From assembly GCA_015490155.1 (NCBI GenBank), contig WFYI01000110.1, forward strand, positions 1-43,535: a DNA stretch of 43,535 nt. The letters run 5' to 3'. Position numbers and translations under genes: made by a program. Below the pieces are notes generated by a model that searched no databases, was not told the DNA's origin, and saw only the letters and a list, made by a program, of their open reading frames with translations. Each line of letters starts with the position of its first letter. Position 1 is the first letter of the stretch. Source of the stretch: Aquificaceae bacterium. Lineage in GTDB: Bacteria > Aquificota > Aquificia > Aquificales > Aquificaceae. Positions 1 through 43,535 of the stretch are shown here, piece by piece.

Positions 1-1265
1 ACGAGAGCCTGAACCTTTGAGTTTTTGATTTCCTCTTCGACGGCTTTTAGGTCTTCTTCTTTGATATTTTCCTCTTTTCTGTCTTCAATTAGCACGATTG
101 CCATGCCATCTTTGACCATGTAGGGACCGAATATCCTTTTTTTGCCGAACACAAGCTCTACAATGTCTTTTTCTTCCATAACTACGAAGGAGATTATCTG
201 TTCAAGGGGTGTGTTATCAAAGGATATGCTTTTTGCCTTGGGAGTTTTGCCCTTTGACAGCTCCTTCTTGACTTTCTCTGCGTACTCGGAGAGTTTTTCC
301 TTTTTCTTTAAAGATATAAGTATGTCGCTTATCTCCCGTTTGACCTCTTCCAATTGCTTCTGGCGGGGTTTTAGGGTTTTATAAAACTGGATAACGTAGT
401 AGGTATTTCCCACCTTTACTATGGAGATTCTGTCCTCTTCCGAGAGGGCTTTAAGAGAGCTTTCAACCGCTTTGGGTAATTTTTCACTAAGTTTGCCCTG
501 AGATAGGAAGATTTCCCTAAAGCCTCCTTCCTCTTTACCGGATTTCAAGTCGTTGTAGAGTTTGTGAGCTTTCTTCTTGTCTTCGATTTCCCAAACTCTG
601 AAGAGCTTTTTTTGAAGGGTCATGAACCTGCTTTTGTTTTTTTCGTAATACTCTTTAATCTCCTTTTCCGAGGGTTTGTAGCTTAGCTTTACGTCTTGCG
701 GAGTAACTATCACCAACTTGCCCTTTACCTTTACGGACTTCAGCTTTTTATCTACCTCAAGCTCCTTGTCAGTTAAGTAAGCTCCGTAGCCTACGAAGTT
801 CACGAACTTGTTTACCGTTAAGGATTTCTTGACATCTTCCTCGTACTCAACCGGTGTAAGGTTCATCCTGTCAAGAAGCTCTACATACCTGTTGTAATCA
901 AACTTCCCGTTTACTTTAAATATCTCTTGGTTCAGTATTTCTTCGGAAACCTCTCTGTCCGAAACTATTATTCCCAGCTCCTTTGCCTTCAGGTAGACAA
1001 GCTCTCTGTTTACCATCAAGGAGATTATTTGCCTCTTTATAAAGGGAGCTGCCTCCTTGTTGTTAAGGAGGTCGGAGTACTTTAAAAGCTCCTTTCTGAA
1101 CTCTCTGGGCGTTATACAGGAATCTTCTACCTTTGCCACGCACCTTTGGTCTCCGAACATCTGCCTTATGTCCTGAACGGAAAACATCCAGAATAGAAAA
1201 GAAATTGAGGCTATGGCGATTATCCCCGCCGCTATTCCCTTGTGCTTTTGTATTAAACCGTACAT
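1..1265 (-). CDS. SurA/PpiD-like periplasmic folding factor, partial
   Basis: The gene begins at the ATG on the minus strand at 1265 and stays open to the window edge, so about 421 N-terminal residues are visible and the C-terminus is missing. Residues about 8-28 form one membrane segment, as in PpiD, which is anchored in the inner membrane and faces the periplasm. A SurA_N/PpiD-type chaperone region follows (about 40-190), then a segment resembling parvulin-family linkers (an EYYEKNKSRF-like stretch). I see no convincing complete parvulin catalytic core in the visible part, so a chaperone role with a weak or absent isomerase is likely. The family helps outer-membrane proteins fold. tRNA-Met lies immediately upstream on the same strand, so the two may share a transcript. 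The family assignment is from domain order, not from a search. Confidence 0.75.
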   Translation of the reverse strand, partial: MYGLIQKHKGIAAGIIAIASISFLFWMFSVQDIRQMFGDQRCVAKVEDSCITPREFRKELLKYSDLLNNKEAAPFIKRQIISLMVNRELVYLKAKELGIIVSDREVSEEILNQEIFKVNGKFDYNRYVELLDRMNLTPVEYEEDVKKSLTVNKFVNFVGYGAYLTDKELEVDKKLKSVKVKGKLVIVTPQDVKLSYKPSEKEIKEYYEKNKSRFMTLQKKLFRVWEIEDKKKAHKLYNDLKSGKEEGGFREIFLSQGKLSEKLPKAVESSLKALSEEDRISIVKVGNTYYVIQFYKTLKPRQKQLEEVKREISDILISLKKKEKLSEYAEKVKKELSKGKTPKAKSISFDNTPLEQIISFVVMEEKDIVELVFGKKRIFGPYMVKDGMAIVLIEDRKEENIKEEDLKAVEEEIKNSKVQAL

Positions 1266-1279
1266 TTCTTTATCCTTTA

Positions 1280-1353
1280 TGGCGGCGGGAGGAGTCGAAC
1301 CTCCGACCTGGGACTTATGAGATCCCCGCTCTAACCACCTGAGCTACGCCGCC
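1280..1353 (-). tRNA. tRNA-Met (CAT), elongator type
   Basis: The minus strand reads a full cloverleaf. The acceptor stem is GGCGGCG/CGCCGCC with discriminator A, the D arm is GCTC/GAGC, and a T arm with GGTTCGACTCC follows. The anticodon stem GGGAT/GTCCC encloses the loop CTCATAA, giving anticodon CAT. The first acceptor pair is a normal G-C, unlike the mismatched start of initiator tRNA. The G-C-rich acceptor matches elongator tRNA-Met. A tRNA-Ile with modified CAT is the alternative and cannot be excluded by eye. CCA is not encoded. Confidence 0.93.
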
Positions 1354-1367
1354 GCAACAAGCTAAAA

Positions 1368-1373
1368 ATTATA
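1368..1373 (-). promoter_or_regulatory. Possible -10 box for tRNA-Met
   Basis: A perfect TATAAT on the minus strand lies about 15 bases upstream of the tRNA 5' end, in the last bases before the stop of the CsgG-domain gene. I do not see a good -35 at 16-18 bases, so this is only a candidate promoter. Confidence 0.35.
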
Positions 1374-2828
1374 CTACCTACCGAAGGTCGAGAGCTTAAT
1401 ATCCGTTATGAAACTGTAATCTCCTTTCTCTATGTCGTCCGCAAAGAGGGTAAATATGAGCTTGCCCTTGAGCATGCCGAGGGCTACGCTGTCCGCTTGA
1501 ACGGTTCCCCACCTTCTACCGTCAACGAACACGGATACTGTACTTCCCTTTTTCATGATACCTACGGTGTGAACCTTTCCGTTGGCATCTATCCGCGGTA
1601 AGGGTTTGTCCTGAAAGCTAAGCTCACCGCCTTGGTTGTAGAAGAGCTTGAGTATCGAGCCGGGCTTTCCTACGAATAGTGTCATCTTTTCGGTATACCC
1701 GGTTTTGCCTCTGAGATAGACCTTAAACTCAAGCGACCAATCGGAGGAAGGTTTGAACCCTGCCACATCTTTTTCAAATACCAACTCTCCCCTTATGGAG
1801 GCAAGCCACTTCTTGCCGTTGAACTCTATACACTCTCCCGTTCCCCTGACTATGTTCACCGAGGAGGGAACTACATCGCAGGAGGAGAAGTTTTCCTCCC
1901 ACAGGACTTTATCTCCGTGCCTGAAGGTTGCAGAAGCGCGCCTTATTCCGCCTTCCGCCACAGGTGTCTCCGCGGCAGGTCTCTTAATCACTGGTTCAGG
2001 TTCCTGAGAGACCGGTTGGGTCGGGGGTGCGGGTGTTGTAGGTGTGGTTACCGCGTAGGGTCTGACTTCGTTCACTATCAGAGTAACCGCTCTCGCTATC
2101 AGGTCTCTGGTAGCTTCCTCAAGGGGGGTGTTCTTAAACGCCTCAAACCAACCGCCGGCTATTGTGCTTCCCAAAAGCCCTCCTGCCCCGAGTCCGAACT
2201 TCCACCTCTCGGATTTTCCCTCCACCGTCTTCGCCGAGAGTATCTCGGCGTCCCTCACTCTGACTATCCTCAAGTCCAGCCCTATGTGAGCTTTGTTCTT
2301 TCCGGCTTTTATACCCAAGCCTCCTATCGGGAGGGGTATGACAACTCCGCCTCCTCCCATTCCTGAAGCGTTAAGCTCGAGGGCTGTAACCGAACCTATT
2401 ATCAGGAAGTCCGCACCTTTAAGGGTCTGCTTGGGCTGAATGCCCAACATCTTCAACTCTTCTTGAATCTCCTGCAAAGCCTCCCTTTCAAGTACCTTAA
2501 AACAGCCCGTCTGGGCGAGAGCTGTAACGAGCATGTCTGCAAGCCCATCTCCGAGAGCCTGTGGCGAAAGCTGTATGTAGGTATTTCCGAAAACGAGCCT
2601 TCCTCCCTGACAGGCGGCGGCTTTACACTTAAAGCTCCTTGCAACTACGGTTCCCAAGGGCTTACTACACTTGGGAAGCTCTAACTTTCTCTCTTTAATA
2701 TCCTTTGCGTACTCTCCGGAGGTAGTAGGTGTTTCGGGACCTGCGCTTTCCTCTTCGTCTTCAAACTGCGAAAAGGCAAACCCTATTATAAGTACCAAGC
2801 TAAAGAATACGCTCCAAAATCTTTTCAT
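1374..2828 (-). CDS. CsgG-domain secreted protein with C-terminal lectin-like domain
   Basis: The 484-residue protein starts with a typical signal peptide (Met-Lys-Arg, hydrophobic run, cleavage near Phe-Ser-Gln at about 21) and no lipobox Cys. Residues about 80-250 look like the CsgG/HfaB family: a conserved start (LGDGLADMLVTAL), 'FKVLERE', a GADFLIIGSV strand, and a glycine-rich stretch. CsgG makes an outer-membrane channel for curli, and relatives act as envelope assembly lipoproteins. After a Pro/Thr-rich linker (about 253-285), the last about 170 residues resemble a concanavalin/LamG-type beta sandwich (WSLEFKVYLRG, VSVFVDGRRWG). This combination suggests a surface or periplasmic scaffold rather than a classic curli pore. 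A good ribosome binding site (GGGAGGT) precedes the ATG. Confidence 0.75.
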   Translation of the reverse strand: MKRFWSVFFSLVLIIGFAFSQFEDEEESAGPETPTTSGEYAKDIKERKLELPKCSKPLGTVVARSFKCKAAACQGGRLVFGNTYIQLSPQALGDGLADMLVTALAQTGCFKVLEREALQEIQEELKMLGIQPKQTLKGADFLIIGSVTALELNASGMGGGGVVIPLPIGGLGIKAGKNKAHIGLDLRIVRVRDAEILSAKTVEGKSERWKFGLGAGGLLGSTIAGGWFEAFKNTPLEEATRDLIARAVTLIVNEVRPYAVTTPTTPAPPTQPVSQEPEPVIKRPAAETPVAEGGIRRASATFRHGDKVLWEENFSSCDVVPSSVNIVRGTGECIEFNGKKWLASIRGELVFEKDVAGFKPSSDWSLEFKVYLRGKTGYTEKMTLFVGKPGSILKLFYNQGGELSFQDKPLPRIDANGKVHTVGIMKKGSTVSVFVDGRRWGTVQADSVALGMLKGKLIFTLFADDIEKGDYSFITDIKLSTFGR

Positions 2829-2913
2829 CTCGTACCTCCCGTAAAAACTCCTTTATTAATTTAAAATTATAAATTGGTATGCGTTAGAATGCTTTTAGCT
2901 TAAAGGAGGAAGC

Positions 2914-3378
2914 ATGGAGTTTTTTTTCTTTTTAGATGTTTACGCGGACAGGTACCTCGTGGATTACTACATACTTACCTTTAAGCTCAGGGATACTACC
3001 TCAGTGGGCATATACAGCTGGGAAAGAAGGGGATACATAAACGAGGTCAAGAACTGGGAAAACTTTGTGAAAAACGCCTACGATGTGGTTCTCTACGAAC
3101 TCGGAGACGAGATAGAGCGTTTCAAAGATGTGGAAACCGGTTTAAGGGAGGGATACAGGATAGCTTACAGGGAGGCTTCCAGAAGGGGAGGAAGGGAGAT
3201 AGTTCCCGCCATGGGCCCCGGCAATCCGCCCATAGAGGTTATAAAGAGGGTTTTCCCCGAGGAGTTCGAGCTTGATAAATTCCCCAGAGACCTCGACAGT
3301 TTCCTCGAAAACATAGTTAAAGAAACACCGAACGAAGTTTCGAAAAGAGGTAAAGAGGATGACGGAATTCCTTTCTGA
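2914..3378 (+). CDS. Unknown protein coupled to hslU
   Basis: This 154-residue protein has a strong ribosome binding site (AAAGGAGG) and overlaps the start of hslU by 20 bases, which suggests translational coupling. I do not recognise the family. The N-terminus is aromatic and hydrophobic ([14 protein letters not shown]). The middle is acidic and mixed alpha/beta, and there is a Gly-Pro-Asn-Pro-Pro turn near residue 106. There is no clear signal peptide, cysteine motif or nucleotide-binding loop. hslV, the usual partner of hslU, is not in this position. The protein lacks the N-terminal Thr that HslV exposes, so it is not HslV. Its role is unknown. Confidence 0.8.
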
Positions 3379-4708
3379 GGTTCTGGAAGAGCTAACTCCC
3401 AAGAGGATAGTGGAGGAGTTAGACAAGTACGTAATAGGGCAGGACGAGGCTAAAAAGGCAGTTGCCATAGCCCTAAGGAACAGGTGGAGGAGGCAGAGAC
3501 TTCCCGAGTACATAAGGGACGAAGTGGCTCCCAAGAACATACTCATGATAGGACCTACCGGTGTAGGAAAGACCGAGATAGCGAGAAGGCTCGCAAGCCT
3601 CATAAAAGCCCCCTTTATAAAGGTGGAGGCTACCAAGTACACCGAAGTGGGGTACGTAGGCAGGGATGTCGAGTCTATGGTACGCGAGCTTGTGGAGTCT
3701 TCCTTTCAGATGGTAAAGTCCGAGAGGGTGGCAAGGGTCAAGGAAAGGGCGAGAAAGCTGGCGGAGGAAAGAGTACTTGACTACCTAATGCCCCAGCAGT
3801 TTACAAGCTTCGGTATAAGGGAGGCTCAAAGCTCTGAAAAGAGAGAGGGTTTAAGGCAGAAGTTAAGGAACGGAGAGTTAGACGAGAAAATCATAGAGAT
3901 AGACGTTCAGGAAAGGGTCATGCCAATGATAGGTATAGCGGGTCCCCCGGGGCTTGAGGAGTTAGAAAACCAGCTCAGGGAGATGTTTCAGAACATAGCA
4001 CCCTCGAGAAAGCGTAGAAAGTTAAAGGTAAGGGAGGCTTTAAAGATTTTGGAGCAGGAGGAGGCTGAGAAGCTGATAGACATGGACGAGGTTGCCCGTG
4101 AGGCGGTCTTCAGGGCTGAAAACTACGGGCTTATCTTCATAGACGAGATTGACAAGATAGCGGTTAAAACTCAGGGCGTAGGAGCAGGTGTTTCAAGGGA
4201 AGGTGTCCAGAGAGACCTCCTGCCCATACTTGAGGGAACTACCGTTAATACCAAGTACGGAGCGGTTAAGACCGACCACATTCTCTTCATAGGTGCAGGG
4301 GCATTTCACATGGCAAAGCCCTCGGACTTGATACCCGAGCTTCAGGGTAGGTTTCCCATAAGGGTGGAACTGAAAGCTCTGACCAAAGAGGACTTTGTAA
4401 GGATACTGAGAGAGCCTCAAAACGCACTTACGAAACAGTACGTAGAGCTTATGAAGACCGAAGAGGTTTACGTAGAGTTTACCGACGACGCCATAGAGGA
4501 GATAGCGAGGATATCCGAGGAGATAAACAACAGAACTGAGAATATAGGAGCGAGAAGGCTTCACACCGTTATGGAACGGCTTTTAGAGGACATATCCTTC
4601 AACGCTCCGGACATGCGCGGACAGCGCATAATAATAGACGGTAAGTTTGTAAAGGCTAAGCTTGAGAACATTACGCAAGACGTTGAACTCAGCAGGTACA
4701 TACTTTAA
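3359..4708 (+). CDS. hslU: HslU, ATPase subunit of HslUV protease
   Basis: HslU is the AAA+ unfoldase that feeds proteins into the HslV peptidase ring in the cytoplasm. At 449 residues it has the normal family length. Visible motifs are Walker A GPTGVGKT (65-72), the pore-loop GYVG (about 98-101), the I-domain insertion (about 110-245), Walker B LIFIDEID (about 258-265), a sensor region, and the C-terminal LSRYIL tail that docks into HslV. The ATG at 3359 gives the standard N-terminus ([17 protein letters not shown]). It overlaps the upstream unknown gene by 20 bases, and bcp follows after 15 bases with its own ribosome binding site. Confidence 0.97.
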
Positions 4709-4723
4709 AAAGGAGGTGGTGAG

Positions 4724-5194
4724 ATGCTTAAAGAAGGAGATAAGGCACCCGATTTCTGCCTAAAGGGTATAGATGAGAAGGGAGAGGAAAAGGAGTTCTG
4801 CCTTAAAGACTTTAAAGGTAAAAAGGTAATACTCTACTTCTATCCCAAGGACAACACCCCCGGCTGTACAACCGAAGCCTGCGACTTCAGGGATAACATG
4901 AACGTTCTTGCAAACATGGGCTACACGGTTCTCGGTGTAAGTCCCGACTCCGTAAACTCCCATAAGAAATTTAAGGAAAAGTACGACCTCAACTTTATAC
5001 TTCTTAGCGACCCGGACAAGAGCGTTGCGGAGAGCTACGGAGCCTTCGGAGAAAAGAAGATGTACGGTAAGGTGACCAAGGGGATAATCCGTTCCACCTT
5101 TTTAATTGATGAAGATGGGAACATAGCGAAGGCTTGGTATAACGTGAAGGCTAAAGGGCATGTAGAAAAGGTTTTAAAGGAGCTGGGAGGGTGA
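4724..5194 (+). CDS. bcp: Bcp/PrxQ peroxiredoxin
   Basis: This thiol peroxidase reduces hydrogen peroxide and alkyl hydroperoxides in the cytoplasm, using thioredoxin. The 156-residue protein carries the family motif TPGCTTEAC, with the peroxidatic Cys at 48 and the resolving Cys at 53, five residues apart as in the PrxQ group. It also has the conserved Arg near RSTFLID. A strong ribosome binding site (AAAGGAGGTGG) precedes the ATG. The end overlaps the GTG start of nth by 4 bases, so a stress-defence gene and a DNA-repair gene are expressed together. Confidence 0.95.
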   Translation: MLKEGDKAPDFCLKGIDEKGEEKEFCLKDFKGKKVILYFYPKDNTPGCTTEACDFRDNMNVLANMGYTVLGVSPDSVNSHKKFKEKYDLNFILLSDPDKSVAESYGAFGEKKMYGKVTKGIIRSTFLIDEDGNIAKAWYNVKAKGHVEKVLKELGG

Positions 5195-5817
5195 AGGAAA
5201 AGGTTTTAGAGATAATAGAGAGGCTGGGCAAGGAGTACCCCAAACCGGAGTTGGAGCTTAAGTTCTCCAACGCCTTTGAGCTTCTCGTAGCGGCAATTTT
5301 GGCGGCTCAGGCGCCCGATAAGAGGGTGAACGAGGTTGGAAAGGAGCTTTTTAAGAAGTACCGTTCTCCTCAAGACATACTGAGTGTTCCCTTAGAGGAG
5401 CTTGAGGAAGACATAAAGAGTATAAGCTTTTACAGGAGAAAGGCTAAGCTCATTCGGGAGTGCTGTGAGGCTTTGGTTAAAGAGTTCGGAGGAGAGATAC
5501 CCAAAAGCGTTGAGGAGATGACGAAGCTTCCCGGAATAGGTAGAAAGACCGCAAATATGGTGATAGGCGGAGCATTTAACCTCCCTGCGATAATAGTGGA
5601 CAGACACGTTATGAGGGTTTCCCAGAGGATAGGTCTCACAAAGCAGAAAAATGCAGATAAGATAGAAAGGGAGCTTATGGAGGTAGTTCCTAAAGATAAG
5701 TGGACTCTCTTTTCTCTCCTGCTTATGAACCACGGTAAACAGGTATGTACGGCTAAGAGTCCCGCCTGCGATAGGTGTGTTATATGCGAGCTGTGTGAGT
5801 CCTGCAGTACTCTTTGA
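5191..5817 (+). CDS. nth: Endonuclease III (DNA glycosylase/AP lyase)
   Basis: Nth removes oxidised pyrimidines from DNA and nicks the abasic site. The 208-residue protein starts at a GTG that overlaps bcp by 4 bases. It has the helix-hairpin-helix LPGIGRKTA (113-121) with the catalytic Lys at 119, the catalytic Asp at 137 (VDRHVMR), and the four iron-sulfur ligands C186, C193, C196 and C202 in C-x6-C-x2-C-x5-C spacing. Two extra cysteines sit near the end. All key residues are present. Confidence 0.96.
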   Translation: MKEKVLEIIERLGKEYPKPELELKFSNAFELLVAAILAAQAPDKRVNEVGKELFKKYRSPQDILSVPLEELEEDIKSISFYRRKAKLIRECCEALVKEFGGEIPKSVEEMTKLPGIGRKTANMVIGGAFNLPAIIVDRHVMRVSQRIGLTKQKNADKIERELMEVVPKDKWTLFSLLLMNHGKQVCTAKSPACDRCVICELCESCSTL

Positions 5818-5818
5818 T

Positions 5819-6475
5819 ATGTCCGAACCCTTAGTTGAGCTTAAAGGTGTAAGCAAGGTCTATCTGGATGGCACTCAGGCTTTGAAAAATGTAGATTTTT
5901 CCCTTAATAAGGGGGAGTTTGTTGGGGTTGTGGGTCCCTCCGGCTCGGGTAAAAGCACGCTCCTCCACATAGCAGGAGGTATAGATAGGGCTTCCGAGGG
6001 AAGGGTAACTCTCTTCGGACGGGATATAACGGGCATACCCGAGGCTCACCTTTCCGAGTTCAGGAGGGGCAAGGTTGCCTATGTCTTTCAGTTTTATTAC
6101 CTGATGGAAGACTTTACCGTTTTAGAAAACCTCCTCGTGGTAGCAGAGATGCTGGGTAAAGGAAATGTGAAGAAAAAAGCCTTAGAGGTTCTGGACTTCC
6201 TGAGACTTTCCCACAGGTTGAACCACAAACCCCATCAGCTCTCGGGAGGAGAACAGCAGAGGGTAGCGATAGGTAGGGCATTAATCTTAGACCCTAAGCT
6301 CATAATAGCCGACGAACCTACAGGTAACCTTGACCTTGAAGAGGGGAAAAGGATTTTCTCACTGTTTAAGTCCCTTAACGAAAAGGGGATAACCTTTCTC
6401 GTAGCTACCCACAACCAAGAGATGATACCCTTCTTCAGCAGGGTAGTACACCTCAAGGACGGCACCCTCGGGTAG
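5819..6475 (+). CDS. LolD/MacB-type ABC transporter ATPase
   Basis: This 218-residue nucleotide-binding subunit has Walker A GPSGSGKST (39-47), a Q-loop Gln at 91, the signature LSGGEQQ (141-147) and Walker B LIIADEPT followed by GNLD (161-172). The GNLD sequence is typical of the LolD/FtsE/MacB group, which drives lipoprotein release or other work at the membrane without moving a substrate through it. I use the ATG at 5819, one base after the nth stop, because it begins the standard N-terminus (EPLVELKGVSKVY). Upstream in-frame starts lie inside nth. No permease gene is adjacent, so the substrate is open. Confidence 0.88.
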   Translation: MSEPLVELKGVSKVYLDGTQALKNVDFSLNKGEFVGVVGPSGSGKSTLLHIAGGIDRASEGRVTLFGRDITGIPEAHLSEFRRGKVAYVFQFYYLMEDFTVLENLLVVAEMLGKGNVKKKALEVLDFLRLSHRLNHKPHQLSGGEQQRVAIGRALILDPKLIIADEPTGNLDLEEGKRIFSLFKSLNEKGITFLVATHNQEMIPFFSRVVHLKDGTLG

Positions 6476-6483
6476 TTGAGTTA

Positions 6484-6575
6484 CGGCGGGGGTGGGATTT
6501 GAACCCACGGCAGGGCTACGTTCACCCTGCAAGGGATTTCGAATCCCCCCCGTTCGGCCGCTCCGGCACCCCGCC
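6484..6575 (-). tRNA. tRNA-Ser (CGA)
   Basis: The minus strand folds as a class II tRNA of 92 bases with a long variable arm. The acceptor stem is GGCGGGG/CCCCGCC with discriminator G, as expected for serine. The anticodon stem GGGGA/TCCCT encloses TTCGAAA, giving anticodon CGA (reads UCG codons). The T loop GGTTCAAATCC is present. CCA is not encoded. Confidence 0.94.
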
Positions 6576-6587
6576 TGCAAGATAAAA

Positions 6588-6617
6588 TTAATATCTTATA
6601 TGAAAGTGCAGGGTCAA
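6588..6617 (-). promoter_or_regulatory. Promoter of tRNA-Ser
   Basis: On the minus strand, TTGACC (6612-6617) is followed after 18 bases by TATTAA (6588-6593). Transcription would start about 5 bases before the tRNA 5' end. The element overlaps the divergent start of holB at 6600. Confidence 0.6.
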
Positions 6618-7544
6618 GAGAAACCCTTAAAGTTCTTAGAAAGAATTTACGAATCTGGGAAAATTCCCAACTCCCTGCTTATACACGGTGTAGAAGGTAG
6701 CGGGAAGTTAGAGACTGCGGTAGAGTTTGCAAAGGGTTTACTCTGTGAGAACGGTTCTGTGTGGGGTTGTGGTACCTGTAAGTCCTGCAGGCTTATCGAA
6801 GGCTTTAAAGAAGAGCTTAAATCTTCCCCAGACAACTTGCGGGTTACGGAGGACATAGGGGGTAAGAGCGTCTTCGTCTATTTAAAAGGTTCACACCCGG
6901 ACTTTGCCCTACTGCCGCCCGACGGTACGCAGATACGAATAGACCAGATAAGAGGGTTGAAGAGCTTTTTATCCACAAAACCCCTTCTTGGTAAAAGGAA
7001 GGTTGTGATAATAGAGTCCGCACAACTTATGAACCTTCAGGCTTCTAACTCACTGCTTAAGGTTCTTGAGGAGCCTCCGGTTTACTCCCACATAATAATG
7101 ACAGCCACGTCTCCTGAGTCCTTAATGCCCACGGTCTCCTCCCGTTTATTCCCTGTTAGGTTTACACCGCTTAGAAAGGAAGTTATAGGTAAAGAGCTTT
7201 CCCTTAAAGATGGATTTTTACTTGAGTTATCGAAGGGAAGTTTGAAGAGAGCAAAGCTCTTTAAGGAAAAGGAGCTGCTTGTAAAAAAGTTCAAAGGATT
7301 TCCTCCTAAGTCTGCGGAGGAGTTATTTAAGCTTTCTTCTTATTTTGATAAGCTGTCTATCGATGATAAGGTGGCGGTACTTGAGGTAATGGAAGAAAGT
7401 GTTTACAACCTGATGAAAGTAAATAGAATTAATAAGGATAAGGCTTCCGAAATTCTGGAAAGGTTAAGGGAGCTAAGGGTTGCCTTGCAGCAGGGAGTAA
7501 AAGGGAGCCTTGCTTTGGTCTCCCTTGCTAAATTATGGAGGTAG
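6600..7544 (+). CDS. holB: DNA polymerase III clamp-loader delta' subunit
   Basis: The 314-residue protein belongs to the clamp-loader AAA+ family. It has a HolB/DnaX-like start, the zinc-type cluster C49, C57, C60, C63 (C-x7-C-x2-C-x2-C), the conserved stretch around HPDFALL and IRIDQIRGL, a NSLLKVLEEPP motif, and the SSRLFPVRF sensor. The P-loop GVEGSGKLE (30-38) lacks the usual Thr/Ser after Lys, in keeping with a delta' subunit that does not hydrolyse ATP. The ATG at 6600 is used because longer in-frame starts lie inside tRNA-Ser. No Shine-Dalgarno is visible. The stop overlaps the region that starts ricT. Confidence 0.92.
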   Translation: MKVQGQEKPLKFLERIYESGKIPNSLLIHGVEGSGKLETAVEFAKGLLCENGSVWGCGTCKSCRLIEGFKEELKSSPDNLRVTEDIGGKSVFVYLKGSHPDFALLPPDGTQIRIDQIRGLKSFLSTKPLLGKRKVVIIESAQLMNLQASNSLLKVLEEPPVYSHIIMTATSPESLMPTVSSRLFPVRFTPLRKEVIGKELSLKDGFLLELSKGSLKRAKLFKEKELLVKKFKGFPPKSAEELFKLSSYFDKLSIDDKVAVLEVMEESVYNLMKVNRINKDKASEILERLRELRVALQQGVKGSLALVSLAKLWR

Positions 7545-7549
7545 CAACT

Positions 7550-8428
7550 GTGAATTACATAAAGGTAAGGAGTTTGGATACGCAGAAGATAGGTACCCTC
7601 GACGGGTGTGAGCAGGAACTGGATAGGGATGAGCTTGTTGTGGTAGAAGACGAGGATAGGGGGGAAGATGTCGTAAGGGTAATAGGCTCAACCAAAGAGG
7701 TTCCTAAAAACGGACTTAGGTTCAACTTTCTTAGGAAACTAACTCCAAGGGATAAGAGGGTTCTCGACAGGAACGAGAACGAAAGTCAGAGAGCGTTTTC
7801 CGCGTGTAGGGAAAAGATTAAGGAGTACGGACTTGAGATGCACCTGCTCAAGGCATACATACCCTTGAGCAGTACGAAGGTGTTCTTTTACTATACCGCG
7901 GACAAGAGGGTAGACTTCCGCCAGCTCGTTAAGGACTTGGCGAAGGTTCTGAAAAAGCGTATAGAGATGAGGCAGGTGGGAGTCAGGGACGCAGTCCAAA
8001 TGATGGGTTGGGTAGGTTTGTGTGGTGAAGTCCCTTGCTGTGTAAGGTACCTTGAGAGCTTTGACTCTATTTCCTTAAAGGATATAGAGGAACAAAACCT
8101 TCCACTTTCACCTTCCAAGTTCACGGGACCCTGCGGAAGGCTCGTATGCTGTCTTTCCTTTGAGAGGAATAACTACTTAATCAAGAGAATTCTACCTGAG
8201 CCAAATACGAGAATATGCTTGGACGGTAAAGAGGCAGAGGTTCTACACATAGACCCAATGAGGAATACCATAACTCTCGCCTTTGAAGACAGAAAAAGGG
8301 AACTTAACCTCGAAGAAATTCTTCCAAAGGGCTACGAGGTCGCCGTAAAGAGGTGTGAGAGCTGTAACGAGTGCTGTGCAAGGCACACTCACTTAGAGGG
8401 CGTAGATGAGAGTGTTAACTTCTCCTGA
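7550..8428 (+). CDS. ricT: RicT/YaaT-like PSP1-domain protein
   Basis: This 292-residue PSP1-domain protein matches the YaaT/RicT group, which in Bacillus forms an iron-sulfur complex affecting RNA maturation. The neighbour holB is the same as in Firmicutes, which supports the call. I choose the GTG at 7550 because GGAGG lies 8 bases upstream; an ATG at 7535 in the same frame is the alternative. Conserved cysteines are C158, C163, C164, C195, C200 and C201. The C-terminus adds CESCNECC (C269, C272, C275, C276), another possible metal site. It overlaps the next gene by 23 bases. Confidence 0.88.
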   Translation: MNYIKVRSLDTQKIGTLDGCEQELDRDELVVVEDEDRGEDVVRVIGSTKEVPKNGLRFNFLRKLTPRDKRVLDRNENESQRAFSACREKIKEYGLEMHLLKAYIPLSSTKVFFYYTADKRVDFRQLVKDLAKVLKKRIEMRQVGVRDAVQMMGWVGLCGEVPCCVRYLESFDSISLKDIEEQNLPLSPSKFTGPCGRLVCCLSFERNNYLIKRILPEPNTRICLDGKEAEVLHIDPMRNTITLAFEDRKRELNLEEILPKGYEVAVKRCESCNECCARHTHLEGVDESVNFS

Positions 8429-9248
8429 AAGCCCGCTGAATAAACTCTTCCTGATAGAGCTTGAGGACGGTAACACCGTTGAGGCGGTTCACTACCGCGG
8501 AGATACGCTGTGCGTCTCCACTCAAGTGGGGTGTCCAATTGAGTGTAAGTTCTGCGTTTCCGGAAGGGAGGGTCTCCTTAGGAACCTTACCGCAGAGGAG
8601 ATATACGGACAGTATGAACTCGTTAAAGAATGCCATGCTATTAAGAGAATCGCAGTTGCGGGGATAGGAGAACCCCTTGCAAACTGGGAGAACGTTAAAA
8701 GTGCCTTTTGGAAATTTAAAGAGGAGCATCTCAAGGTGAGCTTTTACACTACCGGTTTTCCGCTCAAGAATTTGCGGGAACTCATAGAGCTTCCCCATGC
8801 GGGTGTAAGCATATCTGTTCACTCCTTGAATAAGGAACTCAGAAAGGAGCTTATGCCCTTCGCCGGTAATGTAAACCTGCTTATAGACTTCCTAAAGGAG
8901 TTTCTTCCCACGCTGAGCAGAAAAAAGAGGGGTAAGGTGAGCCTCGCATACCTGCTCATGGAGGGCGTGAACGACTCGCGGGAAGACTTGGAGAGCCTTT
9001 CGGAGCTTGCCTCTTCGCTCGGTGTTTCCGTATCCCTGCTCTTTTACAACGACATTCTCGGTTTCTCCCGCCTCTCACCGGAGAGATATGAGGAAGCCTT
9101 CCTGTTCTTGAGGAATAGAGGTGTGAGAGTTACCCTCTCAAACAGGTTCAGAAAAGATAAGCTCGGCGGGTGCGGGACACTTGCAGTTAATAGAGCTTTA
9201 GAGCCTTATAAACCCTATAATTTTCTCCTATGGAGTACGAAGCGGTAA
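8406..9248 (+). CDS. Short RlmN/Cfr-like radical SAM methyltransferase
   Basis: The 280-residue protein keeps the RlmN/Cfr core. It has the radical SAM cluster CPIECKFC (C43, C47, C50), the SAM-binding GIGEP (86-90), the accessory Cys at 36 just upstream ([10 protein letters not shown]), the [14 protein letters not shown] segment, LMEGVNDS, and the methyl-carrying Cys at 256 in GGCGTL. RlmN enzymes normally carry about 90 more residues at the N-terminus for substrate RNA binding; these are missing here. RlmN methylates adenine C2 in 23S rRNA and some tRNAs. This protein probably performs similar chemistry on RNA, but the target is uncertain. It lies in a translation-related string between ricT and gatB. 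Confidence 0.85.
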
Positions 9249-10651
9249 TAGGGCTTGAAATTCACGTGCAAATGGATACCCGTACGAAGATGTTCTGCTC
9301 CTGTCCCGTGGAGTTCGGTGCGGAACCAAACACCAACGTATGTCCCGTATGCTTGGGTATGCCCGGAAGTCTTCCGGTAATAAATAAGAAGGCTGTTGAG
9401 TTTGCCATAAGGGCTTCTTTGGCGCTCAACTGCACCGTTCACACGGAATCCGTGTTCGCAAGGAAAAACTACTTTTACCCAGACCTTCCCAAGGGCTACC
9501 AGATATCTCAATACGAAAAGCCCATAGCCACCGACGGATACTTGGACATAGAAGTGGAGGGACAGAAAAGGAGGATAAGGATAAGGCGACTGCACATAGA
9601 GGAGGATGCCGGAAAGAACATACACGAGGGGAGCAAAAGCTACGTTGACCTCAACAGGGCGGGAACGCCCCTCATGGAGATAGTTACCGAGCCGGACATA
9701 AGCTCTCCCGAGGAGGCAAGGGTATTTCTGGAAACGCTCAGGAACATCATGAGGTATGCAGGCGTATCCAAGGCGGACATGGAAAAGGGACAACTCAGGT
9801 GCGACATAAACGTATCTATCAGACCCAAAGGCTCCGACAAGCTGGGAACGAGAACGGAGGTAAAGAATGTAAACTCCTTCAGGTTCGTCCAGAAAGCCCT
9901 CGAGTACGAGATAGAGAGGCAGGTAAAGCTCGTATCCGAAGGCGGTGAGGTGGTTCAAGAGACACGAACCTTTGACCCCTCAACGGGCAAGACCTACACA
10001 ATGAGGAGTAAAGAGGAAGCTGAAGATTACAGGTACTTTCCAGACCCAGACCTACTTCCCCTCGTATTTGAGCAGAGCTGGATTGAGGAGATAAAAGAGA
10101 CTATGCCCGAGCTTCCCCATCAGAGGACTGAGAGATACATAAAAGAGTACGGGCTTTCGGAGTACGAGGCTAAGGTTCTTACCGACAACAAGGAGCTGGG
10201 AGACTTCTTTGAAAGGAGCGTAAAAGCTCTCAACGAGCCGAAGACCATAGCCAACTGGCTCTTAAACGACCTTCTGGGACTTCTGAACGAGAGACAGATA
10301 CCCCTTGAGGAAAGCCCCGTATCGCCGGAGGGACTTGCGGAGCTTGTAAAACTCATAAAGGAGAGCGTAATATCCACAAAGATAGGCAAAGAGGTAATAA
10401 AGGAAATGGTTGAGACGGGCAAGGGAGCCTCTCAGATAGTCGAGGAGAAAGGACTGAAACAGATAACCGACGAGTCTGCCATAAAGGGCATAGTTCAGGA
10501 GGTAGTGTCAAGGTTTCCCGAAGAAGCTGAGCGCTATAAACAGGGAGAGGAGAAGCTGATAGGCTTTTTCGTAGGGCAAGTCATGAAGGCTACCAAGGGA
10601 AAGGCAAACCCCAAGCTGGTCAATCAATTACTCAGGGAGATACTCAAGTAA
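9230..10651 (+). CDS. gatB: Asp-tRNA(Asn)/Glu-tRNA(Gln) amidotransferase subunit B
   Basis: GatB binds the mischarged tRNA and activates it so that ammonia from GatA can convert Glu-tRNA(Gln) or Asp-tRNA(Asn) to the correct amide form. The 473-residue length is normal. The N-terminus IGLEIHVQM, zinc cysteines C23, C25, C38 and C41, the [16 protein letters not shown] stretch, and the C-terminal tRNA-binding tail domain (about 320-473) are all present. It starts inside the preceding radical SAM gene and its last 24 bases overlap the convergent aminotransferase gene. gatA and gatC are not in the window. Confidence 0.97.
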
Positions 10652-11671
10652 TTTATCGATTATAAATCTAACCTGAGCTTCGCTCAGGTAGGGGTGAACA
10701 GGTATAGAGAAGACTTCCCTTTTGAACCTATCCGCGTTAGGTGTGGGCATACTCTCCGCGCCCCGTAGCTCGTGCAAGAGGTAAGGGTAGTAAACCCTCG
10801 CATCCACACCGCTCTCTCTGAGTTTCTCGATAATCCTGTCCCTATCTTTATGCCTAAGAGTGTATATGTGGTAAACGTGCTTAGAGTTTTCCCTCTCAAG
10901 GGGTGTAATGAACTTGTCCTTAAAAGCTTGCGTGTAGGTCTTTGCTATCTCCCTTCTTCTTTCGTTCCTTTCCTCAAGGTGCTTTAGCTGTATGCTCCCG
11001 ATTGCCGCCTGAAACTCCGTTATACGAACGTTAAACGCCGGGTGGTCTCCGAAGTCTATCCACTTCTTAATCTCCTCTGCCAGATTATCGTCGTTAGTCG
11101 TCAGCGCTCCCCCTTCACCCATGGGAACGTTCTTTGATGCGTAGAAGCTGAAGGCTCCTATATGTCCCCAGCTTCCGGACTTTTTACCTTTAAGAGAGGC
11201 TCCGTGCGATTGAGCCGCATCCTCTAAGACATAGAATCCGTACTTGTCTGAGAGGAATTTAAGCCCCTCCACATCCGCCATTCCGCCGTAAAGGTGAACG
11301 GGAATAACCACGCTCGGAGAGTACCTCTTGACCGCGTCCTCAAGCTGGTTGAGGTCGAGGGTGTAGTACTCATCAACGTCCACCACCACAGGCTCTCCGC
11401 AGGCGAGGTAAACGGCGTCTATGGTAGCCATAAAGCTCATGGCTGGGACTATAACCTTTTTGCCTCTGTCCACACCAAGAGCCTTGAGAGCTATAAATAA
11501 CGCCACCGTTCCCGAGCATACGGTAAAGGAGTGCTTCACTCCCACATAGTCGGCAAACTTGCCGTTAAACCTCTCAGTCCACCTGCCTCTCGTTATCTGG
11601 TGGCTCTCTATTATCTCTACTACCGCTTCCTTCTCTTCCTCGGAAAATACCGGCTCTACTATCTTTATCAT
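10628..11671 (-). CDS. DegT/DnrJ/EryC1-type sugar aminotransferase
   Basis: This 347-residue PLP enzyme has the PLP-binding Lys at 180 (SFYASKNVP), the preceding conserved EDAAQSHGA (150-158, Asp 151 near the pyridine ring), and the [14 protein letters not shown] phosphate-binding loop region (about 53-66). The family aminates keto-sugars used for lipopolysaccharide, capsule or surface glycans. No other sugar genes flank it, so the substrate cannot be named. The start ATG at 11671 is the first in the frame. Confidence 0.9.
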
Positions 11672-11689
11672 GCAGCTAAAGATTATATA

Positions 11690-11986
11690 TTAAGCCCTTT
11701 CAAGCTCCTCTAATTTCTTCATGAACTCCCTTCTCATGTCCTCTCTCCCAAGCTGCCCCAAGGTATTTATGAAGGAGATTAAAAGCTCCCTCCTCTCTTC
11801 TGGAGCAAGCCCGCTGAGGTCAAGTTCAGAGGGGTCTTCGGGAATTTTTATACTTTTTATACTCTCAAACTTGAAGGCTAAGTCCTGAACAGTCTTTTCC
11901 AATATGTAGGAGAGATATTCCCTTCCTACGGTTTCCTCTAATGCCCTTAGAACTTCCTTTGCAAGCTGAGACCCTTTCAAAACCAA
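11690..11986 (-). CDS. Small helical unknown protein next to GGDEF-EAL gene
   Basis: The 98-residue protein is charged, rich in Leu, Glu, Arg and Lys, and probably all helical. It has no signal peptide, cysteine or known motif that I recognise. It lies 6 bases downstream of the GGDEF-EAL gene on the same strand, so the two are very likely co-transcribed. It may act with the signalling protein, but that is an inference from position only. Confidence 0.65.
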   Translation of the reverse strand: MVLKGSQLAKEVLRALEETVGREYLSYILEKTVQDLAFKFESIKSIKIPEDPSELDLSGLAPEERRELLISFINTLGQLGREDMRREFMKKLEELERA

Positions 11987-11992
11987 CTTATT

Positions 11993-14209
11993 CTACTTTA
12001 TGTCCGCAATATTTTCCAAAACATTTTCCAGCTTGTCGAACTCTACCGGCGGCGAGAAGAAGTACCCCTGTCCCTCCTCACATCCAAGGGATTTTAACTT
12101 TTCTAAATGCTCCTCTTTTTCTATTCCCTCCGCGAGGGCTGAGGCTCCGAGGGAATGGGATAGGTCTATTATGGTTTTTACAACGCTTTCAGCCTTTGGA
12201 TTTTCCAGCATGGCAGATGTAAAACTCTTGTCAATCTTTATCTTGTCCACGTCGAACTCAATCAGGTAATTCATGGAGGAGTATCCTGTTCCGAAATCGT
12301 CTATGGCAATCTGAATTCCGAGCTTTCTGAGTTCCTCAAGCACTTCTCCGGTTCTGGCGGGTTCTTTCATGGCAGTGCTTTCCGTGATTTCCAAAAGAAA
12401 GTGCCTCGGCTCTACGCCGTGTGCGTTCAAGTTGTGCCTAATCTTGTCCGGCAGGTTTTCGTCCAAAAACTGCTTCGTGGAAAAGTTCACCGCAACGTAC
12501 ATATCGTAGAAGCCCCGTTTCTGTAAAGCAGATAAGTCGGATAGGGCTTTATCTACTATAAACTCTCCTATTTCAAGTATCAGTCCGCTGTCCTCAGCGA
12601 TTTGTATAAAGCGTGAAGGGGAAATAAGCCCCAGTTCCGGGTGTCTCCACCTAACCAAAGCTTCCATCCCGATAGGCTTACTTTCTTTCAGTTTAACTAT
12701 GGGTTGGTAATAGGGGAAAATCTCACCATTCTGTATAGATTCGTGTAGGCGGCTTTTAATGAGGACTATCGTTGCTATCCTTTCCTCTAAATCCTTGGAA
12801 AAGAAGTGAATTCCCCCGTTTTCACTGTCCTTTGCCTTTGATAAGGCAAGCTCAGCTTTTCTGAGAAGAGTCCCAGCGTCTCTTCCGTCTCTTGGAAATA
12901 CCGCAACCCCCATGTTGGCTTTTAGAAGTACGTTTGTTTCCCCGTGCTTTAAAGGTTCATCGAAGGACGCTCTAATCTTTTCAAGGGCTTTGTTAAGCCC
13001 CGTTGCTGTCTTTATATTCGGTAGTATAACTCCGAACTCGTCGGAGAAGAACCTGCTTACCACGTCACCGCTTCTCAACTTATTAACAAGTCTGTGGGCA
13101 ATTTCCGAGAGCATAGCATCACCCGTATCTATACCGTAAACGTCATTTATCTCTTTGAAGTTGGCTATGTCTATTACCACTACTCCCACGAGCTCGTTTC
13201 TTCTCTCGGCGGATTTAATAAGCTCTTCAAGTTTTTGTAGGAAGAGAAATCTGTTGGGAAGACCTGTAAGCAAGTCGAAGTAGCTCATCTTCAGGACTTT
13301 TTCCTGACTTGATTTACGCCCCGTTACATCTCTTTCACTTACTATGGCTCCCTCCAGCCCGAGCTTTTCCCACTCCGCAGGCAGGAAGAAGGTCGCCTCG
13401 ACCCACCTGTACCCTTCTGTTTTTGATTTAAACCTGTACTCGATGCTTATGGGTTCTTCCGGATTTAGAAATACTCTTTCCTTAACTGCAAGTAGATGCT
13501 CCAAATCTGCGGGATGGATAAGCTCGTGGAAAGGCTTTCCTATAAGCTCTTTAGGTTCCCAGCCAAAAACGTGCTCTACCGATGGACTTTTGTATCTTAC
13601 TCTTCCTTCCCTGTCTATTATGGATATAACATCTTTCAGGTAAGTAAGAAGTAGTTCGAGCTTGTGCTTTTCCTTGCTTAACTCGCTTAGGAGTTCAGAT
13701 TTCTCGAGGTATGCGGATACAGAGGAAGCCACAGCCTCAAGGAACTTGACCTCTTCCTCGTTGAACCTCCTTCTATCCTTTGAGTATACTCCCAAAACAC
13801 CCCAAACTCCATTTTCAAAGTGTATGGGTACACTTAGACCGCTTACGACCTCATGTCTTTTTATAAAGTCCGGAACTTCAAACCTTTTCTCTGAGCTAAC
13901 GTCCTCCGAGTACACGGGCTTTCCTTCCTGTAGGGTATGGTGAGCTTTCGAGTACCCGCGAACCACTTCCTTTCCCACTACACCCTCTCCGAACCCGTGT
14001 CCCGATATAAGTAAGAATTCGTCCCTTTCCGGTTCGTATCTTAGGATTTTGCAAAGCTCCACCTCTAACGCGGATTTTATGTGGGTACATGCGTGGTTAA
14101 AGAACTCTTCCCTGCCACCTGCCCGTAAGAGTCTCAGGAGAAGCTCGGAGGCTGCCTTTCCGATTTTTTCAAGCCTTTTACATCTCTCTATTAAACTTTC
14201 TGAACTCAT
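11993..14209 (-). CDS. GAF-PAS-GGDEF-EAL cyclic-di-GMP phosphodiesterase
   Basis: The 738-residue protein has GAF (about 30-172), PAS (about 185-300), GGDEF (about 305-470) and EAL (about 480-735) domains and no membrane segment. The GGDEF site is degenerate: FSDEF (388-392) replaces GGDEF, and the metal-binding DxD is DIANF (347-351). The EAL domain keeps the catalytic set: EAL (516-518), N575, E607, DDFGTG (637-642), K658, E694 and Q714. It is therefore most likely a phosphodiesterase whose GGDEF acts as a GTP or signal sensor at most. GAF and PAS suggest control by a small molecule, redox state or gas. No Shine-Dalgarno is obvious before the ATG. Confidence 0.93.
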   Translation of the reverse strand: MSSESLIERCKRLEKIGKAASELLLRLLRAGGREEFFNHACTHIKSALEVELCKILRYEPERDEFLLISGHGFGEGVVGKEVVRGYSKAHHTLQEGKPVYSEDVSSEKRFEVPDFIKRHEVVSGLSVPIHFENGVWGVLGVYSKDRRRFNEEEVKFLEAVASSVSAYLEKSELLSELSKEKHKLELLLTYLKDVISIIDREGRVRYKSPSVEHVFGWEPKELIGKPFHELIHPADLEHLLAVKERVFLNPEEPISIEYRFKSKTEGYRWVEATFFLPAEWEKLGLEGAIVSERDVTGRKSSQEKVLKMSYFDLLTGLPNRFLFLQKLEELIKSAERRNELVGVVVIDIANFKEINDVYGIDTGDAMLSEIAHRLVNKLRSGDVVSRFFSDEFGVILPNIKTATGLNKALEKIRASFDEPLKHGETNVLLKANMGVAVFPRDGRDAGTLLRKAELALSKAKDSENGGIHFFSKDLEERIATIVLIKSRLHESIQNGEIFPYYQPIVKLKESKPIGMEALVRWRHPELGLISPSRFIQIAEDSGLILEIGEFIVDKALSDLSALQKRGFYDMYVAVNFSTKQFLDENLPDKIRHNLNAHGVEPRHFLLEITESTAMKEPARTGEVLEELRKLGIQIAIDDFGTGYSSMNYLIEFDVDKIKIDKSFTSAMLENPKAESVVKTIIDLSHSLGASALAEGIEKEEHLEKLKSLGCEEGQGYFFSPPVEFDKLENVLENIADIK

Positions 14210-14231
14210 GTTTACTTATATTTTATTAGTG

Positions 14232-14247
14232 AGATTTGTATAAATCT
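14232..14247. promoter_or_regulatory. Inverted repeat, candidate operator
   Basis: AGATTTGTATAAATCT is a perfect 6-base inverted repeat with a 4-base spacer, in the 82-base gap between the divergent GGDEF-EAL and hyuB genes. A TAAAAT on the minus strand (14220-14225) could be a -10 box for the GGDEF-EAL gene, with the repeat then lying over its -35 region. Confidence 0.4.
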
Positions 14248-14291
14248 TAATTAGAATTCCCGTGTAGTGCAGTTGCCTCTAAAATACTTTT

Positions 14292-15842
14292 ATGCCCGAC
14301 CCCATACTGCTGGAGATTTACAGGAACAAGCTGTCCTCTATCGCAGAGGAGATGGGCTTAGTCTTGCAAAGAAGCGCATTTTCACCGAACATAAAGGAGA
14401 GAAAAGACCTTTCCTGCGCGGTATTTGATGCAAGGGGCAGACTTATCGCTCAGGCTGAACACATACCGGTTCATTTAGGTTCTATGCCCATGTCGGTGAT
14501 GTCAGCGCTCAGAAATGTCAGCTTTCGTGATGGGGACGTGGTTATTCTGAATGACCCCTTTAGGGGTGGAACTCACCTTCCTGACGTAACCATGATAGAA
14601 CCCGTCTTTGTAAAGGGTAGCCTTGAATTTTTCGTGGCTAACCGCGCCCACCATGCGGACATAGGAGGATACTCTTTCGGCTCTATGCCCATATCCAATT
14701 CTATATTTCAGGAGGGCTTGGTCATACCTCCGATTAAGATTGTGGAAGGGGGAAGATTTAACGAAAGCGCTTTGGAGCTTATACTTTCGAACGTTAGGAC
14801 TGCGGAGGAGAGAAAGGGAGACCTTCAGGCACAAATGATGGCTAACAACGTGGGCGTCAAGAGATTGAAGGAGCTGGTTGAAGAGAGGGGTTTATCGGAA
14901 GTTAGAGCATATATGGAAGAGCTAATAAATTACTCGGAAAGGGTTATGAGAGCCACTATCCGCAAAGTACCTGACGGAGTCTACGAGTTTGAAGACTTCC
15001 TTGAGGATGACGGGGCAGGGAACAGGGACTTGAGAATACATCTCAGGCTTGAGATTAAAGGAGACGAGGCTATCCTTGACTTTTCTGACTCCTGCGACCA
15101 GACAAAGGGCTGCGTAAACGCTGTTAGAGCTATAACACTCTCCGCCGTGTACTACGTTTTTATAAGTCTCGTGGAGTTCTCTATACCTAATAACGAGGGT
15201 TGTTTCAAACCCATAAGGGTTATAACGAGAAGGGGAAGTATACTCGATGCGGAGTTCCCTTCCGCGGTAGCAGGTGGAAACGTAGAAACCTCTCAGAGAA
15301 TAGTTGACGTGGTTCTGGGAGCTTTGTCAAGGGCTATTCCTTCCAGAGTTCCCGCGGCAAGTCAGGGAAGTATGAACAACGTTGCCGTGGGGGGCATAGA
15401 CCCGAGGAGCGGCAAGCCCTTCGCCTACTACGAAACCATAGGAGGAGGAATGGGAGCTTCAAAGTACGGAGACGGTGAAAGTGCGGTGCATTCCCACATG
15501 ACCAACACGATGAACACCCCAGTGGAAGCCCTCGAACACGCCTATCCCTTTCTGGTTAAGGAGTACTCTGTAAGGAAGGACTCAGGGGGTAGAGGGTTAA
15601 ACAGAGGTGGAGACGGCATCGTCCGAGAGATAGAATTCCTATCTGAGGTCGAGGTAACGGTCATTTCTGAGAGGAGGAGGATACCTCCTTACGGACTTTT
15701 TGGGGGAAACCCGGGCAAGGTTGGAGAAAATTACATCGTACTCGGTAGAAAAAGGAAGAAGATGCCCTCTAAATTTAGGGTGGAGCTAAAGAAAGGTAGC
15801 GGTTTGAGGATAGAAACCCCGGGCGGAGGCGGATATGCTTAA
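14292..15842 (+). CDS. hyuB: HyuB-family hydantoinase/5-oxoprolinase subunit B
   Basis: This 516-residue protein matches the HyuB (hydantoinase B) family. It has [19 protein letters not shown]-type N-terminal sequence, [34 protein letters not shown], and a C-terminal PGGGGY. Such subunits work with a HyuA partner in ATP-dependent opening of hydantoins or 5-oxoproline. No hyuA is next to it, so the substrate is unknown. The stop overlaps purN by 8 bases. No clear Shine-Dalgarno is seen; TAAAAT ends 6 bases before the ATG, which hints at a very short leader. Confidence 0.92.
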
Positions 15843-16488
15843 GATAGGAGTTTTAGTATCCGGTAGAGGTTCAAACCTTCAGGCGATAATAGACGCTATT
15901 GATAGGGGTGCTGTTAAAGCCAAGATAGAGCTTGTACTATCCGATAACCCCGACGCTTATGCTTTACAAAGGTGCGGTAAGCACGGCATTAAGTACGATG
16001 TCGTTGAAAGAAAGAACTTCAAGAGCAGGAGCGATTTTGAAATGTCCATTGTGGGCAAACTAATGGACAGTGGGGTTGAGCTGGTCGTTCTCGCGGGCTT
16101 TATGAGAATCCTCGGTAGAGATTTCATATCGTCTTATAGGGACAGAATAATAAACATACATCCTTCTCTCATACCCTCCTTCCAAGGACTTCATGCCCAG
16201 AGGCAGGCGGTTGACTTTGGGGCAAAGTTCAGCGGTTGTACGGTTCACATAGTTGATGAGAGTGTTGATGCGGGTCCCGTTATAGTTCAAGCGGTTGTCC
16301 CCGTTCTACCGGAGGATGACGAGGACACTCTCTCCGATAAAATTCTGAATTGGGAACATAAGATTCTGCCTCAGACCGTTCAATGGTTCTCCGAGGGCAG
16401 GGTTAAACTCAACGGGAGGAAGGTCGTAGTGGAAGGGGCGAAGTACGGAACTCTGCCTGTAAATCCAGAGCTTGAGATATTCGGCTAA
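15835..16488 (+). CDS. purN: Phosphoribosylglycinamide formyltransferase
   Basis: PurN transfers a formyl group from 10-formyltetrahydrofolate to glycinamide ribonucleotide in purine synthesis. The 217-residue protein has the N-terminal phosphate loop [13 protein letters not shown], the catalytic Asn and His in NIHPSLIP, and the catalytic Asp in [11 protein letters not shown]. The usual PGLHxxRQA is [10 protein letters not shown] here. The ATG follows GGAGG and overlaps hyuB by 8 bases. Confidence 0.96.
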
Positions 16489-16500
16489 AGGTTATATATT
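16472..16500 (+). promoter_or_regulatory. Promoter of ispH
   Basis: TTGAGA (16472-16477), a 17-base spacer and TATATT (16495-16500) lie across the end of purN. Transcription would start about 3 bases before the ispH ATG. There is no Shine-Dalgarno there, so ispH may be leaderless. Confidence 0.55.
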
Positions 16501-16509
16501 TTTATCGCT

Positions 16510-17370
16510 ATGGTTGAGATAATAGTTGCCCCCCACGCGGGCTTTTGTTTTGGTGTTAAAAGGGCTGTTAAACTGGCTGAAGAATCCTCGAGGTTTTCGC
16601 ACAACGGCGGGAAGGTTTACACTCTGGGTCCGATAATACATAACCCGCAAGAGGTTAGCAGGTTGCAGGAACTCGGGATAAATCCATCGTTGAACGGAGA
16701 CATAGAGGAAGAGAGCGTTGTTATAATCCGTTCCCACGGCATACCGCCGGAAAGGGAAAGGGAGCTAAAGAGAGTTGCAAAAGAGGTTATAGATGCGACA
16801 TGCCCCTATGTCAAGGCGGTTCACGAGGCGGTCTGCCGTCTTACAAAAGAGGGATACTTTGTAGTCCTAATAGGAGAGAAGAATCATCCCGAAGTCGTAG
16901 GAACCCTTGGATACCTCGAGGAGTGCAACGGCAGAGGCATAGTTATCGAGAACATGGAAGACCTTAAAGAAGCCTTCAGATACGAAAAGGTGGGGGTTGT
17001 AGCCCAGACAACGCAGAACGAAAAGTTCTTCAAAGAGGTGGTGGGTGAACTTGCCCTGTGGGTAAAAGAACTCAAGGTTATAAACACGATTTGTAACGCC
17101 ACCTCCGAGAGGCAGGAGGACGTTTACGAGCTTGCTCCGAAAGTAGACGTGATGGTAATCATCGGCGGTAAGAACAGCGGAAACACCCGTAGGTTGTACA
17201 CTATATCTAAAAGCCTTAACCCTAACTCCTACCACATAGAAACCGCTCAGGAGCTTGAAAAGGATTGGTTCCAAGGGGCAAAAAGAATAGGTATAACCGC
17301 AGGTGCGTCCACGCCGGACTGGATAATAAACGAAGTTAGGGAGGCTATTCAAGAACTATGCGAAAGCTGA
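16510..17370 (+). CDS. ispH: 4-hydroxy-3-methylbut-2-enyl diphosphate reductase
   Basis: IspH (LytB) carries out the last step of the MEP pathway, making IPP and DMAPP for isoprenoids such as quinones. The 286-residue protein has its three iron-sulfur Cys at 13, 98 and 195, the substrate His residues at 44, 76 and 126, the catalytic Glu at 128, the TTQN motif (about 167-170), and the GGKNSGNT and AGASTP motifs near the end. All essential residues are in place. Confidence 0.97.
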   Translation: MVEIIVAPHAGFCFGVKRAVKLAEESSRFSHNGGKVYTLGPIIHNPQEVSRLQELGINPSLNGDIEEESVVIIRSHGIPPERERELKRVAKEVIDATCPYVKAVHEAVCRLTKEGYFVVLIGEKNHPEVVGTLGYLEECNGRGIVIENMEDLKEAFRYEKVGVVAQTTQNEKFFKEVVGELALWVKELKVINTICNATSERQEDVYELAPKVDVMVIIGGKNSGNTRRLYTISKSLNPNSYHIETAQELEKDWFQGAKRIGITAGASTPDWIINEVREAIQELCES

Positions 17371-17885
17371 TAGCGCTTTTAACCCTATGTACGCTTTCCC
17401 TATCCTTCGGGGCAGACCTTTACACTGAGCTTCTAAAGGAGAAGGTAAGGTCTCTGCCTACGGAAAAGGCGGTTAAGGTGGGAAAGGGGGATAAGAAACT
17501 TATAATCTTCGTAAATCCCGACTGTCCCCACTGTAGAGAAGAGTGGAAACACCTGAGAGAACACCTCGATAAGCTTTCCGCGTATGTGTTCGTTCTATAC
17601 TTCAATAGTTGGGGAGTGAAAAATAGAAAGAAGGCAAGCTATATCCTCTGTTCAAAGGATAAGGGGAAGGCTCTGGACGAGGTGCTTCTGGGCAAGTACG
17701 ACAGGGGAAGTATACCCGATATGAGCTGTCCTTTGGTGCAGGAACATATTAAGGCTGCCGAGCTTTTGGGTGTTGATAGCGTACCATACAACATAATCCT
17801 CGATAACTTTAAGGTGGTTCAGGGTTATAACGAGAGGCTCTTGGAGTATTTGGGTATACATGAGGGTGAAGCTGGTAAGAACTGA
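17358..17885 (+). CDS. Secreted DsbC/thioredoxin-fold protein
   Basis: The 175-residue protein starts with a signal peptide (cleavage near Phe-Gly-Ala at about 18-19) and overlaps ispH by 13 bases. The redox motif is CPHC (56-59), with two further cysteines at 98 and 124 and a conserved SVPYNI cis-Pro region. CPHC with extra Cys fits a DsbA/DsbC-like periplasmic thiol-disulfide enzyme. The N-terminal dimerisation domain of true DsbC is absent or very short. The partner is unknown. The next cupin gene overlaps its end by 26 bases. Confidence 0.83.
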   Translation: MRKLIALLTLCTLSLSFGADLYTELLKEKVRSLPTEKAVKVGKGDKKLIIFVNPDCPHCREEWKHLREHLDKLSAYVFVLYFNSWGVKNRKKASYILCSKDKGKALDEVLLGKYDRGSIPDMSCPLVQEHIKAAELLGVDSVPYNIILDNFKVVQGYNERLLEYLGIHEGEAGKN

Positions 17886-18150
17886 CATCAAAGACGGTGA
17901 TGAAGCCCGTAGAATCTTAGAAGAGGAGGGCTTCTCAACTTACCTATGGAGTGACTCTCCCGGCACTTACTACCCTACGCATACACACCCGGATTACGAG
18001 GTTCGCTGGGTTATCGAAGGGGAGGTGGTCATAGGTGCGGAAGGGAAGGAGTACACTCTAAAACCGGGAGACAGGATAGAACTTGAGCCGGAAACTCCCC
18101 ACTGGGCTAAGACGGAGAAGGGTGTTACCTACTTATGTGGCTCTAAGTAG
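17860..18150 (+). CDS. Small cupin protein
   Basis: The 96-residue protein is a single cupin barrel. The first cupin motif supplies HTHPDYE (His-x-His then Glu), with EVRWVIEGEVVIG and KPGDRIELEPETPHWA following, giving a likely 3-His/1-Glu metal site. Substrates for such stand-alone cupins vary, so the function is not named. The gene overlaps the thioredoxin-fold gene by 26 bases and converges with rpoZ, sharing 8 bases at the stops. Confidence 0.85.
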   Translation: MRVKLVRTDIKDGDEARRILEEEGFSTYLWSDSPGTYYPTHTHPDYEVRWVIEGEVVIGAEGKEYTLKPGDRIELEPETPHWAKTEKGVTYLCGSK

Positions 18151-18358
18151 AGGCTCCTTCTTTTCGGACTTTAACCTTGCCCTCTGCTATATCCTCTATT
18201 GCCTGAAAGGTTTTTTTAATGTACTCCCTTTCTCCCCTTATAAAGAAATCGTCTCCTTCCTTGAGCAGCTGAAGAGTTCTCTTGACCGCGGCATGTACGA
18301 GCTCGTACCTTGAGCTAACTTTATCCATAGCCCTGTCTATGTCAGGTCTTCTTGACAT
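18143..18358 (-). CDS. rpoZ: RNA polymerase omega subunit
   Basis: The 71-residue protein matches the omega subunit, which stabilises beta'. It has RRPDIDRAMDKVSSRYELVHAAVKR at the start, typical of the family. I use the ATG at 18358 because GGAGGTGA lies just upstream; a GTG 9 bases further upstream falls inside that site. The gene follows gmk and overlaps it by 17 bases, the standard gmk-rpoZ order. Confidence 0.9.
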   Translation of the reverse strand: MSRRPDIDRAMDKVSSRYELVHAAVKRTLQLLKEGDDFFIRGEREYIKKTFQAIEDIAEGKVKVRKEGAST

Positions 18359-18989
18359 AACAATCACCTCCTCTGATAAGGGAAAGAACCTCAGAATCTA
18401 AAGCTCTATGCTTTGTTCCCTCTAAAAAGTTGTCAACCTTACACCGCGAAGCAAGAATTACCGCCTTTAAGTAGTTCACAGCCTTGTCTATGAAATCATT
18501 AATTATAACATAATCGAATTCCTTAGCACAGGAAACCTCTCTCCTTGCGAGCTTCATGCGTTCCTTAAGATTTTCGTCTACAAATCCCCTGTTGGCTATT
18601 CTCCTTTCAAGCTCTTCGAAGGAAGGGGGTAAGAGAAACACGCTGACCGCGTCAGGAACTTTACTCTTTACCTGAAACGCACCTTGAACATCTATAACCA
18701 GAAGGGAATCGATGCCTTTTTGGAGATTTTCCTCTACCTGCCCTTTGGGAGTTCCGTAGTAATTACCGTAGACCTGAGCGTACTCTAAAAACTCATCTCC
18801 GCTTATCTTAGCCTCAAACTCCTCCTTAGAAAGGAATATGTAATCTCTGCCGTTAATCTCCCCGGGTCTCGGTTTTCTCGTTGTTGCGGTAACTACGCGC
18901 TCTATGCTGTCAAGGCTTTCAAGTACCTTGTTGGCTATGGTGGTCTTTCCCGTCCCGGAAGGTGCGGAAAGTATAAAGAGCTTGCTCAT
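18342..18989 (-). CDS. gmk: Guanylate kinase
   Basis: Gmk converts GMP to GDP with ATP. The 215-residue protein has the P-loop SAPSGTGKTT (about 8-17), the ATTRKPRPGE GMP-binding loop and RDYIFLSKEEFE, and VIDVQGA. Its ATG overlaps the stop of a small upstream ORF (ATGA), which points to coupled translation. Confidence 0.97.
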   Translation of the reverse strand: MSKLFILSAPSGTGKTTIANKVLESLDSIERVVTATTRKPRPGEINGRDYIFLSKEEFEAKISGDEFLEYAQVYGNYYGTPKGQVEENLQKGIDSLLVIDVQGAFQVKSKVPDAVSVFLLPPSFEELERRIANRGFVDENLKERMKLARREVSCAKEFDYVIINDFIDKAVNYLKAVILASRCKVDNFLEGTKHRALDSEVLSLIRGGDCYVKKT

Positions 18990-19141
18990 CTAATCTCCTT
19001 GCCCTTTAGGTTATCCTGCGATTTTGCCTTTGAAGGGAGGGTTAGCCGTATCTGCATGTACTCCTTTCTTTTCTTAGATTCTTCGTTGAACCTCTTTAGG
19101 CTTTCCTCCCTTAAAAAGTTTATTAACCTTTCCACACCCAT
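18986..19141 (-). CDS. Small 51-residue ORF coupled to gmk
   Basis: A short minus-strand frame runs from an ATG at 19141 and its TGA overlaps the gmk ATG. The product is charged, with a helical front half (Arg/Glu/Lys-rich) and a basic tail, and resembles no family I can name. It does not look like the small DUF370 protein that precedes gmk in other bacteria. A good promoter lies just upstream (19164-19192), so the mRNA would begin immediately before this ORF. Its start has no close Shine-Dalgarno. Support is positional. Confidence 0.5.
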   Translation of the reverse strand: MGVERLINFLREESLKRFNEESKKRKEYMQIRLTLPSKAKSQDNLKGKEIR

Positions 19142-19163
19142 GACTAATAATGTAATCTACCTC

Positions 19164-19192
19164 TTAATACAGAACATATCAAGCCCTATCAA
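19164..19192 (-). promoter_or_regulatory. Promoter of the gmk-rpoZ operon
   Basis: On the minus strand TTGATA (19187-19192), a 17-base spacer and TATTAA (19164-19169) form a good sigma-70-type promoter. It would start transcription about 16 bases before the 51-residue ORF. Confidence 0.6.
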
Positions 19193-19237
19193 ACACTCTC
19201 ACCCTGCGATGATGGTTTAATGTAAGATATTTCCCCG

Positions 19238-20077
19238 ATGCTTTTTCAGGAAATCATACTCAGGCTTCAGGAGTTCTGGGCGAAGAAGGGATGTCTCATC
19301 TGGCAACCCTACGATATAGAAGTTGGAGCAGGGACTATGAACCCTGCAACCTTCCTAAAGGTTTTGGGAAAAAACACTTGGAACGTGGCTTACGTTGAAC
19401 CTTCGAGGAGACCGCAGGACGGAAGATACGGCGAAAACCCAAACAGGCTCCAGCATTACTATCAGTTTCAGGTTATACTCAAGCCCGCACCGGAAAACCC
19501 CCAGGAGCTTTACCTTGAAAGCCTTGAACATTTGGGAATAGACGTTTCAAAGCACGACGTAAGGTTCGTTGAGGACGATTGGGAGTCCCCCACCCTTAGC
19601 GCGTGGGGGCTGGGCTGGGAAGTGTGGTTGGACGGCATGGAGATAACCCAATTTACCTACTTTCAGCAGGCGGGAGGTATAGACCTCGACGAGATATCCG
19701 TAGAGATAACCTACGGGCTTGAGAGAATAGCCATGTACCTTCAAAATGTAGATAGCGTTTACGACATAGATTGGAACGGAACTTATACCTACGGAGACAT
19801 ATTCAAGAGGGCAGAGTACGAATGGAGCGTCTATAACTTCGAAAAAGCGGATACCGAGATGCTCTTTGAGCTCTTCGAGACTTACGAACGAGAGGCAAAG
19901 AGGTTACTTGAAGAAAAACTCGTATTGCCCTCCTACGATTACCTTCTAAAATGCTCCCATACCTTTAATCTGCTCGATGCGAGGGGGGCTATATCCGTGC
20001 AGGAGAGGGCGAGATACATAAGGAGAATGAGCAACACAGCCCGGCAGATAGCCCTTGCATACATGGATATGTTATAA
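19238..20077 (+). CDS. glyQ: Glycyl-tRNA synthetase alpha subunit
   Basis: GlyQ provides the class II catalytic core of the alpha2beta2 bacterial glycyl-tRNA synthetase. The 279-residue length is normal. Visible family marks are [30 protein letters not shown], the motif 2 region [19 protein letters not shown], and the motif 3 region with [10 protein letters not shown]. glyS follows after 18 bases. Confidence 0.97.
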
Positions 20078-20095
20078 TGCAAGCTTGCAAACAAA

Positions 20096-22099
20096 ATGGA
20101 AGACCTCATAATAGAGATAGGCACAGAGGAACTCCCGGCTTCCGTCGTAAACCCTGCCCTCGAGTTTCTAAGGGAGAAACTTTCTGAGCTTTTGAGGGTT
20201 CAAGGAATAGAGACCTTTTGTACACCCAGAAGGCTCGCTTTTTACGTATCCTCCTATGAGGATAAACCCCTCGAGGTAGAGGAGGAAATATGGGGACCTC
20301 CGGTAAGGGTAGCTTACGACGAAGAGGGTAAACCTACTAAAGCCCTATCGGGCTTCCTGTCAAAAAACGAAGCAAGCCTCGAAGAGGTTAAAACCGGAAA
20401 AAAGGGAAAGGGAGAGTATGTGGTTATCAGAAGGGTAAGGAAGGAAGGCACACCCCTGAGCAAACTTCAGGAAGAATTTGAGAACCTGCTTCTTTCTATA
20501 CCCTTTCCTAAGAGGATGAGATGGACTTCTTCTAAGAAACTCACTTTTTCAAGACCAGTTAGGTGGATTCTTGCTTTGCACGGAGACAGGGTAATCGAGC
20601 TGAGGTTCGGTGGCTTGAAATCCGACCGTTTCACCTACGGACACAGGTTTCTATCCGACGGAAGGTTAAGTCTTACACACGCTTCCCAGTACAGGAAAGT
20701 CTTAGAAGATAATTGGGTGATTCCCTCTTTCGAGGAGAGGAGGAAGAGGGTAGTGGAACAGCTGGGAAAACTCTCGGAGGATGTTGGGGGCGAGCCGAAG
20801 TATCCCGAGGGTTTGGTTGAGGAAGTGGTAAATCTCGTGGAATACCCCTTTGGTGTACTGGGAACTTTTGAGGAGAAGTATCTTGAACTCCCTGAGAAGG
20901 TAATCATTACCGTATGCGCCCACCACCAGAGGTTCTTTTGCATAGAGAAGGATAACGGGCTAATTAACCACTTTATAGGAATAAGCAACAATCCACCCGT
21001 GGACGATAGGATAGTCAAAGGCTACCAGAAGGTTATAAGGGCAAGACTTGAGGACGCCCTCTTCTTTTATAAAGAAGACCTTAAGACTCCCCTTGATGCA
21101 TTAGTGCCGAGGCTTTCTCAGGTGCTCGTTCATCCCAAGATAGGAACCCTCCTTGATAAGACACGAGGTATGAAAAAGATAGCGAGAGAGCTTTGCAAAA
21201 GGGTGGGCTGTGAGAAAGAATACCTCGATAAACTTCTCAGGGCTGTGGAGCTTTCCAAGGCGGATGTCCTTACCCAGATGGTAAACGAGCTTGATGAATT
21301 ACAGGGTTATATGGGGTATATATACGCGCTGAAACACGGGGAGGACGAAGAGGTAGCCCTCTCCTTAGAGGAGCAGTACAGACCGCGTTCTCAAGAGGAC
21401 GAGCTACCCTCCACACTTGTGGGCGCCCTTCTTTCTGTCTCGGATAAGATATACGACCTCGTAGCCTTTTTCTCCGCAGGTGAGATACCCAAGGGAAGCT
21501 CAGACCCGTACGGACTCAGGCGGGCAGCCTTTGGACTTATAAGGATTGTAGAGGATAGGAAGTGGGATGTTAACCTAAGGGACTTTTTCCCTCTTTTCGA
21601 TGAAGTTAAGAACACCGAAGCCCTCGAAGACTTCCTGACTGGCAGGCTGGAGAGCTACCTCTCTGGCTACGGTTACGATGTGGTAAGGGCTGTAACGCAT
21701 GTGTTTTCTTCGTTCAGACCCTACAAGGTGGTTCAGCTTTCCAAACTACTATCCAGCTTAAAAAAAGAGGCTAAATTTATTAGCATAGTGGAATCCTACA
21801 AAAGGGTTGTTAAAATACTTCCAGAGGACTGGAGAGGGGATAATGTGAGGGAAGAGCTGTTTAAAGAGAAAGAAGAGAGGGAGCTTTATAGAATTCTTAG
21901 AGAGTTAGAGGGGAAAACTCTCGGCACGCCCCTTGACCTTTTACCTCTTAAAGACCCCGTAGATAACCTATTTGATAAGGTTATGATTATGGATAAAGAT
22001 AAAGAGGTGAGGGAAAACCGCTTGTCTCTGCTTTACAGGATTAAAAAGCTGTACGAAAACTTTGGAGATTTGAGCAAACTGGTTATAGAGGAGGCTTAA
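20096..22099 (+). CDS. glyS: Glycyl-tRNA synthetase beta subunit
   Basis: GlyS is the 667-residue beta subunit that binds tRNA-Gly. The start IIEIGTEELPA, the HHQRFF-type HD region (about residues 280-285), SDPYGLRRAAFG (about 465-476) and the C-terminal DALR-like helical part (VDNLFDKVMIM) are all recognisable. ppsA begins 1 base after the stop. Confidence 0.96.
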   Translation: MEDLIIEIGTEELPASVVNPALEFLREKLSELLRVQGIETFCTPRRLAFYVSSYEDKPLEVEEEIWGPPVRVAYDEEGKPTKALSGFLSKNEASLEEVKTGKKGKGEYVVIRRVRKEGTPLSKLQEEFENLLLSIPFPKRMRWTSSKKLTFSRPVRWILALHGDRVIELRFGGLKSDRFTYGHRFLSDGRLSLTHASQYRKVLEDNWVIPSFEERRKRVVEQLGKLSEDVGGEPKYPEGLVEEVVNLVEYPFGVLGTFEEKYLELPEKVIITVCAHHQRFFCIEKDNGLINHFIGISNNPPVDDRIVKGYQKVIRARLEDALFFYKEDLKTPLDALVPRLSQVLVHPKIGTLLDKTRGMKKIARELCKRVGCEKEYLDKLLRAVELSKADVLTQMVNELDELQGYMGYIYALKHGEDEEVALSLEEQYRPRSQEDELPSTLVGALLSVSDKIYDLVAFFSAGEIPKGSSDPYGLRRAAFGLIRIVEDRKWDVNLRDFFPLFDEVKNTEALEDFLTGRLESYLSGYGYDVVRAVTHVFSSFRPYKVVQLSKLLSSLKKEAKFISIVESYKRVVKILPEDWRGDNVREELFKEKEERELYRILRELEGKTLGTPLDLLPLKDPVDNLFDKVMIMDKDKEVRENRLSLLYRIKKLYENFGDLSKLVIEEA

Positions 22100-22100
22100 T

Positions 22101-24662
22101 ATGATGGAGCAGTCTCTCACGCTTTGGCTTGACGAGGTTACCATAGAAGATGTGCCTATAGCCGGTGGTAAGAACGCCTCTCTGGGAGAGATGATAAGGA
22201 ACCTCAGTTCCCTCGGTATAAAGGTTCCTTACGGCTTTGTCGTTACTGCTAATGCCTATTACAACTTTATAGAGTACAACGACCTTAGAAACAAGATAAA
22301 AGAAATACTCACGGGGCTTGATACGGATGACGTTCAAGAGCTTGCGAAGAGAGGTTATCAGATAAGAGAGCTTATAAAGGGCGGTGAGTTCCCTCCGGAG
22401 CTTGAGGAACAGATAAAGGACTACTACAACAAGCTCTCAGAAAGGTACGGAACCCATGCGGTCGACGTTGCGGTTCGCTCGTCAGCCACAGCGGAAGACC
22501 TGCCGGACGCCTCTTTCGCCGGGCAGCAGGAAACCTACCTTAACGTGGTGGGTGCGGAGAACGTCCTGATAGCCATTAAGAACTGCTTTGCCTCTCTTTT
22601 CACCGATAGGGCTATCGTTTACAGGGAGACCAAAAACTTTGACCACTTTAACGTGGGTATAGCGGTGGGCGTTCAAAAGATGGTTCGCTCGGACCAGGGT
22701 GCTTCGGGCGTTATGTTTACCCTTGATACGGAGTCCGGCTTCAAGGATGTGGTGGTTGTAAACGCCATATACGGTTTGGGGGAGCTTATAGTTCAAGGTG
22801 CGGTTACGCCGGACGAGTACAAGGTCTTCAAACCTACGCTTCTTGACGGACACTCGGCGATAATCGAGAAGAAATTGGGTAAGAAAGACAGGAAGATGGT
22901 TTACGGCTCCGGGGAGGAGAGGACTAAGATTGTGAATGTCCCAAAGGAATCCCAAAAGAGTTTTGCCCTTGAAGACGAGGAAATCCTCCAGCTTGCCAGA
23001 TGGGGAATACTTATAGAAAAGCATTACTCGGAAAAGAACGGCAAATGGATGCCCATGGACGTTGAGTGGGCAAAGGACGGGGTTCTAAATGAGCTTTTCA
23101 TCGTTCAGGCAAGACCGGAAACGGTTCACGCTAACAAAGAGGAAAACATAATACACATATACAAAATTCTCGAGCCGGAAGAGGAAAGAGCTAAAAAGAG
23201 GGTCGTAAAAGGCATAGCTGTAGGGGATAAAATCTCCACCGGTAAGGTAAGGATTCTTCACGACCTAAAGGACGCTCAAGAGTTCCAGAAGGGAGAAATA
23301 CTCGTCACGGACATCACAGACCCCGACTGGGAACCGATAATGAAGAAGGCCGCCGCCATAGTTACAAACAGAGGTGGGAGAACGGCCCACGCCGCCATAG
23401 TTGCGAGGGAACTGGGAATACCTGCGGTCGTTGGTGCGGGGAACGCAACGGAGGTTCTGGATAACGGAATGGAGGTGACGGTTTCCTGTTCCGAGGGAGA
23501 GACGGGATACGTGTACGAAGGAGTGTTAAAGTATCAGGTGGATGAAATAAACGTGGAGGAAGTTCCGAGACCCAACACGAAGATAATGATGAACATAGGC
23601 AACCCCGAGTCAGCTTTTAAGTACGCCTTTATTCCCAACGACGGTGTTGGACTTGCGAGAGAGGAGTTCATAATAGCCAACTACATAAAAATACATCCCC
23701 TTGCGCTTATTCACTTCGAAGAGATAAAAGCTCTCTACGAGGATTTAAGTCGGCAGGGGCTCGTTGACGACAAAGGCTTTGCCCCTTACGGGGTGATATA
23801 CAGACACGCCCCTGATAAGCTCAAGTCCAAGATGCCTTCCGGTAAAGAGAAGAGAAGGATAAACCTCAAGAGACTTATAAACGATATAGAGAACCTCACC
23901 TTCGGTTACGACGACAAGATGATTTACTACATAAAGAAGCTCTCTTACGGTATAGCCAAGATTGGTGCGGCTTTCTACCCTAACCCTGTGATAGTTAGGT
24001 TTTCCGATTTTAAATCAAACGAGTACGCGAACTTAATAGGTGGTCCCCTCTTTGAACCCGACGAGGAAAACCCCATGATAGGCTGGAGGGGGGCATCAAG
24101 GTACTACTCGCCCATATTCAAAGAAGCCTTCGGTATGGAGTGTAAAGCTATACTCCGCGTCAGGAACAAGATGGGCTTAAAGAACGTGAGGGTCATGGTA
24201 CCTTTCTGTAGAACGCCCGCGGAAGGGGAGAAAGTACTTGAAGTCATGGGGGAGTACGGTCTAAAACGTGGGGAGAACGGACTCGAAGTCTACGTGATGG
24301 CTGAGATACCCAGCAACATAGTTCTTGCTGAGTATTACGCAGAGCTGTTTGATGGCTTTTCTATAGGCTCTAACGACCTTACCCAGCTTACCCTCGGGCT
24401 GGACAGGGACTCGGAGCTGGTGGCTCACCTGTACGACGAGAGGAACCTTGCCGTGAAAACCCTTGTGAAAACGCTTATTGAAAAAGCGAGGCTCAAAGGT
24501 AGGAAGGTAGGGATATGCGGCCAGGCTCCCTCAGACTTTCCGGACTTTGCACAGTTCCTCGTTGAAGAGGGTATAGACAGTATATCCCTTAACCCAGATG
24601 CGGTTCTAAAAACGACCTTAGATATAGCAGGCTTAGAAAAAAGGTTGGAGGCTAAGACATGA
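22101..24662 (+). CDS. ppsA: Phosphoenolpyruvate synthase
   Basis: PpsA converts pyruvate and ATP to phosphoenolpyruvate, AMP and phosphate, the entry to gluconeogenesis in an autotroph that fixes carbon into pyruvate. The 853-residue protein has the ATP-grasp part (GGKNASLGEM, VRSSATAEDLPDASFAGQQ), the swivelling phospho-His domain (GGRTAHAAIVAREL, His 430), and the pyruvate barrel with the catalytic Cys at 806 (GICGQAPSD). YGLGELIVQGAV marks PEP synthase rather than pyruvate phosphate dikinase. The TGA overlaps the pilM ATG by 4 bases. Confidence 0.94.
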   Translation: MMEQSLTLWLDEVTIEDVPIAGGKNASLGEMIRNLSSLGIKVPYGFVVTANAYYNFIEYNDLRNKIKEILTGLDTDDVQELAKRGYQIRELIKGGEFPPELEEQIKDYYNKLSERYGTHAVDVAVRSSATAEDLPDASFAGQQETYLNVVGAENVLIAIKNCFASLFTDRAIVYRETKNFDHFNVGIAVGVQKMVRSDQGASGVMFTLDTESGFKDVVVVNAIYGLGELIVQGAVTPDEYKVFKPTLLDGHSAIIEKKLGKKDRKMVYGSGEERTKIVNVPKESQKSFALEDEEILQLARWGILIEKHYSEKNGKWMPMDVEWAKDGVLNELFIVQARPETVHANKEENIIHIYKILEPEEERAKKRVVKGIAVGDKISTGKVRILHDLKDAQEFQKGEILVTDITDPDWEPIMKKAAAIVTNRGGRTAHAAIVARELGIPAVVGAGNATEVLDNGMEVTVSCSEGETGYVYEGVLKYQVDEINVEEVPRPNTKIMMNIGNPESAFKYAFIPNDGVGLAREEFIIANYIKIHPLALIHFEEIKALYEDLSRQGLVDDKGFAPYGVIYRHAPDKLKSKMPSGKEKRRINLKRLINDIENLTFGYDDKMIYYIKKLSYGIAKIGAAFYPNPVIVRFSDFKSNEYANLIGGPLFEPDEENPMIGWRGASRYYSPIFKEAFGMECKAILRVRNKMGLKNVRVMVPFCRTPAEGEKVLEVMGEYGLKRGENGLEVYVMAEIPSNIVLAEYYAELFDGFSIGSNDLTQLTLGLDRDSELVAHLYDERNLAVKTLVKTLIEKARLKGRKVGICGQAPSDFPDFAQFLVEEGIDSISLNPDAVLKTTLDIAGLEKRLEAKT

Positions 24663-25543
24663 AGCTTGCCCTACCACAGATAAAAGTGCCGAGGTTTCAG
24701 CTTCCTTCGCTGGGAGGGAAGAAGGAGGTTTCTCTTGCGGTCTACGTAACCGATAGTTTCGTAAGGTTGCTTGAGCTTAATCCTTCAAAGGAGCCTGCCT
24801 TTCCTCCGGTAGAACAGGAATGGGAAGGTAAAAGGGAGGAGGAGAAGAAGATAATCCTTAGGCAATTGGTAGAAAGAAACGGGCTTTTGGGAAGGGACGT
24901 GATATCCTGCCTTACGGCGAGGGACGGGATACTGAAGGTTCAAAGGTACCCTTCCACCATGCCGAAAAAGGACATGATGGATGCCCTCAACTGGTACATA
25001 CGCTCCGAAGTTGCTCAGATAAAGGAGGAAACGGTTTACGACTTCTACATAAACCAGAGTTCAGATAAGTACGTACAGGCTCTTATAACTATAGCGAGGA
25101 AAAGTACAGTAGATAAGCTGAAGGAGTTTCTTGAGGCCGGAGGGCTTAATCCTAGAATAATAGATTACGAAGTTGTTGCAATTATTAACTACGGACTGTA
25201 CATGAACCTACCCGCGCCCTTTGCGATACTTTACATAGACAAGCACAACACTATGCTCGTCTACTACGGAGAGACCTCTATATCCTTCAACGAGATTACC
25301 TTTGACTTTAAGCTTGCGGAAAACGACACTACGATTTTGGAGCAGTTCCTCATAGAGGTTAGGAATCTCTTGGTTATAAACGAAATATCGAGCGTTTACC
25401 TTGCAGGGGCAATAATAGAGAACCAAGAAATGCTGGATAATGTGATGTCAAACCTACCCATTCTTGGCTTACTTGACCTTGAAAACTTACCCTCGTCGTT
25501 CTTTATACCGTATACTTTATCTATAAGGGGTTTGGAGGAATGA
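24659..25543 (+). CDS. pilM: Type IV pilus assembly protein PilM
   Basis: PilM is a cytoplasmic actin/FtsA-fold protein that binds the N-terminus of PilN in the pilus alignment complex. The 294-residue protein begins with a Pro-rich leader, then an actin-like fold (YVTDSFVRLLELN). It has the conserved LNWYIRSEVAQIKEETVYDFYI region and the IDYEVVAIIN strand. It overlaps ppsA by 4 bases and pilN by 4 bases. The position in a pilM-N-O-x-Q string supports the call. Confidence 0.88.
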   Translation: MKLALPQIKVPRFQLPSLGGKKEVSLAVYVTDSFVRLLELNPSKEPAFPPVEQEWEGKREEEKKIILRQLVERNGLLGRDVISCLTARDGILKVQRYPSTMPKKDMMDALNWYIRSEVAQIKEETVYDFYINQSSDKYVQALITIARKSTVDKLKEFLEAGGLNPRIIDYEVVAIINYGLYMNLPAPFAILYIDKHNTMLVYYGETSISFNEITFDFKLAENDTTILEQFLIEVRNLLVINEISSVYLAGAIIENQEMLDNVMSNLPILGLLDLENLPSSFFIPYTLSIRGLEE

Positions 25544-26181
25544 TAAAGATAAATCTCCTAAAGGAGGAGAAAAAGGGAAGAGGTATATCACTCCCAAGCG
25601 TTAAAGGGTTTTCCAAAGAAGACTTAATTCAAGAAGGGGCGATAAAAGTCCTCTTAGTTATATTTGCTATAGCCTTAGTTGCGGAATTGGGATACATCTT
25701 TACTCTAAAGCGTGAATCGAGTTCTTTGGAAGCCGAAAAAAATAGACTGGTTCAGGACAGGAACCTCTGGCGGGCAAAAGCCCAAAGGTTCCTTAATGAA
25801 AGGAGAGATATAGAGGCAAAGATAAACAGGGTAAAAGCCAGAATTGAATACCTGGAGAAGAGTAAAGATGTAATCCTGACGATGAGAAAGTACTATCTTC
25901 CCTTTAATTCGTCGCTCGAGTACGTGTACACGAATACACCTTCTACCGTGTGGCTTTCCTCTTTCGTCCAAGACCAGAGCTTCAGCAACCTAAATCTATC
26001 TATTAACTTTTCAGCTTACGACATAAATACGATAGACGAGTTCTTCGTATTGATAAATAAAGAGTACTCCCTACCTTTAATAAAGAGTATAGAGAGAAAG
26101 TTAAATAAGTACGGGATAACCTACTACGTTTCCAGCATAAAGAGCAGGAAAGGTATAAGCCCGGAGAACTTGAGGGAGTGA
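25540..26181 (+). CDS. pilN: Type IV pilus assembly protein PilN
   Basis: PilN spans the inner membrane once and partners PilO. The 213-residue protein starts IKINLLKEEKK, the conserved PilN sequence that docks on PilM. It has one membrane segment (about 33-52), a periplasmic coiled coil (about 57-110), and a ferredoxin-like end (SSLEYVYTNTPSTVWLSSF). It begins within pilM and is followed 1 base later by pilO. Confidence 0.88.
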   Translation: MIKINLLKEEKKGRGISLPSVKGFSKEDLIQEGAIKVLLVIFAIALVAELGYIFTLKRESSSLEAEKNRLVQDRNLWRAKAQRFLNERRDIEAKINRVKARIEYLEKSKDVILTMRKYYLPFNSSLEYVYTNTPSTVWLSSFVQDQSFSNLNLSINFSAYDINTIDEFFVLINKEYSLPLIKSIERKLNKYGITYYVSSIKSRKGISPENLRE

Positions 26182-26182
26182 T

Positions 26183-26878
26183 ATGTTTGAGAACTTAAAA
26201 GCCCAGTGGGAACAGACGCCTCTATGGCAGAGGGTTCTGGTGATTGTTATATTTTCCGCAGGAGTGCTTTTCGCTTTACATAAGTTCGTAGCCTTAGAGG
26301 AGAAGAAAAAGATAAATACCCTTAAGGAAGAGATTCAAAATCTGCGTTCCGAGATTAAGAGATACAAAGAGACCGTAAATCCTGTGTTCATAGAGCATTT
26401 GAAAGAAGAGCTTAAAAAATTGGAAGAGCAAGAAGTCGTTAAGAGACAAGAATTTGAGAGGATTGTGGGTAAAGTTCCTTACAAGGAAGAGGTTAACGTA
26501 ATCATAAAGGAAATAGGGAACATAGCCCTAAGTAGCGGGCTTTCAGTCCTTAGCATAAAGATAGGAGAGCCTCGTATGAGGAGGTTTACCATACAGAACG
26601 GAGTTGTGTCTATAGTAAGCGATGCACAAGCCCAAGGCGGTAAAAATCAGCAGCAACCCAATTCACAAAACAAGCAACTTAGCGGTGTTCCCCTTTACAT
26701 AATCAATGTACAGCTAAATTTGGAAGGTACTTCGGCAAGTATAATGAGGTTTTTCAGGTCACTTTCAGAGAAGGGAATAGTATCTTACCCCCAGAAGGTA
26801 GAGCTAAAGCCTTCTCCGGGCAGGGGAACTCTATCGGGAAGTGCTATCATAAATATAGTTGCTCAGGTTGAGCAGTGA
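26183..26878 (+). CDS. pilO: Type IV pilus assembly protein PilO
   Basis: PilO is the heterodimer partner of PilN. The 231-residue protein has a short cytoplasmic part, one membrane segment (about 17-36), a long coiled coil (about 38-95) and a ferredoxin-like periplasmic domain. A Gln/Asn-rich loop (GGKNQQQPNSQNKQ, about 152-165) interrupts that domain. The PilP-slot gene follows. Confidence 0.87.
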   Translation: MFENLKAQWEQTPLWQRVLVIVIFSAGVLFALHKFVALEEKKKINTLKEEIQNLRSEIKRYKETVNPVFIEHLKEELKKLEEQEVVKRQEFERIVGKVPYKEEVNVIIKEIGNIALSSGLSVLSIKIGEPRMRRFTIQNGVVSIVSDAQAQGGKNQQQPNSQNKQLSGVPLYIINVQLNLEGTSASIMRFFRSLSEKGIVSYPQKVELKPSPGRGTLSGSAIINIVAQVEQ

Positions 26879-26891
26879 GGAGGGTATTGTG

Positions 26892-27116
26892 ATGAAATTC
26901 TTTCTTATAGGTTTAATTTCATTTTTAACGGTTGCGGGTTTATCCTTCTCAAAAGACCCCTTTCTGGATATCGAGAATGCTGTAGGGTACATAGTTCTCA
27001 GCGAGAATGGAAAGGAAAAAAAACTATTGGTTATAGAGGGTAAAGATAACACTGTAAAAATCATAGATATAAATAAAGAGCCTTCAAAAGTTCTCAGGCA
27101 AGGAGGGAGAAAATGA
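26892..27116 (+). CDS. Short secreted protein in the pilP position
   Basis: The 74-residue product has a signal peptide and a small beta-rich end (GYIVLSENGKEKKLLVIEGK). It sits where pilP lies in pilM-N-O-P-Q operons, but PilP is a lipoprotein of about 170 residues and this protein has no lipobox Cys and only one short domain. I use the ATG at 26892 because GAGGAGGG lies just upstream. The stop overlaps pilQ by 4 bases. It may be a shortened PilP or a separate pilus accessory. Confidence 0.7.
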   Translation: MKFFLIGLISFLTVAGLSFSKDPFLDIENAVGYIVLSENGKEKKLLVIEGKDNTVKIIDINKEPSKVLRQGGRK

Positions 27117-29212
27117 GGAAGCTCGTGTTACTACTTTTACTTGTACCTATACTTTCCCTAACCCAACCTCCTCAGGGCGGGTTGATAGTTAAGGAAATGA
27201 AGTTTGAAAACGTAAACTTAGATACAGTCCTAAAAGCTCTTATAAAGATAACGGGGAAAAATATCCTTATAGACCCGAGCATTCAAGAGGGAAAAGCCGT
27301 TGATGTAGCCAAAAAAGAGTGGAGTTACGGCAGGTATTTTGCAAAGCTTTACACATATCCGAACAGAATGAGTCAGAAGGTAAACATATTCATCAGCAAG
27401 CCCCTTAGCATAAACGAAGCTATGAAGCTCATAATGAAGGAGTTCGGTTTGATAGCCGTCCCAATAGACAAGGATACTTACAAGATAACTACTCTTGCAA
27501 AGTTAGAGATTGGTATAACAAATATGAGGGATAAAGATGTAAATGAGTTCTTAGACTTGATAAAGAATAAAGTTACCCCGTCTGCGGAGGTGGTTATAGA
27601 TAAGAAATCGGGGCTAATTCTGGTTTCCGATAGCTTCGATAGGGTTGAATACCTGTTTAGCTCTCTTGAGAGGTACGTTCAGGGTAAGGCTCAAGACTCC
27701 TTTGATATAGACATAGCGGGTTTTGAAGATAAGGATATAGCACAGGTGGTAGACCTGTTAAAGCAGAAGTTCCCGAATGCGGATATAAATGTGGATAAGA
27801 GGCTTGGTTTTATAAGGATTTACGCCAATAAAGAGGACATAGCGAGCCTGAAGCTTTATATAGATAGGTACATAAAGACAAAGTTCCGCCACAAACTAAA
27901 GGAAAGGTTTACGACGAGGGTTTTCTTCTTGAAAGACATAGTTTCTACAGATGAAGCTATCAAGATACTTGAACCCCACATATCTCCTGAAACCCTGATT
28001 ACGGAGTCTCCGACGTTTAACGCCCTCGTGATAAGGGATAAGCTGTCCAAGATAAACTCTTACGCGAAGATACTTGAGAAGTTCCTTAAAGAGAAGCCTA
28101 CCAGCAGGAAGCCGGTAACACAGATTTTCTATCTCAAGTACATAACCCCCGAAGAGTTCATGAAGATGATAGAACCCCTGCGCTCTGAAGCGGGTTACAT
28201 ACTCGGGGGTGAGGAGCGAATAACCGGAGGAACCCCGAGGGTGCAGAGGATAGAGGGTACAAGAAGGGAAGGACAGATGGGAGAGAGAGTAGAAGAGCAA
28301 GCCACGGGACAGGACTACATAAGGAAGGCTGGCGGTAGAGTGGGCGAGACCGTTATATACGAAAGGAGAAAGAGCTTGAGTACTATTCTTGCGGACTTTA
28401 ATGCCGTTATGATTACGGATTACCCCGAGGTGATTGAAAGGATAAAAGAGCGCTTTTCCCAGTACATAAGTGACGTTCCCGTTCAGGTTAAGATAGAGGC
28501 TAAAATCCTCGAGGTCAGGAAAGAGGTTCTTAGAGAGATAGGTATAGGTGCTAATGTGCTTGCCTCAAAAGCTAAGGTGCCGGGGTTCTGGGATGCGGGT
28601 GCCGGAGTAAATCCTGATGTGCTGTTAAGTCCAACTCCAGACCTCAGCCAAAACCCGGGTACGATTCTTACCCTTACGCTCCAGCAGGGAGCGTTAAACG
28701 CCTTAAACTTAAAGCTCTCTGCCTATGAGAAGATTGGGAAGATTAAGAACATAGCCAAGCCTACTGTGATAACCGTAAACGGTAAAGAAGCCATAATAAA
28801 GCAGGGAGAAGAATTGCCATACGAAACTATAATTCCCGTTGTAGGCGGTGGTACGGCAGTTCCTACGATTAACTGGAAAGAGATAGTACTTGAGCTAAGG
28901 GTAATTCCCCTTATATCCCCGGACGATAAAATAATGCTGGATATAGTAATAACCTACGACACTCCGGGTAGAACTACACCACAAGGCTACCTGGGTATAA
29001 ACACTAAGGAGATTAGAACGAGAGCAGTCGTACACCACGGAGATACCCTCGTGATTGGCGGTGTTCTTGAGAAACAGAATAATAAGACCAACGAAGGTGT
29101 GCCGAAGCTCGTAAGGGTTCCCCTTCTGAAATGGTTGCTCGGTCAAGAGAAATTTGAGGAAACGGATAAAGAGCTTCTTATATTTCTAACACCCATAGTC
29201 CTGAGGGAGTGA
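27113..29212 (+). CDS. pilQ: Type IV pilus secretin PilQ
   Basis: PilQ forms the outer-membrane channel for the pilus. The 699-residue protein has a signal peptide and an N0-type domain near the start (FENVNLDTVLKALIKITGKNILID). A set of repeated small N1-type domains follows (about 105-380), each with a 'DIAQVVDLLKQKFP' or 'EEFMKMIEPL' type helix. The C-terminal secretin core (about 440-699) shows VPVQVKIEAKILEVR, KEAIIKQGEELPYET, DTLVIGGVLEKQ and VPKLVRVPLLKWLLG. It lacks the AMIN domain of some PilQ proteins. Confidence 0.93.
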   Translation: MRKLVLLLLLVPILSLTQPPQGGLIVKEMKFENVNLDTVLKALIKITGKNILIDPSIQEGKAVDVAKKEWSYGRYFAKLYTYPNRMSQKVNIFISKPLSINEAMKLIMKEFGLIAVPIDKDTYKITTLAKLEIGITNMRDKDVNEFLDLIKNKVTPSAEVVIDKKSGLILVSDSFDRVEYLFSSLERYVQGKAQDSFDIDIAGFEDKDIAQVVDLLKQKFPNADINVDKRLGFIRIYANKEDIASLKLYIDRYIKTKFRHKLKERFTTRVFFLKDIVSTDEAIKILEPHISPETLITESPTFNALVIRDKLSKINSYAKILEKFLKEKPTSRKPVTQIFYLKYITPEEFMKMIEPLRSEAGYILGGEERITGGTPRVQRIEGTRREGQMGERVEEQATGQDYIRKAGGRVGETVIYERRKSLSTILADFNAVMITDYPEVIERIKERFSQYISDVPVQVKIEAKILEVRKEVLREIGIGANVLASKAKVPGFWDAGAGVNPDVLLSPTPDLSQNPGTILTLTLQQGALNALNLKLSAYEKIGKIKNIAKPTVITVNGKEAIIKQGEELPYETIIPVVGGGTAVPTINWKEIVLELRVIPLISPDDKIMLDIVITYDTPGRTTPQGYLGINTKEIRTRAVVHHGDTLVIGGVLEKQNNKTNEGVPKLVRVPLLKWLLGQEKFEETDKELLIFLTPIVLRE

Positions 29213-29222
29213 TACCCTCGGG
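29200..29222 (+). terminator. Hairpin at the end of pilQ
   Basis: CCTGAGGG (29200-29207) can pair with CCCTCGGG (29215-29222), with one G-T wobble, around a 7-base loop that holds the pilQ stop. Only a broken run of T follows (ctttctctta), so termination may be weak. Confidence 0.4.
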
Positions 29223-29247
29223 AACTTTCTCTTACTTCTAACACCAA

Positions 29248-29275
29248 TTGAATTGTAACTCCTTGCGTCTATAAT
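29248..29275 (+). promoter_or_regulatory. Promoter of infB
   Basis: TTGAAT (29248-29253), a 16-base spacer and a perfect TATAAT (29270-29275) lie just upstream of the AGGAGGT ribosome site (29286-29292). The leader would be about 17 bases. Confidence 0.65.
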
Positions 29276-29298
29276 ATATCTTCTTAGGAGGTTCAGTT

Positions 29299-31671
29299 TT
29301 GGCAAAGAAGAGAGTTCAGGAAATAGCTAAGGAACTTGGTGTAAAACCCAAAGAGGTAATAGAGACCATAAAAAGGTGGTCTCCCGAAAAGAAAAAATGG
29401 TCTAACTTCAGTACCGTCGATGACGACTTGGTGGAGATTATATACAACGAACTCGGTGAGCCGGGAAAGCCGGGTACGGGTGAGGAAAATGCGGAGGAAG
29501 TGGCGGTTGAGCTTAAAGAGCCTGCAGTTGCGGTTGACCAAGAAAAGGATGAAGAAACGACCCATGAAGAGGATGCAGAAGGTATAGAGCTTGAAGAAAA
29601 GCCCATAGAGGAGGTGGTTGCCGAGGTTCTGGAAAAGGAAATCAATCGCCAGCCCAAGGAAGAAGAGGAAAAGGTTAAAGAAGTGGTAAAGAAGTTAGAG
29701 GAGAAAAGCCCTCCCAAACACGTACAGAAGCCTAAGGAGGAGTTTACCAAGCGAAGGCGTGATGTGAAGAAAGAGGAAAAGGTTTCCAATAAAGAGGGGG
29801 TTAAAGAGAAAAAGGAAAAGAAACAGCCGGATACGAGGAAAAAAGAAGTTAAAAAAGAGATAAAACAGCAAAAACCACAGCCCAAACCCCAAAAACCTAA
29901 AAAGAAGGAAGAGGAAGAGCTAAAAATTATCTACATACCTGAGAGCATAACCGTAAGGGAGCTTTCGGAACTCCTCGATGTCCCGGCAAACAAGGTTATC
30001 GGAGAACTCCTTAAAAAGGGAGTACTCGCCAACATAAACCAGAGCATAGACCCACAAGTTGCGCTTGAGATAGCGGAAGGGTTCGGATTCCTCGCAGACC
30101 TCAAGAAGGAAGAAGCTGAGGAAGTCCTCTTAGAGGAAGAAGAAGATAAACCCGAAGACCTAAAGCCCAGACCCCCGATAGTCGTGGTAATGGGGCACGT
30201 TGACCACGGTAAAACTACGCTTTTAGACACTATAAGAAAGACTAAGGTAGCCGAGAAGGAGAAGGGTGGAATAACACAGCACATAGGTGCTTACATGGTT
30301 GAGCTGAAAGACGGCAGAAAAATCACGTTTCTTGACACTCCCGGACACGAAGCCTTTACATCTCTAAGGGCGAGGGGCGCTCAAGTTACGGACGTGGCTA
30401 TACTTGTGGTTGCTGCGGACGACGGTGTTATGCCTCAAACCGTAGAGGCTATAAATCACGCAAAGACCTTTGAAGTTCCCATAGTTGTTGCGGTGAACAA
30501 GATAGACAAGCCCAACGCAGACCCCATGAGGGTTCGCAGGGAGCTTGCAGAACACGGGCTTATTCCCGAAGACTGGGGAGGTGATACGGTATTCGTTGAC
30601 GTCTCTGCCAAGACGGGAGAAGGTATAGACCAACTTTTAGAGATGGTTCTGCTCGTGTCCGACATACTTGAGCTTAAAGCCAATCCCAATAAAAGGGCAA
30701 AGGGCGTGATAATAGAATCAAAACTTGATAGAAAGAGAGGGGTTGTCGCCTCGGTGATAGTTCAGGAGGGAACTCTAAGGGTCGGAGACATATTTGTGGC
30801 GGGCATAACCCACGGACGCGTCAGGGCGATGTTTGACCACAGGGGAAGGCAGGTTAAGGAGGCTCCCCCATCAACGCCCGTAGAAATTTTGGGTTTTGAA
30901 GACCTACCAGAGGCGGGTGATTTCCTCGTAGTGGTTGAGAACGAAAGGAAGGCGAAACAGATTGCCGAATCAATAAGGGAAAAGAGGGAAAAGGAAGAGA
31001 AGTCCGCTCAGGGTATAAAGCTCGAGGAAATTTTCAAGAAGATAGAGTCCGGGGAAACTAAGGAACTCAGGCTCATAATAAAGGCTGATGCGATAGGTTC
31101 CTTGGAGGCTCTTAAGAAGTCCATGGAAGAGCTTTCCTCGGAGAAGGCGACGATAAGGATTATTCACGGAGCTGTGGGCGGTATAACGGAAAACGATGTT
31201 ATGCTTGCAAAAGCCTCGGAGGCAATCATCATAGGATTTAACACGAGACCCGACCCGGTGGCAAGAAAGCTAATAGAGAAGGAAAAGGTAGACGTGAAGC
31301 TCTACGGAGTGATATATCAGGCGATAGAAGATGTCAAGAAAGCCCTCCAGGGACTACTTGAACCCGTTGAGAAGGAAGAAATACTCGGCTCCGCGGAGGT
31401 TAGGGCAACCTTCAAGATTAAAAAGGCGGGTGTAGTCGCCGGGTGTTACGTTGTAGAAGGCAAAGTCGTCAGGGGCGCAAAGGCGAGGCTCATAAGGGAA
31501 GGCATAGTTGTTTACGATGGACAGATAGAGACTCTGAAGAGGTTTAAAGAGGACGTTCAAGAGGTGGCAAAGGGCTACGAGTGCGGAATAAAGCTAAAGG
31601 ACTTCAACGACATAAAGGTGGGCGACATAATAGAATGTTACGAGATAAAGTTAGAACAGCCGGAGCTGTAA
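29299..31671 (+). CDS. infB: Translation initiation factor IF-2
   Basis: IF-2 is the GTPase that brings initiator tRNA to the 30S subunit. The start is TTG at 29299, placed 6 bases after AGGAGGT, and it gives a normal IF2-N domain ([22 protein letters not shown]). A Lys/Glu-rich, probably unstructured stretch follows (about 60-205), then a second IF2-N-like unit (about 215-265). The G domain begins near residue 296 ([16 protein letters not shown]). [14 protein letters not shown] and the C-terminal domains III and IV are present. The length of 790 is normal. Confidence 0.96.
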
Positions 31672-32291
31672 GGCTCAACGAGATATACCCCAGTCTTCAA
31701 GGGGAAGGTTTACTGGCTGGGACTCCCTCAGTTTTCGTTAGGCTTCAAGGTTGTAATTTAAGGTGTAGTTGGTGCGACCAACCCCTGGCGCTCGAGAAGT
31801 CGGATAACTTCGTTGAGATAGATAGTGTCGTTGATGAGGTTAAGAGCTTTGGTGTGAGGCACGTGGTAATAACCGGAGGCGAGCCTTTCTTTGAGCCTAA
31901 CTTAGACAAACTTATTCTAAGTTTTCTTTTGGAAAATCTGTCGGTACAGATAGAGACGAACGGGACACTCTGGAATCCGGGTGTAGAGCCGTTTGCCGAG
32001 GAAGTCCACATAACCCTCTCCCCCAAGGCTGCAGCTAACTTTTTCGTTCATGGCTCGGTGCTGAAGTACGCGAAGGAGCTTAAATTCGTAGTTGATGAGT
32101 CGCTGACCGTGGAGGATATAGTTAAGGGAAATTTTTTACCTTTCCTTAGAAAGGGCAAGGTAATTCTACAGCCGGAGGGTAATAGGAACAGTATGTTAGA
32201 GAAGGCTAAGGAGATAGCCTACGCGCTGTCGAGAAAGGGTTTAGCGGTTAGAGTTTTGCCCCAGCTCCACAAGATACTGGGAATTAGGTAG
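31635..32291 (+). CDS. queE: 7-carboxy-7-deazaguanine synthase (QueE)
   Basis: QueE is a radical SAM enzyme of the queuosine pathway, turning 6-carboxytetrahydropterin into 7-carboxy-7-deazaguanine. The 218-residue protein has [10 protein letters not shown], the cluster CNLRCSWCD (C-x3-C-x2-C), [19 protein letters not shown] and ILQPEGN. I use the ATG at 31635, which lies inside the end of infB (37-base overlap); longer starts lie deeper in infB. No other queuosine genes are nearby. Confidence 0.9.
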
Positions 32292-32313
32292 TTAGACTTA
32301 ACTTAAAGGATAT

Positions 32314-32328
32314 TTATAATTGCAATAA
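32314..32328. promoter_or_regulatory. Candidate LysR-type binding site
   Basis: TTAT-AATTGCA-ATAA (32314-32328) is an inverted repeat overlapping the -35 box of the LysR gene. It has the T-rich/A-rich, interrupted-dyad form that LysR proteins often bind, so autorepression is plausible. No binding evidence is available. Confidence 0.35.
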
Positions 32329-32347
32329 GGAAATGTTATACTATAAT
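32320..32347 (+). promoter_or_regulatory. Promoter of the LysR-HAD operon
   Basis: TTGCAA (32320-32325), a 16-base spacer and a perfect TATAAT (32342-32347) lie just before the LysR gene. The start of transcription would be about 5 bases before the ATG at 32359, with no Shine-Dalgarno between. Confidence 0.62.
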
Positions 32348-32358
32348 TAAATTCTGGT

Positions 32359-33294
32359 ATGATTGATATATCTAAGCTTAAGACGTTTGTTACGGTTGCA
32401 GATTTAGGCTCCTTCTCTAAGGCGTCCGAAATCTTATACATAACACAGCCCGCAATAACACAGCAGATAAAGTCCCTCGAAAAGACCATAGGCTCTAAGC
32501 TCTTTCAGAGACAAGGCGGGAAGATGGTTCTAACCGAAGAGGGAAAGCGTATATACGACATAGCCAAGCTCCTGCTTGCAAGCTACGAAGGGCTTATGGA
32601 AGAGATGGCGCGTATAAAGAAAGACCTCAAGGACACCCTCTTTCTGGGCGTTAGTGCCACCCTCAGCGAGTACATAGTTCCACAGATGGTAGCCGGATTT
32701 CACGGAGAGTTCCCCAGTTCCACGATAAAGATTTTTACCGGCAACTCCCAAGAGGTAGAAGAGGGTTTGCTCTCGGGCGTTCTGAACATGGGAATTATAG
32801 AGAGAGAGCCTTCCAGTAAGTTCATAAGCTACCCTTGGTTAGAGGACGAGATACTGTTCTTTACCTATCCGGATAGCCCATTGACTAAAAAGGGTGAGAT
32901 AGCTCCGGACGAGCTTTACGAGGTAGACCTAATTCTCAGGGAGACTAACTCGGGGACTCGGAAGACGGTGAAAGACAAGCTCGAAGAGTTAGGGCTGGTC
33001 TTTGAAAGACTAAAGATAAAAGTTGAGGCAAATAGTAGCAGAACTATAATGAACATAGTCAAGAGCGGTTACGGAGCCTCTTTCCTATCGAGGGGACTGC
33101 TAATAAGAGAGATACAAATGGGAAGCCTCGTTCCCGTGAAGATAAAGGGCTTTGAGATAAAGAGGAAGTTCTACATAATATACCCCAAGAACTCAAACAT
33201 AACCTTTTTGGCAAGCAAGTTTATAAAGTTCCTGATGTCCCAAACGCAGAACGAGAAGGCTATAAAAGAGGAGAACCTTACCAAAAGGGTATGA
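32359..33294 (+). CDS. LysR-family transcription regulator
   Basis: The 311-residue protein has an N-terminal winged helix-turn-helix (about 1-65; LKTFVTVADLGSFSKASEILYITQPAITQQIKSLE) and a C-terminal effector-binding domain with the typical VSATLSEYIVPQMV strand. The regulated genes and effector are unknown. The gene is followed by a HAD gene with a 4-base overlap. queE lies just upstream on the same strand, so the regulator is not divergent from a clear target. Confidence 0.93.
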   Translation: MIDISKLKTFVTVADLGSFSKASEILYITQPAITQQIKSLEKTIGSKLFQRQGGKMVLTEEGKRIYDIAKLLLASYEGLMEEMARIKKDLKDTLFLGVSATLSEYIVPQMVAGFHGEFPSSTIKIFTGNSQEVEEGLLSGVLNMGIIEREPSSKFISYPWLEDEILFFTYPDSPLTKKGEIAPDELYEVDLILRETNSGTRKTVKDKLEELGLVFERLKIKVEANSSRTIMNIVKSGYGASFLSRGLLIREIQMGSLVPVKIKGFEIKRKFYIIYPKNSNITFLASKFIKFLMSQTQNEKAIKEENLTKRV

Positions 33295-33977
33295 AGGCGG
33301 CTATATTCGACGTTGACGGCGTCATAATAGACGTAAGGAACACCTACCATCAGGCTATAAAGGAAACTGCGGAGAGCTATCTAAATCGTGAAATCCCGTT
33401 GAGATTTATAAAGGAGCTTAAGTTCTCCCGCGGTATAAACAACGACTGGGACGTTACTAAGGAGGTTCTCAAGGAGTTCGGTGTGAGCGTGAATTACGAG
33501 GAGCTTGTGGACAGGTTCACGCAGATATACGACACACTCAAAGATAAGGAAGAGCTTATGCTCGATAGAGAGTTCTTCGAAGAGCTGAGAAAGAACGAAG
33601 GACTGAAGCTGGGGGTGGTGACTGGAAGGCCCAAGGAAGACCTCGTTTACTCCTTCAGGAAGTTCAAGCTGGAGGACGTGTTCGACGTTACGATTGACGA
33701 GGACGACGTGTGGAACAAGGAGCTGAGAAAACCCCATCCCTTCCCGCTTCACCTCTGTATGGACAGCCTCGGAGTTGATAGGGCGGTTTACATAGGTGAC
33801 AACGGAGCGGACTACGATATGGTTTTCGCGTACAGAAAGCTTTACGGTAAGGAAGTTGCTTTTATCCACTTCAACAGAGCTGTGGACATAGAGCTTCCCA
33901 CGGATAGAAAGACGGATAGTAAAGAAGAGCTTAAGCGTTTAATTCAAGAGGTTTTGCTTCTTCCGCAAGGAGTATAG
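33291..33977 (+). CDS. HAD-superfamily phosphatase
   Basis: The 228-residue protein has HAD motif I DVDGVIID (Asp 7 and Asp 9), motif II VVTGRP, motif III Lys in RKPHPFP, and motif IV GDNGADYDM. A helical cap between motifs I and II (about 15-100) fits a phosphoglycolate phosphatase-like subgroup. The substrate cannot be read from sequence. It overlaps the LysR gene by 4 bases. Its last 47 bases overlap the convergent UPF0434 gene. Confidence 0.88.
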   Translation: MKAAIFDVDGVIIDVRNTYHQAIKETAESYLNREIPLRFIKELKFSRGINNDWDVTKEVLKEFGVSVNYEELVDRFTQIYDTLKDKEELMLDREFFEELRKNEGLKLGVVTGRPKEDLVYSFRKFKLEDVFDVTIDEDDVWNKELRKPHPFPLHLCMDSLGVDRAVYIGDNGADYDMVFAYRKLYGKEVAFIHFNRAVDIELPTDRKTDSKEELKRLIQEVLLLPQGV

Positions 33978-34110
33978 GAATGTCCTCCTTGACCTCGTAA
34001 TACACCTTACAAACTTCACAAATCAGGATATTTTCGCTCTCGTTGTAAACAAGCACCCCTTTACACTTGGGACAGGCTATAACCTCAAGAAGTTCCCTGC
34101 TTATTCCCAT
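33931..34110 (-). CDS. UPF0434/Trm112-like small zinc protein
   Basis: A 59-residue minus-strand protein starts at the ATG at 34110. It has two Cys pairs, C13-x2-C16 (ACPKCKG) and C31-x2-C34 (CEVCKVYYEV), and the closing 'IPILL', exactly as in YcaR/UPF0434 proteins, which share the Trm112 zinc fold. Trm112 proteins support methyltransferases; the role of the bacterial UPF0434 group is not settled. The gene overlaps the convergent HAD gene by 47 bases. No Shine-Dalgarno is seen before the ATG, and acyP diverges 30 bases away. Confidence 0.85.
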   Translation of the reverse strand: MGISRELLEVIACPKCKGVLVYNESENILICEVCKVYYEVKEDIPILLAEEAKPLELNA

Positions 34111-34140
34111 ACAAATTTAGTTTAACATTAATACTTGAGC

Positions 34141-34410
34141 ATGCGTGTTAGAGTGTTCGTGTCGGGCAGAGTGCAGGGGGTTTACTTTAGAGCCTTTACC
34201 AAGGAAGTTGCGGACTCTCTCGGGCTGAAGGGCTGGGTGAAGAATATTCCCGACGGAAGAGTGGAAGCCCTCGTTGAAGGCGACGAAGAGCTGCTCTGGG
34301 AACTGCTCAAGAGACTTTGGGAGGGTCCCCCTGCGGCAGAGGTAAACTCCTTAGAGGTGCATAGGGAGGATAGCGATGAGCCTCTTTTTGGTTTCAACAT
34401 TATTTATTAG
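34141..34410 (+). CDS. acyP: Acylphosphatase
   Basis: Acylphosphatase hydrolyses carboxyl-phosphate bonds in small acyl phosphates. The 89-residue protein has the family motif [12 protein letters not shown] with the catalytic Arg at 17, and [12 protein letters not shown] with the catalytic Asn at 35. I use the ATG at 34141; a TTG six bases upstream in frame is less likely. Its end overlaps the LysM gene by 35 bases. Confidence 0.95.
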
Positions 34411-35536
34411 TTTTTTGATAACTACCGCCTTCGGCGGTGAGTGTAAGTACTACAAAGTAAAGAAGGGAGACTCCCTGTGGAGCATAGCCAAGAAACACGG
34501 CTTGAGCGTTAAGCAGGTAAAGAGGGCAAATCCATCGGTGGGCAAGTTCCTAAAGCCCGGACAGAGGCTCTGTATACCTGTGGCAAAGAAATCCTCTACG
34601 GCTAAGGCTAAGACCAAGAAAAAGAGCTACACACTTACCACTTACAGGGTAAAGAAAGGAGACACGCTCATATCCATAGCTAAGAGGTTCGGTATATCCT
34701 ACAAAGAGCTAAAGAGGATTAACGGCTTGAAGTCCTCTTCAATAAGGGTGGGGCAAAAGCTCAAGGTTCCGAAAAGATACATCAAGAAGGAAAAACCCAA
34801 GAAGTTAAAGAAGTTTAAGGTGTACAGGGTAAAGAGGGGCGATAGCCTTCAGAAGATAGCTAAGAAGTTCGGCGTTAAGGTGAGAGATATAAAGAGGGCG
34901 AACGGACTGAAAGGTAATCTTATAAGGGTCGGGCAGAGGCTTAAAATTCCTGTTAAATCCTCTAAGGTAGCAAGCTATAGGAAAAAGAGTAAGGTCACTT
35001 ATATAACCTACAGGGTAAGAAGGGGTGATAGTCTGTCGAAGATAGCCAAAAAGTTCGGAGTGTCCGTAAAAAGTATAAAGAGAACCAACGGGCTTAGAGG
35101 AAGCTTTATAAGGGTCGGACAGAGACTTAAAATTCCCGTAAGCACGGAGCTGTTTGAGAGGAGGTTCGTGAAGAAGCCGAAATTCAAGCTCTCACTTTTA
35201 CCCGTAGATGGCAAAATACGGAAGGGTTTAAGGGGTATAGACATTATTTCACCGTGCGGAGAGAGGGTAAAGGCTATAGATGAGGGAACCGTCCTTTACA
35301 GTGGTAGCGACCTTGCACCTTACGGCAACATGGTTATCCTGAAGCACGATGGATACATCTCCGTTTACGCTTACCAGATGGAGAACCTTGTGGAGAGGGG
35401 TGATGTGGTCGATAGGGGAGAAACTATAGGCAAGGTGGGTTTAAAGCCCGGCTCGGGCAGATGCGCCCTTAGATTCGAGCTTAGGACGGTGGAAGGTACG
35501 GCAATCAATCCCCTTGATTATATAGGAAAAAAGTAA
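34376..35536 (+). CDS. Four-LysM protein with degenerate LytM/M23 domain
   Basis: The 386-residue protein has a signal peptide (about 1-20), four LysM peptidoglycan-binding repeats (about 25-68, 89-132, 149-192, 211-254) and a C-terminal M23-like domain (about 275-382). The metal site of M23 is lost: the HxGID motif is LRGID, the usual Tyr-Ala-His is YAYQ, and HxHFE is ALRFE. It therefore looks like the NlpD/EnvC type of inactive LytM factor that activates amidases during cell division, not a peptidase. A good ribosome site (GGGAGG) precedes the ATG, inside acyP. The repeats are very basic. Confidence 0.9.
34450..35140 (+). repeat. Four imperfect LysM-coding repeats
   Basis: Four related units of about 130 bases encode the LysM domains, with spacing of about 180-190 bases. 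Units 3 and 4 are the most alike ([24 protein letters not shown]). They arise from domain duplication, not from a separate genetic element. Confidence 0.8.
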
Positions 35537-35542
35537 TACAAT
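35514..35542 (+). promoter_or_regulatory. Promoter of rplM-rpsI
   Basis: TTGATT (35514-35519), a 17-base spacer and TACAAT (35537-35542) overlap the end of the LysM gene. Transcription would start about 24 bases before the rplM ATG, leaving room for the AAGGAG ribosome site. Confidence 0.5.
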
Positions 35543-35572
35543 ATTTGACTTGCTAAATCAAGGAGAGAGAGT

Positions 35573-36007
35573 ATGAAGACATACAGGGTAAAGCCGCAGG
35601 AAGTTGAGAAGAAATGGTACGTGGTAGATGCAGAGGGAAAGGTTCTCGGAAGGCTCGCAAGCGAGATAGCTAAGGTATTGAGGGGTAAGCACAAGCCCTA
35701 TTATCAACCCGACGTTGATTGCGGAGACTTCGTCGTGGTCATAAATGCAGACAAGGTAAGGGTAACGGGAGACAAGCTTAATCAGAAGATTTACTACAGG
35801 CACTCTAACTACCCGGGTGGTTTGAAGGCGAGGTCTCTCAAGTGGATGCTGGAAAACAAGCCCGAAGAGGTTATAAGGCTTGCCGTTAAGAGAATGCTGC
35901 CCAAGAATAGACTCGGACATAAGATGCTCAAAAAGCTTAAGGTTTACAGAGGCTCGGAGCATCCCCATCAGGCGCAAAGACCGGAGGTTCTGGAGGTTAA
36001 GGTATGA
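35573..36007 (+). CDS. rplM: Ribosomal protein L13
   Basis: The 144-residue protein is L13, an early 50S assembly protein. It has [28 protein letters not shown] at the N-terminus, [15 protein letters not shown], and [23 protein letters not shown]. It is followed by rpsI with 4 bases of overlap, the normal rplM-rpsI pair. Confidence 0.98.
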
Positions 36008-36444
36008 ACAAAATTAGGAACTTTGCCATAACGCCGGAGAACTCTATATACGGCACGGGTAAGAGAAAGGAAGCTATAGCCAGAGTTTGGCTCGTAAAAG
36101 ACAAGCCCGAGGCGAGGATAGTTAAAGCCAAGGGTAGCAACAAAGAGTGGAACGTCCAAGACTACTTCCAGAGAGAGTCTCTGATTAACAAAGTGGTTTT
36201 CCCCCTGAAAATCACGGGACTTGACGAGAAGTTCGGGATATACGCCACCGTTGTGGGCGGAGGAGTCTCCGCTCAGGCGGAAGCCGTTATGTACGGAGTA
36301 GCCAAGGCTCTTTTAAAGTACAACCCCGAGCTTAGAACCCAGCTCAAAAAGGCAGGACTGCTAGTTAGAGACGCCCGCGAGAAGGAAAGGAAGAAGTACG
36401 CGCAGATGGGCGCACGCGCCAAGTACAGGTGGAGTAAGAGATAA
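36004..36444 (+). CDS. rpsI: Ribosomal protein S9
   Basis: The 146-residue protein is S9. It has [14 protein letters not shown] near residue 18, [22 protein letters not shown], and the C-terminal KYRWSKR tail that reaches the P-site tRNA. The normal KYQFSKR tail is replaced by KYRWSKR here, a conservative change. A run of about 15 residues precedes the conserved core. argC begins 3 bases after the stop. Confidence 0.97.
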
Positions 36445-36447
36445 TTT

Positions 36448-37464
36448 ATGTCCGTTAAGGTTGCCGTATACGGGGCAACGGGCTACACAGGTCTTGAGCT
36501 TTTAAGGGCTATCCGCAATCACCCGGAAATTGAGATAACAGCCCTCGTGTCCGGTTCCTCCGCGGGTAAAAGGTTCGGGGAGGTTGTTCCCTTTGCGTAT
36601 GCATACGGTATCGGAAAGCTTGAACTCGTAGAAGAACCTGGGGATGACTACGACTTAGCCTTTTTGTGTCTTCCCCACGAGGTTTCCCTTGGGCTGGTTC
36701 CCGAGCTTTTAGATAAGGGTAAAAAAGTTATAGACCTCTCGGGAGCTTACAGAATAAAGGAGGCTTCTGCGTATCCAGATTACTACGGATTTGAGCATAG
36801 CTATCCGCAGGTTCTCAATCGGGCGGTTTACGGATTGCCCGAGATGTTCAGGGATAAGATAAAGGGTGCAAGCCTTGTGGCAAATCCCGGATGCTACCCT
36901 ACGGCTACACTTTTGGCTCTTTATCCCTTGCTTAAAGAGGAATTTGAGCTTGAAGAGGTTGTAGTCCATGCCCTATCAGGTATATCGGGTGCGGGTAGAA
37001 AACCTAAGCAGGAGTTCCACTTTCCGGATATGACTGAAGGCTTCTTCTCCTACTCTGTGGAAAAGCATAGGCACACGCCGGAGATGGAAGGCTCCATAAA
37101 GATGTTTTCCGGAAAAGATATAAAGGTGAGGTTTACACCTACGGTTATTCCCATATCAAGAGGTATGCTTTCCACCGTGTACTTAAAACTGCACCTGCCG
37201 GAGGCAAGACTCCTTTACACGGAAACTTACGAGAAAGAACCCTTCGTAAAGGTAATAGACCGTCCCCCTAATCCCAAGTGGGTTCGGGGAACAAATCTGT
37301 GTTTGGTGTATCCCTTCTACGATGAGAGAACAGGGTGCTTGACCGTACAGTCCGCCATAGACAATCTCAGCAAAGGTGCTTCATTACAAGCTGTTCAAAA
37401 CATGAACCTTATGTTAGGTTTCGGGGAGTCCCTCGGACTTGACTATCAACCCGTATTTCCGTAG
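36448..37464 (+). CDS. argC: N-acetyl-gamma-glutamyl-phosphate reductase
   Basis: ArgC reduces N-acetylglutamyl phosphate with NADPH in arginine synthesis. The 338-residue protein has the NADP fold GATGYTGLELLR (9-20), CLPHEVSLGL, the catalytic Cys at 149 in NPGCYPTA, and HRHTPEME with the substrate and catalytic His. It sits directly after rpsI with no separate promoter seen. Other arg genes are not in the window. Confidence 0.97.
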   Translation: MSVKVAVYGATGYTGLELLRAIRNHPEIEITALVSGSSAGKRFGEVVPFAYAYGIGKLELVEEPGDDYDLAFLCLPHEVSLGLVPELLDKGKKVIDLSGAYRIKEASAYPDYYGFEHSYPQVLNRAVYGLPEMFRDKIKGASLVANPGCYPTATLLALYPLLKEEFELEEVVVHALSGISGAGRKPKQEFHFPDMTEGFFSYSVEKHRHTPEMEGSIKMFSGKDIKVRFTPTVIPISRGMLSTVYLKLHLPEARLLYTETYEKEPFVKVIDRPPNPKWVRGTNLCLVYPFYDERTGCLTVQSAIDNLSKGASLQAVQNMNLMLGFGESLGLDYQPVFP

Positions 37465-37492
37465 GGCATAAATAAGCAAATAAGAATATTCG

Positions 37493-37529
37493 TCAATTAA
37501 TATGTCTTATAAGGTTCATAAGAAATTGA
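37493..37529. promoter_or_regulatory. Nested inverted repeats upstream of the sox cluster
   Basis: TCTTAT (37505-37510) and ATAAGA (37518-37523) form a 6-base dyad with a 7-base spacer. Outside it, TCAATT (37493-37498) and AATTGA (37524-37529) can also pair. A GAATATTC palindrome (37484-37491) lies just before. The dyads abut the -35 box of the Sox thioredoxin gene and are candidate regulator sites. Confidence 0.4.
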
Positions 37530-37553
37530 TTAAATACCTGAAATGTGTATTAC
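37526..37553 (+). promoter_or_regulatory. Promoter of the sox cluster
   Basis: TTGATT (37526-37531), a 16-base spacer and TATTAC (37548-37553) would start transcription about 10 bases before the thioredoxin-gene ATG. No Shine-Dalgarno lies between. Confidence 0.45.
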
Positions 37554-37569
37554 CTTAAATTATTAAGTC

Positions 37570-37986
37570 ATGCGACGTGGCTTATTCCTTGCCTTAGCAA
37601 TTCTTTTGTCCGTAGCTTTCGGACAGGCTGTATGGGTCTCCAACTTCGATAGGGGAGTCCAGCTTGCTAAGGAGAAGGGTAAGAATCTACTTATATACTT
37701 TTCCAGTGACCACTGCCCATACTGTTGGCAGATGGAAAACTACGTTCTGGTAGACCCCGAGGTTGAGAAATACATAAGCGACAAGTTCATAATAGTTTCC
37801 ATAGATGTAGAGGATATGCCTGAAAGCGTTGAGGAAAAGTTTGACGTGTTCGGCACACCTTACATAGTTTTTTACGACCCTAAGAGGGATAAAGTTATCT
37901 CCGAGCTGTTTGGAAGCCGTGAGGCTGAAGATTTTATAGTTATACTTAAGAAAATATGCAAAAAATCCAACCTAAGGAGGTGTTGA
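37570..37986 (+). CDS. Secreted thioredoxin of the sox cluster (SoxW-like)
   Basis: The 138-residue protein has a signal peptide (about 1-19) and a thioredoxin fold with a CPYC motif (49-52), followed by the conserved cis-Pro strand (FGTPYIVFYD). Two more cysteines are near the C-terminus. Leading a sox operon, it most likely acts like SoxW/SoxS, keeping the SoxY cysteine reduced in the periplasm. It is the first gene of the cluster and soxY follows after 1 base. Confidence 0.87.
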   Translation: MRRGLFLALAILLSVAFGQAVWVSNFDRGVQLAKEKGKNLLIYFSSDHCPYCWQMENYVLVDPEVEKYISDKFIIVSIDVEDMPESVEEKFDVFGTPYIVFYDPKRDKVISELFGSREAEDFIVILKKICKKSNLRRC

Positions 37987-37987
37987 G

Positions 37988-38440
37988 ATGCTCTCAAGGA
38001 GAGACCTATTTAAGGTAGCAGGGGTCGGGGCTGCAACTCTGTTGGTAGCTCCGGGAGTTGTAGGGCAGTCCTTTGCTGCAAAAAAGAGCTTGGACGATGC
38101 CCTTAAAGAGAAGTTGGGGGTTACCCAAAAGGATTTAAAGTCTTCGGACTTGATAAAGGTAAAAGCGCCCACCATAGCCGAGTCCGGAGCTAACGTTCCC
38201 GTTGAGGTGAGTGCAAATATTCCCGCTCAGGAAGTTGAATCGCTGTTTATATTCATCGACAAGAACCCCAACCCTTACGTGGCACAGGTCGATTTCACAC
38301 CTGCCAACGGAGAGGTATACTTTGCCACGAGGGTTAAGATGGGTAAGACTTCTCCCGTAAGGGCGGTGGTTAAGATGAAGGACGGCTCTTACCTTACGGC
38401 ATTCAAAGAGGTTAAAGTAACCGTAGGTGGTTGCGGTTAA
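37988..38440 (+). CDS. soxY: SoxY, sulfur carrier subunit
   Basis: SoxY carries the sulfur intermediate on the Cys of its flexible C-terminal arm. The 150-residue protein ends VTVGGCG, with the carrier Cys at 149. It starts with a twin-arginine signal (RRDLFKV then a hydrophobic stretch), so it is exported folded, probably with SoxZ. GGAGGTG before the ATG is a strong ribosome site. Confidence 0.97.
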   Translation: MLSRRDLFKVAGVGAATLLVAPGVVGQSFAAKKSLDDALKEKLGVTQKDLKSSDLIKVKAPTIAESGANVPVEVSANIPAQEVESLFIFIDKNPNPYVAQVDFTPANGEVYFATRVKMGKTSPVRAVVKMKDGSYLTAFKEVKVTVGGCG

Positions 38441-38486
38441 TAAAAGCTTTGAACCTTAATCAAAATCTTTTAAAGGGAGGTAAGAA

Positions 38487-38819
38487 ATGGCATCAGTAGG
38501 AAGAGCTATTGTTAGGGTTCCGAGGAAGATTTCAAAGGGACAGGCTTTCAAGGTGCAGATGGTTATAACGCACCCTATGGAGACCGGTCTCAGGAAGGAC
38601 AAGAAGACCGGAAAGCTGATACCTGCTCACTACATAACACATATAGACTTTTATCTCAACGACCAGCTGGTTACGAAGATTTACTCTTCTCCGGGTATAA
38701 GTAAGAACCCTTACTTCGCAATTAAGATGAAGGCAGACCAGTCAGGTACGCTGAAGGTTGTCTACGCTGACAACAAGGGAGGCAAGTGGGAAAAGAGCGT
38801 CAAGCTTAACGTAGCTTAA
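38487..38819 (+). CDS. soxZ: SoxZ, partner of SoxY
   Basis: SoxZ binds SoxY to make the SoxYZ carrier. The 110-residue protein has no signal peptide, as usual, because it travels with the Tat-exported SoxY. The conserved VQMVITHPMETGLRKD region is present. A 46-base gap with GGGAGG precedes the ATG; no terminator or promoter is clear there. Confidence 0.96.
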   Translation: MASVGRAIVRVPRKISKGQAFKVQMVITHPMETGLRKDKKTGKLIPAHYITHIDFYLNDQLVTKIYSSPGISKNPYFAIKMKADQSGTLKVVYADNKGGKWEKSVKLNVA

Positions 38820-38831
38820 GGAGGGGTAGAC

Positions 38832-39647
38832 ATGAAAAGTAAGAAGTTCCTTATAGGTTTGGCGTTGGTTGGGGGTGTCGCTGTAGGTTTTTCTGCAGAT
38901 GTTCCTACTCCTGACCAAGTTAAGCAGCTCAAGGAGATGGGAATACTTCCCAGTGATGTTATAGTTGACGAAGGTAACGATTACTTCCACAACCTTAAAG
39001 GTCCTAACGGCAAGACCTGTGCTTCCTGTCACGGACAAGACGGAGCAAAGCTCGTAGGTGCATACGCCAAGATGCCCAGATACTACAAAGACATAGACAA
39101 GGTTGCCGATATAGATATCAGGATTAAAGCCTGTATGACCAAGTACATGGGCTTTCCCAAGGACAAGAAGTTTAAGAAGAAGTTCACCAAAAAGTACAGG
39201 GTTCCCCTTGCTGGATACGTTGCCACACTCAGCAACGGCATGAAGATAAACGTAACCCTCGACGACCCTCAAGAGAAGGAGATGTACGAGTTCGGTAAAA
39301 AGCTTTGGTATCAGAGAGTCGGCGGTAGAGACCTGTCCTGTGCAATATGCCACGAGGTATATGCCGGCTACAGGATAAGGCTCCAGAAGCTGGGTGCTCC
39401 CGTTAGGGACAAGCTGTATGCCCACTGGCCCGCCTACAGGTTCTCAAAGGATAAGCTCTGGACTATGGAGGACAGGATAAGGGGCTGCTACAAGAGTTAC
39501 TTCCTGTACTTAGGTAAGAAGTGGGACAAGAAGAAGGACTGGGTAAAGAAGCCCCCTTACTACATGAAGGAGCTGGTAGCCCTTGAGCTGTTTATGAAAA
39601 AGGCAGCTAACGGAGCAACAGTAGAGGTTCCCGGTCTACTAAGGTAA
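38832..39647 (+). CDS. soxA: SoxA, diheme cytochrome c
   Basis: SoxA with SoxX joins thiosulfate to the SoxY cysteine oxidatively. The 271-residue protein has a signal peptide (cleavage near Phe-Ser-Ala at 22), two heme motifs CASCH (63-67) and CAICH (170-174), and Cys at 101 and 219 as candidate axial ligands, the latter in the active-site context RGCYKS. Both halves are alike, as expected for the diheme type. A ribosome site GGAGGGG precedes the ATG. Confidence 0.97.
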   Translation: MKSKKFLIGLALVGGVAVGFSADVPTPDQVKQLKEMGILPSDVIVDEGNDYFHNLKGPNGKTCASCHGQDGAKLVGAYAKMPRYYKDIDKVADIDIRIKACMTKYMGFPKDKKFKKKFTKKYRVPLAGYVATLSNGMKINVTLDDPQEKEMYEFGKKLWYQRVGGRDLSCAICHEVYAGYRIRLQKLGAPVRDKLYAHWPAYRFSKDKLWTMEDRIRGCYKSYFLYLGKKWDKKKDWVKKPPYYMKELVALELFMKKAANGATVEVPGLLR

Positions 39648-39660
39648 AGGAGGGGTGATA

Positions 39661-40236
39661 ATGAAGAAGGTACTTTTTACAGGTTTGGTCGTTGGACTTG
39701 GAGCGATAGTGGCTTGTCAGGCACCTGCCTCTAAGGCAGAGCAAAAGGCTGAAAAGCCTGCTAAGAAGATGTCTAAAGAGGAGAAGTTCAGAGCCGCTTT
39801 GGCTAAGCAGGACAAGTATCAGAAAGCCTGCTCAAATGAAAAGCAGCTTATTCCGGAAGGTATATCCATAGAACAGTTTAAGAAGGACATGCTCGCCACC
39901 ATAAAGTATCCCGAGGGCGGAGTGGTAGGCGACTGGAAGAAGGGAGAGAAGCTCTTTGGAGACCCTAAAAAGGGTGGTAAAGGCTTGGGTAACTGTTACG
40001 CTTGTCACTGCGGAGACCCCAGCATAATAGCTTGCGGAAACATAGGACCTTCCCTTACGGGATACGGTAAGAGCGGAGCAGACCCTAAGGTTACCTACCA
40101 GAGGATATACAACCCTTGGTCTGTAAACCCGTGTAGTGCTATGTTCAGGTTTGGGGTTCATGGAATACTGTCTCCCGAGCAAATCGCTCACATTACCGCA
40201 TTTCTCCACGACCCCAACTCACCTATAAACAAATAA
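39661..40236 (+). CDS. soxX: SoxX, monoheme cytochrome c lipoprotein
   Basis: SoxX partners SoxA. The 191-residue protein has one heme motif CYACH (112-116) and the likely axial Met at 161 (MFRFGVHGILSPEQI). The start is the ATG at 39661, after GGAGGGG. The signal peptide ends in IVAC (Cys 19), a good lipobox, so the protein is probably anchored by lipid rather than free. It has further cysteines at 57, 117, 125 and 158, which could form disulfides. A Lys/Ala-rich tether follows the Cys. Confidence 0.94.
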   Translation: MKKVLFTGLVVGLGAIVACQAPASKAEQKAEKPAKKMSKEEKFRAALAKQDKYQKACSNEKQLIPEGISIEQFKKDMLATIKYPEGGVVGDWKKGEKLFGDPKKGGKGLGNCYACHCGDPSIIACGNIGPSLTGYGKSGADPKVTYQRIYNPWSVNPCSAMFRFGVHGILSPEQIAHITAFLHDPNSPINK

Positions 40237-40274
40237 CCCGAGCGGTAGCTTTACTTTTTATAATTAGGGGCGTA

Positions 40275-40302
40275 GGGGGCTTGTAAAGCCCCCTTTTATT
40301 TT
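40275..40302 (+). terminator. Rho-independent terminator after soxX
   Basis: GGGGGCTT (40275-40282) and AAGCCCCC (40286-40293) form an 8-base stem with a 3-base loop, followed by TTTTATTTT. It lies in the 99-base gap between soxX and soxB. Confidence 0.85.
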
Positions 40303-40335
40303 GTTTACCCCTAAATAGGGCAGGAGGTAGATGAT

Positions 40336-42087
40336 ATGCACATGACGAGAAGGGATTTCTTAGAGCTGGCGTTGGTAACGGGAGCCTTTCTAACGGCTAA
40401 CCCGGTTCAGGCACTTGCCAAGATGTCTTACGATGACATCATGAGGTTCAAGCCCGTAGGGAATGTAACCCTACTGTTTACCACAGACCTTCACGCTCAC
40501 CTTGAGCCTCTATACTTTGCCGAGCCTATGAACCTCGTAGCTCCCAAAAAGCTGATGGGCAAACCCGGGTACATAACGGGTAAGGAGTTTTTGAAGTATT
40601 ACAAGATAGCTCCCGGCACCCTTGAGGCTTACTTTACCAGCTGTTTAGACTTTCCCAAGCTGGCACACAAGTTCGGCAAGATGGGCGGTGCGGCTCACAT
40701 CACCACCGTAATAAAGAACGTGATAGCCGAGAGGGGAAGGGATAAGGTTCTGGTAATGGACGGGGGAGATACTTGGGTCACCTCTGCCATAGGAACCTTT
40801 ACGAACGGCAAATCTGTGGTTGATTGGATGACCCTTACGGGCTTTGACCTGATGGTCGCCCACTGGGACTTTACCTTCGGAAAAGAGATATTCATGCAGA
40901 GGATTGAAGACCTTGAAAAAGGTGGATGTGAGTTCATAACCCAGAACGTGGTGGATGAGCTTTTTGGAGACCTCATATTTAAACCCTACTCTATAAGAGA
41001 GGTGGGCGGTGCAAAGCTGGGAATAATAGGAAATTCCTTCCCCTACACGCCCATAGCTAACCCCAAACAGTTCGTTGAGGGTTGGAGCTTCGGCGTGCGT
41101 GAGGAACAGATGCAGCAGTTCGTTGACGAGCTAAGGCAGAAACACAAGGTTGATGCTGTAATACTTCTGTCTCACGACGGACTGCCCCTTGACATGGCTC
41201 TTGCGGAGAAGGTCAAGGGTATAGACGTGATAATATCCGGACACACCCACGATGTCACACCTACGGCAGTGAGGGTAGGCAAGACTCTCATAGTCATAGC
41301 CGGCTCCCACGGTAAGTTCGTTGGAAGGTTAGACCTTGACGTGCAAAAGGGCAAGATAAGGGACTTTAAGTTCAAGCTCTATCCTGTTGCTTCTAACCTA
41401 ATACCAGCGGACAAAGAGGCTCAGAAGTTGGTAGAGAAGTATAAAAAGGAAGTGACTAAGAAGTACAAGCTCGACGAGGTTATAGGCGAAGCCGAGGTTA
41501 TGCTCTACAAGAGGGATACCTTCTTCTCCACGTGGGATTGGCTTGTGGGAGAAGCGATTAGCGACTACTACGGAGGGCTTGACATAGTCACCTCTCCCGG
41601 ATACAGGTGGGGAACTACCGTTCTGCCCGGACAGAAGATAACCAGAGACCACGTTTACGACTACACGGCTATAACCTATCCGCTCGTTTACGTGATGAAG
41701 AGAACAGGAGAGCAGCTCCTTACCGTTTGGGAGGACGTTGCGGACAACGTGTTCAACCCTGACCCCTTCTACCAGCAGGGCGGAGACATGTCAAGGATGT
41801 GGAACGTTGAGTACTCCATAGAGGTAAACGGACCCCAGTACAACAGGATAAGGGAAGTAAAAATAGGCGGTAAACCTCTCAAGAAGGACAAGGAGTACAT
41901 GATGGCGGTTTACGGCGGACCTCCTCCCCCTCCGGACATGGTTCACCCTGACTATAAGCCCGTTCCCGTTTACGACATTCTGATTGACTACATAAAGAAG
42001 AAGGGTAAAATTAAGGTTAGGACGGAACCTAATGTGAAGGTGCTTGACGCGCCTTACAAGGTTTACGACCAGTGCTACGGAGGTTGA
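40336..42087 (+). CDS. soxB: SoxB, sulfate thiohydrolase
   Basis: SoxB hydrolyses the sulfone group from SoxY and releases sulfate in the periplasm. The 583-residue protein has a Tat-like start (TRRDFLE) and the dimetal 5'-nucleotidase-type motifs DLHAH (Asp 51, His 53), MDGGDTW (about 141-147) and GHTHD (about 293), plus a C-terminal 5'-nucleotidase domain. An AGGAGG site lies 8 bases before the ATG. The upstream terminator means soxB may be transcribed partly on its own, or by readthrough. Confidence 0.97.
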   Translation: MHMTRRDFLELALVTGAFLTANPVQALAKMSYDDIMRFKPVGNVTLLFTTDLHAHLEPLYFAEPMNLVAPKKLMGKPGYITGKEFLKYYKIAPGTLEAYFTSCLDFPKLAHKFGKMGGAAHITTVIKNVIAERGRDKVLVMDGGDTWVTSAIGTFTNGKSVVDWMTLTGFDLMVAHWDFTFGKEIFMQRIEDLEKGGCEFITQNVVDELFGDLIFKPYSIREVGGAKLGIIGNSFPYTPIANPKQFVEGWSFGVREEQMQQFVDELRQKHKVDAVILLSHDGLPLDMALAEKVKGIDVIISGHTHDVTPTAVRVGKTLIVIAGSHGKFVGRLDLDVQKGKIRDFKFKLYPVASNLIPADKEAQKLVEKYKKEVTKKYKLDEVIGEAEVMLYKRDTFFSTWDWLVGEAISDYYGGLDIVTSPGYRWGTTVLPGQKITRDHVYDYTAITYPLVYVMKRTGEQLLTVWEDVADNVFNPDPFYQQGGDMSRMWNVEYSIEVNGPQYNRIREVKIGGKPLKKDKEYMMAVYGGPPPPPDMVHPDYKPVPVYDILIDYIKKKGKIKVRTEPNVKVLDAPYKVYDQCYGG

Positions 42088-42088
42088 T

Positions 42089-42580
42089 ATGAGAGGCATC
42101 CTTTTTATATTCGGGGGACTCCTCGTAGTGGGAGTCCTCGTTTTCTTTATATACAAGAACTACGCCAACCCCTTTAAGCTCATGTTCTACACTCAAACGG
42201 TTCAGGGTAAGAGCTTTGATAAGGTGATAGAGGAGCTTTCCGATTCCTTAAACAAAAGCGGTTTAAAACTTATCAGAGTTCTTCCCCTCTCCAAGGCTCT
42301 AAAGGCTAGGGGTGTTGAGGACTTCCCCAACTACAGCATGGTGTTAGCCTGCGACGTGGAAGGTAAGAAAGAGCTTCTCTTAAAGGTTCCTTTCCTGAGC
42401 AACCTTATACCCTGCAGTCTTGCGGTTTACGACAACAAGGAAGGTGGAGTCTCCATAACCGCCCTCAAAGAGACCTTGTTTATCCATCAGTATAAACCCC
42501 AGCTGAGTGAGGAGGACATAAAGCTCATAAAGGACACTTACGCCAAGCTTAGAGAGGTGATAAAAGGAGTTGCTAAATGA
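42089..42580 (+). CDS. Membrane-anchored DUF302 protein
   Basis: The 163-residue protein has one N-terminal membrane segment (about 3-22) and a DUF302 domain. Two cysteines, 88 and 109, are spaced C-x20-C. I take the ATG at 42089 because it gives a normal membrane anchor; an upstream start at 42044 lies inside soxB. The start follows soxB by 1 base and the stop overlaps the next DUF302 gene by 4 bases. DUF302 genes are often found with sulfur-oxidation genes, but no function is agreed. The domain part is probably in the periplasm. Confidence 0.8.
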   Translation: MRGILFIFGGLLVVGVLVFFIYKNYANPFKLMFYTQTVQGKSFDKVIEELSDSLNKSGLKLIRVLPLSKALKARGVEDFPNYSMVLACDVEGKKELLLKVPFLSNLIPCSLAVYDNKEGGVSITALKETLFIHQYKPQLSEEDIKLIKDTYAKLREVIKGVAK

Positions 42581-43020
42581 GAAAGGTTTTGCTAACTTTG
42601 CTGGTGGGTTTGAGCCTTACCTTTGCCGTTGACTTTAAGTTTGAATACGAAGAGAAGATAGAGGGAATGGACTTTGAGGACGTAAAGCTCCTGCTTAAGA
42701 CTGCCCTTGACGGCAGGAATATGAACGTCTTGGACGTAATAGACATATCTACGGAATCGCCGAGGTTTTCCGTGTTTCTGGTTTGCAACCTCACCTATGC
42801 CCAGAACATACTCCCTGACATGCCCGAGTTCGGCACCATAGCACCCTGTAGGATTTACCTTTACGAGGACAAAGACGGGAATGTTATCGTAGGCTACATA
42901 AACATACCTACGCTCCTCAAAATATACAAAAAGTTTCTGAACCAAGAGGCGGTCAAGGTTTTCAAAGTCGCCGACGACGACATAAAGGCGGCTTTAAAGG
43001 AAGCCAAGGGTGAGTTTTAG
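42577..43020 (+). CDS. Secreted DUF302 protein
   Basis: The 147-residue protein has a signal peptide (about 1-17) and a second, diverged DUF302 domain. Its cysteines, 70 and 91, have the same C-x20-C spacing as the neighbouring membrane-anchored DUF302 protein. The pair therefore looks like a duplicated set, one anchored and one soluble, that may form a heteromer in the periplasm. It overlaps the previous and the next genes, so all three are translationally coupled. Function unknown. Confidence 0.8.
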   Translation: MRKVLLTLLVGLSLTFAVDFKFEYEEKIEGMDFEDVKLLLKTALDGRNMNVLDVIDISTESPRFSVFLVCNLTYAQNILPDMPEFGTIAPCRIYLYEDKDGNVIVGYINIPTLLKIYKKFLNQEAVKVFKVADDDIKAALKEAKGEF

Positions 43021-43535
43021 GGTACTACTTCTCTTCTTTCTGGCTTCGGGGTACCTCTTAGCCTCGGAATACCCGAAGCATGTAGGAGAAACCCTCAAGA
43101 AGCTGGGAGACAACATATACGGGGTCTTCGGCGTTTACGAGCAGGTGAGTCCTGAGAACAGGGGTTTTATATCAAACGCCTATTTCGTAATTACCTCCGA
43201 AGGCGTTCTGGTCGTAGACGTTCTTAGCACCTACAAGCTGGGCAAAGAGCTTGTGGAAGCTATAAGGAAAACCACCGATAAACCTATAAAGCTTGCGGTA
43301 ATTACCCACTACCACACAGACCACTTTTACGGCATAAAGGCTTTGAAAGAGGCGGGAGCCATAACCGTAGCCCACGAGGACGCTTACGAATACCTGTCCC
43401 AACCCTCAAGCGAGGCGTTTCTCAAATCAAGGCAGAGGCTCTTGGGCGAGCACATGGAAGGCACGGGCTTAGAGCCTCCTCACATAGCCATAGACAAGGG
43501 CATGACCGTAAACCTCGGAGGGGTTCTCTTTGAGG
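43010..43535 (+). CDS. Metallo-beta-lactamase-fold hydrolase of the sox cluster, partial
   Basis: The start is GTG at 43010, overlapping the previous gene by 11 bases. The first 175 residues are visible. A signal peptide (about 1-19) is followed by the MBL fold and the zinc motif HYHTDH (His 100, His 102, Asp 104, His 105). MBL proteins called SoxH occur in other sox clusters, and persulfide dioxygenases share the fold, so sulfur chemistry is likely. The C-terminus is beyond the window. Confidence 0.85.
   Translation, partial: MSFRVLLLFFLASGYLLASEYPKHVGETLKKLGDNIYGVFGVYEQVSPENRGFISNAYFVITSEGVLVVDVLSTYKLGKELVEAIRKTTDKPIKLAVITHYHTDHFYGIKALKEAGAITVAHEDAYEYLSQPSSEAFLKSRQRLLGEHMEGTGLEPPHIAIDKGMTVNLGGVLFE

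Follow-up and report, generated by a model that had tools for sequence, protein, structure and literature searches.

A pair of exported DUF302 proteins encoded directly after soxB in Aquificota as a candidate sulfane-sulfur relay of the truncated Sox system

Directly after soxB, the sox operon of an Aquificaceae bacterium encodes two adjacent DUF302 proteins, here called D1 and D2. We propose, with a probability of roughly 0.45, that they act as a sulfane-sulfur relay of the cell envelope that unloads SoxYZ. The Sox systems of Aquificota have been described as exclusively truncated, with the onward sulfur route "still a mystery" (PMC10451225), and the DUF302 pair is a concrete candidate for this exit of sulfane sulfur from SoxYZ without SoxCD. 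If true, the proposal would provide the first working role for the widespread uncharacterized DUF302 family, for which we found no prior work giving a function in the literature searched (subscription papers were outside the search). An association between DUF302 and sox genes has already been published for Acidithiobacillia (PMC5037610) and Sulfitobacter (PMC11034169), with the role unknown there. What is new is the paired or fused form of DUF302 and its position behind soxB at every Aquificota locus examined; within the same literature, we found no report of either, nor of the movable second cysteine described below.

The window, i.e., the whole stretch of 43,535 nucleotides analyzed, is contig C110 from an Aquificaceae MAG of a heat-loving bacterium, which is 96.5% complete. 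The operon runs in the order soxW-like, soxY, soxZ, soxA, soxX, soxB, D1, D2, and a gene for a metallo-beta-lactamase-fold (MBL) protein, with the models for soxY, soxZ, soxA, soxX, and soxB matched above their cut-offs:

37570..37986, + strand, SoxW-like exported thioredoxin, opening the sox operon (Pfam Thioredoxin_7, E 7.5e-17)
37988..38440, + strand, soxY (TIGR04488, 156 bits)
38487..38819, + strand, soxZ (TIGR04490, 116 bits)
38832..39647, + strand, soxA (TIGR04484, 213 bits)
39655..40236, + strand, soxX with a GTG start, an ATG at 39661 being possible (TIGR04485, 97 bits)
40336..42087, + strand, soxB (TIGR04486, 771 bits)
42089..42580, + strand, DUF302-1 (D1), membrane-anchored (PF03625, 42.5 bits)
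42350..42352, + strand, codon of D1 C88, first Cys of C-x20-C (conserved in 37/37 D1 proteins and fused N halves)
42413..42415, + strand, codon of D1 C109, second Cys (conserved in the same 37/37)
42577..43020, + strand, DUF302-2 (D2), exported (PF03625, 44 bits)
42784..42786, + strand, codon of D2 C70, first Cys (conserved in 34/36 D2 proteins and fused C halves)
42847..42849, + strand, codon of D2 C91, second Cys (conserved in 34/36; genus g11 lacks it along with C70)
43010..43535, + strand, SoxH-like exported MBL hydrolase, an optional partner, cut by the contig end

The ATG of D1 at 42089 follows the soxB stop at 42087 without overlap if this ATG is the start. D1 and D2 overlap by 4 bp (ATGA, 42577-42580), and D2 overlaps the MBL gene by 11 bp (43010-43020). 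The preliminary description, made from the letters alone, had reported two adjacent DUF302 genes after soxB, one anchored and one exported, both with C-x20-C cysteines and coupled by overlap to a metallo-hydrolase with an HYHTDH motif; the coordinates, the family matches, and the motif bear this out. The position of the SoxW-like gene is kept across nearly all related sox loci. In a sister MAG (L004), an opposite-strand gene follows the MBL gene, so that the sox operon ends with the MBL gene there. Some members of genus g4 (L098/G028, L099/G029) carry two soxA genes in tandem. The contig end of the window (43305-43535) is 91.8% identical to positions 1-231 of a second contig from this MAG (L152, G000:C118), which carries the remainder of an MBL gene. 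Because of this match, the MAG probably mixes two strains. With an identity of only 91.8% over 231 bp, C118 was rejected as the missing part of the window gene; it is probably a strain variant.

Both D1 and D2 lie well above the curated PF03625 (DUF302) cut-off of 23 bits. The N-terminus of D1 is a long hydrophobic stretch with no obvious cleavage site, modeled as a single helix of residues 2-24, and D2 begins with a typical signal peptide. The two proteins share 24% identity over 127 aligned residues. We modeled both structures from four-row alignments containing the window and sister-MAG sequences only. Each model matches the TT1751-like structures 1q9u and 1j3m with a probability of 1.00, and the D1 model superimposes on 1q9u with a TM-score of 0.84 by target length. 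The DUF302 fold is also present in PDB 7tj1 from Brucella, which is titled fluoride transporter CrcB; this title looks mis-assigned.

We compared the window with 60 sox loci of related genomes, giving 61 loci from 16 genera. By BLAST, the next same-strand gene after soxB encodes a DUF302 protein at 60 of the 61 loci, mostly overlapping soxB with a median gap of -4 bp. The remaining locus (L094) carries a contig-end fragment matching the DUF302 protein of L092, so that DUF302 is the immediate neighbor of soxB in 61/61 loci, and its membership in the sox operon, as first described, is well founded. The phylogenetic profile called for in the preliminary description points the same way: DUF302 is present in 87/87 Aquificota genomes with a SoxB match vs. 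8/49 without one (Fisher p 4e-27, not corrected for descent), where two low-scoring non-SoxB matches were excluded and the DUF302 count takes in non-sox types. In genus g5, the complete genome G030 has neither SoxB nor DUF302, and its four relatives carry both.

Genera g1, g2, g3, and g11 have a gene each for D1 and D2; in genera g4, g7, g9, and g10 the two are found as a single protein of about 290-305 residues with four cysteines. In a quick tree of 128 DUF302 domains with several weak forks, D1 groups with the N-terminal halves of the fused proteins (SH-aLRT 98), and D2 falls with their C-terminal halves, together with the C domains of Hydrogenothermaceae and g5 (support 81-83). D1 is the orthologue of the N-terminal half and D2 that of the C-terminal half. 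The fused orthologues elsewhere constitute a Rosetta-stone case, from which we take D1 and D2 to form one unit. Hydrogenothermaceae have a single DUF302 gene adjoining soxB, whose product is mostly a lipoprotein by its N-terminus; several of them encode a second, exported DUF302-like protein lacking cysteines at least two genes further on (hhalign probability 95%, E 3.7e-8), which scores below the Pfam cut-off. A porin-like gene (PF07396 in L104, 9368-10639) follows the soxB-linked DUF302 gene in Hydrogenothermaceae sox operons, and porin-like reading frames also lie near soxB in Sulfurovum mangrovi.

Both cysteines of C-x20-C, C88/C109 in D1 and C70/C91 in D2, are retained in nearly all Aquificaceae orthologues (37/37 D1-type and 34/36 D2-type domains), the conservation on which the preliminary description had made its reading depend. 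Among the 129 DUF302 domains of the sox-linked set, 102 keep both cysteines, 9 have neither, and 18 have the second one moved; none has an orphan cysteine. The moved cysteines belong to 18 of the 20 Hydrogenothermaceae proteins, which keep the first and place the second in C-x18-C (10 proteins) or C-x4-C (8 proteins). Thus, within this set, the first cysteine is invariant wherever cysteines occur, and the second is either kept or relocated. In both models the first cysteine is located at a strand-helix junction, where model confidence is modest (pLDDT about 64-73). The pattern suggests a reactive first cysteine and a movable second one. Both cysteines are lost jointly in the first domain of g5 and the second domain of g11, and Sulfurovum also has one domain without them, which indicates that only one active site is needed. 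The joint losses in g5 and g11 argue against an obligatory cysteine-to-cysteine exchange between the two domains. Of the exchange pair suggested earlier from matched cysteine spacing, the pair itself is upheld by the fused orthologues. The spacing had to be abandoned as evidence, and C-x20-C does not mark out the pair, because the motif occurs throughout DUF302: in both crystal structures, in cytosolic paralogues of the same phylum, and in six of seven plasmid DUF302 proteins checked, the seventh having x22 spacing.

The same cysteines could be read differently. The pair may be a thiol-disulfide or assembly factor that keeps the carrier cysteine of SoxY reduced or assists the folding or docking of SoxB and SoxYZ; its own cysteines would then form a disulfide of redox or structural kind and take no part in carrying sulfur. 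We consider this the foremost competitor of the relay, although on balance improbable. A second cysteine that is relocated yet kept in the sox-linked set is what one expects of a disulfide, the persistence of cysteine-less partner domains would allow a binding role without chemistry, and a SoxW-like thioredoxin heads the same operon. That very thioredoxin, however, already offers a reductant, cytosolic DUF302 proteins with the same cysteines make a purely structural disulfide unlikely, and the DsrE and rhodanese neighbors described below would be left unexplained. We give very little credence to a third reading, in which the proteins are polythionate enzymes, e.g., trithionate hydrolases. This was proposed for the sox-associated DUF302 of Acidithiobacillia from size and distribution (PMC5037610), but mass similarity and occurrence are its whole basis, and we recognized no conserved hydrolase-type residues besides the cysteine pair.

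The pathway setting is that of a truncated Sox system. The Aquificaceae MAG has SoxXAYZB and no SoxC, and no SoxC match above the cut-off was obtained in 136 Aquificota genomes, in agreement with the published account of the phylum (PMC10451225). Contig C7 of the same genome carries genes that match the CCG-domain, 4Fe-4S, flavoprotein, DsrE, and GcvH/lipoate-binding families and thereby have the composition of an sHdr cluster. Neither this genome nor the sister MAG yielded a YeeE/YedE transporter. Near DUF302, genus g2 (including L073) encodes a secreted two-domain rhodanese, and Sulfurihydrogenibium-like genera encode a periplasmic DsrE.

To the observed parts of the relay reading, i.e., operon linkage, pairing, fold, cysteine conservation, a phylum without SoxCD, and sHdr in the genome, we add by inference the dimerization, the persulfide chemistry, the direction of transfer, SoxYZ as the donor, and the acceptor. 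D1 and D2 would each supply one half of a periplasmic two-domain unit, tethered to the inner membrane via D1 and produced together with the truncated system (SoxXAYZB, no SoxCD). SoxB would release sulfate and leave the sulfane sulfur on SoxY, from where the first cysteine (C88/C70, at the N-terminus of a helix) in one or both domains would accept it as a persulfide, to be resolved or stabilized by the second. The sulfur would then be handed to the next acceptor, which in some relatives may be a periplasmic DsrE or a rhodanese, and would finally be oxidized by sHdr in the cytoplasm. The adjoining SoxH could serve as an optional hydrolase clearing SoxY. The more specific claim, that truncated Sox systems have in this pair their missing acceptor of sulfane sulfur, replacing SoxCD and passing sulfur towards sHdr, we hold to be rather doubtful.

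Several observations count against the relay. One domain of the pair lacks cysteines in g5, g11, and Sulfurovum. Single DUF302 proteins accompany complete Sox systems in Ruegeria and in Sulfitobacter (PMC11034169), and in such systems there is no need to unload SoxYZ. A membrane-anchored non-sox DUF302 protein of G092 (L145:5610-6119) has the first cysteine only; its gene adjoins that of a multi-span membrane protein, in a complete genome without soxB. Finally, DUF302 proteins encoded beside copper genes have the same cysteine pair.

The last point raises the possibility of soft-metal binding, e.g., of Cu(I) by two thiolates, as an envelope copper buffer or for delivery to an oxidase. We surveyed DUF302 outside Aquificota in a small plasmid sample, hand-picked for variety, whose proportions therefore mean little. 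Meiothermus, Phaeobacter, A. caldus, and Peribacillus have non-sox DUF302 genes next to those for multicopper oxidases and for copper or heavy-metal P-type ATPases, and DUF302 has been reported within a metal-resistance cluster (PMC7760498). The non-sox genes of the sample are often accompanied by TusA, DsrE, rhodanese, TauE, and YeeE genes, with sulfur-transfer genes adjoining in Halocatena, Halobacterium, Cohnella, Cytobacillus, and Bradyrhizobium; sulfur contexts outnumber copper contexts in this hand-picked sample, and some plasmid DUF302 genes adjoin neither kind. In Methylosinus, the order is soxB-DsrE-DsrE-DUF302. A published study notes a DUF302 gene similar to one from the sqr operon of Synechocystis (PMC5061849). 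For the sox-linked proteins we judge metal binding unlikely, more so than the redox or assembly role: their linkage is to soxB, and no copper genes are present among the genes examined after soxB at the 61 loci. Evidence of DUF302 mostly outside sulfur oxidizers had been named beforehand as counting against a sulfur role. This is the case for DUF302 as a whole (Enterococcus, Rhodococcus, Legionella, and others), and it does not apply to the sox-linked subfamily.

The MBL protein of the window has the HYHTDH motif and stops at residue 175 owing to the contig end. Its counterpart in the sister MAG has the full length of 324 residues with the HxHxDH/H/D/H motif intact, and shares 28% identity over 326 residues with the second sox MBL protein of Paracoccus ferrooxidans; among named proteins, those of the SoxH type are its nearest relatives. 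Location in a sox operon and an intact metal motif are thus SoxH traits found in the MBL protein. We use the name SoxH-like because the sister-MAG protein scores 175.6 bits with TIGR04559, below the cut-off of 280, and the TIGR04559 and TIGR04558 models describe quinoprotein-linked relatives. SoxH has been known from sox clusters before: soxH1 of Sulfurovum indicum is upregulated with thiosulfate (PMC10045233), and the function of SoxH has been discussed as unknown or SoxY-clearing (PMC11237559). The hydrolase of the supposedly uncharacterized module is therefore present, as described, but it is a relative of a known sox protein.

The preliminary description had D1 and D2 feed this enzyme, i.e., act as dedicated sulfur donors to the SoxH-like protein. 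The overlap of D2 with the MBL gene would fit, as would an MBL gene beside DUF302 at 31 of the 61 loci and a SoxH-like MBL gene near DUF302 in Sulfurovum as well. The other 30 loci, however, have no MBL gene beside DUF302. Whole genera lack any homologue at E<=1e-20, and none was obtained in complete genomes of g5, of G051, and of several g18 members. We discarded the MBL protein as an obligatory partner of DUF302 on these grounds, and regard a dedicated donor role as quite improbable, only slightly less so than a polythionate enzyme.

Compared with known systems, the SoxH-like proteins of Paracoccus and Ruegeria (L129:19103-20041, L126:19147-20091) have NENGQGHA in place of HxHxDH, whereas the Aquificaceae MBL protein and its relatives in Aquificota and Sulfurovum retain HxHxDH; by their sequences, SoxH of alphaproteobacteria may be something other than a metallo-hydrolase. 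A SoxH-like MBL, a thioredoxin, and DsrE are found near sox both in the soxH1-soxW-dsrE module of Sulfurovum (PMC10045233) and on a plasmid of S. mangrovi, which carries, near soxB, genes for a SoxH-like MBL, a thioredoxin-like protein, DsrE, a tandem DUF302, and DsrE. The tandem resembles the pair in the window, but the Sulfurovum DUF302 gene is flanked by DsrE genes, which are absent from the locus in the window. The fold of D1 and D2 is shared with 1j3m (TT1751 from Thermus) and 1q9u (Geobacillus), with best-match TM-scores of 0.75-0.84 by target length, as is C-x20-C; those structures are of cytosolic, single-domain proteins, in contrast to two exported, diverged copies coupled to soxB. 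The DUF302 gene of Acidithiobacillia is a single gene between soxA and soxB (PMC5037610), and that of Sulfitobacter a single gene between soxF and soxH (PMC11034169), whereas Aquificaceae carry a DUF302 pair or fused tandem directly after soxB.
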